NCBI GenBank assembly: GCA_903925075.1
Contig: CAIYDQ010000144.1
Coordinates: forward strand, 1-64,000
DNA: 64,000 nt
Source of the DNA: an uncultured Geobacter sp.
GTDB lineage: Bacteria > Desulfobacterota > Desulfuromonadia > Geobacterales > Geobacteraceae
Direction of reading: 5' to 3'
Below, one piece after another: positions 1 to 64,000 of this stretch. Both the position numbers and the translations under genes were made by a program. The notes under the pieces were generated by a model. That model made no database searches. It was not told the DNA's origin and saw nothing but the letters and a program-made list of their open reading frames with translations. The stretch's first letter is position 1. The number at the start of each line of letters is the position of its first letter.

Positions 1-140
1 CCATCTACACCACGCTGGAGAACAGGATGAAATGCGGCGTCGGCAAATGCGGCCGCTGCAACGTCGGCAACGTCTACGTCTGCAAGGACGGACCCGTGTT
101 CACGGCTGGCGAAGTAAAGGCGATGTCGCAGGAGTTTTAA
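1..140 (+). CDS. C-terminal end of a FAD/NAD(P)-binding [2Fe-2S] oxidoreductase subunit (partial)
   Basis: The reading frame is open from the window edge (first full codon at 3) to a TAA at 138-140, giving the last 45 residues of a protein. They contain the cysteine cluster [14 protein letters not shown] followed by YVCKDGPVF, the C-terminal [2Fe-2S] site of ferredoxin-NADP reductase-fold subunits such as hydrogenase/sulfhydrogenase gamma, AsrB and DHODH electron-transfer subunits. The role would be passing electrons between a flavin, NAD(P)H and an iron-sulfur partner. The exact enzyme cannot be told because the catalytic partners lie upstream of the window. Confidence 0.75.
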
Positions 141-226
141 CCCGTCGAGGGCGGGTTACCCACTCTAACCCCCATTGCCGTTACGGTTCGGCTCGCACAT
201 CGTATTTCTCCCCTTCCCTTTCCCAA

Positions 227-249
227 CCCTCCCCCATCAAGGGGGAGGG
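227..249. repeat. short GC hairpin, CCCTCCCCC/GGGGGAGGG type
   Basis: Nine-base arms CCCTCCCCC and GGGGGAGGG are separated by ATCAA, after the partial oxidoreductase gene. The same hairpin appears in the opposite orientation at 54559-54581, so this is a dispersed intergenic palindrome. It may also work as a weak transcription terminator for the upstream gene, although no clear T-run follows. Confidence 0.6.
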
Positions 250-384
250 AGCCATTTTGTAGCGAACTTTAGCTCTTCCCCCGAAGAAGTATCCCCCGCA
301 CTCTCTCCAGCGACTTTACTCTTGACTTAGCTCCCATCCGCGGGCACCTTACCTGCTCAGTCCTTTAGTCTGGAGATCCCGCGC

Positions 385-1266
385 ATGCCGTACCTCCTGC
401 TCACCTTGAGCGCTCTGATCTGGTCGGGCAATTTCGTGCTCAGCCGCGCGATGAACAGCGAAATCCCGCCCGCCGGCTTCGTCTTCTGGCGCTGGGTGGT
501 GGCCGCCATCATCCTCGCTCCCATCGCGCTGCCGAAACTGCGCCGGGAATGGCCGATCGTTCGGGCCAACCTCCAATTGGTCCTCATCTGCGGACTGTGC
601 GGGGTGATGCTCTTCAATTTCCTGATCTACACGGCCGTGCATACGACCACCGCGATCAACGCCTCGCTGGTCAATTCCTCGATTCCCGTTTTCATCATCA
701 TGTTCTCCCGCATTTTCTTCGGGCAGAAGGTTACCCTGCGTCAACACGCCGGCATTGTGCTTTCGCTGGCCGGGGTGGCGACCATCATCCTCCAGGGGGA
801 CCTGTCCCGCATCCGCACTCTGTCTTTCAATCGGGGGGATCTGCTGGTGCTCCTGGCCGCCGTCGCCTGGGCCGTTTATTCCATCGCACTCAGGCGCTAC
901 CCGCAGGGATTGAACCCGTTCCTGTTCGTTTTCTGCATCGCGATCTGCGGACTCGTTTTTCTGGCTCCCGTCTACGCCCTGGAGATCGCCTCCGGCCACT
1001 TGATGACCATCAACGCCGCCACCTTGCTCAGCATCGGCTACGTCGGCGTCTTCGCCTCGGTCGTCGCCGTCCTGACCTGGAACAGCGGATTGCGCAGGGT
1101 CGGCGCCCATCTGGGTGGACAATTCATTCACCTGATGCCGGCCTTCAGCACTATTCTCGCCGTGATCTTCCTGGGCGAGCGCCTGCACTCGTTCCACGTC
1201 GCCGGCATCACCCTCATCTTTACCGGCATACTTTGCGCCACCTACCGAGTCCCGAATAGTCATTGA
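385..1266 (+). CDS. DMT superfamily (EamA-type) transporter
   Basis: The 293-residue protein is almost entirely hydrophobic, with about ten membrane segments arranged as two EamA repeats (roughly residues 1-138 and 148-290), the normal length and layout of the drug/metabolite transporter family. The first segment carries the usual IWSGNFVLSR start. A GGAG lies 8-12 bases ahead of the ATG. These inner-membrane carriers export amino acids, nucleosides or other metabolites; the substrate cannot be read from sequence. It stands alone, with a gap of about 145 bases before the next gene. Confidence 0.9.
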   Translation: MPYLLLTLSALIWSGNFVLSRAMNSEIPPAGFVFWRWVVAAIILAPIALPKLRREWPIVRANLQLVLICGLCGVMLFNFLIYTAVHTTTAINASLVNSSIPVFIIMFSRIFFGQKVTLRQHAGIVLSLAGVATIILQGDLSRIRTLSFNRGDLLVLLAAVAWAVYSIALRRYPQGLNPFLFVFCIAICGLVFLAPVYALEIASGHLMTINAATLLSIGYVGVFASVVAVLTWNSGLRRVGAHLGGQFIHLMPAFSTILAVIFLGERLHSFHVAGITLIFTGILCATYRVPNSH

Positions 1267-1412
1267 CGCAGGTCAATTACGCGCCGAAATACTTCTGCCC
1301 CCTGCAACTTTTTTTCGTCGAAAATTCGTATACTTTCTTGATCCTACCCCCCGCTTGCTGCTATCTTATAGCCTGCCTGTTTCGTATTAATTCCCCCCAC
1401 AGAAGGTGACCA

Positions 1413-2267
1413 ATGTTTGAGATCATCAGCAATGACATTCTTGCCGAAAACCTCCACAAGTTGGTGGTGTCGGCGCCGCGCATCGCTCGCGCCCGCAAAG
1501 CCGGGCAGTTCGTAATGGTGAGGCTCGCCGAGGGCGAGGAGCGCATCCCGCTGACCATCGGCGACGCCGATGCCGCCGCGGGCACCATCTCTCTCTTCAT
1601 CCAGGCCATCGGCGCCTCGACCCGCCGCATCGTCGACACGCCGGCAGGCGGCTTTATCAGGGACGTCGCCGGTCCGCTGGGCAAGGAAACGCACATCGCC
1701 AACTGGGGCCGCGTGGTCTGCGTGGGGGGCGGGGTCGGGACCGCCGTCCTTTTCCCGCTGGTGAAGGCGCTGGCCGAGGCCGGAAACCAGATCACCACCA
1801 TCATCGGCGGTCGCTCCAGCCGCTACATCATACTGGCCGACGAACTCACCCCGCTGTCGGAAACCTTCCTGGTCACCACCGAGGACGGCAGCCTCGGCTA
1901 CAAAGGCTTCGTCACCGGCCCGCTCTCCGAGATCCTGGCCGACCCGGAGCGCATCCCCCAAGCGGTGTTCGCCGTCGGACCGGTGCCGATGATGAGGGCG
2001 GTCGCTGAAATGACGCGCCCGCAGGGGATCGAAACCATAGTCAGCCTGAACCCGATCATGATCGACGGCACCGGCATGTGCGGCGGCTGCCGGGTGCAGA
2101 TCGGCACGGAAACCAAGTTCGCCTGCGTGGACGGACCCGAATTCGACGCCCACCTGGTCGATTTCGACGGACTGGGCGACCGACTCACCAGCTACCGTCA
2201 GAACGAGGCGGAGGCGGTCAGACACGCGGCAGAGGATTGCAAGCTAGCCAAGGAGGCGGCACTGTGA
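1413..2267 (+). CDS. nfnA: NADH-dependent ferredoxin:NADP oxidoreductase, alpha subunit (NfnA/SudB family)
   Basis: The 284-residue protein has the ferredoxin-NADP-reductase fold: an N-terminal FAD barrel (residues about 1-95), a NAD-binding domain starting at VVCVGGGVGTAVLFP, and a C-terminal [2Fe-2S] site IDGTGMCGGCRVQIG with a later FACVDGPEFD. The conserved Asp before GTGMCGGC fits the Asp plus three Cys ligation known for SudB/NfnA. A good AGAAGGTG precedes the ATG. It overlaps nfnB by four bases (GTGA). Together the pair bifurcates electrons between NADPH, NADH and ferredoxin in the cytoplasm. A sulfide dehydrogenase role is the main alternative name. Confidence 0.9.
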   Translation: MFEIISNDILAENLHKLVVSAPRIARARKAGQFVMVRLAEGEERIPLTIGDADAAAGTISLFIQAIGASTRRIVDTPAGGFIRDVAGPLGKETHIANWGRVVCVGGGVGTAVLFPLVKALAEAGNQITTIIGGRSSRYIILADELTPLSETFLVTTEDGSLGYKGFVTGPLSEILADPERIPQAVFAVGPVPMMRAVAEMTRPQGIETIVSLNPIMIDGTGMCGGCRVQIGTETKFACVDGPEFDAHLVDFDGLGDRLTSYRQNEAEAVRHAAEDCKLAKEAAL

Positions 2268-3676
2268 CTAACAAAATATCGGCAAAGGACCGGATGGCCA
2301 TAGAGCGCACGGCCATGCCCGAACTTCCCGCAGAAGTAAGAAGCAGAAATTTCGAAGAGGTGAACCTCGGACTGAGCTACCAGCAGGCGCTTGACGAGGC
2401 ACGCCGTTGCCTGCAATGCAAAAACAGGGCGTGCGTCGCCGGCTGTCCGGTGGGGGTTTCCATTCCCGAGTTCATCGATGCCCTGGCGTCGGAAGATCTT
2501 CCCCGCGCGGCGCAGGTGCTGCGCGGCGACAACGCGCTCCCCGCGGTCTGCGGCCGGGTCTGCCCGCAGGAGACCCAGTGCGAAGCGCTTTGCGTGCGGG
2601 GCGTCAAGGGTGAGTCGGTGGCCATCGGTTACCTGGAGCGCTACGTCGCCGATTGGGCGATGCGCCATCCCGACCTGCTGCTGACCGAGGCGGCCCCCGC
2701 CGCCACCGGCAAATCGGTCGCCGTGGTCGGCTGCGGCCCGGCAGGGCTCACCGCCGCCGGCGAACTGGCGCGCAAAGGACACAAGGTCACCATCTTCGAG
2801 GCCTTGCACGATACCGGCGGGGTGCTGCGCTACGGCATACCCGAGTTCCGGCTGCCCAAGGAGATCATCGACCGCGAGGTGGCGGTCTTGAGCCGTCTGG
2901 GCGTCGCCATCGAATGCAACGTGATCATCGGCAAGACGCTGACCATCTCCGAGTTGAGCAGTGAGTTTGACGCGGTGTTCATCGCCAACGGGGCGGGTCT
3001 CCCCACCATGTTGAACATACCCGGCGAGAACCTGAAGGGGGTCTATGCCGCCAACGAGTTCCTGACCCGCGTCAACCTGATGGAGGCCGGACGCCGCGAA
3101 GACTGCAACACCCCGATCATCAAAAGCCGCGAGGTGGCCGTGATCGGCGGCGGCAACACCGCCATGGACTGCGTCAGGACCGCCAGAAGGCTCGGCGCCG
3201 AGCGCGCCATGATCGTTTATCGGCGCAGCGAGGCCGAGATGCCGGCCCGGGTCGAGGAGATCAAGCACGCCAAGGAGGAGGGGGTGGAGTTCGTCATGCT
3301 GACCGCTCCTTTGGCGATCATCGGCAACGATCAGCGCTGGGTTTCAGGGCTCCGTTGCCAGCGCATGGAGCTTGGTCCCCCCGACGAATCGGGACGGCGC
3401 AAACCGAGCCCCGTCCCGGGCTCCGAGTTCGAGCTTTCCGCAGGCGTGGTTATCAACGCCGTCGGCACCAGCGCCAACCCGTTGCTCACCGCCACCGCGC
3501 CCGATCTGGCCCTCAACAAATGGGGGAACATCGTCGCCAGCGAAACCGGAGAGACCAGCATTCCCGGCGTGTTCGCCGGCGGGGACATCGTCAGGGGCGG
3601 GGCCACCGTCATCCTCGCCATGGGCGACGGTAAAAGCGCCGCAGCCGCCATCGACGAGTATCTGAAGCGGAAATAG
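2264..3676 (+). CDS. nfnB: NADPH-dependent ferredoxin oxidoreductase, beta subunit (NfnB/SudA; glutamate synthase small subunit-like)
   Basis: The 470-residue protein starts at a GTG inside the nfnA stop codon, with AGGAGG eight bases ahead; the reading frame is open further upstream but that part only shadows nfnA. N-terminal cysteines CLQCKNRACVAGCPVG and VCGRVCPQETQCEALC bind two [4Fe-4S] clusters. VVGCGPAGLTAAGEL is the FAD Rossmann motif and VIGGGNTAMDCVRTA the NADPH motif. The layout matches the GltD-like large subunit of NfnAB. Co-translation with nfnA supports a heterodimer rather than a true glutamate synthase, since no gltB is nearby. Confidence 0.92.
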   Translation: MTNKISAKDRMAIERTAMPELPAEVRSRNFEEVNLGLSYQQALDEARRCLQCKNRACVAGCPVGVSIPEFIDALASEDLPRAAQVLRGDNALPAVCGRVCPQETQCEALCVRGVKGESVAIGYLERYVADWAMRHPDLLLTEAAPAATGKSVAVVGCGPAGLTAAGELARKGHKVTIFEALHDTGGVLRYGIPEFRLPKEIIDREVAVLSRLGVAIECNVIIGKTLTISELSSEFDAVFIANGAGLPTMLNIPGENLKGVYAANEFLTRVNLMEAGRREDCNTPIIKSREVAVIGGGNTAMDCVRTARRLGAERAMIVYRRSEAEMPARVEEIKHAKEEGVEFVMLTAPLAIIGNDQRWVSGLRCQRMELGPPDESGRRKPSPVPGSEFELSAGVVINAVGTSANPLLTATAPDLALNKWGNIVASETGETSIPGVFAGGDIVRGGATVILAMGDGKSAAAAIDEYLKRK

Positions 3677-3717
3677 CGGAAGACCGGGTGAAACCCCGGA
3701 AAGGTCAAGTTCAAAGA

Positions 3718-3837
3718 CTCGCACACGGATTCGACGGATTGAACGGATAAAAACAGATTAAACGGGAAGTCTTTGGTTTACCCAAAGGCTTGCCGTATAT
3801 GACGTTATCCGTTACGTTCGTCGAATCCCCGTGCGAG
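3718..3837. repeat. 33-bp inverted repeat with T-run, possible terminator
   Basis: The left arm (3718-3750, starting CTCGCACACGGATTCGACG) and right arm (3805-3837) are near-perfect reverse complements with a few mismatches in the middle. A TTTTTTGT follows the right arm. The ATTCGACG...AACGGATAA wording looks like a dispersed repeat rather than a simple terminator, but it could end the nfnAB transcript. Confidence 0.6.
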
Positions 3838-3843
3838 TTTTTT

Positions 3844-3996
3844 GTAACTATTCAGCACCTATTTCCGTAGGTCGCGTTGAGGTACGAAACGCGACGTCGC
3901 AGCGGTGCCACGGTCTCAACGTCGCGTTTCACGATGAAACAGTTCAACACGACCTACTGATGTGCGAAGTTGCCAGCTGATTTGGTGAATAGTTAT
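3844..3996. repeat. long form of the palindromic element (copy A; 91-bp core at 3867-3957)
   Basis: The core runs from GTAGGTCGCGTT to CAACACGACCTAC and is exactly 91 bases, as in the three other full copies (33616-33706, 40564-40654, 43468-43558). Each half can fold into its own hairpin (GTCGCGTT pairing with AAACGCGAC) and the two halves also pair. Copies A and D extend beyond the core with related flanks that end in inverted tips (GTAACTATTC left, GAATAGTTAT right in copy A), suggesting a non-autonomous mobile element of about 150 bases. Confidence 0.8.
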
Positions 3997-4079
3997 GATT
4001 TTTTTATTCGTTTTTGGAAGCGATGAGCGGCCTGGAAAGTGGAGCAATAGGGGACGGTGGAGAAGGGGAGGGGAGCTTC

Positions 4080-4346
4080 TTAGATCGTGCCGGCCGCATT
4101 GGCGGCTGAGGCTACCAGCAGACGTTTATCGGCGCGCTTCATGGCCTTGATGGACAACTCCCTTTTGCTGGCCGCGCTCCGATCATGCCCGCTCTCCAGA
4201 TAAAGAAGCTCCTTCGGCTGGCGCCCGCGGAAGTACTTGGCGCCGCGCCCGGCTGCGTGCTCGCGCATACGCCTCTCTATGTCCGTGGTAATGCCGGTGT
4301 AGAGGGTGTCGTCCGAGCAAAGAATGATGTAAACATGCCAATTCAA
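4080..4346 (-). CDS. GIY-YIG domain protein (UPF0213 family)
   Basis: The 88-residue protein carries the GIY-YIG nuclease signature at its N-terminus (WHVYIILCSDDTLYTGITTD, then IERRMREH) and a conserved glutamate in LLYLESGHDRSAASKRE. The length matches the stand-alone YhbQ/UPF0213 group, which are single-domain structure-specific nucleases of unclear cellular role. Translation appears to begin at a TTG with GGAG a short distance upstream; no in-frame ATG is available before the motif. Confidence 0.88.
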   Translation of the reverse strand: MNWHVYIILCSDDTLYTGITTDIERRMREHAAGRGAKYFRGRQPKELLYLESGHDRSAASKRELSIKAMKRADKRLLVASAANAAGTI

Positions 4347-4410
4347 GGGGGAAACTCCGGTCTATGCAGGTCTGATGCTTGGAATAGTCGCTATGCTACG
4401 CTGGTCGGAT

Positions 4411-4434
4411 TAAAAAATGCGGCGCTCGAGCGCC
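4411..4434 (-). terminator. Rho-independent terminator for the J-domain gene
   Basis: Read on the minus strand, the self-complementary stem GGCGCTCGAGCGCC is followed by GCATTTTTTA. It lies about 65 bases downstream of the J-domain protein stop codon and points the same way. Confidence 0.7.
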
Positions 4435-4530
4435 GTTGCTCTGCAACACTCGCATTACGCCCATGTTTGGCCCCATTCCACGGTTTTGCTCCGTTGCCCT
4501 CAACACTCGCGTTCCGCCCCGGTTTTGCTC
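4434..4530. repeat. two imperfect tandem copies at the 3' end of the J-domain gene
   Basis: Two units share CGTTGC, CAACACTCGC, CGCCC and CGGTTTTGCTC in the same order, the first unit carrying about 19 extra bases. A third partial CGTTGCTC follows. The second unit overlaps the last codons of the J-domain gene, so its C-terminal dozen residues are repeat-derived. Confidence 0.65.
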
Positions 4531-5309
4531 CGTTGCTCGTTGAATACCTGATGTTCCTCTATGTATTTCCCTAGCTCCCTCTCGGTGAGAAATCCCTTGG
4601 AGACGAAATATCGCCCCACGTGCGCCTGCATCAATCTCTGATGCAATAGCAGGACGTTTACCTGCAAGCGGGTCAGCAGTCCCAGATCGATGGCTTTTTC
4701 CCCGAAGGAACCGGTAAGCTCGGTGGCGGAGCGGATGACCGAGACGAAATGCGGCTCCAGCCAGCCCCAGGCAACGGCCAGATCGCCGATAGGCGGACGC
4801 ATGTCCCGCTGCCAGATGAGCGCCTTCACCACCGAGGAGTAGGGGACCACCCCACGATAATAGAGGAACAATCCCAGTTTGAGCCGAAAGGTGGGCAATG
4901 GGCCTTCGTAATAGACGTCTTCCGGATTGCGTATCGGCTTGACGCTGCGCGGCCTGCGCCGGAAAACCCGTTCCGCGGGCTGCTGTTTGGGCCTGTTGTC
5001 CTGCTGGTATTGGTGTTGGGCTTCCTGCGCCCTGAACTGCGGCCTGCTGGCGGCGATCAGGTCGCGCTCGCGGATGTAGTTGCAAAGCAGTTGGTAGGCT
5101 TGGTTGGCCTTGCGAAACAATCCGGCGTCGGCGGGGGCGTCGGCCTGTTCGGCGTTGGCGTCGGGATGATGCCTCTTGGCCAGTTCCCGGAAAGATTTTT
5201 TAACGTTTTGCAGACGCAACTGGGCGATGAACTCGTGATGAATACGAGCGTTCGGGAAAAGCACTCTGCAGGCTTCGCACACTTGCGGGTTGGAGAAGTT
5301 TCCGCTCAT
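4500..5309 (-). CDS. J-domain (DnaJ-like) protein with a C-terminal MshEN-like region
   Basis: The 269-residue protein starts at the ATG with AGGAGGTAAAGGAAG ahead of it; a longer frame upstream has no such site. A J domain occupies about residues 1-85: VKKSFRELAKRHHPDAN contains the essential HPD, and the helix before it is preserved. A basic, Gln-rich linker follows (about 85-130). The C-terminal part contains repeated modules such as IGDLAVAWGWL and VGRYFVSKGFLTERELGKYIEEH, which resemble the two-helix MshEN/GspE N-terminal modules. It probably recruits DnaK to a partner through the C-terminal part; the partner is unknown. The last residues come from a tandem repeat. Confidence 0.75.
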   Translation of the reverse strand: MSGNFSNPQVCEACRVLFPNARIHHEFIAQLRLQNVKKSFRELAKRHHPDANAEQADAPADAGLFRKANQAYQLLCNYIRERDLIAASRPQFRAQEAQHQYQQDNRPKQQPAERVFRRRPRSVKPIRNPEDVYYEGPLPTFRLKLGLFLYYRGVVPYSSVVKALIWQRDMRPPIGDLAVAWGWLEPHFVSVIRSATELTGSFGEKAIDLGLLTRLQVNVLLLHQRLMQAHVGRYFVSKGFLTERELGKYIEEHQVFNEQRSKTGAEREC

Positions 5310-5792
5310 ATAACTTCCTTTACCTCCTGTGAGGGCGGTCGAACGCAAGGTTCGCCACTGCGGATCGCCGTGTGTTGGTAGGGGAACCTCATGTTCGCAA
5401 CGGGGTTCGACGGCGACGGTTCGACTGGAAATCGTCGCTACCCATAGATCTATATCTTTTTATTTAGGTTGTCACACAGTTTTTCGCCCTTGCCGGAAAT
5501 AAACCGATAGGGCCGCGAGGTCGCGGGTGAATTGAGTCGTGGAGGCAGCCGGTCGAGCAAGGCTTATGCTATCGCCTCCTCTGTCATCCGCAAGCAATTA
5601 TCTGGCTCCGATACCTCCGAGCGTTGCTCCTGCTAAATTTTTCTTCCCTGCTATAATCTCGTGAGATTTTTTTAAGCCGTGTTTCCCACTCCTGCTGACA
5701 GTAATCCGTCCCGCTCGCGACCATTGAATCAGTAGCAGCCGCATCAAGTCCCAATGCCGCCTCTCTATCACATCGAAGGGAACGAGGGAATT
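5310..5792. other. divergent intergenic region with a possible structured leader
   Basis: No gene is seen in this 483-base gap between the divergent J-domain and efflux genes. It holds a stem CCGCGA/TCGCGG (5513-5526) and a larger bracketed structure GGAGGC...GCCTCC (5541-5579) with an inner AGCC/GGCT stem. A TATAAT at 5651-5656 could be a -10 box for the efflux operon. The structures do not match any riboswitch consensus I can recall. Confidence 0.4.
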
Positions 5793-7232
5793 ATGCAGTC
5801 CGTAAAGTCCTGGAAGATAGCCTCTCTTGGCCGTGGTCTGCTGATTTTCTTCGCCGCCATGACCGGCATCTCGGCTGCGGCGGCGTCCTTGTCCGCTCAG
5901 GAAGGTTCGAGCTACGGAATCGGCGGCCAGACTGGCTCCCCGACGGCGGCCCAGTTGGAGGGGAGCGTGCCCGGCGAGAGCAAAATCGCCGGCGTGCTGG
6001 TGTTGTCGCTGCAGCGGGCCATGGAACTGGGCCTGGCCAACAATTTGGGGCTGCTGCTCAGCAAAGAGGGGCTCGTCTCCGCCCGGGGCCGCCACTGGCA
6101 GGAACTCAGCAGACTCCTGCCCAACCTTACCTCCTCGGCGAGCTTTCACCGCTTGCAGGAAAGCCTCGCCATAACCGGCATCAACTTCCCCGGCGTGCCG
6201 GCGGTGGTGGGTCCCTTCAATTTCTACGACGCCCGCATATTTTTGAGCCAGCGGCTGTTCGATCTGGAAGCGATCAAACGCAGTCGCGCCGCAGCCTACG
6301 AGCTGGATGCGGCGCAATTCTCCCAAAGCGACGCCCGCCAATTGGTGGTGGTGGCCGCGGGCGCGGCTTACCTGGAAGCCTTGACCGGCTATGCCCGGGT
6401 GGAGTCGCTCAAGGCGCAGGTGATTACCGCCCGCGCCATTTTGGACCGGGCCGAGGCCATGCACCGGGCGGGAGTTACGCCGGGGATCGACGAGTTGCGA
6501 GCCAGGGTCGAGTGGCTGACCAGAAGCCAACAGCTGATCGTGGCGGAAAACGACGCGGCCAAGCAGAAACTGAACCTGATCCGCCTGATCGGGCTGCCGG
6601 TCGGCCAGGAAATCGAGCTGCAGGACCAGCCGCCTTACCGGTCGATCCCGGCCGAGACGCCCGAGCGCCTCCTTTCCCTGGCGCTTCGCTCCCGCGACGA
6701 TTACCGAGCCGCGCAGCATCTGGTCAAGGCGGCAGAGGCGAGCAGACAGGCAGCCGGTGCGCAGCGGCTCCCCGCGCTGCTGCTCAATGCCGACTACGGC
6801 GTCACCGGGCTCACCCCTTCGACCCTGCGCGACACCTACCACATCGTCGGCACTCTCCGGCTGCCGCTCTTTGAGGGGGGCAGGATACGCGGCGACGTGC
6901 TCCGCTCCGAGGCGCAGGTCAGGCAGCGCCGGGAGGAGCTGTCCGATCTCGCCTCGCGCATCGAGTTCGAGCTGCGGGTGGCGCTTTTGGACCTGGAGGC
7001 GGCGGCGAGGCAGGTCGAGGTCGCCAGGGAGACGGTGCAACTGGCGGAACTTGCCCTTTCCCAAGCGGGAGAGCGCTTTTCCGCCGGCATCAGCGACAAT
7101 CTGGAGGTCGTGCAGGCCCAGCAATCGGTGGCCGCGGCGCATGAGGCGCTTATCTCCAGCCTCTACCGGCAAAACCTGGCCAAGCTGCTCTTGGCCAAGG
7201 CGGCGGGGGTAGCGGAGGAGGGTAGATTTTGA
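5793..7232 (+). CDS. TolC-family outer membrane efflux protein
   Basis: The 479-residue protein begins with a signal peptide (SWKIASLGRGLLIFFAAMTG, cleavage likely after the Ala-rich stretch). I start it at the ATG preceded by GAGGGA rather than the upstream ATG. Two similar halves rich in Ala, Leu, Arg and Gln form the alpha-helical barrel of outer membrane efflux proteins; the second half holds LFEGGRIRGDV and GERFSAGISDNLEVVQAQ, both typical of the family. It lies first in an operon with an EmrA-like adaptor and an EmrB-like pump, so it should supply the outer-membrane channel. Confidence 0.92.
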   Translation: MQSVKSWKIASLGRGLLIFFAAMTGISAAAASLSAQEGSSYGIGGQTGSPTAAQLEGSVPGESKIAGVLVLSLQRAMELGLANNLGLLLSKEGLVSARGRHWQELSRLLPNLTSSASFHRLQESLAITGINFPGVPAVVGPFNFYDARIFLSQRLFDLEAIKRSRAAAYELDAAQFSQSDARQLVVVAAGAAYLEALTGYARVESLKAQVITARAILDRAEAMHRAGVTPGIDELRARVEWLTRSQQLIVAENDAAKQKLNLIRLIGLPVGQEIELQDQPPYRSIPAETPERLLSLALRSRDDYRAAQHLVKAAEASRQAAGAQRLPALLLNADYGVTGLTPSTLRDTYHIVGTLRLPLFEGGRIRGDVLRSEAQVRQRREELSDLASRIEFELRVALLDLEAAARQVEVARETVQLAELALSQAGERFSAGISDNLEVVQAQQSVAAAHEALISSLYRQNLAKLLLAKAAGVAEEGRF

Positions 7233-7285
7233 ATCTCTTCGCGTCTTCGCGGTGAAACTTGTTTTTATCAGAAGGAGCACGAGTT

Positions 7286-8560
7286 ATGGCCGAAAACGAA
7301 CAACCCGAAGGCAAACCCGACCGGCAGGAGGGCGAAGGCTCCAAGCCAGAGGGCTCCGCCCCCAAGGAAGCGGACGCTCCCGGCAAGGCGCACCTGAAGG
7401 CGCTGCTTCGCTCCCGGCGCGCGCAGATTGTGCTGGCATGCCTGGTCATAGCCTGCGCCCTGCTCTGCTGGTGGTACTTCTCCTTGTGGGAAAGCACCGA
7501 CGACGCGCAGATCGACGGCCACCTGAACCAGATCAGCAGCCGGATCAGCGGCACCGTCATCAAGGTGCGTTTCGAGGACAACCAACTGGTCAAAGCCGGC
7601 GCCGTGCTGGTCGAGATCGATCCCGCGGACTACCAGGTCGCCTACCAGCGCGCCCAAGCCGACCAGGCGGAGGCGGTCGCCGCCGCCGCGGCGGCGCGGG
7701 CGGGGATACCGATAACTTCCGTCGGCACCTCCAGCCAGACCTCGGTCGCCCGGGCGCGGGTGGACAACGCCCGCGCCGGCGTGCTCGCGCAGAGCAGGGA
7801 ATACCAGGCGGCCAAGGCTAGGGTCGCCGAGGCCGAGGCAGTCAACGTCAAGTCGCAAAACGACGTGCGCCGCTACGCGCCGCTGGCCGCCAGGGACATC
7901 GTCTCCCGGCAGCAGTTCGACCAGGTGGTGTCGGCGGCGAAAGCGGCGGCGGCCGCCGTGGACGCCGCTCGCGCCTCGATGCGCGCCGCCGGCCAACAGG
8001 TGAACCAGGCCCGCGATCAACTGGCGCAGATGCAGGCTGAACTCCGCTCCACCGACACGGGGCCGCAGCAGGTAAAGGTATCCCGCGCCCGCGCCCAATC
8101 GGCTGACGCCGCACTGAAGAGGGCCGACGCCATGCTGGAGCAAGCCCGGCTGAACCTCTCCTACTGCAAGGTGGTCGCCCCTGTGGACGGCATAGTCGGG
8201 AAAAAGTCGGTCGAGATCGGTCAGAACGTGCAGCCGGGCCAGGCGCTCCTCTACCTGGTTCCGGTGGAGGACATCTGGGTGACCGCCAATTTCAAGGAAA
8301 CGCAGCTGCACAAGGTGCGCCCCGGCCAGCCGGTGACCATCAGGGTGGACGCCTTCAAGAGGAAATACGACGGCTTCGTGGAAAGCATCGGGGGCGCCAG
8401 CGGCTCCCGCTTCAGCCTCTTCCCGCCTGAAAACGCCACCGGCAACTACGTCAAGGTCGTGCAACGCATACCGGTGCGCATCCGCCTGTCGCGCGGACAG
8501 GACCCCGGGCACCTGCTGCGTCCCGGCATGTCGGTGGTGCCCAAGGTCAGGGTGCGATGA
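7286..8560 (+). CDS. HlyD/EmrA-family periplasmic adaptor subunit
   Basis: The 424-residue protein starts at the ATG after AAGGAG. An N-terminal charged stretch (about residues 1-50) precedes one membrane anchor (QIVLACLVIACALLCWWYF). Then come a barrel-sandwich/lipoyl half (DDAQIDGHLNQISSRISGTV), a long Ala/Gln-rich coiled-coil hairpin (about 120-285) and the second half ending in LNLSYCKVVAPVDGIVG. This is the EmrA/HlyD plan, bridging an inner-membrane pump and TolC. It overlaps the pump gene by four bases (ATGA). Confidence 0.93.
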   Translation: MAENEQPEGKPDRQEGEGSKPEGSAPKEADAPGKAHLKALLRSRRAQIVLACLVIACALLCWWYFSLWESTDDAQIDGHLNQISSRISGTVIKVRFEDNQLVKAGAVLVEIDPADYQVAYQRAQADQAEAVAAAAAARAGIPITSVGTSSQTSVARARVDNARAGVLAQSREYQAAKARVAEAEAVNVKSQNDVRRYAPLAARDIVSRQQFDQVVSAAKAAAAAVDAARASMRAAGQQVNQARDQLAQMQAELRSTDTGPQQVKVSRARAQSADAALKRADAMLEQARLNLSYCKVVAPVDGIVGKKSVEIGQNVQPGQALLYLVPVEDIWVTANFKETQLHKVRPGQPVTIRVDAFKRKYDGFVESIGGASGSRFSLFPPENATGNYVKVVQRIPVRIRLSRGQDPGHLLRPGMSVVPKVRVR

Positions 8561-10146
8561 GCGCCCCGGCCCAAGCAGCCGAGAGCGGCCAGGCGCCTTC
8601 CTCGTGGCAGCCGCGGGTGAACCCCTGGCTGATCACCGCCTCGGTGATGCTGGCCACCTTCATGGAGGTGCTCGACACCACCATCGTTTCGGTCGCCCTC
8701 CCTCACATAGCCGGCAGCCTGTCGGCGAGCACCGACGAGGCCACCTGGACCCTCACCAGCTACCTGGTCTCCAACGCGATCTTCCTGCCGGCCAGCGGCT
8801 GGTTTGCCCGCTACTTCGGCAGAAAACGATTCCTGATCGCCTGCATCGCCATCTTCACCGTCTCCTCTTTCGTCTGCGGCATCGCAAACGATCTGGCCGT
8901 CCTGGTGATCGCCCGCGTCATCCAAGGCGCCGGCGGGGGCGCGCTGCAGCCGCTCTCGCAGGCGATTTTGCTGGAAAGCTTCCCCGAGGAAAAGCGCGGC
9001 ATGGCCATGGCCGCCTTCGCGGTCGGGGTGGTGGTCGCGCCGATTCTGGGGCCGACCCTGGGCGGGTGGCTGACGGATCAGTATTCATGGCGCTGGGCTT
9101 TTTACATCAACATACCGATCGGCGTGCTGGCGATGGTCATGACCAACATGTTCATCGAGGACCCGCCCTACATTCGAGCGGCCAAGCCGGGGCGGATCGA
9201 TGCCGTCGGCTTCGGCATGATGGCGGTGTCGCTGGCGACTCTGCAGGTGGTACTCGACCGTGGGCAGCAGGAAGACTGGTTTTCCGCGCCCTGGATCTGC
9301 TGGTTGACCGGCATCAGCGCGGCCTCCCTGATCGCCTTCATCGTCTGGGAGTTCCGCGTCTCCGAGCCGATCGTGAACCTGCGGGTGTTCAGCAACCGCA
9401 ACTTCATGGTGGGGACCGTGCTGATACTGCTGGTGGGTCTGGCCCTCTACAGCGCCGTCACCATGCTGCCGTTGTTTTTGCAGACGCTGATGGGGTATTC
9501 CGCCCTGCAAAGCGGCGTCGCCGTGGGACCGCGGGGGCTGGGGGCGTTGCTGACCATGCCGCTGGTCGGATTTTTGACCGGCAAGATCGACGCCAGGAAG
9601 CTGATCGGCCTCGGGTTCAGCATCGTCGGCGTCTCGCTGTGGCAGTTCGCCGGCATCAATCTGGAGATATCCATGTGGAGCATCATCTGGCCGAGCATCC
9701 TGACCGGAGTCGGGTTGAGCATGCTCTTCGTCCCCCTTTCCACGGTGGCGCTGGGGACGCTGCCGCAGCAGGAGATCGGCAACGCCGCCGGGATTTTCAA
9801 CCTGATGCGCAACATCGGCGGCAGCGTGGGCATATCGATCGTCACCACCTTGTTGACGCGGGAGGCGCAAGTGCATCAGTCGGAGATGTCGGCGCGCCTG
9901 AGTTCCGCCGACATCTTTTTCGGGGTCCGGACGCAGTCGCTGCAAAGGATGCTGCAGGGGATTTTCGATCAAAGCGACGCCACTCACAAGGCGCAAGCGG
10001 AGATTTATCGGCAGTTGCAACTGCAGGCGAACCTGCTGGCTTACGTGAACAACTTCCGGCTGCTATCCTTCGTTTGTTTCTTCTGCATCGGCTGCGTTTT
10101 CTTTCTCAGGAAGGTTAAGGGGAAAAAAGCGGCGGCTGTGCATTGA
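8557..10146 (+). CDS. DHA2-family (EmrB/QacA type) multidrug efflux MFS transporter
   Basis: The 529-residue protein has about 14 membrane helices. MEVLDTTIVSVALPHIAGSL is the DHA2 motif D1 and the loop SGWFARYFGRKRFL is motif A; motif C appears as VVVAPILGPTLGGWL. It is translationally coupled to the EmrA-like gene and, with the upstream TolC-like protein, makes a complete proton-driven tripartite exporter of hydrophobic compounds. A GCGGCGGCT/AGCCGCCGC stem spans the stop codon (10129-10157) and may limit read-through. Substrates cannot be inferred. Confidence 0.94.
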   Translation: MSAPAQAAESGQAPSSWQPRVNPWLITASVMLATFMEVLDTTIVSVALPHIAGSLSASTDEATWTLTSYLVSNAIFLPASGWFARYFGRKRFLIACIAIFTVSSFVCGIANDLAVLVIARVIQGAGGGALQPLSQAILLESFPEEKRGMAMAAFAVGVVVAPILGPTLGGWLTDQYSWRWAFYINIPIGVLAMVMTNMFIEDPPYIRAAKPGRIDAVGFGMMAVSLATLQVVLDRGQQEDWFSAPWICWLTGISAASLIAFIVWEFRVSEPIVNLRVFSNRNFMVGTVLILLVGLALYSAVTMLPLFLQTLMGYSALQSGVAVGPRGLGALLTMPLVGFLTGKIDARKLIGLGFSIVGVSLWQFAGINLEISMWSIIWPSILTGVGLSMLFVPLSTVALGTLPQQEIGNAAGIFNLMRNIGGSVGISIVTTLLTREAQVHQSEMSARLSSADIFFGVRTQSLQRMLQGIFDQSDATHKAQAEIYRQLQLQANLLAYVNNFRLLSFVCFFCIGCVFFLRKVKGKKAAAVH

Positions 10147-10292
10147 TTAGCCGCCGCACATCAAGAGGGAGCCAAAGCCGTTTAAAGCCCATCATGGCTT
10201 CGGTCCGACATGCCTTTCTTATGTTTCTTCAATTGCAGTAATCGGTCATTTAAGATAAGATCTTACATATTTCTTACTAAAGGGGTCATCCG

Positions 10293-10544
10293 ATGGACAC
10301 CGTGAAACTTTCGAGCAAAGGCCAATTTATCCTTCCCAAAGCTATACGCGACAGGCATCATTGGGACGCGGGCACGGAGTTCGTCATCATTGACCGCGGG
10401 GCCGAATTGGTCATCAAACCAACCAGGGTTTTCCCACCAACTGAACTTGAAGCTCTCGAAACGCCATCCGTCTATCAAGGAAAACCGCTGACAATCGAAG
10501 ACATGAAACAAGCCGTCTCAATCGAAGCCGGAAATCATAAGTGA
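10293..10544 (+). CDS. AbrB/MazE-type antitoxin
   Basis: The 83-residue protein begins with the swapped-hairpin DNA-binding motif (TVKLSSKGQFILPKAIRDRH), followed by an acidic, flexible C-terminus that would wrap the toxin. AAAGGGG precedes the ATG. It overlaps a PIN-domain toxin gene by four bases, as expected for an antitoxin-toxin operon in which the antitoxin dimer represses its own promoter and neutralises the nuclease. Confidence 0.88.
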   Translation: MDTVKLSSKGQFILPKAIRDRHHWDAGTEFVIIDRGAELVIKPTRVFPPTELEALETPSVYQGKPLTIEDMKQAVSIEAGNHK

Positions 10545-10942
10545 TCGCCGTCGATACCAACATACTGGTTCGCTATCTGGTGAAAGACGAAGCAAGCCAA
10601 ACTGCACTCGCAACTACTTTTTTGGCTAACAATAGATGCTTGGTGCTTAAGACTGTCTTGCTGGAACTTGTCTGGGTACTGTCATCTCCCGCCGGTTACA
10701 ATCTCCAGCGCAAAACCGTGCACGAGCGACTGCTTCATGCCCTGGGCTTGTCCTGCATAGAAACCGAAGAGCCCGCTAACGTCGCCCAAGCTCTCGCTTG
10801 GTATGCCGAGGGAATGGATTTCGCGGACGCCCTTCATCTGGCGGGAAGCAGCGAACTTTCAGGGTTTGCCACCTTTGATCGGAAATTCTCGGCAACCGCG
10901 AAAAAGCTCGACGCGGTTCCCTCGGTAACGCTCATCCGCTGA
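10541..10942 (+). CDS. PIN-domain toxin (VapC-like ribonuclease)
   Basis: The 133-residue protein starts at a GTG inside the antitoxin stop. The acidic PIN active-site residues are present: AVDTNILVRYL (Asp5), VLLELVWVLSS, MDFADALHLA and FATFDRKFS. Members cleave tRNA or rRNA when freed from antitoxin. The partner is AbrB/MazE-like, a common pairing for this PIN subgroup. The locus is flanked by unrelated genes, in keeping with a mobile two-gene module. Confidence 0.9.
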   Translation: MIAVDTNILVRYLVKDEASQTALATTFLANNRCLVLKTVLLELVWVLSSPAGYNLQRKTVHERLLHALGLSCIETEEPANVAQALAWYAEGMDFADALHLAGSSELSGFATFDRKFSATAKKLDAVPSVTLIR

Positions 10943-10973
10943 ATTTCCCCCGACTCATATCCCTCTTCAATTT

Positions 10974-12023
10974 TCAGGCGCGCGCCGGGGCCATTATGCC
11001 GGGGAGTCTCGCGTGCGAGGAGATCAACCGGTCCGGCGCGTAGGCCGAGAGCATGGCGGAGCCGGCGGCTCCGGTCAAGACGCTCACCGCGCGCACGCCG
11101 GCGGCCCGGCTCGCCTGAATGTCCACCGGGGCGTCGCCGACGTAGAGCGCCATCTCGGGGCGCACGCCGAGCCGGCTCAGCCCTTTGCAGATCCCTTCCG
11201 GGTCCGGCTTCCCCCTTGAAACGTCGGGTCCGAGTATCACCGTGTCGAACTGCTCCAGTATCCCTTCCGCGCCCAGCAGCTCCAGCACCTCGGGCCGGGC
11301 GCCGCTGACCACGCCGAGCTTGATGCCGAGGCCTCGCAACGCGGCCAGCGTCCGGGCAACCCCGTCGAACACGGTGCCGTGCTCGCGCAGCACCCTTGGC
11401 CATTCGCGGGCGGCGTGCGCGGACATCGCCTTGGCGACGCTGTCGCAATCCCCTCGGTCTTGCGGCACCACTCCCTTCCAAAAATTTTTCCCGACGGCCA
11501 GGCAGTTGCGCACGTGCTGCTCGGTCACTTCCAGCCCGAACGGTTGGGCCGCCACCCGCGCCACTTCCAGGTAGGCGCCCACCGAATCCACCAGGGTCCC
11601 GTCCAGATCGAACAAGATGGCTTCCGCGAATAGCGGCTGGCAGAGTTCCACCCTGATGCGCGCGTTGTCGGCCAGCTGCAGGTGCTCGCGCACCGGCAGC
11701 GCCGCTATCAGCTCCACCTTGTCCGGCGGATAATCGGCCGAGTCCGGCCTGATGATCGCCGCCGGGACTTTTCCCTCGATGGTCACCGAATAGCAGTGGG
11801 CGCGGCAGCAGGCGACGTCTTCCGGCACCACGATCTCTCCCGGCAGTTCGCACCAGCGTCGCCAGACGTCCCGGTTGGCGTCGTCTAGCAGTTGCAGGTT
11901 GAGCGTGCCGGGGTGCGGATCGATGCCGGTCAGCTCGATCAGTTGGCGCCGCACCCAGTCGAGCTGGGTCAGTTGCTTGGCCCGCCCCAGGCCGTGGACC
12001 AGTTGTCCTTCCAGGATGGTCAT
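10974..12023 (-). CDS. fusion of a CTP-dependent riboflavin kinase-like (DUF120) domain and a HAD hydrolase
   Basis: The 349-residue protein starts at the ATG with AAAGGAG ahead, overlapping the upstream gene by four bases. Residues 1-127 resemble the archaeal RibK family: GQLVHGLGRAKQ, HPGTLNLQLL, PAAIIRPDSADYPPDKVELI and LREHLQL-like VREHLQLADNARIRVEL. Residues about 132-345 are a phosphoglycolate phosphatase-like HAD domain with ILFDLDGTLVDS, GVVSGA, RGKPDPEGI and ALYVGDAPVDIQASRAAG. So one chain may join a riboflavin (or related sugar) kinase and a phosphatase. The substrate is not known; the coupled neighbour is a flavin-binding-fold protein. Confidence 0.78.
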   Translation of the reverse strand: MTILEGQLVHGLGRAKQLTQLDWVRRQLIELTGIDPHPGTLNLQLLDDANRDVWRRWCELPGEIVVPEDVACCRAHCYSVTIEGKVPAAIIRPDSADYPPDKVELIAALPVREHLQLADNARIRVELCQPLFAEAILFDLDGTLVDSVGAYLEVARVAAQPFGLEVTEQHVRNCLAVGKNFWKGVVPQDRGDCDSVAKAMSAHAAREWPRVLREHGTVFDGVARTLAALRGLGIKLGVVSGARPEVLELLGAEGILEQFDTVILGPDVSRGKPDPEGICKGLSRLGVRPEMALYVGDAPVDIQASRAAGVRAVSVLTGAAGSAMLSAYAPDRLISSHARLPGIMAPARA

Positions 12024-12451
12024 GGCATGGCTCCTTTGTTCCATATTTCAGGGAGCAGACCCGGCGAGCAGAGTTCGATGCGGTACGCCTCCACTACCAC
12101 CACGCCGTATTCCGGGTCGTCGGCTCCCTGAAAATACCCTTTGAGTGAATCTTTCCAGAAGCCGCGGCGCGCGGCCTCGTCGGTGAAAAATCCGGCCCGC
12201 CCCTGAATCTGCAGGTACGGTTTGCCCGCCGCCGGGGCGGACGCGCCCAAGGTCAGGTGAACCTCGGGGTTGCTCCCTATCTGGGCGACCTTGCGGGAAC
12301 CGGCCTGCGTGGCGAAGCGGATGGTCATATCCTCCCTTCCCTCGCAGAACACGTAGCGCACCCACGGCTTCCCTTCCGGAGTGACCGTAGCGAAAGCCGC
12401 CAGTTGTGGCACCCCCAGTATCCCGGCGATGCGCCGTTCGATGTCCGACAT
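12020..12451 (-). CDS. pyridoxamine 5'-phosphate oxidase-fold (split-barrel flavin-binding) protein
   Basis: The 143-residue protein begins at the ATG preceded by AAGGAGGGC; the longer upstream frame crosses the hemE terminator and is rejected. FATVTPEGKPWVRYVFCE and LQIQGRAGFFTD are typical of general-stress FMN-binding split-barrel proteins of the pyridoxamine oxidase superfamily (about 140-150 residues), too short for a true PdxH. Its translational coupling to the RibK/HAD fusion suggests a shared link to flavin, an inference only. Confidence 0.82.
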   Translation of the reverse strand: MSDIERRIAGILGVPQLAAFATVTPEGKPWVRYVFCEGREDMTIRFATQAGSRKVAQIGSNPEVHLTLGASAPAAGKPYLQIQGRAGFFTDEAARRGFWKDSLKGYFQGADDPEYGVVVVEAYRIELCSPGLLPEIWNKGAMP

Positions 12452-12563
12452 GGCCAGCCCTCCTTGTCCGTCGGTTGCCAGGGGAAAAGTCATCTTGCGG
12501 GTCCCCTGCGCGTCAATGCCCTTGATTCGCCGCGTGCGCCGTCGAGTAGCCGGCTCCAGCCGC

Positions 12564-12595
12564 AAAAAGGGCGGCCCGATGGGCCGCCCCTTTTT
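12564..12595 (-). terminator. Rho-independent terminator after hemE
   Basis: A GGGCGGCCC/GGGCCGCCC stem with a three-base loop is flanked by A5 and T5 runs, so it can work in both directions. It lies 16 bases past the hemE stop codon. Confidence 0.85.
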
Positions 12596-12610
12596 CAACT
12601 TCCCCGCTGC

Positions 12611-13630
12611 TTATTTCTGCGTCAGGCGATGCACGCAGTCGACCATGAAGATGGCGTTCTCCGGCGGCACCGTCGGCAGGATGCCGTGCCCCAGGTTGAA
12701 AATGAGGCCGGGCCGGTCGGCGTTCTCCGCCAGCACCCGCTTCACTTCGCGCTCGATCACCTCGTGGGGCGCGAAGAGCACGGTCGGGTCCAGGTTCCCC
12801 TGCACCGGCATGTCGCCCAAAACGTCCCGGGCGCGGCCCAGGTTCACGTGCCAGTCGAGCCCCATCACGTCGCCGCCCGCCTGCTTGACTATTTCCAGCA
12901 TGCCGCCCGCGCCCTTGACGAAATGGATCACCGGCACGTTGGTCCGGTTCAGGCCGCTTATCAGCCGCTGGGTGTACGGGAGCACGTAGCGCTCGTAATC
13001 CGCCGGCGACAGCATGCCGCCCCAGGTGTCGAAGATCTGGATCGCCTGCGCGCCCGCCTTGATCTGGGCGTTCAGGTACTCCATGTCCATGGTGGTGATC
13101 TTTTCCATCAGCGCCGCGTAGATCTCGGGCTCGGCGTACATCATCTTCTTCAGCGCCGCGAAATCCTTGGAGCCTTTACCCTCGACCATGTAGCAGGCCA
13201 GGGTGAACGGCGCCCCGCCGAAGCCGATCAGGGGGACCTTGGCGGCCAGTTCCTTGCGCAGCTGCTTGATGGTGTCCAGCACGTAGGGAACGTCGGTCTC
13301 CATCTTCGGTATCTTCAGCGCCTCCACGTCGGCCATGGTGCGGATCGGAGACTCGAACACCGGCCCCGGCACGAAATCGAGTTTCATCCCCATCGGCTCG
13401 ATCGGGGTGAGGATGTCGGAAAACATGATGGCGGCGTCGACGCCCAGGATGTCCACCGGTTGCACGGTGACTTCGGTCGCCAGGGCCGGGCTCTTGCACA
13501 GTTCCAGGAAGGTGCACTGGGAACGGACGCGCCGGTAGTCGGGGAGATAACGCCCCGCCTGCCGCATCAGCCAGACCGGCATTCTGTCAACGGGCTTCCC
13601 CCAACAGGCATCAAGAAAACGGGTATTCAT
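12611..13630 (-). CDS. hemE: uroporphyrinogen decarboxylase
   Basis: The 339-residue protein starts at ATG AAT ACC with GAGGAGG nearby. It carries the N-terminal family signature MRQAGRYLPDYR and the second signature region GFGGAPFTLACYMVEG, plus the active-site Asp in AIMFSDILTPIEPMG. It decarboxylates uroporphyrinogen III to coproporphyrinogen III in the cytoplasm, feeding the heavy heme demand of multiheme cytochromes. The next upstream gene is a radical SAM/SPASM enzyme on the same strand, a pairing that suggests a joint role in heme or tetrapyrrole metabolism. Confidence 0.96.
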   Translation of the reverse strand: MNTRFLDACWGKPVDRMPVWLMRQAGRYLPDYRRVRSQCTFLELCKSPALATEVTVQPVDILGVDAAIMFSDILTPIEPMGMKLDFVPGPVFESPIRTMADVEALKIPKMETDVPYVLDTIKQLRKELAAKVPLIGFGGAPFTLACYMVEGKGSKDFAALKKMMYAEPEIYAALMEKITTMDMEYLNAQIKAGAQAIQIFDTWGGMLSPADYERYVLPYTQRLISGLNRTNVPVIHFVKGAGGMLEIVKQAGGDVMGLDWHVNLGRARDVLGDMPVQGNLDPTVLFAPHEVIEREVKRVLAENADRPGLIFNLGHGILPTVPPENAIFMVDCVHRLTQK

Positions 13631-13683
13631 GTAATTCCTCCTCGGTAAGGTTCTGTCTATGGTCACTAAATCGGATACGGAAC

Positions 13684-14751
13684 TTATTTATCCTGCAGCC
13701 TGATCGGGATGTAGTTGCAAAAGGGTTCCTCTTCCATGTAATCGCCGTGGATGGCGTCGGCGCGGGCGCGGCACCCGCCGCAGACGTTCAGATACTCGCA
13801 CTGGCCGCATTTCCCCTTGTAGCTCTTGAAATCCCGCAGGTCGTTGAAGATCTTGGAATTCTCCCAAAGCTCCTTGAACGGGGTCTCTTTGACGTTGCCC
13901 GCGGTGCGATGGAAGTAGGAGCAGGGCTTCAGGTTGCCGTGGCAGTCGATCAGGCAGATGGTCTGGGCGGCGATGCAACCCTTGCCGCCGCCGGTTGAGA
14001 AGGTGAGGGAGCGGCGCTCGAACTTCTCCCCCTCGGCCTTGGCCTTTTGCGGCACGATCCGGTAATAATGCGGCGCGCAGGTGGGGCGCATCAGGATGTC
14101 GTCTTCCTGCTTCTCCTGATGGTAGTGCCAATCCAGGATCTCTTCGTAGTCTTCCTTGGAGATAAGCTCGTTCATGATCTCCTCGCCGCGGCCGGTCGGC
14201 ACGATCATGAACATGTACCAGGCGGTGGCGCCCAGGGACTTGGCCAGCTTGAAGGTGGCGGCGATGTCCCCCTGGTTCCTCTTGGTGAAGGAGGAGTTGA
14301 TCAGGAACTTCTGGCCGTGCTTTCTGAACAGCTCGGCGGCGCGCAGCACCCCTTCGAAGGAGCCGGGGCACTGGCGGAAGTCGTCGTGCACCTCCGCGCA
14401 GGAGCCGTCCAAGGAGAGCGACACCATCTTGATGTCGGCCGCCTTCATCTTTTCGCAGACCTCGTCGGTCACGAGCGAGCCGTTACTCGCCATGCACATG
14501 CGCAGGCCCAGCGAGGTGCCGTATTCGGCCAGCTCGAAGATGTCCTCCCTCATCAGCGGCTCGCCCCCGGAAAGCACCAGCACCGGCTTGGAGAATTCCG
14601 ATATCTCCTTCAGGAGGTTCTTGCCCTCCTCGGTGCTGAAATCGCCCTGCGAGGAGGTGAGCTCCGACGAGCAGCGGCAGTGGACGCATTTCAGGTTGCA
14701 GCGCTGGGTGGTTTCCCAAGCTATCCATTTCGGTACGAACTCTTCAGCCAT
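13684..14751 (-). CDS. radical SAM/SPASM enzyme, NirJ/AhbD-like
   Basis: The 355-residue protein starts at the ATG after [23 protein letters not shown] supplies the three SAM-cluster cysteines and [11 protein letters not shown] the SAM-binding GGEP. Cysteines later in the chain ([37 protein letters not shown]) form SPASM auxiliary clusters. The SPASM pattern and position just upstream of hemE resemble the heme-forming AhbC/AhbD and NirJ enzymes, but an activity on a peptide or other substrate cannot be ruled out. It may be co-transcribed with hemE (53-base gap). Confidence 0.82.
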
Positions 14752-14970
14752 GGCGTCTCCAATTGATCGACCTGAAAAAGCGTGCATGCGGCGGGGGGCT
14801 CATCGGCTCGGGCAGGGAAGGGTTTCGTGCCAAAACGGTCGGCTCTGCGACAAGTGAACGCTTGCATCGCCGGCCGGCCGCCTCGAAGGGCGCCTAAGCC
14901 GGTTTCAGGGAAAGAAAGTTCAAGGGAAACTTTACTATGAAAGGGAAGTCAAGCTCAAGAAGAATCGCCC

Positions 14971-15726
14971 TTACTCTGCCATTTTGCGGTTGAAGGTGTA
15001 GACGGCGAGCGCGAAGGCGATGCTGGCGCTCAAGAGCAGGTTGATCAAATACTGCGGCGGCAGGTAGCCCAGGAGCAGCGCGGCCCTGGCCCCCTCGAAA
15101 ACCGCGGTGGTCGGCAGCAGCTTGATGATGGGGAGCACCGCCGCCGGATAGGAGGAGAGCGGGAAGAAGATGCCGGCCATGAAGATCAACGGCACGATCA
15201 CCACCGACTGCACCCGGCCGATGTTCTCCGGCTTGTCGATCACCGTGCCGCAGATGGTTCCCAGGCAGGAGAAGGTCATCGAGGAGATGGACAGGCACAA
15301 GAGATAGGCCGGCAGATGGCTGTAGTCGATGCGAAACGGCGTGCAGAGGGCGATCACCAGGAAGACCACCGCGCCCTTCAGCGCCCCCTGGGTGAAGCCG
15401 GAGAAGATCTTGCCGATGACGATGTCGTAGACGGTGATCGGCGTCACCCGGTATTCCTCGATGGTGTGCTGCACCCGGCGATGAAACCACATGCTCCAGG
15501 AACTCTCGTCGAAGGCGGCGTTCACCGCGGTCATGGAGATGAGCCCCGGCGCGATGAAGAGCGGATAGGGGACCCCTCCCACCTCGGAGATGTACCCCTT
15601 GAGCCCGAAGCCGAAGGCGAGATACAGGGTGAGCGGGTAGGCGATGACGGCGATCAGCTCGGAGAGTATCCCCCGCCTCAGCACCAGCATGTCCCTCCCC
15701 CAGATCGACAGCGCCCCTCTGAACAT
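14971..15726 (-). CDS. ABC-2 type transporter permease (NodJ-like)
   Basis: The 251-residue protein has six predicted membrane helices and the ABC-2 domain fold, with the stretch VTPITVYDIVIGKI typical of the cytoplasmic coupling region. It lies eight bases downstream of the ATPase gene on the same strand. Length and partner match NodJ/DrrB-type exporters of lipids, polysaccharides or drugs. The substrate is unknown. The gap of about 220 bases upstream of the radical SAM gene shows nothing else. Confidence 0.9.
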   Translation of the reverse strand: MFRGALSIWGRDMLVLRRGILSELIAVIAYPLTLYLAFGFGLKGYISEVGGVPYPLFIAPGLISMTAVNAAFDESSWSMWFHRRVQHTIEEYRVTPITVYDIVIGKIFSGFTQGALKGAVVFLVIALCTPFRIDYSHLPAYLLCLSISSMTFSCLGTICGTVIDKPENIGRVQSVVIVPLIFMAGIFFPLSSYPAAVLPIIKLLPTTAVFEGARAALLLGYLPPQYLINLLLSASIAFALAVYTFNRKMAE

Positions 15727-15734
15727 AAAAACCC

Positions 15735-16661
15735 CTATTCCCGGACCTTCTCTCCGGTAAGCGCGATGAACACGTCCTCAAGCGACGGTTCTTTCAGGCA
15801 GATCTTGCGGATCTCGGCCCCCCCCAGGCAGTCCATCAGCGGCTTCAAGGAGTCCTCGTCGGCCAGGGTCAGACGGAAACTCGACCCGCTCCGCTCCACG
15901 GAGCGCACGAAGGGGAGGCCGGCGAAGAGCTCCTGGTAGCCCTGGCCGTCGCCGCGCAATTCCAACTCGTAGACGTGGGCGCGGGAGAAGGCGTCCTTCA
16001 GTTGCGCCGCCGTGCCGTCGGCCAGGCTCGCCCCGTGGTCCATGATCATGATCCGGTCGCACAGGGCGTCGGCCTCGTCCATGTAATGGGTGGTGAGAAA
16101 GACGGTCATGGCGTGCCTGAGACCGCGGATATGCTCCCACAGGGCCCGCCGGGACTGGGGGTCGAGCCCGGTGGTCGGCTCGTCCAGGAACAGCACCCGC
16201 GGCTCGTGCACCAGGGCGCGCGCCACCACCAGCCGGCGCTGCATGCCGCCGGAGAAGGTGTCGGGAAAATCGTGCTGGCGCGCGGCCAGCCCGGTCATCT
16301 CCAGGAGCTCGTCGATGCGCGGGTTGTAGGCGTCCGGGCGCATGCCGTGGAGCCTCGCGTGCAGGGTGAGGTTCTCCCGGGCGGTGAGGTAGCGGTCCAG
16401 GTTGTTCTCCTGGGGCACCACGCCGATCACGCGGCGCACCGATTTGCCGGCGGAAAGGACGCTGAACCCCTCGACCAGGGCGTCGCCGGAGCTTGGCCGC
16501 ATCAAGGTGGTGAGCATCTTGATCAGGGTGGTTTTGCCCGCGCCGTTGGGGCCGAGCAGGCCGAAGACCGTGCCGCGCTCCACCTGCAGGGAGAAGCGGT
16601 CCACCGCCTTGAACGCGCCGTAGGACTTGGTGATTTCGTTGAGTTCGACCGCTATTGTCAT
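15735..16661 (-). CDS. ABC transporter ATP-binding protein (NodI/DrrA-like)
   Basis: The 308-residue protein holds all ATPase motifs: Walker A GPNGAGKTTLIK, Q-loop VVPQENNLD, signature TFSGGMQRRLVVARAL, Walker B VLFLDEPTTGLDP and the switch histidine in TTHYMDEAD. A C-terminal extension of about 80 residues is typical of the DrrA/NodI group. It pairs with the permease gene directly downstream. No substrate-binding protein is nearby, so export is more likely than import. Confidence 0.94.
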   Translation of the reverse strand: MTIAVELNEITKSYGAFKAVDRFSLQVERGTVFGLLGPNGAGKTTLIKMLTTLMRPSSGDALVEGFSVLSAGKSVRRVIGVVPQENNLDRYLTARENLTLHARLHGMRPDAYNPRIDELLEMTGLAARQHDFPDTFSGGMQRRLVVARALVHEPRVLFLDEPTTGLDPQSRRALWEHIRGLRHAMTVFLTTHYMDEADALCDRIMIMDHGASLADGTAAQLKDAFSRAHVYELELRGDGQGYQELFAGLPFVRSVERSGSSFRLTLADEDSLKPLMDCLGGAEIRKICLKEPSLEDVFIALTGEKVRE

Positions 16662-16731
16662 CTTCCATCCCGGCTCATCGGAGCCTGTACCTTACCCTAC
16701 TAGCACTTCTCGAGATCGTCGGCGTAACCTG

Positions 16732-17049
16732 TTAAGCGATGGTCTGCAGACCTTTTTCTTTAACGAGCGTCAGGAGTTTAAGCGACGGCCCCTGCGGTTT
16801 TTTTTCGCCCCTCTCCCACTTGCTCACTTCTCCAGGCGTCACGTTCAGGTAACTGGCAAAGACGGATTGGCTGACTCCTGCTTTCCGCCGTACGGTGATT
16901 ATTTCCACGGCTGAAAGCGGCTCCACCTTCGTCAGGCAGGTCTTGTCGAAATGCCGCATAGTCTTGGTATCAATCACGCCTATGCCATGTAGACCCTCTA
17001 TGGTTTGATGTACTGCTTCTGCTATTTCACTTCTATACTTCTTTCGCAT
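16732..17049 (-). CDS. HigA-like XRE-family antitoxin
   Basis: The 105-residue protein starts at the ATG preceded by GGGGAGGT; the frame open further upstream lacks a site. The helix-turn-helix is clear (ITVRRKAGVSQSVFASYLNV, then TPGEVSKWERGEKKP). It follows a RelE/HigB-type toxin gene on the same strand with a 32-base gap, giving the toxin-first order of HigBA-like systems. It should bind the shared promoter and block the toxin. Confidence 0.85.
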   Translation of the reverse strand: MRKKYRSEIAEAVHQTIEGLHGIGVIDTKTMRHFDKTCLTKVEPLSAVEIITVRRKAGVSQSVFASYLNVTPGEVSKWERGEKKPQGPSLKLLTLVKEKGLQTIA

Positions 17050-17081
17050 CTTACCTCCCCGCAATACTGGATTGCTATCGG

Positions 17082-17465
17082 TCACGGATACTCACCCTTT
17101 ACTTCTATGGCGGTCAATTCTCCGTTCTCTATCGAGACGTCAATTTGCGCTTCTGTCATCTTATCAAGTTGCCGCGCTAACTCCTTCAAGTCCTTTAAAT
17201 CCTGCTGGTCGATATTGTTGAGTTTGCTCTTTCGGAAGCCGAATATGAAGAATGCCTTTTTACCTCTGCGGTAGAGTATGATGGTCCTATATCCGCCGCT
17301 TTTACCTTCACCCTCTCGGGCTATGCGTTTCTTTAGCAATCCACCGCCTAACTCCGCGTCGATGATCCCGCTTTCAACTTCTTTGATGGCATCGCACAAC
17401 TTTTGGTCGGCTATCTGATTCTTCCGCGCAAAAAGGGTAAACCACCTGGTTTTTAATATCCTCAC
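17082..17465 (-). CDS. RelE/HigB-like toxin
   Basis: The 127-residue protein matches the RelE/ParE subgroup of YgjN/Gp49-like toxins: KTRWFTLFARKN, DAELGGGLLKKRIAREGEGKS, GGYRTIILYRRGKKAFFIFGFRKS. I place the start at a GTG preceded by GAGGA because family members begin a few residues before KTRWF. A TTG at 17510 with AGGA would give a 142-residue version. Such toxins cleave mRNA on the ribosome. The HigA-like antitoxin gene follows. Confidence 0.82.
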   Translation of the reverse strand: MRILKTRWFTLFARKNQIADQKLCDAIKEVESGIIDAELGGGLLKKRIAREGEGKSGGYRTIILYRRGKKAFFIFGFRKSKLNNIDQQDLKDLKELARQLDKMTEAQIDVSIENGELTAIEVKGEYP

Positions 17466-17623
17466 GCTATCCTCGCAACTAATCCTAGCGCTAAGAACTA
17501 TGATTTTCAACCATTTTCCTGACTTTTAACGTTCAACAGCCGGGGCTAGGGACTTGGGTCGCTTAGGGGACGGGTTGAAGTGGCTTTATGAAAGGCGCAG
17601 TTTTGCAGATGGGTGCCCGGCGT

Positions 17624-19774
17624 TCACCCCTCGCCGATGGGGAAGAGCAGCGAGAACACGCTCCCCTGGCCGTCCCCTTCCACCCAGACCGCCCCTTCGT
17701 GGACGTCCATGATGCCGCGCACGATGGATAGACCCAGCCCCGACCCCTTGGACATGAAGGCGGTGTCGCCGGAGGAGTGATGGGCGATGTCCCCCACCCC
17801 GTAGAACTTGTCGAAGATCCGCACCCGCTCGTCGGCCGGTATGCCGATGCCGGTGTCGCGCACCTGCAACAGGTAGTAACGCTTGGCCGCCGCCAGCCCG
17901 TGCGGAAACCCGTGATAGAACTGACGCACGGTCGGGGTGATCGCCTTGATCTCCGCGCGCTTCATCACCCGACCAGTCAGGAAGACCTCGCCGCCGTCCG
18001 GGGTGAACTTGATGCCGTTCTCCAGCAGGTTTCTGACCGCCATCACCACGAACGCCTCGTCCACCGGCACCGGGTCGGTGTCTCCGGCGATGCGCACCTG
18101 GATGCGCCGCTCGGACAACGGCAGCGTGAACAGCTCGTACGCCTCCTTGCACAGGAACATCAGGTTGCTGGCTTTCTTCTGGTGCAGCGGCCCCTGCGCC
18201 TCCAGGCGCGAGATGGAGAGCAGATCCTCCACGAGCCTGCGCAGTTGCACGGTTCCCTCGTACACCGAGACGAAAATGGTGCGCTGCTCGGGGGTCATCT
18301 CTATGTTCGAGTATTTGAGCAGGAACTCGACCCCGCCCAGGATGGAGGTGATCGGCGTCTTCAGCTCGTGGGAGGCGATGCCGATGAAGTTGTTCTTCAC
18401 CGTGTTCAGCCGCCCAAGTTCCAGGTTCGCCCGCTTCACCTGCTGCAGGTTCGCCTTCAACTCCTCCTTGCTGCGGTAAAGCTCCTCGGCCTTCTCCTTC
18501 ATCTTGTCGTAGAGGTTGTAGTTCTCGATCAGCACCGCGAGCTGCCCGGCGATGGAGGAGAGCAGGAAGATGTCGCGCACGTTGTAGCTGCGCTCGGCGC
18601 AGGTGCCGACGGTCATCACCCCGATCACCTCCGGCCCGATCTTGAGCGGCACCGAGCACCAGGAGCAAAGCCCCATCTCCACGGCCGCGCCCTGCGCCTT
18701 GGCGGGGAAGCGGTCGTCCGGCTTGTTCCCCACGAAGGGGCGGCCGGCGAGGGTCAGCGCCGCCCAGCCGGTGGTCCGGGCCAGCGACCCCATGGCCTTC
18801 TCGAAGGGGGGGGCGAGTCCCAGCGAGGCCTGCAACTTGAGCCGTCCGCGCTCGAACAGGTGGATCCAGGAAAATTCCATCTGCAGCATGTTGTGCAGTT
18901 GGAAGAGCAGATCCTTCATCATCTTTTCAGGCCCCTGGATGTACTGGAGCCCGAAGGCCACCGCGTACAGGGTGAGCAGCTCCCGGTCGCTGGTCCGCTT
19001 CTCCTCCTCGACCTCCCGGCGCTTGCTGACGTCCTTGATGATGAAGACGAACCCGGCCCGCTGCGTCCCTTCGCAGGCGATCGGGAAGCTCGCCACGTTG
19101 TACCACCCCTTGAGGTTGGGAAAGCTCAGGTCCTCTTCGACCTCGGATTGCATCCCTTCCAGGAAGCGCGCGGCCTTTTCCGTCGGCTGGTTGTAGCCGA
19201 ACAGCACCTCCTCTATCTTCCTCCCCTGGAGCGCCTCGTAGCCCCCCGGGAAATACTCCAGTGCCCGCCGGTTGCCGCGCGTGATCACCCGCTCCGCGTC
19301 GGTGACCAGGATCAGGTCGGCGACGGCGTCGGAGACCGCCTGCCATTCGACCTTGGCTCGATGCACCGCATCGTGGGCGCGCCGCTGGCTGCGGCGCTCC
19401 TCCGCCTCGCGCAGATCCCTCTCCACTACCGGCGCCAGCCGCGCCAGCTGCCCCTTCATCAGATAGTCGCTGGCCCCGGACCTCATCGCCGCCACCGCCA
19501 GCTCCTCGCTGATCTGCCCGGAAACCACCACGAAGGGGATGTCCAGGCCGGTTTCCTGCAACAGTTCCAGCGCCCCCGGCGCGCTGAAGCGGGGGAGGCG
19601 ATAGTCGCAAAGGATGATGTCCCACGGCTCGCCCTCCAGCGCCCGGCGCATCTCGGCGGCCTCTTCCACCCTCAGATGCTCGGGCTGGAAGCCGGCGCGC
19701 TCCAGCTCGCGCAGCATCAGCCGGCCGTCCTCCTCGCAATCCTCCACCAGCAACACCTTGAGATGTTTCAGCAT
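17624..19774 (-). CDS. hybrid sensor kinase: receiver-PAS-GAF-HisKA-HATPase
   Basis: The 716-residue cytoplasmic protein has a receiver domain (about residues 5-120, phospho-acceptor Asp57 in CDYRLPRF), a PAS domain (about 145-250), a GAF domain (about 265-420), a coiled coil (420-460), a HisKA domain with His469 in ASHELKTPITSILGG, and an ATPase domain with RNLLENGIKFTPDGG, DTGIGIP and GSGLGLSIV. It lies last in a run of four kinases, 14 bases after the previous one. An N-terminal receiver means it is probably phosphorylated by another kinase of the cassette. Inputs are unknown. Confidence 0.92.
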   Translation of the reverse strand: MLKHLKVLLVEDCEEDGRLMLRELERAGFQPEHLRVEEAAEMRRALEGEPWDIILCDYRLPRFSAPGALELLQETGLDIPFVVVSGQISEELAVAAMRSGASDYLMKGQLARLAPVVERDLREAEERRSQRRAHDAVHRAKVEWQAVSDAVADLILVTDAERVITRGNRRALEYFPGGYEALQGRKIEEVLFGYNQPTEKAARFLEGMQSEVEEDLSFPNLKGWYNVASFPIACEGTQRAGFVFIIKDVSKRREVEEEKRTSDRELLTLYAVAFGLQYIQGPEKMMKDLLFQLHNMLQMEFSWIHLFERGRLKLQASLGLAPPFEKAMGSLARTTGWAALTLAGRPFVGNKPDDRFPAKAQGAAVEMGLCSWCSVPLKIGPEVIGVMTVGTCAERSYNVRDIFLLSSIAGQLAVLIENYNLYDKMKEKAEELYRSKEELKANLQQVKRANLELGRLNTVKNNFIGIASHELKTPITSILGGVEFLLKYSNIEMTPEQRTIFVSVYEGTVQLRRLVEDLLSISRLEAQGPLHQKKASNLMFLCKEAYELFTLPLSERRIQVRIAGDTDPVPVDEAFVVMAVRNLLENGIKFTPDGGEVFLTGRVMKRAEIKAITPTVRQFYHGFPHGLAAAKRYYLLQVRDTGIGIPADERVRIFDKFYGVGDIAHHSSGDTAFMSKGSGLGLSIVRGIMDVHEGAVWVEGDGQGSVFSLLFPIGEG

Positions 19775-19788
19775 GAAACCGCCTTCCT

Positions 19789-20868
19789 CTACAGCGTGAA
19801 GTAGAAGGTGGCGCCGCGCCCGGGAGCGCTCTCCGCCCAGATCCTGCCGCCGTGGCGGCTGACGATGCGATGCGCGATGGCCAGCCCGACCCCGGTCCCC
19901 TCGAACTCGTCGGCCCGATGCAGCCGGTGAAAAATGGAGAACAGCTTTTCGGCATAGGCCATGTCGAAGCCGACGCCGTTGTCCCTGACGAAATAAAGGG
20001 TCTCGGCGTCGCTCTTCAGGACGCCGAACTCGATGCGCGCCTCCTCCTCTTTGCTGCTGAACTTCCAGGCGTTGCCGATCAGGATCTCCAGCAACTGCCT
20101 GGCGAGCCGGGGGTCCGCCTCGACGCTCACCCCCTCGGCCAGGACGAACTCCACCTGCCGCTGCGGCGCGGCGCGTTTGAGCTCCAGGGCGATCACCTGC
20201 GCCGCCACGCTCAGGCTCACCTGCTGCGGGCTCAGCTCGGAGCGGGTCACCCGGGAGAGCTGCTGGATCGCCTCGATCAGCTGCGACATCTTGCTCGCCG
20301 CCTGCGAGATGCGCGTCAGGTACTCCTGCGCCTGCTGGTCTAAAGTCTGCGCGTAGTCGTCCAAAAGCGCCTGGCTGAAACCGTTGATGTGGCGCAGCGG
20401 CGCCTGCAGGTCGTGGGAGATGGAGTAGCTGAAGGTCTCCAGCTCCCGCTGGGCCGCCTCCAACTGGCCGTTGCGCTCGGCGACCCGGCGTTCCAACTCC
20501 GCGTCGCGCTCAAGTTTCCGGCCCGCCGCGCTCTCTACCGAGATCAGCACCAGGTAGGCCGGGTTTCCCTGAAAATCGCAGCTATGCCAGGTGGTTTCCA
20601 GCTCCGCCGCCGAACCGTCCCGTTTCAGGTGGCTCCCGGTGCAGGTCAGATCATCGGCGCTCCCGGCGGCTCCGTTGAGCCGCTCCCCCTGCGCCAGCAG
20701 ATGCCTCAGGCACAGTTCCAGAAATTCGTTGCGCCGGTAGCCGTAGAGCCGCAGGGCCGCCTCGTTCACCTCCAGCATCCTGCCGGTCTCCCGGTGGCAG
20801 ACCCACATCGGCTGAGGGTTGCCAAGGAACAACTCGCGGTAGCTGGTCTCGCTTTCTTGCAGTGTCAC
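19789..20868 (-). CDS. PAS-domain sensor histidine kinase
   Basis: The 359-residue protein has an N-terminal PAS domain (about residues 5-115; PQPMWVCHRETGRMLEVNEA), a short coiled coil, a HisKA domain with His152 in SYSISHDLQAPLRHINGF (the phytochrome-like HKs often carry this form) and an ATPase domain with NAWKFSS, DNGVGFDM and GTGVGLAIAHRIV. No membrane segment is visible. It sits third in the four-kinase array. Confidence 0.92.
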   Translation of the reverse strand: MTLQESETSYRELFLGNPQPMWVCHRETGRMLEVNEAALRLYGYRRNEFLELCLRHLLAQGERLNGAAGSADDLTCTGSHLKRDGSAAELETTWHSCDFQGNPAYLVLISVESAAGRKLERDAELERRVAERNGQLEAAQRELETFSYSISHDLQAPLRHINGFSQALLDDYAQTLDQQAQEYLTRISQAASKMSQLIEAIQQLSRVTRSELSPQQVSLSVAAQVIALELKRAAPQRQVEFVLAEGVSVEADPRLARQLLEILIGNAWKFSSKEEEARIEFGVLKSDAETLYFVRDNGVGFDMAYAEKLFSIFHRLHRADEFEGTGVGLAIAHRIVSRHGGRIWAESAPGRGATFYFTL

Positions 20869-20962
20869 TTGGCCCCCCCGTGCATCGGATTGATTTTTTC
20901 CCCGGCTGCGGGCTAGAGTAAAGCATGTTAATTCTTAACTCAACCCTAATCTGCATCCCGAC

Positions 20963-22504
20963 CTAATCCGCGTCTTCCTCGTCCTGCGGCTGGGCGGGGA
21001 GCAGGAGGGTGAACACGCTCCCCCGATCGAGCACGCTCGCGGCCCAGATGTAGCCGCAGTGGGCATCCACCGCCTTGCGGCAAAAGGCGAGCCCCAGCCC
21101 GGTCCCCCGGGTCTTGCCCAGGCGCCGGTTTCTCGCCTGCACGAAACGGTCGAAGATCGAGCCTAGCGACTCCTGCGGAATGCCCACCCCGGTGTCGCGC
21201 ACCGCGATCCTGACGAAGCTCCCCTCCCTCGGCAGCTCCCGCGCCTGATAGCTCTGCTCCGGGATCTGCGGCGTCACCTCGCCGACCTCCGTCACCAGGT
21301 CGACGGTGACCTCGATCTCGCCCCCCTCGGGGGTGAACTTCACCGCGTTGGAGAGGAGATTGCCCAGGATGCGGCTGAAGGAACTGCGGTCCACCGAGAC
21401 CCCGGGGAGCCCTTCCTGAAAGGTGCAGTACAGCTTCAGATCGCCGCGCTTGGCCAGGGTCTGGAACTTGCCGACGCTGCGGGCGACCAGCCCCGCCGGG
21501 TCCTCCTCCTTGAAGTGCAGCCGCATCTTGCCCGCCTCGAACTTGTGGATCCCCAGCAGGGTGTCGATCATCTCCACCATCTCTTCGCAGCTCTCGATGG
21601 CCGCGTCCAGATATTCGCGCTGCTCCTCGTTCACCGGCCCGAGCCTCGCCTCGCGCACCAGGTCGATGGAGCCGACCACGGCGGTGATCGGCGACTTCAA
21701 GTCGTGGGAGAGCATGCTGACGAAATCCTCCTTCTCCTGCTCCAGCTCCTTCAGCTTGGAGATGTCCCGGATGATCTCGACGCTCCCCACCAGCTCCCCC
21801 TGGCCGTTTCTGAGCGGCGCGGCGCTTGAGAGCACCGGGATGTCCCGGCTGCCGGCCAGCATGGTGTAGCCCACGTCCAGGCTGGGCTCGCCGGTCCTGA
21901 GCACCTTCCTGCTGGGGAGTTCCCCCCCCGGCACCTCGGCATGCAGCGCCTGCTCCAGGGTCTCGCCGATCAGCTCGCCCCCCTCCGGGCGGAGCACCGT
22001 GACCGCGTGGCGGCTGGCGGTGACGATGCGTCCCTCCATGTCCACCGCCAGGAGCAGGTCGGCCATCCCGTGCAGCACGGCCTCCATCTTGCGCCGTTCC
22101 TCGTCCAACTGGCGCGAGAGTTTGTCGTTCTCCTTGCGGGTCTTGTCGATGTCGATGGCGCGCGCCACTTTTTGCAGCATGTCGTCGGTGGAAAACGGCT
22201 TGGAGATGTAATCGAGCGCCCCCTTCTTCATGGCGTCCACGGCGATGTCCTCGGAGCCGTGGGCGGTCATCATCACCACCGGCGTCTCGGCGCCGCGGAT
22301 CCGGCTCAGCACCTCCAGCCCGTCCATGCGCGGCATCTTGATGTCGAGCAGGATCAGGGCGAACGCCTCCCGGCGGATGATCTCCAGCGCCTCCACGCCG
22401 TCCTGCGCCCGCACCGTCCGGTAGCCGGCGTCCTCCAGTTGCAGCTTGAGGATCAAGGCGATATCCGGCTCGTCGTCCACTATCAGAATCCTATCCTTTT
22501 CCAT
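20963..22504 (-). CDS. receiver-PAS-histidine kinase hybrid
   Basis: The 513-residue protein has a receiver domain at residues 1-120 (acceptor Asp54 in LILLDIKMPRMDG), a helical linker, a PAS domain (about 140-250), HisKA with His267 in SMLSHDLKSPITAVVGS and a complete ATPase domain (NLLSNAVKFTPEGG, DTGVGIPQ, GTGLGLAFC). Its start overlaps the end of the membrane kinase gene upstream by 14 bases, so the two are translationally linked. Transfer from the membrane kinase to this receiver is a reasonable guess. Confidence 0.93.
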   Translation of the reverse strand: MEKDRILIVDDEPDIALILKLQLEDAGYRTVRAQDGVEALEIIRREAFALILLDIKMPRMDGLEVLSRIRGAETPVVMMTAHGSEDIAVDAMKKGALDYISKPFSTDDMLQKVARAIDIDKTRKENDKLSRQLDEERRKMEAVLHGMADLLLAVDMEGRIVTASRHAVTVLRPEGGELIGETLEQALHAEVPGGELPSRKVLRTGEPSLDVGYTMLAGSRDIPVLSSAAPLRNGQGELVGSVEIIRDISKLKELEQEKEDFVSMLSHDLKSPITAVVGSIDLVREARLGPVNEEQREYLDAAIESCEEMVEMIDTLLGIHKFEAGKMRLHFKEEDPAGLVARSVGKFQTLAKRGDLKLYCTFQEGLPGVSVDRSSFSRILGNLLSNAVKFTPEGGEIEVTVDLVTEVGEVTPQIPEQSYQARELPREGSFVRIAVRDTGVGIPQESLGSIFDRFVQARNRRLGKTRGTGLGLAFCRKAVDAHCGYIWAASVLDRGSVFTLLLPAQPQDEEDAD

Positions 22505-24761
22505 CTCCCTCCCCTATGACCGGCACCGTGAAACAAAAGGTATTGCCCGGTTCCTTGGCCGCCGTATAAAAAATCTGCCCGTGATGGCGCTCGACGATTT
22601 CCTTGCAAATCGCCAGACCCAGCCCGGAGCCCGACTGGCCGTCGCTCCCCTGCAACTGCTGGAACTTTTTGAAAAGCTTGTCGCGATCCGACCACTGAAT
22701 CACGTTGCCCCGGTCCGACACCGAAACCACCAGGTAATTCCCCTCCTGCTTGGCATTCACCATCACCACCTTTCCCTCCGGGGAAAACTTGATGGCGTTG
22801 GAGAGCAGGTTGGTCATCACCTGGATCAGCCGGTCGCTGTCCCCGTAGACCTGCGGCAACTGCTGGGGGATGCTGTTGATGATGGTGATCCCCCTGCCGA
22901 TGGCGTAGCTGTTGATCTCCTCGACCGCGTAGACGGTGATCTCCCCGATGCAGGTCGGCTTGAACTTGAAGGCCATGCCGCCCGATTCGATCCGGGAGAT
23001 GTCCAGGATCTCGGTGATCAGCCTGATCAGCCTCTGGGTGTTGCGATAGCAGACCGTCAACAGTTGCCGCTCGGTGTCGGTCAGCCACTTGCCCCGGTTG
23101 AGCAGCAGCTGCAAGGAGCCCTTCATGGAGGTGAGCGGGGTCTTCAATTCGTGGGAGACGGTGGAGATGAACTCGGTCTTCATCCGATCCACCTGTTCCT
23201 CGGCGGTGACGTCCCTGATGGAGAGCACGATGCCGGCGAAGCTCCCCGACTCCTCGGCCAGCGCGGCCAGGTTCACCTGCAGGCGCTTCCCCTTCAGGTC
23301 CAGCGCCTCCTTGCCGGCGGCGCTTCCCCCCGACGCCGTCAGCTCCCCGATCCGCGCCGAGAGCGCTTCGAAGCCGCCCAACTCGCAGATCCGCTCGATC
23401 GGCTGGTCGATCACCCGGTGCGGCACCAGCTCGAACATCCGCTGCGCCGCCGGGTTGAAGAGCACCACCCGGTTGTCGCGGTCGGTGACCACCACCCCCT
23501 CGGCCATGCTGGTCAAGACCGCTTCCAGCCTCCCCATCTCCATGCTGAGGTCGCGGGTGCGCTGCTCCACCATCTGCTCCAGCTGCCCGTTCAACTCCTC
23601 CAGATCGAGGGTCTTGCGGGTGATGACGCTGTCGCGCTCTTCGAGAGCCCGCGCCATCTTGTTGAAGGACGCGGCCAGCGCTCCCACCTCGTCGCTGTGG
23701 CCGTCCTCCACCCGCTGATACAGGTCCCCCTGCTCGATCTTGCGGGCGCCGGCGGCCAATTGGCGCAGCGGCCCGGTCAGCTGGCGCGAGGCCACGAAGG
23801 CCAGGGCGAAGGAGCAGAGCACGCCGACCAGGGCGGAGGCCAGCAAGTTGTCCCAGTTTTCCCGGCGGATCTTCCGGAAGCGCTCGGTCGACACGGCCAC
23901 CGAGAGCGCACCGACGAACTCCCCCCTGCCGTTGAAGATCGGGTCGATGGCGGTCTCGAAGCCGCGGCCGCCTACTTTCGCCTCCCCCCGGTACACCTCG
24001 CCCCGCTCCAGCGAGTCGAGCACCTTGCGGGGGAGCAGCGAGGCGTCGGCGAGACTCCCGGCGCTGCTGGAGGCGATCATCTGACCGCGCTGGCTGATGG
24101 TCACCTCCACGTCGGAGCCGACCACCTCTTTCAACTTGGCTGGGAGCCCTGGACGTCGATTGAGGACGTCACCGGCGACGATGCAGCCGAGCACGCCCCC
24201 TTCCTGGTCGAACACCGGCATGACCACCATAATCACCAGCGCGTCCTCCTTCCCCTGCCGCTCGCCGCAGTAACCCTGCGCGCCGCATGCGCACAGCAGT
24301 TGGGAAGGGAGCAACTCGGTGGAGAGCATCACCCGTTTGCCGGCCAGCGCCTGATCCGCCACCTGCAGCTCCAGCGGCGTGCCGGCGCCGGCGCCGTCCA
24401 GGCGGGCCAGCACCCGCTTGTCGGCGTCCAGCACCGCCAGGAACTCCAGGGAGGGGAGCACGGCATGCCAGCGGCGGAGCCTCTCGGTGAGCTTGGCGCC
24501 GTCTCGCTGCAGCATCTGCCGACGCAACGCGTTGGACAAGGCGACCTGCTTCAGCGAAAACTTGACGATCTCCGCGCCGTCGAAGAACTGGCTGCGGGCA
24601 AACTTCAGATTGGCGTCCAGGTCGCGGTCGATCTCGGTGCGCAGCGAGGAATTGAGGGTCTTCTGGGTGGAGTAGAGCAGCAGGGAATAGGAGACGAGCA
24701 GTATGGCAAGTATGGACAGGAGCAGTTTGCTGCGTATGCCAAAGCGAGGTTGCATGGCCAT
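22491..24761 (-). CDS. membrane sensor histidine kinase with Cache-like input, HAMP and PAS
   Basis: The 756-residue protein has a first membrane helix (residues about 12-31), a periplasmic domain to about 300 that looks Cache-like and contains a cysteine cluster LLCACGAQGYCGE (157-166), a second helix (about 307-325), HAMP (326-380), PAS (about 412-520), HisKA with His537 in STVSHELKTPLTSMKG, and an ATPase domain. Its G1 box reads SDRGNVIQW instead of DxGxG, while the N box (NLLSNAIKFSPEGK) and G2 box (GSGLGLAIC) are normal. It opens the kinase array and is the only member that can sense outside the cytoplasm. Confidence 0.92.
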   Translation of the reverse strand: MAMQPRFGIRSKLLLSILAILLVSYSLLLYSTQKTLNSSLRTEIDRDLDANLKFARSQFFDGAEIVKFSLKQVALSNALRRQMLQRDGAKLTERLRRWHAVLPSLEFLAVLDADKRVLARLDGAGAGTPLELQVADQALAGKRVMLSTELLPSQLLCACGAQGYCGERQGKEDALVIMVVMPVFDQEGGVLGCIVAGDVLNRRPGLPAKLKEVVGSDVEVTISQRGQMIASSSAGSLADASLLPRKVLDSLERGEVYRGEAKVGGRGFETAIDPIFNGRGEFVGALSVAVSTERFRKIRRENWDNLLASALVGVLCSFALAFVASRQLTGPLRQLAAGARKIEQGDLYQRVEDGHSDEVGALAASFNKMARALEERDSVITRKTLDLEELNGQLEQMVEQRTRDLSMEMGRLEAVLTSMAEGVVVTDRDNRVVLFNPAAQRMFELVPHRVIDQPIERICELGGFEALSARIGELTASGGSAAGKEALDLKGKRLQVNLAALAEESGSFAGIVLSIRDVTAEEQVDRMKTEFISTVSHELKTPLTSMKGSLQLLLNRGKWLTDTERQLLTVCYRNTQRLIRLITEILDISRIESGGMAFKFKPTCIGEITVYAVEEINSYAIGRGITIINSIPQQLPQVYGDSDRLIQVMTNLLSNAIKFSPEGKVVMVNAKQEGNYLVVSVSDRGNVIQWSDRDKLFKKFQQLQGSDGQSGSGLGLAICKEIVERHHGQIFYTAAKEPGNTFCFTVPVIGEGDGKG

Positions 24762-24851
24762 CCTTTTTAAACAGCTTCGGATCGTGAGCGCCTCAAGGAG
24801 CGCCCGTAATCGAGTCCTTCACCCGGCCTCGATCTCGATCTTACCTCCGCC

Positions 24852-25853
24852 TCACTCAGCTTTGAGGTTGCGGGTCATGAGCTCCAGCACTGCTTCGCGG
24901 GCCGGCTTGTCATGATAGAGCAGTTGATGCATCTTCTCGATGATCGGCATCTCCACGCCCAGCTTTTGGGCGAGGTTGAAGGTCGATTTGGTGGTTTGTA
25001 CCCCTTCGGCGACCATGCGCATCTCGCCCAGTATCTCGGCGAGCTGCCTCCCCTGGCCAATCTGCATGCCGACGCTGCGGTTGCGGGAGAGGTCGCCGGT
25101 GCAGGTCAGCACCAGGTCGCCCATGCCGGCCAGACCGGCGAAGGTCGAGGCCTGCGCGCCCATCGCCGCCCCCAGGCGCGTCATCTCGGCCAGGCCCCGG
25201 GTGATCAGCGCCGCCCGGGTGTTGCAGCCAAAGCCCAGGCCGTCCGAGATGCCGGCGGCGATGGCGATCACGTTCTTGATCGCGCCCCCCAGTTCCACTC
25301 CCACCACGTCGTCGTTGCGGTAAACGCGGAACAGGTTGCTGGTGAAAGCCGCCTGCACCCGGACCGCGACCTGTTGCGACTCGGAGGCGACCGCGACCGC
25401 AGTCGGCATTTCCAAAGCCACCTCGCGCGCGAAGCTCGGGCCCGAGAGGGCGGCGAAGCTGGCGCCCAGTTCCGGCGGGAGGATCTCCTGATAGATCTGC
25501 GACACCATGGCCAGCGTATCGACCTCGATCCCCTTGGAGGCGCTGACGATGGTCACTCCGGCGGGGAGGAAGGGGAGGGAGTTGGTCATCACGCGGCGCA
25601 CCAACTGCGAGGGGACCACGCACAGCACCATGCTGCAGCCGGCGTAGGCCTCCTCCAGGTCGTTGGTGAAGGCGAGACGCGGGTCGAGCGCGATGCCGGG
25701 GAGGAACAGGGAGTTTTCCCTGCTGGCGCGCATCTCCAGCACGAGCTCCGGCTCGTAGGCCCAAAGGGTCACCGCGTGTCCCTTCTTGGCCAAAAGGTCC
25801 GCGAGCGTCGTTCCCCAGCTACCGGCGCCGATAACGGCTATTTTTTCAAGCAT
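24852..25853 (-). CDS. gpsA: glycerol-3-phosphate dehydrogenase [NAD(P)+]
   Basis: The 333-residue protein opens with the dinucleotide motif AVIGAGSWGTTLADLLAKKG and carries the catalytic region ELGGAIKNVIAIAAGISDGL, with lysine 193-ish, plus GLAGMGDLVLTCTGDLSRN. It reduces dihydroxyacetone phosphate to sn-glycerol 3-phosphate for phospholipid synthesis in the cytoplasm. Length is standard. It follows the HEAT-like gene by about 90 bases on the minus strand and precedes the kinase cassette. Confidence 0.96.
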   Translation of the reverse strand: MLEKIAVIGAGSWGTTLADLLAKKGHAVTLWAYEPELVLEMRASRENSLFLPGIALDPRLAFTNDLEEAYAGCSMVLCVVPSQLVRRVMTNSLPFLPAGVTIVSASKGIEVDTLAMVSQIYQEILPPELGASFAALSGPSFAREVALEMPTAVAVASESQQVAVRVQAAFTSNLFRVYRNDDVVGVELGGAIKNVIAIAAGISDGLGFGCNTRAALITRGLAEMTRLGAAMGAQASTFAGLAGMGDLVLTCTGDLSRNRSVGMQIGQGRQLAEILGEMRMVAEGVQTTKSTFNLAQKLGVEMPIIEKMHQLLYHDKPAREAVLELMTRNLKAE

Positions 25854-25887
25854 GTGAACTCTCCGGTTGTGGCGAGGTTTTTTCGCT

Positions 25888-25936
25888 TTCAGACCAGTCG
25901 GACTGGTCGGAGCGGTCCGACCGGTCTGAAAGCGCC
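25888..25936. repeat. palindrome between the HEAT-like gene and gpsA
   Basis: The sequence CGCTTTCAGACCAGTCGGAC is mirrored by GTCCGACCGGTCTGAAAGCG around a short GGTCGGAGC centre. It fills the gap upstream of gpsA. It may be a terminator-like structure or a small dispersed palindrome; no T-run is adjacent on the minus strand. Confidence 0.6.
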
Positions 25937-25943
25937 GAGGCCC

Positions 25944-27458
25944 TCAGATTGATGGCACGGCGGGCAACTGCTGGTCGCGGGCCAGCACCGCCCGGGCGCT
26001 TTCCACGCTTTCCGCCGCCAGCCCGCGCAGAAAAGGATGCAAGTGGTGCGGCAGCGGGTTTCCCGCCAGGCTTTCGGCAAGCGCCACCACCTTTCTCGCC
26101 AAACCGCCGTCCTTGCCGCACCGGCGCAGCAGGTCCGCGCTCGACAGGAGCCTCTCCCGGATCAGCTCCAGGTCCGGACCCAGGAATTCCGTGCACACCC
26201 GCTCCAGCACCGGCTCGCCGGCCTCGCAGCGCCGATACTCTTCGGCGAGGTCGTAGACCCGCTTGGCCGGCGCCAAGCGCCCGGCGAAAAAGGGATCGGC
26301 GAACAGCTCCCGGCAGATCTCCTCCCCCCCCTGGTAGCTGAGGCCCCGCAGCGGCGCGTACTCGGGAAAGCTCGGCCGGTAGGGGGCGGGGGTCAGGTCC
26401 TCGCCCGCGAACATGCCGCGCCGCAGGTAAAAGTCGGCCGGCAGATAGCTGAGATCGGTGCTGCGATAGAGCGCGTCCCGCAACAACTCCAGCACGTGGC
26501 CGGGCGGCACCTGGTGCAAGTCGTCCTGCAGGGAGAAAGCTTCCAGCTCCCTTTCGAACTCCTCCTCGCTCAGCCGCTCCGCGCCCCAGGCCGCCAGCAA
26601 TCCGCGCCGTTCGTGCACTTGCAGGTAGAGCGTCTCGATCTTTGCCCCCTCCTGCCATCGGGAGACCAGCAAGGAGCGGTAGCCGTCGCAGTCGGGGGCG
26701 CTCGCATAGCCCGCGTGGAACGGGAGCGCCGCGCCGGCGGGGGGTGGCGCAATGCCCAGGAAAGAGAGACGGCGCAGATTTTTTCGCGACTCCCCGCTCA
26801 GGGCCGGGTCGCCGTCCAGCAGGTAGCGCGCCAGCACGCCGGCGGCCAGCGGATGCCGAATCCTCCCCAGCGCCGCCAGTGCCGACTGCACGATCTCCCG
26901 CTCCTCGTGCCAAAGGATCGCCTCCAGCATCCTGATCCCCTGTGGCTCCGCGCCCTTGGCAAGCTCGGCGATCACCATCTTCTGCACCTCGGTCGGGCAG
27001 GCGAGAAAATCGTCCAGAAAGGAGATGATGCCTTCCTCGGCGAGCTTGCCGGCGCCCACCAGCGCGCCGCAGAGCGGACTCCCGGCCGGGCTGAAGGCGC
27101 CGTGGAACGCCGCCGTTTGCACGTCGACGCCGTACCCCTCGAGCGCTACCAGCAGCGCCGTCTTGCCGTCGTCGCCCAGGTCGCGGCGGGTCATGGCGAT
27201 CTCCATCAGGCGCTCGAGCCAGCATTCGGTCGCGAAGAAGTCGAGGATGTAGGCATAGCGGGTGATCCGCTCGCCGGACTGCTCGCGCTCCAGTTCCCGC
27301 AGCAGCGGCCTGAGGGCGCGCGCGCCGGCCTGCCGGAACCTGGCCCCGATCCGCTCCATCTCCTCGAAGGAAACGGCGTCGTCCTTGAGCCTTTCCAGCA
27401 GTTCCAGGATGGCGCGGCGCTCCCGGAGCGAGCCGTCTATCTTCCTGCCTCCGTTCAT
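25944..27458 (-). CDS. HEAT-repeat-like protein of unknown function
   Basis: The 504-residue protein is mostly alpha-helical. Residues about 20-230 show a periodic pattern of helical pairs typical of HEAT repeats (ARALRPLLRELE, ALAALGRIRHPLAAGVLARYL). The C-terminal half has no motif I recognise. It starts just past the gyrA stop codon (8-base gap) and could be co-transcribed with gyrA and gpsA. GGAGGATTAG lies ahead of the ATG. I cannot assign a function. Confidence 0.75.
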   Translation of the reverse strand: MNGGRKIDGSLRERRAILELLERLKDDAVSFEEMERIGARFRQAGARALRPLLRELEREQSGERITRYAYILDFFATECWLERLMEIAMTRRDLGDDGKTALLVALEGYGVDVQTAAFHGAFSPAGSPLCGALVGAGKLAEEGIISFLDDFLACPTEVQKMVIAELAKGAEPQGIRMLEAILWHEEREIVQSALAALGRIRHPLAAGVLARYLLDGDPALSGESRKNLRRLSFLGIAPPPAGAALPFHAGYASAPDCDGYRSLLVSRWQEGAKIETLYLQVHERRGLLAAWGAERLSEEEFERELEAFSLQDDLHQVPPGHVLELLRDALYRSTDLSYLPADFYLRRGMFAGEDLTPAPYRPSFPEYAPLRGLSYQGGEEICRELFADPFFAGRLAPAKRVYDLAEEYRRCEAGEPVLERVCTEFLGPDLELIRERLLSSADLLRRCGKDGGLARKVVALAESLAGNPLPHHLHPFLRGLAAESVESARAVLARDQQLPAVPSI

Positions 27459-27466
27459 CGAGAGTT

Positions 27467-29968
27467 CTAATCCTCCGCCGGTTCCGGCATGTCCAGCTCG
27501 TCTTCCGGCAGGACCTCGTCGGTCTCCTCTACTTCTTCCTTCTCGGCCAGGCGCGCCACGGCCACCACCCTCTCGTTCTCTTCCTTCACCATCAGCCTCA
27601 CCCCTTGGGTGTTGCGCCCGATGATGGAGAAGCCGGCCACCGACACCCGGATGATCTTCCCCTGGTCGGTGATCAGCATCAGGTCGTTCTCGTCGGAAAC
27701 CTGCTTGATGTCCACCACGCAGCCGTTGCGCTCGCTGGTCTTGATGGTGATGATCCCTTTGCCGCCGCGGGACTGGCAGCGGTACTCGCCGATCTCCGTC
27801 CTTTTGCCGTAGCCGTTCTCGGTCACGGTGAACAGGGTGGAGTCGGTGAAATGCTCGTTCAGGATCGCCATGCCGATCACCACGTCGTCCTCTTCCAGGG
27901 TCATGCCGCGCACCCCGCGCGAGACGCGCCCCACGGTGCGCACGTCCTCTTCCTTGAAGCGGATCGACTTGCCGTTCTTGGAGGCGAGCAGCACGTCCTG
28001 CCGGCCGTCGGTGAGCGCCACCGTGATCAGCTTGTCCCCCTCGTCCAGGTTGACGGCGATGATGCCCCCCACGCGGGGGTGCGAGTACTCCATGAGGCTC
28101 GTCTTCTTGACCACGCCGTGGCGGGTCGCCATCATGATGAACTTGTCCTCGACGAACTCCTTCACCGCCAGGATGGTGGTGATCTTCTCGCCGGCCGCCA
28201 GGTTCAAGAGGTTGACGATCGCCTTGCCGCGCGCCGCGCGACCCGCCTCGGGGATCTCGTAGACCTTCAGCCAGTAGACCTTGCCCGCGTCGGTGAAGAA
28301 CATCAGGTAGTCCTTGGAGGAGGCGATGAACAACTGCTCCACGAAATCCTCTTCCTTGGTCTTCATGCCGGTCTTACCCTTGCCGCCGCGGCGCTGGGCG
28401 CGGTACAGGGTGACGGCGTTTCTCTTGATGTAGCCGGTATGCGAGATGGTGACCACCATGTCCTCTTCGACGATGGTGTCCTCAAGCGAAATGTCGGCGG
28501 TCTGCAGCACGATCTCACTTCTTCTCTTGTCGCCGAACTTCTCCTTCAGCTCGATCAACTCGCCGACGATGATCTTCAGGATCTCGCTCTCCGAGGCCAG
28601 GATCTCCTTCAGCCGGGCGATGTACTTCAGGATCTCGCGCAGCTCGTCCATGATCTTGTCCCGCTCCAGGCCCGTCAGGCGGTGCAGCCTCATGTCGAGG
28701 ATCGCCTGGGCCTGCAGGTCGGAGAGGCCGAAGCGCGCCATCAAGCCGCTCTTGGCCTCCGCCGGCGAGGCGCTCGCCTTGATGAGTTCGATCACCTCGT
28801 CCAGGTTGTCCAGCGCGATCTTCAGGCCTTCCAGGATGTGGGCGCGCGCCTCGGCCTTTTTCAGGTCGAAGATGGTGCGCCTGGTGACAATCTCCTTTCG
28901 GTGCTCCACGAAGAAGTCGATGGTCTCCCTCAAGGACAAGACCCGCGGCCGGCTGTTGACGATGGCCAGCATGATGATGCCGAAAGAGCACTGCATCTGG
29001 GTCTGCTTGTAGAGGTGGTTCAGGATGACGCCGGGGTTCTCGTCCTTTTTCAGTTCGATCACGACCCGCATCCCTTCGCGGTCGCTCTCGTCCCTCAGGT
29101 CGGAGATCCCCTCCAGCTTCTTCTCCTTGACCAGCTCGGCGATCTTCTCCACCAGCCGCGCCTTGTTCACCTGATAGGGGATCTCGATCACCACGATCGA
29201 CTGGCGCTCGCTCTTCTTCTGGGTCTCGATCACCACCCTGGCGCGCATCTGGATGATGCCGCGGCCGGTACGGTAGGCGGACATGATCCCTTCCCGGCCG
29301 TAGATGAAGCCGCCGGTGGGAAAGTCGGGTCCGGGGATCAGCTCCACCAGTTCCTCGAAGGAGAGCTGCGGGTTGGCGATCACCGCCACGATGCCGTCGA
29401 TCACCTCCGAAAGGTTGTGGGGCGGTATGTTGGTCGCCATGCCGACCGCGATGCCGGAGGAGCCGTTCACCAGCAGGTTCGGGAACTTGGAGGGGAGCAC
29501 CAGCGGCTCCTTCAGCGAGTCGTCGTAGTTGGAGCCGTGCTCGACGGTTTCCTTCTCCAGGTCCGCCAAGAGCTCGTGGGCCAACTGCTCCATCCTGATC
29601 TCGGTGTAACGCATGGCGGCCGGGCGGTCGCCGTCGATGGAGCCGAAGTTCCCCTGGCCGTCCACCAGCGGATAGCGCAGCGAGAAATCCTGGGCCATCC
29701 TGACCAGCGTGTCGTAGACCGCGGTATCGCCGTGCGGATGGTACTTACCGATCACGTCGCCGACCACGCGGGCCGACTTCTTGTACGGCTTGTTCCAGTC
29801 GTTGCTCATGTCGTACATGGCGAACAGGCAGCGCCTGTGTACCGGCTTCAGGCCGTCGCGCACGTCCGGCAGCGCGCGGCCGACGATGACCGACATGGCG
29901 TAATCCATGTAGGAGCGTTTCATCTCGTCTTCGATGTTCACCGATATCTTGTTCAGTTGATCAAGCAT
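27467..29968 (-). CDS. gyrA: DNA gyrase subunit A
   Basis: The 833-residue protein begins with the breakage-reunion domain. Catalytic Tyr121 lies in [11 protein letters not shown]. The quinolone region reads [14 protein letters not shown], with Thr at the position of E. coli Ser83 and Asp at that of Asp87. The GyrA-box QRRGGKG and six C-terminal beta-pinwheel blades follow (for example [10 protein letters not shown]). With GyrB it introduces negative supercoils. AAAGGA precedes the ATG. It is separated from gyrB by about 118 bases of repeat-rich DNA. Confidence 0.98.
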
Positions 29969-29993
29969 GAAAAGTCCTTTTGGTAATAAATCT

Positions 29994-30077
29994 GGCGAAA
30001 GGCTAAGGGCTAAAGGTAAAACCCGTTTTCCCAGCCTTTCGCCTTTCCCCTTAGCCTTTCGCCCTTAGCCCTTAGCC
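29994..30077. repeat. heptamer-rich inverted repeat between gyrB and gyrA
   Basis: Units of GGCTAAGG and GGCGAAAGG occur on the left and their complements (CCTTTCGCC, CCCTTAGCC) on the right, making a degenerate inverted repeat with tandem heptamer-like blocks. It occupies nearly the whole gyrB-gyrA gap and may form a long imperfect stem in the mRNA. Confidence 0.6.
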
Positions 30078-30086
30078 GGTTTTTCC

Positions 30087-33574
<3,488 letters not shown>

Positions 33575-33615
33575 CGGCTCTTCAAGGCATGGTTGCCATC
33601 GGCCTTTCCAGTCTC

Positions 33616-33706
33616 GTAGGTCGCGTTGAGGTACGAAACGCGACGTCGCAAAGGTGCCACGGTGGGGATGTCGCGTTTCACGATGAAGCCGTTCAACACG
33701 ACCTAC
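33616..33706. repeat. 91-bp palindromic element (copy B)
   Basis: This core matches copy A over its length with few changes and lies in the recF-dnaN gap. It lacks the longer flanks found with copies A and D. In the recF upstream frame it would encode residues that are rejected as part of the protein. Confidence 0.8.
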
Positions 33707-33805
33707 GGGTGCTTTTCTACGATAATCGCCGTAATGATTGTAAAAATCAGGCTCGGGCAACCAGGCATCCTAGCACGATTTGCCTCTGCGCCGCTTCCTT
33801 TTCTT

Positions 33806-34924
33806 TTAGAGCCGCATCGGCATGATGACCGCCAGGAAGTCTTCCTCGGCCACCGCTTTCATGATCACCGGCGACAGCTCGTCCTTGAGCTTCAGCTCCA
33901 CTTCGCGGTCCTCCATGACGGAGAGCACGTCGATCAGGTACTTGGCGTTGAAGCGCGCCGAGATGTTGTTCCCCTCGTACTGCGCCTCGATCTCTTCGCG
34001 CGCCTCGCCCAGCTCCGGGTTACTGGAGGAGATGATGATCTGCTCCGGGCTCACCTCGATCTTTACCCCCTTGAACTTCTCGCTGGAGAGGATCGCCATC
34101 CTTTTCAGGGAATGGAGGAACTTGTCGCGGTTGACCTGCACGTTGCGGTCGTTGTTGACCGGTATCACCTTGGTGTAGTCCGGGAAGTCGCCGTCGATGA
34201 GCCGCATGACCACCACCGTGTTCCCCTTCATGATCACCGCGGAGTTGTCCATGAAACCGAGCATGATCTCGGAGGACTCCTCCTCGACCATCTTCTTCAG
34301 TTCGAAGATCCCCTTCTTGGGGAAGATCACGCCTTTGCTCAGCTCTTCGCTGATGTTGCCGGTGATGGTCTTTTGCGACAGCGACAGGCGATGGCCGTCG
34401 GTTGCCACCATCTTGAGCACGCTCTCGCCCCCCTCTTCGAAGGCCTTGATGAAGACGCCGTTCAGGTTGTACTTGGTCTCGTCGTAGCAGATGGCGTAGG
34501 CGGTCTTCTCGATCATCTCGCTGAGGATCTCGTTTTTGAAGACGATGAAGCTCTCTTCCTTGATCTTCGGGAAATAGGGGAACTCGTCGGAGGAAAGCCC
34601 GACGATGTTGAAGCGCGCCTTGCCGCAGACGATCTCCACCCAGTCGTTGTCCTTGGTGGAGAAGTGGATCTCCTCGTCCGGCATCTCCTTGACGATCTCG
34701 TAGAGTTTCTTGGCCGAGACCGTGATCTTCCCTTCCCGCATCACCTTGGCGGGGTAGGAGCTCTTCATGCCAACCTCCAGGTCGGTCGCCGTTATGTAGA
34801 GCAGATCGTTTTGCACCTCGAGCAAGGCGTTGGAGAGGATGGGCATGGTGTTTCGCTTTTCGACGATCCCCTGGATTCTTTGCAGGGCTTTCATAAAACT
34901 CTCTTTGCCGATTCTGAATTCCAT
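33806..34924 (-). CDS. dnaN: DNA polymerase III sliding clamp (beta subunit)
   Basis: The 372-residue protein has the three-fold clamp architecture and ends with the typical VIMPMRL. GAGGAGAGC precedes the ATG. It forms the ring that tethers polymerase to DNA. Its upstream gap contains the origin features, and the gene order dnaA-dnaN-recF-gyrB-gyrA on one strand is the ancestral bacterial one. Confidence 0.98.
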   Translation of the reverse strand: MEFRIGKESFMKALQRIQGIVEKRNTMPILSNALLEVQNDLLYITATDLEVGMKSSYPAKVMREGKITVSAKKLYEIVKEMPDEEIHFSTKDNDWVEIVCGKARFNIVGLSSDEFPYFPKIKEESFIVFKNEILSEMIEKTAYAICYDETKYNLNGVFIKAFEEGGESVLKMVATDGHRLSLSQKTITGNISEELSKGVIFPKKGIFELKKMVEEESSEIMLGFMDNSAVIMKGNTVVVMRLIDGDFPDYTKVIPVNNDRNVQVNRDKFLHSLKRMAILSSEKFKGVKIEVSPEQIIISSSNPELGEAREEIEAQYEGNNISARFNAKYLIDVLSVMEDREVELKLKDELSPVIMKAVAEEDFLAVIMPMRL

Positions 34925-35144
34925 CTGCTCTCCTCCGCCCTCAAGCTTCTATTGTTATGTTTTTAATCTTTTAAGTAGTAGTAGATAGTGGCCTGTTGAA
35001 AAGTTGACAAGGTCCGCTTCTCATTGGAATCGCTGGGTTTTACGGCCGGGAAAACTCCGGTTGTCAAAGCACCGGTTTGGCCGGTTTATGCACAGGCGCT
35101 CGGCTTTCGTCGCGCGGCGTGCCGTTTATGCACAGTTTTCCACA
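34925..35144. other. chromosomal origin oriC with a basal unwinding system
   Basis: This gap between dnaN and dnaA contains, read on the minus strand, DnaA boxes matching TTATNCACA or close variants (TTATGCACA at 35086-35094 and 35126-35134 and TTTTCCACA at 35136-35144, all in plus orientation; TTTTCAACA on the minus strand at 34994-35002), then GGCCA, then CTATCTACTACTACTT (34973-34988), then an AT-rich stretch (34940-34972). The order box, GC step, CTA repeats, AT-rich is the known DnaA-trio architecture of B. subtilis oriC. Confidence 0.82.
34976..34988 (-). promoter_or_regulatory. DnaA-trio repeats
   Basis: On the plus strand the bases read TAGTAGTAGATAG, so the minus strand carries CTA repeats beginning six bases from the box at 34994-35002. 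In established models DnaA assembles along the single strand of such trios to open the duplex. Confidence 0.7.
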
Positions 35145-36509
35145 TTACATGAACAGCTTTTTCTTGATGTCTTCCACAGTCATTTTCAGCTCGTTGTCGG
35201 CCGTCAACTGCTTCTCGATCTTCTTCACCGAGTGGATGATGGTGGAGTGATCCTTGCCGCCGAACTTCTCGCCGATCTCCGGATAGGAAGCCTTGGTGAG
35301 TTCGCGGCAGATATAGATCGCGATCTGGCGGGGCACCACCAGGGTCTTGATCCTCTTGTCCGACTTCATTTCCGACACCTTGATGCGGAAATGCTCCGCC
35401 ACGTGCTTTTGGATCATCTCGATGGTGATGTCGCGGGTCTTCTCGACGATGATGTCCTTCATCGCCTCGCGCGCCATCTCCAGGGTAATCTCTTTTGAGG
35501 TGAGGCTCGCCACCGCCTCCAGCCTGATCAGCATCCCTTCCAACTCGCGGATGTTGCTGGTCGCCCCTTCGGCGAGGAACAACGCCACGTCGTTGGGGAG
35601 GTTCTCCGCCTTCTTCTTGAGGATGGCGATCTTGGTCTCCGTGGAGGGTGGCTGGATGTCGGCGATCAGCCCCCACTCGAAGCGCGATCTGAGCCGCTCC
35701 TCCAGGCCGGGTATCTCCTTGGGAAACTTATCCGAGGTGACCACTATCTGCTTATGCGATTCGTACAGCGCATTGAAGGTGTGGAAGAACTCCTCCTGGG
35801 TGGCCTCCTTGCCGGCCATGAACTGGATGTCGTCGATGAGCAGCAGGTCCATCTTCCTGAACTTGTTGCGAAACTCGTCCATTTTCTTGTAACGCAGACA
35901 GTTGATCATCTCGTTCATGAATTTTTCGGAGGAGTAATAGCAGATCTTCGCCTTGGGGTTCTTGGCCAGAATCTGGTTGCCGATGGCGATCAGCAGATGG
36001 GTCTTGCCCAAACCCACGCCGCCGTAAATGAAGAGCGGGTTGTAGTTGGTGGCAGGCTTGTTGGCCACCGCCTGCGAGGCCGCATGGGCGAACTCGTTGC
36101 TTTTGCCGCAAACGAAGGATTCGAAGGTGTACTTGGGGTTCAAGTTCGGTATGAACTCGGACTTTCGGGCATCCTTTTCGGTTTCCTTCCCCTTCTCCTT
36201 GGCGGGCTTGTGATCTTTTTCCTGTTTTTGTTCCTTGTCCGGCTTTGATTCTTTCACGGCCGCGGGTTTCTGCTCGGCGATGTGGAATTCGATGTGGTAC
36301 ATCTCGGGGGTGACTGCTGCGATCGCTTCCTTGATCATGGACAAATACTTGTCGGTTATCCATTTTTGGAAGAATGAACTGGGGACTTCCACCACGATAG
36401 TATCGTTTGTCGCTCCTAAGAACTTCAGTGGGTCGATCCAGGTGCTGTAGGTCTGTTCGGTAAGCGTATTCTTAAGATTTGCCTGGGCATCCAGCCAAAC
36501 ATTTTCCAT
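35145..36509 (-). CDS. dnaA: chromosomal replication initiator protein DnaA
   Basis: The 454-residue protein starts at MENVWLDAQANLKNTLTEQT. Domain I (1-85) is followed by a Lys/Glu-rich linker (about 88-120), the AAA+ domain with GGVGLGKTHLLIAIGNQ and LLLIDDIQFMAGKE, and the DNA-binding domain IV with VVPRQIAIYICRELTKASYP and GKDHSTIIHSVKKIE. A short upstream frame lacks a better start. DnaA boxes lie both downstream (oriC) and upstream of the gene, so autoregulation is likely. Confidence 0.98.
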   Translation of the reverse strand: MENVWLDAQANLKNTLTEQTYSTWIDPLKFLGATNDTIVVEVPSSFFQKWITDKYLSMIKEAIAAVTPEMYHIEFHIAEQKPAAVKESKPDKEQKQEKDHKPAKEKGKETEKDARKSEFIPNLNPKYTFESFVCGKSNEFAHAASQAVANKPATNYNPLFIYGGVGLGKTHLLIAIGNQILAKNPKAKICYYSSEKFMNEMINCLRYKKMDEFRNKFRKMDLLLIDDIQFMAGKEATQEEFFHTFNALYESHKQIVVTSDKFPKEIPGLEERLRSRFEWGLIADIQPPSTETKIAILKKKAENLPNDVALFLAEGATSNIRELEGMLIRLEAVASLTSKEITLEMAREAMKDIIVEKTRDITIEMIQKHVAEHFRIKVSEMKSDKRIKTLVVPRQIAIYICRELTKASYPEIGEKFGGKDHSTIIHSVKKIEKQLTADNELKMTVEDIKKKLFM

Positions 36510-36546
36510 GGAGTGAGGCCTTTTTTTTAGCTGACTTTGCACAGCT

Positions 36547-36566
36547 TTATCAACAACTGTTGAAAA
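36547..36566. promoter_or_regulatory. inverted pair of DnaA-box-like sites upstream of dnaA
   Basis: TTATCAACA (36547-36555) and TGTTGAAAA (36558-36566; reverse TTTTCAACA, as at the oriC trio) face each other two bases apart, about 40 bases upstream of the dnaA start. They could serve autorepression of dnaA or act as a second origin subregion in the AT-rich dnaA-rpmH gap. Confidence 0.55.
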
Positions 36567-36696
36567 TAAATTACTCGGGTAATTTCAGTCATTTATGATG
36601 GTTTGGACAGGATAAAGCGACGCTAATTTTATTGCAGCAGAAGGTTATCAGAGCTGCCTTTTTTTTGCAAGGCAAAACTTGGCTTTGCAAAAACGC

Positions 36697-36730
36697 CTTG
36701 ACATAGATTGCCGTTTATGTTTAAGTTCGA
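36697..36730 (+). promoter_or_regulatory. probable rpmH promoter
   Basis: TTGACA begins near 36697 in front of an AT-rich stretch that could supply the -10 (TTTAAG or TTAAGT at a spacing of 16-17). Only the -35 box is a strong match. Confidence 0.4.
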
Positions 36731-36780
36731 AGCTTGCCTTTATAAGTAAAGCTACCATTTCGTTTAAGGAGTCAATAAAG

Positions 36781-36930
36781 ATGAAAAGAACCTTCCAGCC
36801 GAGCAACATTTCCAGAAAAAGAACCCACGGTTTCCTTGTACGCATGGCCACCAAGAACGGTCGCCTTGTGATCAAGAGGAGAAGGGCCAAGGGGCGCAAG
36901 CGTCTCTCCGTCGGCGTCGCGACCAAATAA
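36781..36930 (+). CDS. rpmH: 50S ribosomal protein L34
   Basis: The 49-residue, highly basic protein starts at [20 protein letters not shown] with AAGGAGTC ahead; the longer open frame upstream is not used. The Lys/Arg-rich tail [12 protein letters not shown] is standard. It heads the rpmH-rnpA-yidD-yidC operon next to the origin. Confidence 0.98.
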
Positions 36931-36937
36931 TTCCCGC

Positions 36938-37288
36938 TTGTCCGGCTCGGATTTCCCTAAGAGTGAACGTTTGCGCAAGCGTCCCGAGTTCCTGCAATTC
37001 AACGCCGGAGCCTCGAAGATGCACACGCCCCACTTTCTGCTGCTTTGGAAGGGGAGGGACGTTGACGGCGCCAGGATGGGCTTTACCGTCAGCAAAAAGG
37101 TCGGCAACGCGGTAGTAAGAAACGGTATCAAAAGAAGGCTCAGGGAGTTTTACAGACAGAACAAGCCCCTTTTTCTGCAGGCAGAGATGAACATCGTTGC
37201 CAAAAAAGGGGCTGATCTGCTTGACTTTCACGGCGTTTCAACCGAGCTTGCAGCCGCTCTCGGGCGGCTGCGTAAAAGACATGCTTAA
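36938..37288 (+). CDS. rnpA: ribonuclease P protein component
   Basis: The 116-residue protein begins at a TTG seven bases after rpmH; no ribosome-binding site is evident, so translational coupling is likely. The RNR motif is present in [20 protein letters not shown]. It binds the RNase P RNA and helps process tRNA 5' ends. It overlaps yidD by eight bases. Confidence 0.95.
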
Positions 37289-37493
37289 TAGAATATTCAT
37301 AGCCCTGATCGTTTTCTACCAGAGGTTCATCTCTCCGTTCAAGGCATCCTCCTGCCGCTTTTACCCTACCTGTTCGCATTACTCCTTACAAGCATTGAAA
37401 AAGCACGGCCCCGTCAAAGGGGGATGGTTGACTGTCGCCCGCATTCTCAGGTGTCATCCGTTTCATCCCGGCGGTTACGATCCGGTTAAATAG
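37281..37493 (+). CDS. yidD: membrane protein insertion efficiency factor YidD
   Basis: The 70-residue protein has the family's signature pattern [20 protein letters not shown] and [11 protein letters not shown], with the three conserved cysteines. It starts inside the end of rnpA (ATG at 37281) and is followed by yidC 21 bases later. It assists YidC-dependent insertion at the inner membrane. Confidence 0.95.
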
Positions 37494-37514
37494 CCTCTTT
37501 CAGGAGAAATATTA

Positions 37515-39131
37515 ATGGAAAAAAGACTCATCATAGCGGTACTGCTCTCCATAGGGGTTTTGTACGCCTACTCGTACATTTTTCCGACCTCCAAGCCTGC
37601 TTCTTTGGCGCCCAAGCAGTCCGTGCTCAGTTCCGCGTCCGGCGCGCCCGCTCAACCGGCCGCAGCGAAGGCTGCCGGCGCTGCCGCTTCCTACCTCCCG
37701 GCCTTGCCGGTAGAGCCAAATAGCGCCGCCAGCGCCCGCGACATTACCGTGGAGACCGATCTTTATAGCGCGGTATTTTCCACCCAGGGTGCCGGCCTCA
37801 AAAAGCTGGTGCTGAAGAAGTACAAGGAAACCCCCGGAGCCCAGGGGAAGGACATCGTGCTTGTTAACGAGTCCGCCCCCAACCGGTTTGCGCTGCTCAG
37901 CGATTCTCGGGAACTCGGCATACAGCCGTCGACTGTCTTCAACAGCTCGGCGTCCAATGTGACTCTCCCTGCCACCGGCAAGGGGACCCTGGAGTTTTCC
38001 ACCGTCACCCCGCAGGGAGTGCTGTTCAAAAAAGTCTACTCTTTCTCCGGCGATGCCTATCGGATCGGCCTTACCGAGGAAGTGCACAACAGCGGCAACG
38101 GCAAAGTGGACGGCGCGCTGCACCTGCTGCAAAACGAGCGGGTCGCGGCCGAGCATAAGAAAGAGGGGAGATACGAGGTTTACGGTCCTTCCACTCTGAC
38201 CGACAACAAGGTGGACACCGACAAGCTCGACAATCTGCTGAAGGCGCCTGCCCAGTACGACAAGAGCGTGATTTGGTCGGCGTTCTCCGACAAGTATTTC
38301 ATGGACGCCGTCATCGCCGATAAGGGGAGCATCGCGGCGGTGCGTCTTAACAGAGTCGGGACCGATTTGCTGGTGAGGGACATCTCTTCGCCGCTTGTTT
38401 CCGTGGCGCCCGGACAGAGCGTCGCCGTCAACTACTCCGTCTATTACGGCCCGAAGGATCTGGACATACTGAAGGCTCAGGGCAACAGGCTGGAAGAGGT
38501 CATCGACTACGGCTGGTTCGCGCCGATCTCCAAGCCGCTTATTTACACGCTGAAGTTTCTCTACAAGTACACCGGCAACTACGGCTTCGCCATTATCATC
38601 ATCACCTGCGTCCTGAAACTCCTCTTTTTCCCGCTCACCCACAAGAGCTACAAGTCGATGAAGGAGATGCAGAAACTGCAGCCGAAGATGGCTGAGTTGA
38701 AGGAGAAGTTCAAGAACGACCGCGACGCCATGAACAAGGCGGTGATGGAGCTTTACAAGACCCACAAGGTCAACCCCATGGGCGGCTGTCTCCCCATGCT
38801 GGTGCAGATCCCCGTATTCTTCGGTCTTTACCGCGCGCTCATGTACTCGATCGAACTGCGGCACGCGCCCTTCATCCTTTGGATTACCGATCTTTCCGCC
38901 AAGGACCCGTACTACGTGACCCCGATCATCATGGGCGTCAGTATGTTCATCCAGCAGAAAATGACGCCGTCCAACATGGATCCGGTGCAGGCCAAGATGA
39001 TGCTGGCTCTCCCCGTCGTGTTCACCTTCATGTTCCTGAACTTCCCTTCCGGGCTGGTTGTCTACTGGCTGGTCAACAACGTGCTGACCATAACGCAGCA
39101 GATGTACATCAACAAGTCGGTCAAGGCCTGA
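37515..39131 (+). CDS. yidC: membrane protein insertase YidC
   Basis: The 538-residue protein has an N-terminal membrane helix (residues about 5-21), a large periplasmic beta domain to about 335, and the conserved five-helix insertase core starting near PLIYTLKFLYKYTGNYGFAI, including KMAELKEKF in the cytoplasmic hairpin and PMGGCLPMLVQIPVFFGLY. AGGAG precedes the ATG. The next gene is mnmE only 19 bases on; the jag gene that often lies between is absent. Confidence 0.97.
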   Translation: MEKRLIIAVLLSIGVLYAYSYIFPTSKPASLAPKQSVLSSASGAPAQPAAAKAAGAAASYLPALPVEPNSAASARDITVETDLYSAVFSTQGAGLKKLVLKKYKETPGAQGKDIVLVNESAPNRFALLSDSRELGIQPSTVFNSSASNVTLPATGKGTLEFSTVTPQGVLFKKVYSFSGDAYRIGLTEEVHNSGNGKVDGALHLLQNERVAAEHKKEGRYEVYGPSTLTDNKVDTDKLDNLLKAPAQYDKSVIWSAFSDKYFMDAVIADKGSIAAVRLNRVGTDLLVRDISSPLVSVAPGQSVAVNYSVYYGPKDLDILKAQGNRLEEVIDYGWFAPISKPLIYTLKFLYKYTGNYGFAIIIITCVLKLLFFPLTHKSYKSMKEMQKLQPKMAELKEKFKNDRDAMNKAVMELYKTHKVNPMGGCLPMLVQIPVFFGLYRALMYSIELRHAPFILWITDLSAKDPYYVTPIIMGVSMFIQQKMTPSNMDPVQAKMMLALPVVFTFMFLNFPSGLVVYWLVNNVLTITQQMYINKSVKA

Positions 39132-39150
39132 TCGGCCGCGGGTTAAACTT

Positions 39151-40518
39151 ATGTACCTTCGCGACACCATCGCCGCAATCAGCACGCCGGTAGGGGAGGG
39201 CGGGATCGGGATCGTCAGGATCAGCGGCCCCGCCTCCCTGCCGATTGCCCGCGACATTTTCCAAGCTAAATCGAGCGGTGGCCTAAAAAGCCACCGTTTT
39301 TCTTATGGCAGCGTGCTGGATCCCGCCAGCGGCGCCTTGCTTGACGAAGCCATGCTGGTGTTCATGAAGGCGCCGAATTCCTACACCCGCGAGGACGTGG
39401 TGGAGATACAGTGCCACGGGGGCGCTCTTGTCGTGTCGCGCATCCTTTCCCTGGTGGTCTCCGCGGGCGCACGTTTGGCGGCACCGGGGGAATTCACCAA
39501 GCGCGCCTTTCTGAATGGTCGCATCGACCTGGTGCAGGCCGAGGCCGTCATGGACGTCATCTCCAGCCGCACCGATGCCGCCTTGTGCCTGGCCCAGCAT
39601 CAAAGGGAGGGACTCCTGTCCAGGCGGATTGCCGTCGTCAAAGATGGCATCCTCTACGCCCTGGCCTACGTCGAGGCGTTGATCGACTTCCCCGAGGAAG
39701 ACATCGACGTGGCGGTGGACACCGACGTGCTCGGGCGGGTGTCGCCGGCAGTGGCCGAGCTTGATGCGCTGATCGACGGTTTCGACGCAGGCAAGGTGCT
39801 GCGCGACGGGGTCTCCGTGATGATCGCCGGTAAGCCCAACGTCGGAAAATCGAGCCTGCTGAACACCCTGCTGAAAGAGAATCGGGCCATCGTCACCGCG
39901 GTCCCCGGCACCACGCGCGATCTGATCGAGGAAGTTGTCAACATCAACGGACTGCCGGTGAAACTGCTCGACACCGCCGGCATCCGGGATTCCGACGATC
40001 TGGTGGAGAAGGAAGGAGTGCGGCTGTCCCTCGCCAGGATACCCGTGGCCGATCTCGTGCTGTTCGTCGTAGACGCTTCAACTGCCTTCACTGTGGAGGA
40101 CGAAGCCATCCTTCAGGCCATTGGCGGCAAGTGTCTGATCGTGGTGCTCAACAAGAGCGATCTCCCCCGCGCGATAGAGCTTCCCGTCGGACTCACCGCT
40201 CAGACCGTTGCCATATCGGCTTTCGACGGCAGCGGTATACCTGAGTTGCGCGACGCCATCGCGGCCGCCTTCATGCATGGCGCGGCCATCGACGGCAGGG
40301 AATATGTGGCGGTGTCGCGTGCCAGGCATCGCGACGCGCTGCTCAAGGCCCGCGAGTCTTTGCGCAGTTTCGTCGCCAATTTGAGTGCCGGAGTGAACAT
40401 GGAGCTGTTGCCGATCGACCTGCGCGATGCCCTGAACGCGGTAGGCGAGGTGACCGGCGAGACCACCGTTGACGACGTGCTGGACCGCATTTTCTCCAGT
40501 TTCTGCATCGGTAAATGA
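39151..40518 (+). CDS. mnmE: tRNA modification GTPase MnmE
   Basis: The 455-residue protein has the tetrahydrofolate-binding N-terminal domain, a helical domain interrupted by the G domain (IAGKPNVGKSSLLNTLL, GTTRDLIEE, DTAGIRDSDD, NKSD) and the C-terminal CIGK containing the essential cysteine. With MnmG it installs the 5-aminomethyl or carboxymethylaminomethyl group on wobble uridines. MnmG lies 186 bases downstream after two parS sites. Confidence 0.97.
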   Translation: MYLRDTIAAISTPVGEGGIGIVRISGPASLPIARDIFQAKSSGGLKSHRFSYGSVLDPASGALLDEAMLVFMKAPNSYTREDVVEIQCHGGALVVSRILSLVVSAGARLAAPGEFTKRAFLNGRIDLVQAEAVMDVISSRTDAALCLAQHQREGLLSRRIAVVKDGILYALAYVEALIDFPEEDIDVAVDTDVLGRVSPAVAELDALIDGFDAGKVLRDGVSVMIAGKPNVGKSSLLNTLLKENRAIVTAVPGTTRDLIEEVVNINGLPVKLLDTAGIRDSDDLVEKEGVRLSLARIPVADLVLFVVDASTAFTVEDEAILQAIGGKCLIVVLNKSDLPRAIELPVGLTAQTVAISAFDGSGIPELRDAIAAAFMHGAAIDGREYVAVSRARHRDALLKARESLRSFVANLSAGVNMELLPIDLRDALNAVGEVTGETTVDDVLDRIFSSFCIGK

Positions 40519-40523
40519 CTGAT

Positions 40524-40539
40524 TGTTCCACGTGGAACA
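40524..40539. promoter_or_regulatory. parS site 1
   Basis: A perfect 16-base palindrome TGTTCCACGTGGAACA, a common variant of the chromosomal ParB-binding site. The palindrome extends to GATTG/CAATC on each side (40521-40542). It lies directly after mnmE. Confidence 0.88.
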
Positions 40540-40563
40540 ATCAGCATCGGGGCCTGCGGTTTT

Positions 40564-40654
40564 GTAGGTTGCGTTGAACGGGTTCATCGTGAAACGCAAC
40601 GTCGCGCTGATGCCACGGAGGCAACGTCGCGTTTCGTACCTCGACGCGACCTAC
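40564..40654. repeat. 91-bp palindromic element (copy C, reverse orientation)
   Basis: This copy runs from GTAGGTTGCGTTGAACGGG to CGACGCGACCTAC and is the reverse orientation of copies A, B and D. It sits exactly between the two parS sites. Confidence 0.8.
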
Positions 40655-40678
40655 CAGGCTTTTCGGCAAGAGCACAAT

Positions 40679-40694
40679 TGTTCCACGTGGAACA
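40679..40694. promoter_or_regulatory. parS site 2
   Basis: A second perfect TGTTCCACGTGGAACA, 140 bases after the first and 10 bases before the mnmG start. Both copies lie within 6 kb of oriC, as expected for centromere sites loaded by ParB. Confidence 0.88.
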
Positions 40695-40704
40695 ATAAGA
40701 GTGA

Positions 40705-42587
<1,883 letters not shown>

Positions 42588-42591
<4 letters not shown>

Positions 42592-43250
42592 ACCAGGCGG
42601 CCAAGGATCTGCTGGCTTCAGGCGCCAAAGAACTCGGCGTCTCGCTGAGCCCTGCGCAACTGGCGGCCCTCAACCTGTTCGCGGAGGAGCTGAAAAAGTG
42701 GAACAGGAAGATCAACCTGACCGCCATCAGCGACGATCAGGGGATCGCGGTGAAGCATCTGGTCGACTCGCTGAGTCTGTTGAAAGTGGTGGCGGGGAGG
42801 GGACGGTTGCTGGACATCGGTTCCGGCGGCGGCTTTCCCTGCATCCCGGTGAAGATCGCGCTCCCCGATCTGGATATGGTCTCCGTGGATGCGGTGGTGA
42901 AAAAAATCAGCTTTCAGAAACAAGCGGCGAGGCTCTTGCGTCTGGAACATTTCGAAGCCATGCACGTGCGAGCCGAGACGCTCTCGGAGCGATACGCCGA
43001 CTCCTTCGACTGGATAGTTTCCCGGGCCTTTTCAGACATCCCGTCTTTTGTGAGCATGGCGATGCCGCTTCTAAAGGAGCAAGGTCGCATCGTCGCCATG
43101 AAAGGAAGAAATGCCGCCGAGGAAGTGGCCGCCGCCAAGAGTGAACTTGCCGACATGGGAGCGCAGGTCGAGTCCTGCCAGGATTTCTGTCTTCCGGGGA
43201 GCGGAGACGCCCGTTGCCTGGTGGTGATAATAAAAAATAGATTAGTGTAG
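42588..43250 (+). CDS. rsmG: 16S rRNA (guanine527-N7)-methyltransferase
   Basis: The 220-residue protein has the SAM-binding motif LLDIGSGGGFPCIPVKIALP and FDWIVSRAFSDIPSFV. It methylates G527 in 16S rRNA. In related genomes parA and parB follow here; in this window a repeat-bearing gap and dapA follow instead. Confidence 0.95.
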
Positions 43251-43824
43251 ATTAATTCGATCCCTAATGAGCAAAATGCGCCCTTTAACGGGTCCGTGTT
43301 GCGGATTGAGGTCAATGGTTGCCCTGGGCCGAGAAAGTCCGCTGTGTGGGAAATATGGCAGCCTATTTTTTGAGCAGATCGCGGCGATTTTGAAGAAATC
43401 GTCCGTAACTTTTTTAAAGCCGACCGGATTTTTATAGATCTGCGGTAACTGCTCGACACTCTTTTCCGTAGGTCTCGTTGAGGTACGAAACTCGACGTCG
43501 CAACGGTGCCGCGGTGGCGATGTCGAGTTTCACGATGAAGCCGTTCAACGCGACCTACCGATGGGCTGAGCTGGTAGCTCATGCGGTGAATTAGTTTTCA
43601 CCCACGAGATGCGGCGGATGCCTGTAGTCCGAAAATCGTGACGCCCCCCTTGCGGAGAAGCGAGCGAGCAAAATTTTTGACATCGACCCCCTTTATATGT
43701 TAAAAGTGAAAACTTTTATTGTTTTCTTCAGGTTGGTGCAGCGTTGACCTGTAGTACTTACTTGCAGGCGAATTGCTTGCGCGTCATTGATTATTTCCAG
43801 CAGCAGCAATAAGGAGGTAGCCCC
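43251..43824. other. repeat-containing gap between rsmG and dapA
   Basis: No gene is supported in these 574 bases. They hold a long-form palindromic element (43445-43598) and, before it, a region with a GCGGA/TCCGC stem (about 43312-43352) followed by a T-run near 43372, which could be a small RNA or a terminator after rsmG. The 3' part supplies the AAGGAGGTAG site of dapA. No trace of parA or parB remains. Confidence 0.6.
43445..43598. repeat. long form of the palindromic element (copy D; core 43468-43558)
   Basis: The 91-base core is changed at matching sites in both halves: the arm reading AAACTCGAC pairs with GTCGAGTTT, where other copies have AAACGCGAC and GTCGCGTTT. Such compensatory change implies selection or gene conversion on the paired structure. 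Flanks are related to those of copy A (CGATGGGCTGAGCTGG against TGATGTGCGAAGTTGC; GGTGAAT near the right tip). Confidence 0.78.
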
Positions 43825-44697
43825 ATGTTCCAGGGAAGTATCGTTGCCATTGTCACTCCGTTTATTAACGGCGCGGTCGATGAGGAGAAGCTGCGCGAAC
43901 TGGTGGAGTTCCAGATCGAAAACGGCACCGACGGCATAGTGCCCTGCGGCACCACCGGCGAGTCCTCGACGCTCGATTACGTGGAACACGACAAGGTCGT
44001 TCAGATCGTCATCGAGCAGGTGAACAAGCGGGTGCCGGTCATCGCCGGAACCGGCTCCAATTCCACCCACGAGGCGATCGAGATCACCAGGCACGCCAAG
44101 GAACTGGGCGCCGACGGCGCTTTGCTGGTAACCCCTTACTACAACAAACCGTCTCAGGAAGGGCTCTACCTGCACTATAAGGCGGTCGCCGACGCGGTGG
44201 CGCTGCCGCAGGTGCTTTACAACGTGCCGGGACGCACTGCGGTGAACCTGCTCCCCGAGACTGTGGCCAGGCTCGCCCAGCACGCCAACATCGTGGCCAT
44301 CAAGGAGGCGACCGGTTCGCTTCAGCAGGCGTCCGAGGTCTTGTCGCTTTGCGGCGAGAACATCACGGTCCTCTCCGGCGACGACTTCATCACCCTCCCC
44401 ATGATGGCCTGCGGCGCCAAAGGGGTGATCTCGGTCACGGCCAACATCATGCCCAAAGAGGTAGCGGCGCTGGTCGACGCCTTCAACGCCGGCAACATGG
44501 AAGAGGCGAAGAGACTGCACCTGTACCTTTTGAAGATCTCCAACGCCATGTTCATCGAGACCAACCCGGTGCCGGTGAAGACCGGAGTGGCGCTGCTGGG
44601 GAGGTGCCGCGACGAAGTGCGTCTGCCGCTGGCTCCGCTGGCCGACGCCAACCGCGTCAAACTGACCGCGATCATGAAGGAATACGGGCTCATCTAA
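43825..44697 (+). CDS. dapA: 4-hydroxy-tetrahydrodipicolinate synthase
   Basis: The 290-residue TIM barrel has the substrate motif CGTTGESSTL, Tyr in TPYYNKPSQEG, and the Schiff-base lysine Lys160 in IVAIKEATG. It condenses aspartate semialdehyde with pyruvate in the cytoplasm. AAGGAGG precedes the ATG. dapB follows after 18 bases, forming a lysine/peptidoglycan precursor operon. Confidence 0.97.
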   Translation: MFQGSIVAIVTPFINGAVDEEKLRELVEFQIENGTDGIVPCGTTGESSTLDYVEHDKVVQIVIEQVNKRVPVIAGTGSNSTHEAIEITRHAKELGADGALLVTPYYNKPSQEGLYLHYKAVADAVALPQVLYNVPGRTAVNLLPETVARLAQHANIVAIKEATGSLQQASEVLSLCGENITVLSGDDFITLPMMACGAKGVISVTANIMPKEVAALVDAFNAGNMEEAKRLHLYLLKISNAMFIETNPVPVKTGVALLGRCRDEVRLPLAPLADANRVKLTAIMKEYGLI

Positions 44698-44715
44698 AGA
44701 TATCGGAGCGAAATC

Positions 44716-45519
44716 ATGATAAAAATAGCTGTTTGCGGGGCTGCGGGACGGATGGGGGGGCGGATCATTGCCGCCATCAAGGAAGCGGCGGACGTGGAAC
44801 TTTCCGGCGCCTTGGAGCGTCCGGGGCATCCGATGATCGGCCAGGACGCCGGCTATAACGCGGGTCTGGGCGCCATCGGCCTGACCATCAGCGACGACCT
44901 GAACGCCGTGGTGCAGGGTTGCGACGTGCTGATCGACTTCACGGCGCCCAAGGTGTCCCTGAAAAACCTGGAGGTCTGCGCCCTTTTCGGCAAGTCCATC
45001 GTCATCGGCTCGACCGGCTTCACCCCGGAGGAGAGGCTCTTCGCCGCCGAGCTGGCGCGCGAGATCCCGGTGATCATCGCCCCCAACATGTCGGTCGGCG
45101 TCAACGTCTGTTTCAAGGTTTTGGCCGACGTGGCCAAGATCCTGGGGGACGACTTCGACGTGGAGATCGTGGAGGCGCACCATCGCCTGAAGAAGGATTC
45201 CCCCTCCGGGACCGCGGTCAGGATGGGCGAAGTGGTGGCGGGCGCCTTGGGGCGCGACTACCAAAAAGTCGCCAACTACCATCGCGAGGGGATCTGCGGC
45301 GAGCGGACCCATGACGAGATCGGCATGCAGACCATACGCGGCGGCGACATCGTCGGCGAGCACACCGCCTACTTCATCGGCATGGGCGAGCGCATCGAGA
45401 TCACCCATCGCGCCCACACCCGCGACATGTTCTCCAGAGGCTCCGTGCGCGCCGCCAAGTGGGTGGTAAGCGCCAAGCCCGGCGTCTGGGACATGCAGGA
45501 CGTGCTGGGGCTTAGATAG
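44716..45519 (+). CDS. dapB: 4-hydroxy-tetrahydrodipicolinate reductase
   Basis: The 267-residue protein has the NAD(P) motif VCGAAGRMGGRII and the catalytic EAHHRLKKDSPSGTA. It reduces the DapA product. It is followed by two small nucleotidyltransferase genes and then by dapL, which completes the route. Confidence 0.97.
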   Translation: MIKIAVCGAAGRMGGRIIAAIKEAADVELSGALERPGHPMIGQDAGYNAGLGAIGLTISDDLNAVVQGCDVLIDFTAPKVSLKNLEVCALFGKSIVIGSTGFTPEERLFAAELAREIPVIIAPNMSVGVNVCFKVLADVAKILGDDFDVEIVEAHHRLKKDSPSGTAVRMGEVVAGALGRDYQKVANYHREGICGERTHDEIGMQTIRGGDIVGEHTAYFIGMGERIEITHRAHTRDMFSRGSVRAAKWVVSAKPGVWDMQDVLGLR

Positions 45520-45575
45520 ACTTCGTAGCAGGCAGGATTCGGACACCTTGCCGAGCAGTTCGAAAAGGCCAGCGC

Positions 45576-45887
45576 ATGCTGACATCCGAAGATATTGAAA
45601 CGTTGCGCGACACTATCGTCGAAGGTGTTCACCCGCTGCAGATATTTCTGTTCGGACCCTACGCCGAGGGTCGTGCAACAGACGACAGCGACGTCGACGT
45701 AGTGGTCGTGATGGACACCGAGCTTTCGCAGCACCAGCGAAACGTTTCGGTAAAGCGGCTGTTTCCTCGTCGGCATTTTTCGCTGGATGCTTTCGTCTTT
45801 GCACCGGTGGAATTCGCCAAATACAAGGATGTGCCAGGTACCTTGATATATACCGCTTCCCATCAAGGAATGCCGCTTTATGGATGA
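45576..45887 (+). CDS. MNT-type nucleotidyltransferase domain protein, orphan
   Basis: The 103-residue protein shows the minimal nucleotidyltransferase fold with FGPYAEGRATDDSDVDVVVV: the GS of the usual GSxAxG motif is GP, while the catalytic DSDVD aspartates are present. Such proteins usually pair with a HEPN partner, in which MNT is the antitoxin that adenylylates HEPN. Here the frame overlapping its stop (ATGGATGACTTGACG) closes after 24 codons, so no intact HEPN gene follows. Confidence 0.75.
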   Translation: MLTSEDIETLRDTIVEGVHPLQIFLFGPYAEGRATDDSDVDVVVVMDTELSQHQRNVSVKRLFPRRHFSLDAFVFAPVEFAKYKDVPGTLIYTASHQGMPLYG

Positions 45888-45922
45888 CTTGACGAACGCT
45901 ACGTTTTCCCTTGAGGACAAAT

Positions 45923-46246
45923 ATGGGAGTCTCCGCAGACAAAGCTATTCTTGATCGCTGCCTTGCGGCTATTAAATCGGTAGATCCCGATGCCGAGATT
46001 GTTCTTTTTGGCTCTCGCGCTCGTGGCGACGCCGAGCCCGATTCGGATTACGACCTTCTAGTGCTTACGGGCGGTGATGTTGGCCTGCAACACGAAGAAT
46101 CCATCCTGCGGGCCTTGTTTCCAATCGAAATGGAAACGGGAGCAGTATTGACGTTTCTTCTGCATAACAAGCACACATGGAATTCACCGATTTACCGGGC
46201 GATGCCGATCCGTCAGAACATAGACAGAGAGGGCATCGTCTTGTGA
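45923..46246 (+). CDS. MNT-type nucleotidyltransferase domain protein, orphan
   Basis: The 107-residue protein has a complete motif (IVLFGSRARGDAEPDSDYDLLV) with both aspartates. I start at the ATG preceded by TTGAGGAC; a TTG four codons earlier is an alternative. Again no HEPN gene follows: a GTG overlapping its end (GTGACCGGAGAG) reads only seven codons. The two MNT genes are tandem but diverged, and sit between dapB and dapL. Confidence 0.78.
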   Translation: MGVSADKAILDRCLAAIKSVDPDAEIVLFGSRARGDAEPDSDYDLLVLTGGDVGLQHEESILRALFPIEMETGAVLTFLLHNKHTWNSPIYRAMPIRQNIDREGIVL

Positions 46247-46308
46247 CCGGAGAGATAAGTGATTAGCACCTTGACTGAAAAAATCGAGATTTCGGAGGAA
46301 CATCTGTA

Positions 46309-47541
46309 ATGGCACTCATCAACGACAACTACCTCAAACTCAAAGCGGGCTACCTTTTCCCGGAAATCGGGCGCCGCGTGCGGGCTTTCGCCGCAGCCAA
46401 CCCGGAAGCGAAGGTCCTCCGGCTCGGCATCGGCGACGTTACCCAGCCGCTCACCCCGACCATACTGAAGGCGTTCCACGACGCGGTGGACGACCTGGGG
46501 AGCGAAGCTTCTTTCATGGGGTACGGCCCGGAGCAGGGGTACGACTTTTTGATCGAGGCGATCATCGAGAAGTCCTACAACCCGCTGGGCGTCGAGTTGA
46601 AGAGCACGGAAATGTTCATCTCCGACGGCTCCAAGTGCGATTGCGCCAACATCCTCGACATCTTTGCGCTCGACAACACCGTTGCCATCGGCGATCCGGT
46701 TTACCCGGTCTACAACGACACCAACGTGATGATCGGCCGCAGCGGCGAGGCGGACGAAAAGGGTTACTACCAGGGGTTGGTCTACATGCCCTGCACCGAA
46801 GCAAACGGCTTCTTCCCGGCCTACCCGGAGGAGAAGGTGGACATGATCTACCTCTGCTTCCCCAACAACCCGACCGGAGCCGTCGCCAGCAGGGAGCAGT
46901 TGAAGGGGTGGGTCGACTACGCCCTGGCCAACGACTCGGTCATCCTCTTCGACGCGGCCTACGAGGCGTTCATCACCGATCCCTCCATCCCGCACTCCAT
47001 CTACGAGATCGAGGGCGCCAAGAAATGCGCCATCGAGTTCCGCTCCTTCTCGAAGACGGCGGGCTTCACCGGCGTGCGCTGCGGCGTGGTGGTCGTACCC
47101 GAAGAACTGGAGGGGACCACCTCGGCCGGCGAGAAATACAGCTTCAACAAACTCTGGTTGCGTCGCCAGACCACCAAGTTCAACGGCGCCTCCTACCCGG
47201 TGCAGAAAGCGGCGGCGGCGGTCTACACCGAAGAAGGGTGGAAAGAGACCAAGGCCAACATCGACTACTACATGGAAAACGCGCGCCTCATCCGTGAGGG
47301 GCTTTCCGAGGCCGGCCTCACCGTCTACGGCGGAGTGAACGGTCCCTACATCTGGCTCAAGACCCCGGCGGGCGTGACCTCCTGGGACTTCTTCGACAAA
47401 CTGTTGAACGAGTGCCACGTGGTCGGCACCCCCGGCAGCGGCTTCGGGCCGAGCGGGGAAGGGTACTTCCGCCTCTCCGCCTTCTGCAACCGCAACAACG
47501 TGATCGAGGCGGTGGCCAGGATAAAGAAGAACCTGAAGTAG
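46309..47541 (+). CDS. dapL: LL-diaminopimelate aminotransferase
   Basis: The 410-residue fold-type I PLP enzyme has [10 protein letters not shown] near the start, [10 protein letters not shown], and the PLP lysine in [14 protein letters not shown]. It transaminates tetrahydrodipicolinate directly to LL-diaminopimelate, so the dapD/C/E steps are not needed. GGAGGAAC precedes the ATG. A terminator follows. Confidence 0.95.
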
Positions 47542-47576
47542 TAATTGAAGTTGGAATATATTGAAGAACCGGGTAC

Positions 47577-47603
47577 AAAAAGGGCGGCCGAAAGGCCGCC
47601 TTT
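47577..47603 (+). terminator. Rho-independent terminator after dapL
   Basis: A GGCGGCC/GGCCGCC stem with a GAAA tetraloop is preceded by AAAAA and followed by TTTGCTATT, 36 bases past the dapL stop. Confidence 0.8.
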
Positions 47604-47654
47604 GCTATTGCAGCAACACATGTGATTTTCGCATTTTCAGGACGAGATTCTGAT

Positions 47655-48158
47655 TCAACGCCCCAACAGCTTCATCATTTCGCGGTTGAAGGCCGGCAGG
47701 TCGCCCGGCTCGCGCGAGGTGATCAGGTTGCCGTCCACCACGACTTCGGCGTCCTGATACTTCGCTCCCGCTTCTCTCAGCTCGGTCATTACCTCTTTAT
47801 AGCAGGTGGCCTTTCTGCCCCTTATCAGGTTCGCGGAGATGAGGATCTGCGGGCCGTGGCAGATGGCCGCCACCGGTTTGTTGTCGGTGAAGAAGGAACG
47901 TGCGATCTCCTGGACCTTCGGGTCGTTGCGGATCGCAGCAGGCGCCTTGCCTCCCGGGAGCATCAGGAGGTCGTAGTCGCCAGCGTTGATCTCGGCGAAC
48001 AGCTTGTTGACCGGAACTTCGTAGCCGTGTTTGCCACGGATCGCATCGCGCCTGTTGGAGGCGACGTCCACCGTGAAACCCGCCTCGCGCAGTCGGTAAA
48101 GGGGAACCAGCAATTCGGTATCTTCAAAATTATCCGCACTTAAAATCAGGGCTTTCAT
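47655..48158 (-). CDS. DJ-1/PfpI-family protein
   Basis: The 167-residue protein has the nucleophile-elbow cysteine in VAAICHGPQIL and the conserved Glu in ADNFEDTELL. It is the length of the PfpI/YhbO group, which act as proteases, deglycases or chaperones under stress. GGAGGAG precedes the ATG; the longer upstream frame is not used. It converges on dapL's terminator. Confidence 0.92.
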   Translation of the reverse strand: MKALILSADNFEDTELLVPLYRLREAGFTVDVASNRRDAIRGKHGYEVPVNKLFAEINAGDYDLLMLPGGKAPAAIRNDPKVQEIARSFFTDNKPVAAICHGPQILISANLIRGRKATCYKEVMTELREAGAKYQDAEVVVDGNLITSREPGDLPAFNREMMKLLGR

Positions 48159-48590
48159 AGTACTCCTCCCGTCGGCGAAAATTTTCGCCGTTCGATTGCC
48201 AAGGTTGCCCTTGGGCTGTGAAGCAACTAGCAGCCAGATCTGTTCCGGCAAAGCGACATACTCAACCTCTCCGCCTTGCCGATCTTATTTTACCATGGAA
48301 GGCGCCTCTAAAAATAGGGGGCCGGCCGGCAGACGATCAGACAATCGCGCTAATTCAGCATATTGCGGAAATGTTACGAGCGGCGGACGGCCTGAGGGGG
48401 AAGATGTGCGAGCATCACTGCTTGCGGAGGCCGGAGAGGGGAAGGCGTCGTCCGCTTCTAAACAGGCTGAAAATGAAATTCATTTACACGACAAAGCTCG
48501 ATATGTTAGCCTAAGTAAAGGGGAGTGAAGGAGTGAAGGTCACGACCGGCAGTTTGGAAAGGTGGAGTAATAGTTTAGAGAGGTGGAGAG
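48159..48590. other. intergenic region without a supported gene
   Basis: Two overlapping open frames (48196-48528 and 48218-48514, both plus) lack good start sites and recognisable motifs. The first 60 bases hold the promoter and leader of the DJ-1/PfpI gene. The 3' end has AG-rich sequence that leads into a tiny membrane ORF. Confidence 0.5.
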
Positions 48591-48680
48591 ATGAGTTATT
48601 TGGTAATCGGTTTCTTAGTCGTATCAGTCGCACTAATGGCATACCAGTTCAGAACCTATTTCGCCAGCAAACACAAGTAG
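48591..48680 (+). CDS. 29-residue single-pass membrane peptide (candidate small ORF)
   Basis: An ATG preceded by AGGTGGAGAG opens a frame of 29 codons. Residues 3-18 are hydrophobic (YLVIGFLVVSVALMAY), followed by a basic, aromatic tail ending in SKHK, which is the form of many real bacterial small membrane proteins. It lies 33 bases before the end of the convergent HTH gene. No family is recognised; expression is unproven. Confidence 0.5.
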   Translation: MSYLVIGFLVVSVALMAYQFRTYFASKHK

Positions 48681-48713
48681 CGACCTGGCGGACCTCCGGT
48701 AAGCATGCGAGAT

Positions 48714-49634
48714 TCACTTGATGACGGTGAACCCGCTCTGCGGATCCCAGCGGTATCCCTTGCCGCTCCAGATCGCCTCGATGATCTTCCAGTCGAGGCC
48801 GAGTCCCTTCATTTCTTCGCAAATATAGTAGGCGGGCATGATCTCGTCGTCGTCGATGCGGCCGTCGCCGTTGGCGTCCGCCCAGTGGTAGGCGCCGATC
48901 AGTATGCTGTCGTTGCCGCCCACGGTTTCGGTGCGGTTCGCACCCCGAGCGGCCACCACGATCTCTCCTTTTAGCTTTTCCTCCTTGTGTAGCGCCGGCG
49001 AAGCCGGTATCTGAAGCGTGTAGGAGACGGTGACCGAGGCGCTGCCGCCGGGAACAAGCCACTTGATGCCTGAGCCGGGAGCCTCCGCGCCGGAAGCCGT
49101 TGGCAGCGCGCTCACCATCCGTAACGCGTCGGGAAGCTTTTCCTTGAGGATGAAACCGAAGTCCTCCCCCTTTTGTCGGGTCACCTTGATCTGCACCGGC
49201 ACGATTTCCCCGGGGGCGGCGAACCGCGGCACCCACCGAGTGGCGACGGGCGCCGAAGCCGGTCGTCCGGTGAAGAGATAGATCGCCAGAAATAGCAGCA
49301 GCAGGGCTGTCGCGCCCGACGGAAGTAGCCAACGGCTGCGGCCGACGACAGGGGCGACCGGCTCGTCCTCCGGGGAATCGCCCGCCTCGTCCGCGCGCAG
49401 TATTTCGGCCAACTCGACCTCGAGAGCGCCGGCCAGCTTCTCGGCGTTTTCCCGCTTGATGGAGGGATAGCGGTTGTTTTCCCAGCGCGAGATGGTGTCG
49501 GTGGTGACGCCCACCACGTTCGCCACGTAGAGTTGGGTCAGCTTTTTGTTCTCGCGCACGCTCCTGATCAGCGCCCCGTCAACGGCGAGGTAGGGTGCGG
49601 TCAACGGGTCTGTCTTTCCGGAAGGTTGCTCCAT
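48714..49634 (-). CDS. membrane-anchored XRE regulator with an EF-hand-containing outer domain
   Basis: The 306-residue protein has an N-terminal helix-turn-helix (about residues 20-78; LTQLYVANVVGVTTDTISRW), an acidic linker, one membrane helix (about 103-121), and an outer domain of about 180 residues. The latter has a beta-sandwich-like part (PGEIVPVQIKVTR, ASVTVSYTLQIP) and a canonical calcium loop DANGDGRIDDDE at 253-264. It is divergent from ppcA with a 209-base gap, so it could control ppcA in response to a periplasmic signal, perhaps calcium. I do not know a characterised relative. Confidence 0.78.
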   Translation of the reverse strand: MEQPSGKTDPLTAPYLAVDGALIRSVRENKKLTQLYVANVVGVTTDTISRWENNRYPSIKRENAEKLAGALEVELAEILRADEAGDSPEDEPVAPVVGRSRWLLPSGATALLLLFLAIYLFTGRPASAPVATRWVPRFAAPGEIVPVQIKVTRQKGEDFGFILKEKLPDALRMVSALPTASGAEAPGSGIKWLVPGGSASVTVSYTLQIPASPALHKEEKLKGEIVVAARGANRTETVGGNDSILIGAYHWADANGDGRIDDDEIMPAYYICEEMKGLGLDWKIIEAIWSGKGYRWDPQSGFTVIK

Positions 49635-49843
49635 GTAGCTTGCGCTCCGTCAAAGATCGTTGCGTTTAGCGGCCGGATCGCGCCCCCCGTGCGCCTGAAG
49701 ACAAGGTCCAGGCGGGTTGCGGCCGGCAAATGGACCCTACATCGGGTCGGATTGCTATAGATGTCGATAGCGGCGGGCCTGCTCAAATGGTATTTTCTAG
49801 CACAGTTCGGCTGGAAAAAACCAAAAAGAAAAGGAGCATGACC
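49635..49843. promoter_or_regulatory. divergent promoter region between the membrane regulator and ppcA
   Basis: The 209-base gap must hold both promoters. TGCTATAGAT (49751-49760) looks like an extended -10 facing ppcA. The purine-rich leader ends in AAAAGGAGC, the ribosome-binding site of ppcA. Confidence 0.45.
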
Positions 49844-50116
49844 ATGAAAAAGCTGATCGCCGCCGTAGCCCTGATGATGTTAAGCGCAGCAGCCGTATTG
49901 GCCGCTGACACCATTACCCTCCCCGCCAAAAACGGAGACATAACCTTTCCCCACAAGAAACACCAGGAGATGCTCAAAGACTGTAAAATCTGCCACGAGA
50001 AAGGACCCGGGAAGATCGAAGGCTTCGGCAAGGAGTTTGCTCACAAGACCTGCAAGGGATGCCACACGGATAAGGGCGCCGGCCCGAGCAAGTGCTCCGA
50101 ATGCCACAAGAAGTAA
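49844..50116 (+). CDS. ppcA: periplasmic triheme cytochrome c7 (PpcA family)
   Basis: The 90-residue precursor starts at MKKLIAAVALMMLSAAAVLA, a signal peptide cut before ADTITLPAK; the ATG two codons earlier is too close to AAGGAG. The mature 70 residues contain three heme motifs (CKICH, CKGCH, CSECH) and the PpcA stretch KGPGKIEGFGKE. These cytochromes shuttle electrons across the periplasm in extracellular metal reduction. A terminator follows. Confidence 0.94.
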   Translation: MKKLIAAVALMMLSAAAVLAADTITLPAKNGDITFPHKKHQEMLKDCKICHEKGPGKIEGFGKEFAHKTCKGCHTDKGAGPSKCSECHKK

Positions 50117-50132
50117 TCTGCCGGTCGGCAAA

Positions 50133-50160
50133 AAGAAGGCGACCCCGAGGTCGCCTTCTT
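50133..50160 (+). terminator. Rho-independent terminator after ppcA
   Basis: AAGAAGGCGACC and GGTCGCCTTCTT form a 12-base stem with a short CCGA loop, followed by TGT. Confidence 0.85.
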
Positions 50161-50212
50161 TGTATTCCCCGCACCTGCCCACGCCCGCCCCTGCCCACGC
50201 CCGTCCCTGCCT

Positions 50213-50244
50213 GTCCATGCCGTCCATGCCGTCCATGCCGTCCA
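50213..50244. repeat. GTCCATGCC nonamer tandem repeat
   Basis: Three exact units (50213-50239) plus GTCCA, preceded by looser repeats of CCCACGCCC and CCTGCC from 50168. It lies between the ppcA terminator and the convergent DRTGG gene. Three units of nine bases are too few and too short for CRISPR. Confidence 0.75.
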
Positions 50245-50265
50245 AGGGGCAGGTCAAAAAAACCC

Positions 50266-51369
50266 CTACGTCGAGGCGAAAAGCGCGTCGATGGCGTCGA
50301 AGTCCAGCCCTTCGTCGGCCAGCGAGCGGATCAGGTCGAGCTTTTCGGTGTCTTCGGCGGTGATCTTGGAGACGTCTTCGGCGATGACGCGGTAAAGCTC
50401 GGCCGTGGAGAAATGATCGGTCCGCAGGTAGGGGATGTTGCTGCGGTCGATGATGCGCTGGGTGATGGTGCTGACCGGCGAGAGCCCGGGGATGATCAGC
50501 CCGGAAATCAAGGGCCGGTATTCCGGCATCTGATAAAGGTTGGCGAGCGTCACCAATAATTCGTCACGGCTGCTGGTGACCAGCAGCAGCGAGGACTCCC
50601 TCAGCATCTCGGTAACGCGCTGGGTGGAGGCGGCGCCAATCTGAACGTGGTGGATGATGCGGCTGACTTCGCGGCGGTTGCCGTGCAGCGGCAGGTCCAA
50701 AAGCCGCGAGATGCGGCGCAGCGTCGGGTTGGCAAGCACCTTCTTGTAATCGAAGCCGCCGATTACCGAAAAAGGCTGATCGGCCAGGGCGCGACGCAGG
50801 TAATCGAGCGTTTGCTCGCGCTTTTCGGCGAAGATCTTGTTTACCAGCACCGCGCGCACGTCGGCGCCCTCCAGCTTGAAAAGCGCGGTATTCATGGCGA
50901 TGGTGTCGATGACGTTGCCGACCCCGCCGCCGGTGACCATCAGCACGGGCGCGTCCAGCATGCGCGCGATCTGCGCGTTGGAAAGCTTGAGCACGGTGCC
51001 GACGCCCGGATGACCCGACCCCTCGATGATGATCAGATCGCACTGTTTTTCCAGTTCCGCGAAGGAATCGAGTATCTGTTCCCTCAACGCGGGGAGGGAG
51101 ATTTTGCCGTCGATCGCCAGCCGGGAGGTGTCGGGATAGACCACCACCGGCGACATGTAGCGCAGATCCTTAGTGAGGCCGAAGACCTGCGCGATCAGGG
51201 CCGCATCCTTGTCCACCGAATGACCCCGCAGCATGGCGGGCTTGGGGCCCAGAGGCTTCATGAAGCCGACCCTGCCGTATTTCTGCTGGGCTCGGTGCAG
51301 AAGCGAGATGCAGACCGTGGTCTTGCCGATGTTTTGCCCGGAGGCAGCGATGAATATCTTTTTTGCCAT
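50266..51369 (-). CDS. P-loop ATPase with DRTGG domain (phosphotransacetylase N-terminal-like)
   Basis: The 367-residue protein has an N-terminal dethiobiotin synthetase-like P-loop (FIAASGQNIGKTTVCISLL), IIEGSGHPGVG and MVTGGGVGNVIDT, then a DRTGG-type domain (about residues 220-340, LLLVTSSRDELLV and SGLIIPGLSPVS). This is the arrangement of the regulatory N-terminus of long phosphotransacetylases, but the catalytic domain is lacking. It likely senses a nucleotide or cofactor; the precise role is unknown. Confidence 0.82.
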   Translation of the reverse strand: MAKKIFIAASGQNIGKTTVCISLLHRAQQKYGRVGFMKPLGPKPAMLRGHSVDKDAALIAQVFGLTKDLRYMSPVVVYPDTSRLAIDGKISLPALREQILDSFAELEKQCDLIIIEGSGHPGVGTVLKLSNAQIARMLDAPVLMVTGGGVGNVIDTIAMNTALFKLEGADVRAVLVNKIFAEKREQTLDYLRRALADQPFSVIGGFDYKKVLANPTLRRISRLLDLPLHGNRREVSRIIHHVQIGAASTQRVTEMLRESSLLLVTSSRDELLVTLANLYQMPEYRPLISGLIIPGLSPVSTITQRIIDRSNIPYLRTDHFSTAELYRVIAEDVSKITAEDTEKLDLIRSLADEGLDFDAIDALFAST

Positions 51370-51570
51370 GCTGATCCCCTGGTTGACAGGTGCATTCGGT
51401 CATCGGCGGACGGCGCGAGCCAAAAGCCGCCCGGATTTGACCAGACCCATAATCGTACGCAGGCGCGGAGAAGTCAAGCCTGAAGCCGGGGTGGAGAGGA
51501 CGCACGGGGGAAAGAGGCGAATTATTCGGGTATTGTCAGGCGCCGGCCAACGGGTGTAACATGTCTACTC

Positions 51571-52239
51571 ATGAATGCATCGGAAATTGAAGAAAGGATT
51601 GTCTATTACAGCGAGGCGGAGGAACTGGCCAACCGCTGCACCCACGGATTCGGACTTCTGCTCAGCCTGATCGGCGTGATCGCCCTGCTCGGGCTGGCCC
51701 TTGGCCAGCACGACGTCTACCGCGTCGTTTCCGCCAGCATTTACGGCGGGGCGATGGTGACCTTCTATTGCTTGTCTACGGCCTATCACAGCGTCCGTAA
51801 GCCGTATGTCCGCTACGTCTTTCGCATCCTGGATCACGTCAGCATTTACCTGATGATCGCCGGGAGCTACACCCCCTTCGGGCTGGTCACCTTGCACGGT
51901 CCTTGGGGATGGTCGATGTTGGGGGTGGTCTGGGGATTGGGCACGGTGGGGGCCATCCTGAAGATATTCACCATCCACCGGCTGCGCGTCATCGGCCCGC
52001 TCCTGTACATCGGGCTCGGCTGGAGCGTGGTGATCGCCCTCAAGCCTCTGTCCGCGGCGCTGGCCGGCCAGGGACTGGCGCTGCTCTTTCTCGGCGGCGC
52101 TGCGTACACCGTCGGCGTCGTCTTTTATCTCTGGGACCGCCTCCCCTTCAATCACGCCATCTGGCATCTCTTCGTGCTGGCCGGAAGCGCCTGCCATTTC
52201 GGCGCCATCTTCTATTACGTAACGCCGCGCCACCTTTAA
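51571..52239 (+). CDS. hemolysin III/TrhA family membrane protein
   Basis: The 222-residue protein has seven membrane helices and the PAQR/HlyIII metal-site histidines (NRCTHGFGLLL, TAYHSVRK, HLFVLAGSACHFGAI). The family affects membrane energetics and fatty acid homeostasis. It converges with the radical SAM gene with one base between stops. No strong ribosome-binding site precedes the ATG. Confidence 0.92.
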   Translation: MNASEIEERIVYYSEAEELANRCTHGFGLLLSLIGVIALLGLALGQHDVYRVVSASIYGGAMVTFYCLSTAYHSVRKPYVRYVFRILDHVSIYLMIAGSYTPFGLVTLHGPWGWSMLGVVWGLGTVGAILKIFTIHRLRVIGPLLYIGLGWSVVIALKPLSAALAGQGLALLFLGGAAYTVGVVFYLWDRLPFNHAIWHLFVLAGSACHFGAIFYYVTPRHL

Positions 52240-52240
52240 A

Positions 52241-53668
52241 TTAAACCGACGGCGGGGCGTCCGCCAGGTGCCAGGGGCATTTCTTCTGCATCTGTGCCAT
52301 GGCGTGCAGATAGACCTCCGCTTTCTCCCTCATGGCCCGGCAATAGTCCGGATGGGGCTTGCGGGTGTGACCGGTCATGTCGTAGTGAGTGGCGAAGCAT
52401 CCTCCGGCGCAGGTGTAGCGAATCCAGCAAGCGCGGCACGACAGTCGGCTCTCTCCGGGACCGTCCAGGGAGTCGCGCAGCGGCAGGCAGTCGTCGCAGC
52501 CGGCCTGCCCCATGGCGAAGTGGTTGCGATCGGCGAAAGCTATGCACGGGAAAACCTGGCCGCGGCTGTCGATGGCGAGGGTGCTCCTGCCGGCGCCGCA
52601 CGGCATGGCGGCGCGGCTGCCGCGCCTGAGCCTGGCGATGTCGTCCAGCAGGTTGGAGAGGAAGGGGATTTCGCTCAACTCACGGTAGCAGCTGATGGCG
52701 TCGACGTAGTAGGCCAAAAATTCTCGCAGCTCGGCGATCTGCCGCTGCGGCGGAACCACCAACTCCCGGTAGCCACTGTCCTCCTGATAGCCGGTTTCGT
52801 GGCAGTACTCCAGCTCGATGCGCCGCAAACCATGGACGCTGAGCTGGCGGAAGGTGTCGAGATAGGAGTCCGAGCGGGAGGTCAACGTGGCGCGCAGGGC
52901 GAGCAGCTTGGGATTGGGGAAGGCTCGGATGTTCTCCACGATCCGTAGCCAAGTTCCCTCGCCGGAAACGCCAGGCCGCTGCAGATCGTGGATGGCCTGG
53001 CTGCCGTCCAGGCTCACCCCGATCTCGGAAAAATGACTGGCCAGGAACTGCGCGGCCTTTCCCTCAAGGAGCAAGCCGTTGGTGTCCAGGGTGAAATGGA
53101 AATTCTTGGCAAGGCGCGCCTCCTGCCGGCGCAACTCCAGGGTGATCCTCTCCAGGGTGATCCTCTCCAGGGCCGGAAAATTGAGCAGCGGCTCGCCGCC
53201 GTAGAACTTTATGAAGATGTCCGTTTCGGCGGAGGCTTCGGCCAGCGAGACGATCAGCTCGGTAACGAGCCGCGTTTCCCGCCGAGCCATCAGCCGCGGT
53301 TCCCTTCCGAAGCTTCCCCCCCGGTTCCAGCAGTAGCAGCAGGCCATGTTGCAGGTTTGCGCGAGGTAGAGGGAAAAAGAGCTCAAGGCGCTGCCGTCCC
53401 GGGCTTGGTCGGTGAGGCGCGGGGCGAGGCGAGATTCCTTTCGCTCCGCGTGCACGAGGTCGCGCAGCTCGCCTGCCAGCACCGCCTGCTCCGCTATCGC
53501 AGTCCGCGGCAGTCGATGCAGGTTACTCCAGGAAGCTTGCCGGCCGGTCGGCAGGGCGAGTTCGGCAAACAGGCTGGCAGCGGACTCGCTCAGCTGGTAA
53601 AGTCGCGCCGAACAAGGGAAGAAGAGAAAATATTCGCCTTCCGCCGTAAAGGCGTGAAAGTCGATCAT
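52241..53668 (-). CDS. radical SAM/SPASM peptide-maturase-like enzyme
   Basis: The 475-residue protein starts at MIDFHAFTAEGEYFL with AAGG ahead; an ATG two codons earlier is too close. The N-terminal 95 residues look like a peptide-recognition segment, as in PeaB/SCIFF maturases. The radical SAM cluster is TCNMACCYC (Cys106, 110, 113), with FYGGEPLLNF. Many C-terminal cysteines (MPCGAG, FPCIAF, CDDC, SCRACWIRYTCAGGCF, DYCRAM, KKCPW) form SPASM clusters. It follows a 145-residue unknown protein, so it may modify that protein. A housekeeping anaerobic sulfatase maturase is less likely because no sulfatase is nearby. Confidence 0.82.
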   Translation of the reverse strand: MIDFHAFTAEGEYFLFFPCSARLYQLSESAASLFAELALPTGRQASWSNLHRLPRTAIAEQAVLAGELRDLVHAERKESRLAPRLTDQARDGSALSSFSLYLAQTCNMACCYCWNRGGSFGREPRLMARRETRLVTELIVSLAEASAETDIFIKFYGGEPLLNFPALERITLERITLELRRQEARLAKNFHFTLDTNGLLLEGKAAQFLASHFSEIGVSLDGSQAIHDLQRPGVSGEGTWLRIVENIRAFPNPKLLALRATLTSRSDSYLDTFRQLSVHGLRRIELEYCHETGYQEDSGYRELVVPPQRQIAELREFLAYYVDAISCYRELSEIPFLSNLLDDIARLRRGSRAAMPCGAGRSTLAIDSRGQVFPCIAFADRNHFAMGQAGCDDCLPLRDSLDGPGESRLSCRACWIRYTCAGGCFATHYDMTGHTRKPHPDYCRAMREKAEVYLHAMAQMQKKCPWHLADAPPSV

Positions 53669-53785
53669 GACCATCCTTGTGGGGGGATTTATTCGGCAAG
53701 CCTTCGTCCGGCAAGCCTGTCGCAAAGAGCGCCCCAGCCGGCTCCGGCGGGCCAAGGCCGCCGGAGCCGGCCGGAGCTTGCCGGA

Positions 53786-54223
53786 TCACTTGGTGTCTTT
53801 GTAGACGGTGAGCCGCGAGGGAAGCCTGCGGACGGAATACTTCCCGTCCTGGTCGCGGATGAACCAGATCCTGCCGGGGTGCCGCACCTCGACCTGGACG
53901 CGCTCGGACAGGGTGATCCCCTGTTGGATGAATCTGCTGCGCAGGACGGGGCTGATCAGGCCCTGGTCAAGTTGCGCCGCCTGCTCGGAGGGGACCGAAA
54001 AAAGCGAACTGTCCGGCAAGGAAAACATGGAACAGGCGCCGACGCCGGTGCGAGAGGCCAGGTGGTGGGATTCGGTCGTGCAGGTGTGATTCACCTGTAT
54101 GGAGTCGATGCATTGCGGCAGGGGGCTCTTGGCGATGGAGCTGCCGCCTTCCGAGATCAATCTGATATGCCGGGAATGGCCGGCTCTTTTACGCTGCAGG
54201 TCCTGAAAAGGGTGCTGACTCAT
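53786..54223 (-). CDS. unknown 145-residue protein upstream of a radical SAM maturase
   Basis: The ATG at 54223 is preceded by GGAGGACC; the longer frame is rejected. Residues 1-70 are polar, low in order and contain Cys38, Cys48 and Cys64 (PQCIDS, HTCTTES, GACSMF). Residues 85-142 look like a compact beta-rich domain (QVEVRHPGRIWFIRD, GKYSVRR). No signal peptide and no family I can name. It has a strong predicted promoter and precedes the radical SAM gene by about 117 bases on the same strand. It could be the maturase substrate or a carrier; both are inferences. Confidence 0.6.
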   Translation of the reverse strand: MSQHPFQDLQRKRAGHSRHIRLISEGGSSIAKSPLPQCIDSIQVNHTCTTESHHLASRTGVGACSMFSLPDSSLFSVPSEQAAQLDQGLISPVLRSRFIQQGITLSERVQVEVRHPGRIWFIRDQDGKYSVRRLPSRLTVYKDTK

Positions 54224-54363
54224 GGTGGTCCTCCGTTGTCTCGACGGGATCTCTGGATGCTGCGCACTGACTGTGTACCGCTCCGGGACGGCGCGGTTCC
54301 GGGGATGCGTGATTAGGGCGGCGAGCGCGCGACGCACATTAATTCCAACGCTTGAACCAACTC

Positions 54364-54391
54364 ATTATCGGTAAAAATAATAAAATGTCAA
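54364..54391 (-). promoter_or_regulatory. sigma-70-like promoter for the 145-residue protein/radical SAM operon
   Basis: On the minus strand TTGACA (54391-54386) is separated by 16 bases from GATAAT (54369-54364), inside a very AT-rich stretch. This is one of the best promoter matches in the window. Confidence 0.6.
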
Positions 54392-54558
54392 TTATGATTT
54401 CTTAATTTATGTTCAGGGAGACCCTCCTTGTCGATGGGGAGGGACGGGGTAGGAGCCGTTAAGTCAAGGGAACAACAGCGGTTTCCTTCGGCCAAACTTT
54501 GTTGGGTAGAGGGTGAGGAGCACTGCCGTTAAATTAAAGGTTGGGTGAATCAAAAAGC

Positions 54559-54581
54559 CCCTCCCCCTTGATGGGGGAGGG
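54559..54581. repeat. short GC hairpin, CCCTCCCCC/GGGGGAGGG type (reverse copy)
   Basis: CCCTCCCCC, TTGAT loop, GGGGGAGGG: the reverse complement of the hairpin at 227-249. It is just downstream of the cytochrome c7 stop on the minus strand and may serve as its terminator. Confidence 0.6.
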
Positions 54582-54611
54582 ATGGGGAGAGGGTGGAACG
54601 CTGGTAATGGA

Positions 54612-54896
54612 TCACTTCTTGTGGCACTCGTTGCATTTCACGGGTCCTTTCCCCATCTCGGTGTGGCATCCCTTGCAGGTTTTGTGCGCCCAATCCTTGC
54701 CCAGATCGGCGATCTTGCCCCCCTGGTCGGTTTCGTGGCACTTGGTGCAGGCCATCTCTTTCATTTCCTGGTGCATTTTGTGGGGGAAGGTGACGTTGCC
54801 GTTTTTTGCCGGAAGCTGCACCACCGCGCTGCCGGCGGCGTAGGCCAGACCTGTGCACAATAGCGACAGGGCAACAACTGCGATCATACGGTTCAT
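54612..54896 (-). CDS. periplasmic triheme cytochrome c7 (PpcA family paralogue)
   Basis: The 94-residue precursor starts at MNRMIAVVALSLLCTGLAYA, a signal peptide, with AAAGGAG ahead. Heme motifs are CTKCH, CKGCH and CNECH; FPHKMHQEM and KDWAHKTCKGCHTEMGKGP follow the PpcA pattern, but the KGPGKIEGFGKE segment is changed to ETDQGGKIADLGKDW. It is a second c7 about 4.8 kb from ppcA and divergent from the helicase gene. Duplication and specialisation within the Ppc family is known in Geobacter. Confidence 0.93.
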   Translation of the reverse strand: MNRMIAVVALSLLCTGLAYAAGSAVVQLPAKNGNVTFPHKMHQEMKEMACTKCHETDQGGKIADLGKDWAHKTCKGCHTEMGKGPVKCNECHKK

Positions 54897-55007
54897 TGGC
54901 GATCTCCTTTGCGTTGAGGTGAAATTTCCCAGCCAAGAGGATAGCCGTTCGGGCCGGTATTGCAAGTATCCGTCAAGCTTGACGAAAAGGCTCAATCAGG
55001 TGCGCGC

Positions 55008-57395
55008 ATGAAACCCGCCAACGACCTCATCAACATCGCCATCGGCGATTTCGCGCTCCCCGTGCCGGCTACCGGCAGCATCGAGGCGCATTCGGGCTTC
55101 GGGCGCGCGGCCGCGGACGGACAGGAGATTCACCGGCGGCTGCAAAAGAAACGCGGCCTGGCCGATCCCCGCTACCAGGCGGAGGTGCAGGTAAGCAGGG
55201 TCTTCGCCAGGGGAGGATTCCGATTCCAGATCGGCGGCAGGATGGACGGCATCTTCAGGCACGAGCTGCCGGCCATCGAGGAGATAAAGACCTGCTTCCA
55301 GGTCGGCGAGCTCAAGCGCCGCCTGGCCGGCCCGCCGCTGGAGCATCCGTACTCCCTGCAACTGCTTACCTACGGCTACTTCTACTGGCTGGAACACGGC
55401 CTCCTTCCCCTTTTGCGCTTCCAGCTGATCTCTTCCCGCAACGGGCGCAGCGAAGAGTTGGCGCTCGAGCTGGATCTGCAGGCTTACCAAGCCTGGCTGG
55501 AGCTGCGCCTGGACGAACTGGTGCTGGCAGCCGAGCGGGCGCGCAAAACGACGCTGCGAAGAAAGAAGATCGCCGCCGACTTCGCCTTTCCCTTCGCCGC
55601 GCCCCGCCCCGGCCAGATCGAGTTGATGCAGGAAATCGAACAGGGGATGGCGCGAGAGCGCCCGATGCTGCTGCAGGCGCCGACCGGGTTGGGCAAGACC
55701 GTGGGGGTGCTGCACCCGGTGTTGAAGGAGGCCCTGGGGCGGGGGCAGAGGGTGGTCTACGTCACCCCCAAGAACAGCCAGCATGCGGTGGCGGAGGATG
55801 CCGTGCAGCGCTTCCGGGAGAGCGGCGCCAAACTGAGGTCGCTCAGCGTCACGGCGAAAGGCAAGATCTGCTTTAAGAACGAGCCGATCTGCACCCCGGA
55901 GTACTGCGAGTACGCCCGCGATTATTACGGCAAGCTCGCCCGCCACGGGCTCGTGGAACTTTTGGCCAAGAAAAGGAAACTGCAGGCGGCGAGCTTCCGG
56001 GAGCTGGGCGAGCAGTACCGGGTCTGTCCTTTCGAGCTGCAGATCGACTCGGCCATGCTCGCCGACGTGGTCATTTGCGATTACAACTACGTCTTCGCCC
56101 CGCGTTCGGCCTTGGGGCGGGCCGGGGGGCTGGAAGTCGAGCAGGTCGGCAAGCCGAACCTGGTGATCGACGAGGCGCACAACCTGCCGTCGCGCGCCAT
56201 GGCCTATTATTCGCCGGGACTCTCCTGCGCGCTCCTGGAGTCGATGCGCGAAGGGGTGCGCCTACTGCCGGCGCCCTTCCGGAGCGAGGCCGAGGATCTG
56301 CTGGAGCGCTGCCTGCAGGCGGTGTCGGCGTGCTGCGCAGGCAGGAGCGCCGCCCGCATCGAACCTCCGCTCGACTCCTTTCTGGAAGTGGACGGGGCGC
56401 TGCGCGCCTTCTTGTCGCGCTATCTGGAGGCCGAGCTGGAGATCGGGCAGCAGGACCCGGTGCTGCGGCTGAGCTTTTACTGGTCGGAGTTTGCGCAGAC
56501 CCTGGAACTGGCGGCCGGCGCCGAGAAACAGGAGTTTTTCGTCTCCTGCCAATCGGGACAGGGAGGGGGGAGCGTGAAAATCACCTGCTGCGACGCCTCC
56601 GCCCTGATCAAGGAGCGCTACCTCGATTACCGGCAGGTGGTGGCCTTCTCGGCCACGCTGAAGCCGTTCGAGTATTACGCCGCGCTGAGCGGGCTGGACC
56701 CCGCCCGGGTCAGGACGGCGGAGTTTCACAGCCCCTTTCCGGCCGAGCGGCGCAAGCTGCTGATCATCCCGCAGGTCTCCACCAGATACGCGCGCCGCGA
56801 GCGCAACTACGCCAGGATCGCCCAGGCGGTGGAAAGGATCAGCGCGCTTCGTCCCGGCAACTATTTCGTCTTCTTCCCCAGTTTCGACTTTCTGGAGCGG
56901 GTGGCCCAGCTGTTTCGGGCGCCGCAGGGGTTCGAGCTCCTCAGGCAGGAGCGGGGCATGAGCGGAGCCAGGACCCGGGAGATCCTGGACCGGCTGCGGG
57001 TGCCAGGGGCGCCGACGCTGGTCTTCGCCGTGCAGGGGGGCTCGCTGGCCGAGGGGGTCGATTACGCCGGAGAGATGGCGATCGGGGCGTTCGTGATCGG
57101 TCCGCCGCTTCCCGGCTTCGATCTGGAGCGGGAGGAGATGCGAGGCTATTATCAGCGCCGCTACGACGCGGGTTTCCAGTACGCCTACGCCATTCCGGCC
57201 ATGGCCAAGGCCATCCAGTCCGCCGGCCGGGTGATCCGCTCCGAGACCGACCGCGGCCTGATCGTGCTCATGGACGACCGCTTTCTGGAAACCATGTACA
57301 GCAGCGCCATGCCGGCCGACTGGTTCCGGTCCGCCGCCTCGGAGCTGGTTTCGGGGGCCATCCTGCAGGAGGTATCCAGCTTCTGGTCGCGTTGA
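55008..57395 (+). CDS. Cas4-like nuclease domain fused to an XPD/DinG-like iron-sulfur helicase
   Basis: The 795-residue protein starts at MKPANDLINIAIGDF. Residues 1-180 show a PD-(D/E)xK nuclease: Asp80 in GGRMDGIF, Glu92 and Lys94 in EEIKTC, and the QxxxY helix QLLTYGY. The helicase follows with Walker A APTGLGKT (Lys230), four cluster cysteines (Cys288, 295, 300, 340) as in XPD, and the DEAH box (388-391). C-terminal motifs include GGSLAEGVDY and QSAGRVIRSETDRG. It should unwind 5'-3' and may cut DNA. It is divergent from the cytochrome gene. Confidence 0.88.
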   Translation: MKPANDLINIAIGDFALPVPATGSIEAHSGFGRAAADGQEIHRRLQKKRGLADPRYQAEVQVSRVFARGGFRFQIGGRMDGIFRHELPAIEEIKTCFQVGELKRRLAGPPLEHPYSLQLLTYGYFYWLEHGLLPLLRFQLISSRNGRSEELALELDLQAYQAWLELRLDELVLAAERARKTTLRRKKIAADFAFPFAAPRPGQIELMQEIEQGMARERPMLLQAPTGLGKTVGVLHPVLKEALGRGQRVVYVTPKNSQHAVAEDAVQRFRESGAKLRSLSVTAKGKICFKNEPICTPEYCEYARDYYGKLARHGLVELLAKKRKLQAASFRELGEQYRVCPFELQIDSAMLADVVICDYNYVFAPRSALGRAGGLEVEQVGKPNLVIDEAHNLPSRAMAYYSPGLSCALLESMREGVRLLPAPFRSEAEDLLERCLQAVSACCAGRSAARIEPPLDSFLEVDGALRAFLSRYLEAELEIGQQDPVLRLSFYWSEFAQTLELAAGAEKQEFFVSCQSGQGGGSVKITCCDASALIKERYLDYRQVVAFSATLKPFEYYAALSGLDPARVRTAEFHSPFPAERRKLLIIPQVSTRYARRERNYARIAQAVERISALRPGNYFVFFPSFDFLERVAQLFRAPQGFELLRQERGMSGARTREILDRLRVPGAPTLVFAVQGGSLAEGVDYAGEMAIGAFVIGPPLPGFDLEREEMRGYYQRRYDAGFQYAYAIPAMAKAIQSAGRVIRSETDRGLIVLMDDRFLETMYSSAMPADWFRSAASELVSGAILQEVSSFWSR

Positions 57396-57537
57396 ACCGG
57401 CGGTTTTTCGAGCCGAATCGCCTTTTTTGCATTCAGGACCAAAAAAGGGTTTAATACCCGGTTGCATCGCTTGAAGACGTGTGAGATAGTGCGCTTTGCG
57501 CATAGCTCATAATCCAAGGCAAGGGGGCGCTCATCAA

Positions 57538-59277
57538 ATGGCCGTATCCATGCACAAGGTAAAAATCGGGCAGATAGTCTCCCGCAAGGTGATTACCGTC
57601 ACGCCGGACACGCCCACCAGCCGGGCCGTCTCGATCATGGCTTCCTCCCGGATCAGCTGCCTGGTGGTGGCCGAAGCGGGAAGGCCGCTGGGGATCTTCA
57701 CCGAGCGGGACGTGGTCAAAGGGGCCAGCCAGGGTGTGCCCTTCGACAACCGGCCGATCCGCGAACTGATGTCCAGCCCGGTGGTCACCATACCCGGCAG
57801 CTTGAGCCTCTACGAAGCCTATAATCTGCTCCTCACCAACGGCATCCGCCATCATGTGATCGTCGACCGCGCCGGCCGGGTGGCCGGGGTGCTGAGCCAG
57901 TCCGACCTGATCGATCACCTGGGACTCGAATATTTCGTGGAAATGCGCAAGATCGAGCAGATCATGAGCACCGGCGTGGTGACGGTGACGGCGGACCTGC
58001 CGGTGCGCGAGGCGCTGAGCCGGATGGCCGCCGGCAGGATCAGCTGCCTGATCGTGGCCGAGGGAGAGCGCCCGACGGGGATCCTGACCGAGCGGGACGT
58101 GGCCCGGCTGGTGGCCGCGGAGGTCGACCTGTCCGCCTTGCCGGTGGCTCAGGTGATGACCAGCCCGGTGCTCACCGTCTCCTCGGGGTCGACCGTGCAA
58201 AACGCGGCGCAGACCATGAAGAGCCACGGCATCCGGCGGGTGGTGGCGGTGGACGCCTCCGGCGCCATCGTCGGCATCATCACCCAGTCCGACATCATCA
58301 AGGGGCTGGAGGGGCAGTACATCGAGTCCCTGAAAAGGGTGATCCGCGACAAGGAGGACATCCTGCGGGACACCGCGAAGGAGCTGCTGGACAAAAGCGT
58401 CTACCTGGACGGCATCCTCAGTTCCTCCATCGACCTGGCCATCGTGGCCACCGACGTCGATTACCAGATCAAATATTTCAATCCGGTGGCGGAAAAAGTC
58501 TTCGACGCCGTCGCCGAAGACGTGGTCGGCCGCTCGATCGCCGAGCTGGAGAGCCTGAAGAGCGCCGTGCCGACGCGGCTTTTGAGGATGAGGGAAAGCG
58601 TGCGCAAGCATGGGGAATACCTGTTTCCCATGCGCATCGAGCGGGAAGGGTGCTGCCGCTTTTACGACGGCAGGGTGACCGGCATTCACGACCGGCTCAA
58701 CCGGCTGGCCGGGTTCGTGATGATGCTGCGCGACGTGACCGAGCACAAGCAGTACGAGGAGGAAATCAAGCACCTGGCGTATCACGACGCCCTCACCGGG
58801 CTTCCCAACCGCGTGCTTTTGAGCGACCGGCTCGCCCAGGCGCTGACCCAGGCGAACCGCAACGGCAGCCAGGTCGCGCTGATGATCCTGGACCTGGACA
58901 ACTTCAAGGACATCAACGACACCCTCGGTCACAACATGGGAGACCTGCTGCTGCAGCAGGTGAGCGGCAGGCTGAAGGAACTGGTGCGCAAGAGCGACAC
59001 CGTGTCGCGCATGGGAGGAGACGAGTTCGTGCTGCTGCTTCCCAAGATCGCCACCTCGGAGGGCGCGGGCGCCATCGCCCGCAAGATCGTCAAAGGCTTT
59101 CTGCAGCCTTTCGAATGCGCCTGCGCCACCTTGCAAATCACCCCCAGCATCGGCATCGCGGTCTTTCCCGACGACGGCACGGACGAGGAGAGCCTGCTGA
59201 AAAAGGCCGACATCGCCCTCTACCGGGCCAAGGAAGAAGGGAAGAACACCTTCCGGCACTATGGGAACTATCTTTAA
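57538..59277 (+). CDS. diguanylate cyclase with four CBS motifs and a PAS domain
   Basis: The 579-residue cytoplasmic protein contains two CBS pairs (about residues 10-127 and 140-256), a PAS domain (about 285-405) and a GGDEF domain. The active site GGDEF (493-497) and the product-inhibition site RKSD (484-487) are intact, so it should make cyclic di-GMP with feedback control. CBS pairs usually bind adenine nucleotides, which would tie output to energy state. No EAL domain is present. Confidence 0.93.
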   Translation: MAVSMHKVKIGQIVSRKVITVTPDTPTSRAVSIMASSRISCLVVAEAGRPLGIFTERDVVKGASQGVPFDNRPIRELMSSPVVTIPGSLSLYEAYNLLLTNGIRHHVIVDRAGRVAGVLSQSDLIDHLGLEYFVEMRKIEQIMSTGVVTVTADLPVREALSRMAAGRISCLIVAEGERPTGILTERDVARLVAAEVDLSALPVAQVMTSPVLTVSSGSTVQNAAQTMKSHGIRRVVAVDASGAIVGIITQSDIIKGLEGQYIESLKRVIRDKEDILRDTAKELLDKSVYLDGILSSSIDLAIVATDVDYQIKYFNPVAEKVFDAVAEDVVGRSIAELESLKSAVPTRLLRMRESVRKHGEYLFPMRIEREGCCRFYDGRVTGIHDRLNRLAGFVMMLRDVTEHKQYEEEIKHLAYHDALTGLPNRVLLSDRLAQALTQANRNGSQVALMILDLDNFKDINDTLGHNMGDLLLQQVSGRLKELVRKSDTVSRMGGDEFVLLLPKIATSEGAGAIARKIVKGFLQPFECACATLQITPSIGIAVFPDDGTDEESLLKKADIALYRAKEEGKNTFRHYGNYL

Positions 59278-59365
59278 ATCGCAAACGGTTTTTTAAAAAT
59301 GGAAAAGCTCGACGGTTTCTGCTAAAGATACCTACAATTTCGCTGAACCCCTGGAGGAAGCAGTC

Positions 59366-59725
59366 ATGAAAAAAGTTGTGATAGCCGATGACAGTATTGC
59401 TGTGGCGCGCCAGTTGGAGAAGATCATTGCCGGTTCGGGCGAGTTCGAGGTGGTGGCCCAGGCGCGAAACGGCCTGGAAGCCATCAAGATGTACCAGTTG
59501 CACCACCCGGACATCATCTGCATGGACATGAACATGCCCGGCATGGACGGCATCACCGCGTTGCGGACGCTGGTGGCGCTGGACAAGCAGGTCAAGGTCG
59601 TGATGGTCACCTCCTTGGGCGGGGTGGGGGACAAGTTCACCGAGGCGATCAGGCTGGGCGCCAAGGGAGTGCTGTCCAAGCCCTTCGAGGCGGAGGACCT
59701 GCTGAAGATCCTGCGCGGGCTGTGA
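59366..59725 (+). CDS. CheY-like response regulator (single receiver)
   Basis: The 119-residue protein is a lone receiver domain: VVIADDS acid pair, phospho-acceptor Asp54 in ICMDMNMPGMDG, Thr in MVTS and Lys in LSKPFEAEDLL. GGAGGAAG precedes the ATG. It lies 88 bases after the GGDEF gene and 77 before a CheX-like gene, so dephosphorylation by that neighbour is likely. Confidence 0.94.
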   Translation: MKKVVIADDSIAVARQLEKIIAGSGEFEVVAQARNGLEAIKMYQLHHPDIICMDMNMPGMDGITALRTLVALDKQVKVVMVTSLGGVGDKFTEAIRLGAKGVLSKPFEAEDLLKILRGL

Positions 59726-59802
59726 CGCGAGGAAGGGTTGCCCGCGAGCGCGGGCGTGAGAGCTGATATGCGGGTGTGACTAAATAACAAGGAGAGGCAA
59801 CC

Positions 59803-60669
59803 ATGGCGGTCAAATTTTTCGGACAATATCTCCTGGAACGAGGAGCGGTTACCACCGAGCTTTTGCTGAAGGCGATCGAGCTGCAGGATTCGATCAACCT
59901 CAAGCTCGGGGAGACCGCGCTGGCCATAAAGTTCGTCACCGAAAAAGACGTGAAACGGATCCACGACGCCCAGCGCAGCGAAGACCTGATGTTCGGGGAC
60001 ATGGCGGTGAAGCTGGGGATACTGAACCGGGAGCAACTCGGGGAGATATTGGATCATCAGCAAAAGACCCATCTGCGCATAGGCGAGGCCCTGGTGCGGG
60101 TGAACGCCTTCGGCGCCGACAAATTGCAGGGGTACCTGGACGATTTCCGAGCCGATCAATCCAAGTACGCCACGGCCGTCGCCCTGGTTCCCTCGGGGAT
60201 ACCGCATCCCAAAGTCTAGGAGATCTGCGCCGACCTGACCGCCAAGATGTTCCTGCGCGTGGTCGGGGTGCAGTGCCACGTGGGCGAATGCACCCTGGTG
60301 GACCGCGCCCCCGGCGAGACGCTGGTGGCCGGCATCGATCTGCGCGGCGAGGTCTCGGCGCGCTACCTGTTGGGAGTGTCGGGCGAGTTGCGCGACCGGA
60401 TCGCCATGGCGGTGCTGATGGAAAAGGACGTGAGCGGCGAGCCCGAAGACGTGTTGGAAGACACGGTGCTTGAGTACGTCAACATCGTCTGCGGCAACGT
60501 GGCCGCCAAGGCCGGGCAGAGCGGGACGGCAGTCGAGATCGAGCCCCCCTTCGCGCTCAATCCCGGGGCCGAAGGCATCCCGACGCCGGCGGACAGCTAC
60601 GGGTTGTTTTTTCAACTGGCCATGTCCACCGGCGAGCGCGCCGAGCTGACCCTGTTCGTCAAGCGCTGA
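59803..60669 (+). pseudogene. MshEN-like/CheX-like phosphatase gene interrupted by an in-frame amber codon
   Basis: One reading frame runs from 59803 to 60669 with a single TAG at 60217-60219. The first part (138 residues) has three short helical modules (LLERGAVTTELLLKAIELQ, LGILNREQLGEILDHQ) resembling MshEN/GspE N-termini. The second part continues without a start codon until an internal ATG at 60247 and contains the CheC/CheX active-site pattern LEDTVLEYVNIVCGN. The CheX domain's first helix (EICADLTAKMF) starts right after the TAG, so the stop splits a formerly single gene. Whether it is read through, reinitiated or dead is unknown. Confidence 0.8.
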
Positions 60670-60738
60670 GCCGGGCGCGGGAAGGGGGCGGCGGCGATAA
60701 CGGCGCCGGCGGCCAAGCATGAACGTGAAGAGAACGCG

Positions 60739-60779
60739 AAAAAGGGCCGCACCCCCGATGGGGGAAGCGGCCCTTTTTT
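60739..60779 (+). terminator. Rho-independent terminator after the CheX-like gene
   Basis: AAAAAGGGCCGC and GCGGCCCTTTTTT enclose an inner CCCCC/GGGGG hairpin. It is flanked by A and T runs and can work both ways. Confidence 0.85.
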
Positions 60780-60826
60780 CGTGTTCTGCCTGCAAAACCG
60801 CTTCATTCTCGGGGAAGGCCGCAGTT

Positions 60827-60862
60827 GTCGGTTGCGTTGAGGCACGAAACGCAACGTCGCGA
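60827..60862. repeat. half copy of the palindromic element (copy E)
   Basis: GTCGGTTGCGTTGAGGCACG and AAACGCAACGTCGCG match the left half of the 91-base core, with the paired G:C to A:T changes seen in copy C. The right half is missing. Confidence 0.65.
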
Positions 60863-60911
60863 TGTTGGCGGCGGGCGAAACTAGTCCCGGCACCAATGCA
60901 TCGTGGGCTGG

Positions 60912-60944
60912 ATACAAAATTAACGTTATAAGTTAAATTTGTAT
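60912..60944. promoter_or_regulatory. operator-like inverted repeat of the DUF4143 gene
   Basis: Arms ATACAAAATTAAC (60912-60924) and GTTAAATTTGTAT (60932-60944) are complementary at 12 of 13 bases around a seven-base centre GTTATAA. The right arm abuts and shares a base with the -35 box, a classic repressor position. Confidence 0.65.
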
Positions 60945-60970
60945 TGACACCATGCGAACCCGCCTATAAT
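60944..60970 (+). promoter_or_regulatory. promoter of the DUF4143 ATPase gene, probably giving a leaderless mRNA
   Basis: TTGACA (60944-60949) and TATAAT (60965-60970) are both perfect consensus hexamers with a short 15-base spacer. Transcription would start about 60977, one or two bases from the ATG at 60979. No ribosome-binding site is visible. Confidence 0.65.
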
Positions 60971-60978
60971 GTCGGTTC

Positions 60979-62184
60979 ATGTACATTCAACGAACGTTGG
61001 AAAAACTGCTTCCCGGCATACTTGCCACCTTTCCCTGTCTTGCGGTCACCGGCCCGCGCCAGTCGGGAAAATCCACCTTGCTGCGTCATGCCTTGCCCGA
61101 TTATCGCTACGTCACGCTGGACGATCCGGCGGTGTTGGAGCAGGCGCAATCCGATCCGGTGTACTTCCTCGATTCTTTGGGGGACCGTTGCATCGTTGAC
61201 GAAATCCAAATGGCCCCCGGCATCCTCTCCTACGTCAAGATAAGGGTCGACGAAGACCGCAGCCGCAACGGCCGGTTCGTCTTCACCGGCTCCCAGCAGT
61301 TCGGCATGATCCGCAACCTGGGTGACTCCCTGGCGGGCCGGATCGCCCTTCTGGATCTGCTCCCCTTCGCCGCGGAAGAGCTGAGGCAGGCAGTTCCGAC
61401 GGAGGGGGGACTGGAGCAATTCGTCGCCGCCGCGCTCACCGGCGCGTATCCGCAGCTTTCGGTCACGCCGGGGATCGACCGGCGACTTTGGTACGCGTCC
61501 TACGTTCAAACCTACCTGGAACGGGATATCCGTTCGCTCTACGACATCGGCAGCCTCAGGGAATTCCATCGCTTCATGCAGCTGCTCGCGGTGCGCTGCA
61601 GCCAGATGCTGAACATGAGCGCGTTTGCTACCGATCTGGGGGTAAGCGTCACGACGATCAAACGCTGGTTGTCGGTGCTGGAGGCCGGACGGATCATCTA
61701 CCTCCTGCCGCCGCACTTCAACAACCTGGGCAAACGGATCACCAAGATGCCGAAGGTTTATTTCCTCGACACAGGGCTTGCCTGCCATCTGGCCGGGGTA
61801 CGCGACAGGGAGCAACTGCTTGAAGGGGCGATGAACGGGGCGCTGTTCGAGAATTACTGCCTGCAAGAAACGGTGAAGGCCTTCGCCAACCGGGGTGAAC
61901 AACCGAGCATTTCCTACCTGAGGACGAACAACGGCCTGGAGGTGGACTTGGTGATCGAAGGGCCAAGCCTGCGAGCGCTGCCGGTGGAAGTCAAATTGAA
62001 CCGCAGCCCGACAGCCGGGTTGGCCTCGGGGCTTACCCGCTACGCCTCGCTGTTCGAGCAAGCCAAGCCGGCCGACGGGTTGCTGTTGTGCCTGGCCGAC
62101 GGGGACCGTCCGCTTTGCCGCGGAGTGACGGCCGTCGGCGTCGAGAGCTACCTGGAGAGACTGCAACTGTGGCTGGCGGCCTGA
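60979..62184 (+). CDS. AAA ATPase with DUF4143 domain
   Basis: The 401-residue protein has the AAA_14 P-loop LAVTGPRQSGKSTLLRHALP, Walker B-type CIVDEIQMAPG and sensor GRFVFTGSQQF, followed by the DUF4143 domain (about residues 190-345) with an endonuclease-like core LRTNNGLEVDLVIEG and LPVEVKLNRS. This family is widespread and mobile, with no settled function. It has its own operator-like palindrome and is followed by a helicase gene that looks like defence-island cargo. Confidence 0.9.
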   Translation: MYIQRTLEKLLPGILATFPCLAVTGPRQSGKSTLLRHALPDYRYVTLDDPAVLEQAQSDPVYFLDSLGDRCIVDEIQMAPGILSYVKIRVDEDRSRNGRFVFTGSQQFGMIRNLGDSLAGRIALLDLLPFAAEELRQAVPTEGGLEQFVAAALTGAYPQLSVTPGIDRRLWYASYVQTYLERDIRSLYDIGSLREFHRFMQLLAVRCSQMLNMSAFATDLGVSVTTIKRWLSVLEAGRIIYLLPPHFNNLGKRITKMPKVYFLDTGLACHLAGVRDREQLLEGAMNGALFENYCLQETVKAFANRGEQPSISYLRTNNGLEVDLVIEGPSLRALPVEVKLNRSPTAGLASGLTRYASLFEQAKPADGLLLCLADGDRPLCRGVTAVGVESYLERLQLWLAA

Positions 62185-62392
62185 GGCGCTAAGCATTGTG
62201 AAACAGCCTGGGGATATACAACAAATCCCGAATCGAAATTCGTAAGCCAATGCCTGTGTGTCGCCGTTAATTGGCGCAAATATTGCATAGTACGCCAACA
62301 GGTTTAGGGTCTTGGCGCTAGACACCATTACCGTGACTCCCCCCGAGGAAAAGGGCCATGTCCATGAAGGATGCACTGGAAACGCCTGCAGC

Positions 62393-64000
62393 ATGCAGAG
62401 CGAATACCTGATGAAGCCAGTCGCCCCCGGCATATACGAAGCACTTAATGACCAACTCCTGCGCGATACCCCTGGCGCGGCATCCAGAGCTGAGGACGGT
62501 TTTCGGCAAGATTGATCAGGAAGAACAGCCGGCCCGTTATTCCTCTTTTGTCGCAAAGGTGTTGGAACAGGCGCTCCGCGAAGAATCCGACCCGGAGAAA
62601 CGCCTCGCTCTCTGCAATAATATTCTTGGGCAGGTTGCCAGTGAACCCAGTAGAAGCCATTTGGGAAAACACCGTCTGATCCCGGATAAAAATCCTATTC
62701 TACTCGAAATTACCCCGCCCCATTACGCCAAGTCAGGCATGCCTCGTCCCCACACTTCACTTACAGAAAGCTCTCTCTTCACCGGCTCACCTCAGGAACC
62801 ACAGCTTGGACATGAACTGCTGGAAGAGATGCGCTCCGCAGATCAAGTGGACATCCTGATTTCTTTTGTCAAATGGTCCGGTCTGCGCCTGCTCATGCCG
62901 GCCTTTGAGGACCTGCGCGACCGCCACGTGCCGGTGCGGGTGATCACCACCTCCTACATGGGCGCCTCCGATGCACCGGCTGTTGAGTGGCTAGCCCATC
63001 TTCCGAACGTCGAGGTGCGCGTCTCCTATGACACCGAGCGGACCAGGCTCCATGCCAAGGCGTACCACTTCAAGCGCAATAGCGGTTTCTCCACGGCCTA
63101 CATAGGCTCTGCCAATATGTCCCATGCTGCAATCACCAGTGGTCTGGAGTGGAACCTCAAAGTTACCTCCCAGGACATGGGGCACATCCTAGAAAAGTTC
63201 TCAGTCGAATTCGAGACTTACTGGAATAGCCGCGAGTTTGTCCCCTTTGATGCGGAGAATCCCAGTCTGTTCCGCGCCGCCATTGACCGGGCGCGTAACT
63301 CACGGTCAAACGGCCCGACGGTCTTTTTCGATCTGCGCCCACATCCATTTCAGGAACGGATTTTGGAGGCGCTGGAGCGGGAACGGACTGCCCATGACCG
63401 CTGGCGCAACCTGGTGATTGCAGCTACCGGCACTGGTAAAACAGTGGTCGCCGCCTTCGACTTCAAACGCTTCTTCGTACAGAAACAAAAGCAGGCCAAG
63501 CTCCTCTTCGTGGCCCATCGTCAGGAGATTCTCCAGCAGGCCCAAGCCACTTTTGCCAATGTTCTCCGCGACCAGAACTTCGGCGAACTGCTGGTTGGCG
63601 AGTTTCAGGCCAGTCGTCTTGAGCACCTCTTCTGTTCCGTCGGCATGCTGACCAGTCGCCGCCTCTGGGAGCAGGTGGGGAGTGGGTTCTATGATTACAT
63701 CGTGGTCGATGAGGCCCACCACGGCACTGCAAGCAGCTATCGGCCGCTCTTTGACCACTTTGCCCCACAGATACTCCTCGGCTTGACCGCCACCCCCGAA
63801 CGGATGGATGGCGACAACGTGGCCGCCGACTTTTGCAATCGCTTTGCCGCCGAAATTCGCCTCCCGGAAGCTCTGGAGGAAAAACTCCTTTGCCCCTTCC
63901 ACTATTTCGGTGTTGCCGACCCGATCGCCATCAACGGCGAGCAGTTCTGGCGCAACGGCAAGTACGACGCCTCTGCCCTGGAAAAAGTCTATGTGTTGGA
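62393..64000 (+). pseudogene. PLD-like/SF2 helicase gene (DUF3427-type), frameshifted near the start and cut by the window end
   Basis: The N-terminal frame (start near 62393 or 62411) encodes LMKPVAPGIYEALNDQLLRD and then runs to a stop at 62513-62515. The rest of the gene is in the next frame, open from about 62448 to the window end. Removing one C from the CCCC run at 62469-62472 would join them as RDTLARHPELRTVFGKID. The downstream product has a PLD-type domain (LHAKAYHF, IGSANMS), then a helicase core with IAATGTGKTVVAAF, VVDEAHHGTASSY and GLTATPERMDGDN. Such proteins are frequent in defence islands. The frameshift could be natural or a sequencing error. Confidence 0.8.

Follow-up and report, generated by a model that had tools for sequence, protein, structure and literature searches.

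The 220-bp region between dnaA and dnaN in the window (the whole stretch of 64,000 nucleotides that was analyzed) appears to be a chromosomal replication origin opened by the basal unwinding system (BUS), in which residue 187 of DnaA would read the middle base of the DnaA-trios, here and across the relatives; we put the probability of this reading at roughly 0.85. Judged from its sequence, the window origin is an ordinary, well-formed member of this known origin type, and as such it is a clean extra case of a known mechanism. The surrounding comparison matters more. It suggests that a sister family, f4, altered its DNA triplets in step with a single amino acid of DnaA. With clearly less confidence, we also favor the view that the trio code can evolve and that most of it is set by a single DnaA residue: Asn187 would go with a middle adenine, Tyr187 of f4, along with a change of Tyr180 to Cys, would go with 3'-GTT-5' trios, and one lineage would have reverted both.

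Read on the minus strand, the gap holds a DnaA box, a GC step, the trio array and an AT-rich stretch before dnaN, in the order claimed by the original prediction and running from position 35002 down to 34951 (Table 1). The array CTATCTACTACTACTT corresponds to 3'-GAT-5' trios on the opposite strand, and the box beside it, TTTTCAACA, differs from TTTTCCACA by one mismatch. Beyond the AT-rich stretch, the minus strand continues with a purine-rich stretch and then dnaN. Two TTATGCACA boxes and a TTTTCCACA box had also been placed on the minus strand nearer to dnaA; the boxes were found there, but on the plus strand, inverted with respect to the trio-side box. The gap contains four DnaA boxes with at most one mismatch. 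A box of this quality 10-11 bp past the dnaA stop, as at 35126..35134 in the window, was present in all 19 same-genus loci, while the offset of the box at 35086..35094 was shared only by the window's own locus (L014) and L025. The tandem box position reads TTGTCAACT in the window and TTGTCCACA in several relatives. Upstream of dnaA, an inverted pair of boxes like that of the window recurred in 17 of the 19 loci of the genus and in three of four g7 loci, and this pair could serve dnaA autoregulation or form a second origin lobe. An Rfam scan of the window gave zero matches.

Table 1. Features of the dnaA-dnaN region, with positions counted in the window.
Feature	Position	Strand	Basis or remark
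dnaA-dnaN intergenic region, predicted oriC	34925..35144	-	Gap exactly bounded by two gene calls
dnaN	33806..34924	-	90% identity to Citrifermentans bremense
AT-rich stretch AAAAGATTAAAAACATAACAAT, presumed unwinding element	34951..34972	-	Sequence
DnaA-trio array CTATCTACTACTACTT, CTA-T-CTA-CTA-CTA-CTT	34973..34988	-	One-base slip
GC step GGCCA	34989..34993	-	Sequence
Trio-proximal DnaA box TTTTCAACA	34994..35002	-	Sequence
Possible degenerate tandem box TTGTCAACT	35002..35010	-	Three mismatches to TTATCCACA
DnaA box TTATGCACA	35086..35094	+	Box search
DnaA box TTATGCACA	35126..35134	+	Box search
DnaA box TTTTCCACA	35136..35144	+	Box search
dnaA	35145..36542	-	Best PDB match 8btg, E 1.4e-135; GTG start as listed, possible alternative ATG at 36509
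Codon of DnaA Asn aligned to B. subtilis Asn187	35913..35915	-	Residue 210 of listed ORF
Inverted DnaA-box pair upstream of dnaA: TTATCAACA (+), TTTTCAACA (-)	36547..36566	.	Box search

The cumulative GC skew of the window is lowest at 39188, which lies some 4 kb away from the gap in the direction of rpmH. In a complete relative (G045), the record of which begins elsewhere than at dnaA, dnaA lies at 3.84 Mb. Sampled 20-kb windows gave a skew of -0.0249 at 3.78 Mb, of -0.0052 over dnaA itself and of +0.0345 at 3.89 Mb; of the 20 windows sampled, several elsewhere in G045 were near zero, and its skew is weak overall. The skew turn near the gap supports a chromosome origin at this place without proving it, and the gap is probably the start of chromosome copying.

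The BUS was described in B. subtilis (PMC6669920), and 1755 of 2070 species (85%) conformed to its rule in a later survey (PMC8287927). The original prediction regarded the window as a test of how general the mechanism is. It is a clean case, but the generality across bacteria had already been surveyed and tested in the same work (PMC8287927). The rule asks for at least one DnaA box adjoining the trios, which in the window is TTTTCAACA, for a spacer of at most 16 bp with a GC-rich step, here GGCCA followed by CTA, and for at least three consecutive 3'-NAN-5' trios, here CTA CTA CTA CTT in phase. The AT-rich stretch past the trios is present as well, at 34951-34972. A tandem second box is the commonest BUS arrangement (57% in the survey), yet it is not obligatory (PMC8287927). 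The order, the spacing and the conservation fit the predicted DnaA-trio origin.

Residues of DnaA were numbered by aligning the window DnaA to the B. subtilis DnaA of 8btg. Among the DnaA residues reported as contacts of the trio strand or as essential to it (Asn187, Ile190, Ile193, Arg202, Lys222, and Glu228) all were kept in the window DnaA (N187, I190, R202, K222, E228) except Ile193, which is replaced by Leu (L193); in addition, Asn196 is replaced by Lys. The middle adenine of a trio is hydrogen-bonded by Asn187, while the guanine is held by Arg202 and Glu228, and alanine at Asn187, Ile190, Ile193, Arg202 or Glu228 causes a severe growth defect (PMC10721633). In B. subtilis, a change of the middle adenine to G or T resulted in slower growth and rarer initiation than a change to C (PMC10721633).

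In the mechanism that we propose, DnaA would bind the box adjoining the trios and oligomerize from there onto the strand with 3'-GAT-5' triplets, capturing two bases per triplet, and the duplex would open into the AT-rich stretch, as in the basal unwinding system of B. subtilis. By extension from the relatives, the middle base of each trio would be read by residue 187. This residue would have changed to Tyr or His in f4, with the trios of the Tyr genomes becoming largely 3'-GTT-5' (CAA on the dnaA-dnaN strand), and the lineage of genome G080 would have gone back to Asn and CTA trios. The covariation itself is observed, and from it we infer that the residue and trio changes compensate each other.

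Within the window, only three matches to TTWTNCACA were found, all of them in the gap near dnaA, with 1.35 expected. Since three or more were reached in 17 of 100 shuffles, the number of boxes is unremarkable, and it is their clustering that represents the signal. The trio array is the single occurrence of (CTA)3 on either strand of the 64 kb. A box with at most one mismatch and (CTA)3 within 16 bp was found in none of 200 simulated windows, and the same box with any three CT[ATG] triplets within 16 bp had a mean of 0.015 per simulated window. The loose published rule (a box, then three NTN triplets) gave seven matches in the window compared to a simulated mean of 1.26, and is therefore weak evidence on its own. 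Loose scoring, whether by the NTN rule over the window or by an xAx run, was set aside due to poor discrimination, and strict counts of [CT]AA and CTN, plus an unaligned count, were adopted instead.

A search of the order Geobacterales found dnaA in 139 of 141 genomes. Twelve of the 141 were dropped, having no match, or fragments or weak matches only (G014, G048, G060, G066, G069, G071, G082, G083, G103, G132, G134, and G137), and 129 loci were used, 128 of them with a dnaA-dnaN gap (L046 has none). Loci L001-L013, which are of the same genus or family and apparent repeats of handle genomes, were left uncounted. The gap measures 205-254 bp in 123 of the 128 cases. The trio-side box ends at a median distance from the dnaA stop of 152 bp in family f1, 148 bp in f2, 151 bp in f3, and 148 bp in f4, and this distance was 144-155 bp in 45/45, 3/4, 12/12, and 54/67 gaps, respectively. 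Among the 14 gaps outside this range, nine (all from genus g27) were at 156-162 bp and five at 215-465 bp. A one-base slip in the trio array, with a pattern like that of the window, was seen in 44 of the 61 Asn-type loci of f1-f3.

All 62 loci of families f1-f3 encode Asn at DnaA residue 187. The 67 loci of f4 carry Tyr (54), His (12) or Asn (1) at this position. In the aligned zone, three in-phase trios with a middle A were present in 60 of the 61 f1-f3 Asn gaps and in the single f4 Asn gap, compared to three of 54 Tyr and six of 12 His gaps; classical trios are absent in 51 of the 54 Tyr187 loci of f4. The conservation of spacing and trios in relatives, on which the original prediction was staked, is borne out, with the distance from box to dnaA kept across the order and the in-phase trios kept in the Asn gaps of f1-f3. 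The reverse distribution was found for two or more in-phase [CT]AA triplets, which occurred in 42 of 54 Tyr and six of 12 His gaps, in none of the 61 f1-f3 Asn gaps and not in the f4 Asn gap. The unaligned count agrees with these aligned-zone counts: at least four CTN in 25 nt were present in 60 of 62 Asn loci (including G080), four of 54 Tyr loci, and two of 12 His loci. A change from CTA to CAA on the dnaA-dnaN strand corresponds to a middle base changed from A to T on the bound strand, resulting in 3'-GTT-5' trios. A model of dependent change was preferred over independent change with a likelihood ratio of 19.5 (asymptotic p 6e-4; 128 tips; the trait being at least four CTN), in a fit with few events and with several fitted rates at their bounds.

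The separation has exceptions. Three in-phase trios with a middle A persist in the Tyr genomes G135, G081, and G102, G065, G093, G102, and G123 retain three CTN, and CTN outnumbers CAA in nine of 54 Tyr loci. Among the 62 Asn loci, 15 have a CAA somewhere in the zone. The top-strand T is retained at trios 3 and 4 in most loci of g23, the largest f4 genus, and the His187 genomes are mixed, with six of 12 passing the classical rule. Loose xAx runs are more frequent in Asn (36/61) than in Tyr loci (16/54), which leaves the strict [CT]AA count alone to tell the groups apart. In DnaA, 27 columns distinguish f4 from f1-f3, residue 187 among them. Residue 180 covaries with residue 187, being Tyr in f1-f3 and Cys in f4, and at position 190, where the trio is bound as well, f4 has Val, a residue that G080 keeps; it is therefore possible that residue 187 does not act alone. 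The signal of the covariation comes from one family-level change and one single-genome reversal.

Genome G080 (locus L124) is the only f4 genome with Asn187, and its CTA trios are present: the gap has CTACTATCTACTACTT, where the g23 counterpart is, for example, CAACAATATACTACAA. In the ISM-masked DnaA tree the f4 loci fell together (67 loci, support 1.0) with G080 inside g23 (36 loci, 1.0), the other 35 members of which have Tyr or His; the position of G080 within g23 was moderately supported (0.73, 0.67). In the DnaN tree f4 likewise came together (66 loci, 0.999), and G080 grouped with 33 g23 members (34 loci, 0.86). All supports were read on unrooted splits. Among the 27 family-marking columns, G080 agrees with f4 at 25 and with f1-f3 at just one, column 187; its residue 180 is Phe. 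Its gap was most similar to f4 gaps. Horizontal transfer of the gene or the origin from f1-f3 into G080 was considered and rejected, because its DnaA, its DnaN, and its gap each fall in with f4.

Outside the order, in the rest of the class and phylum, Asn187 was found in 66 of 67 outgroup loci and Asp in one; this count omits three of 70 loci (L147, L149, and L151) which are order members. At least four CTN in 25 nt were present in 46 of the 62 outgroup gaps of at least 120 bp, with the Asp locus (L159) among the 16 gaps that lack them. Asn together with CTA is therefore most simply taken as the ancestral state. A coding pattern for Tyr or His at residue 187, KCNGARAARTTYAYGYAY, was looked for in a sample of 395 genomes of the phylum and matched 25 places in 24 of them. 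Five of these places are inside DnaA, one in each of the five f4 genomes of the sample, and none inside DnaA was found beyond these with this pattern, which covers only some codons and neighboring residues. Beyond the phylum, residue 187 is Gln in E. coli and Aeromonas, and Asn in Priestia and Acetoanaerobium, where it occurs with CTATTACTACTACTA or a close form.

Alphaproteobacterial DnaA proteins (L259-L262) are aromatic at residue 187, with Tyr in two Paracoccus, Phe in Sphingomonas, and Trp in Shinella. Four alphaproteobacterial regions upstream of hemE (L272-L275) were taken by us as candidate origins, with box clusters among the grounds. No CTA run beside a box was seen in them by eye, which speaks neither for nor against CAA trios. 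Three multi-megabase records labeled as plasmids (NZ_CP069303.1, NZ_OL790696.1, and NZ_CP104131.1) carry dnaA and hemE and are chromosome-like. Two frames of 264-294 amino acids (G034:C13:552343-553035 and G040:C1:3149615-3150313) matched only the AAA+ region of DnaA, at 48-51% identity, which is nearer to DnaA than we would expect for an Hda-like protein. The f4 genome G085 carries a second nearly full-length DnaA-like frame (G085:C218:2668-3936) at 44% identity, due to either contamination or a paralogue.

The gap could be an origin and still be opened as in E. coli, the AT-rich stretch melting by torsion, TTRT being recruited, and the CTA run being incidental. TTGTTATG, found in the AT-rich stretch on the plus strand, is a match to the TTGT/TTATT motifs of PMC10316083, of a type common in AT-rich DNA, and in T. 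maritima the annotated trios are merely supportive while TAG repeats farther from the box are essential (PMC10316083). An incidental CTA run agrees poorly, however, with its being kept beside the box in f1-f3, with the CTN runs of most outgroup gaps (46/62), and with the retention of Asn187 and most other contact residues, and we consider opening of this kind improbable. Opening by the BUS remains our reading of the window.

With respect to f4, the CAA triplets may reflect neutral drift or another motif, residue 187 having changed for an unrelated reason, so that both are markers of shared ancestry. Most of the signal does come from one clade, and 26 further DnaA columns mark f4 as well. Yet residue 187 is the single one of the 27 columns at which G080 goes with f1-f3, and CTA trios are present in this genome too; the GC content is unchanged by a change from CTA to CAA, and a contact of residue 187 with the middle base was reported independently (PMC10721633). 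We find this explanation rather unlikely. A switch of strands by the f4 DnaA would also provide a middle adenine, as CAA has one on the dnaA-dnaN strand, but the polarity of the oligomer would need reversing even though the distance from box to dnaA is unchanged in 54 of 67 f4 gaps, and Asn, the adenine contact, was lost instead of kept; such a switch appears very improbable indeed.

If residue 187 does read the middle base of the trios, the window would represent the reference state for an apparent natural switch, and switch back, of the triplet read by DnaA. This would be a natural re-coding of initiator and origin that was later reversed, and it would account for some of the origins missed by the middle-adenine rule. 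Since the Asn/CTA and Tyr/CAA pairs and the back-switch are found in one order, recognition should be testable via one residue and a few bases. In a literature search, with most subscription papers outside its scope, no earlier report of covariation between residue 187 and the trios was found. The basis for the recognition of different single-strand motifs by DnaA remains to be elucidated according to PMC10316083, and its sole remark on coevolution concerns a linker and origin architecture.

Compared to known systems, incC of B. subtilis likewise has a box, a short GC step, 3'-GAT-5' trios, and an AT-rich stretch, and its DnaA shares most contact residues. It differs in having seven boxes (PMC6669920), compared to the four within one mismatch in the window, where in addition the trio array has a one-base slip and the tandem partner box is degenerate. 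The B. subtilis array is continuous as quoted in PMC10316083, whereas the arrays of the window and of most f1-f3 loci are slipped. With respect to the BUS origins of PMC8287927, the main text of which names no Geobacter, the window falls within the published rule, while 51 of the 54 f4 Tyr genomes fail it at the middle adenine in the aligned zone. These represent the deviant kind of trio, lacking the middle adenine, that the authors of the survey suspected (PMC8287927). The eTrio of T. maritima oriC has TAG repeats on the bound strand, a feature shared with the window, and differs in the greater distance of the essential repeats from the box (PMC10316083). E. coli has Gln at DnaA residue 187 and an oriC apart from dnaA; on the bound strand the f4 triplets spell TTGTTG, which overlaps TTGT of its ssDUE motifs TTGT/TTATT.
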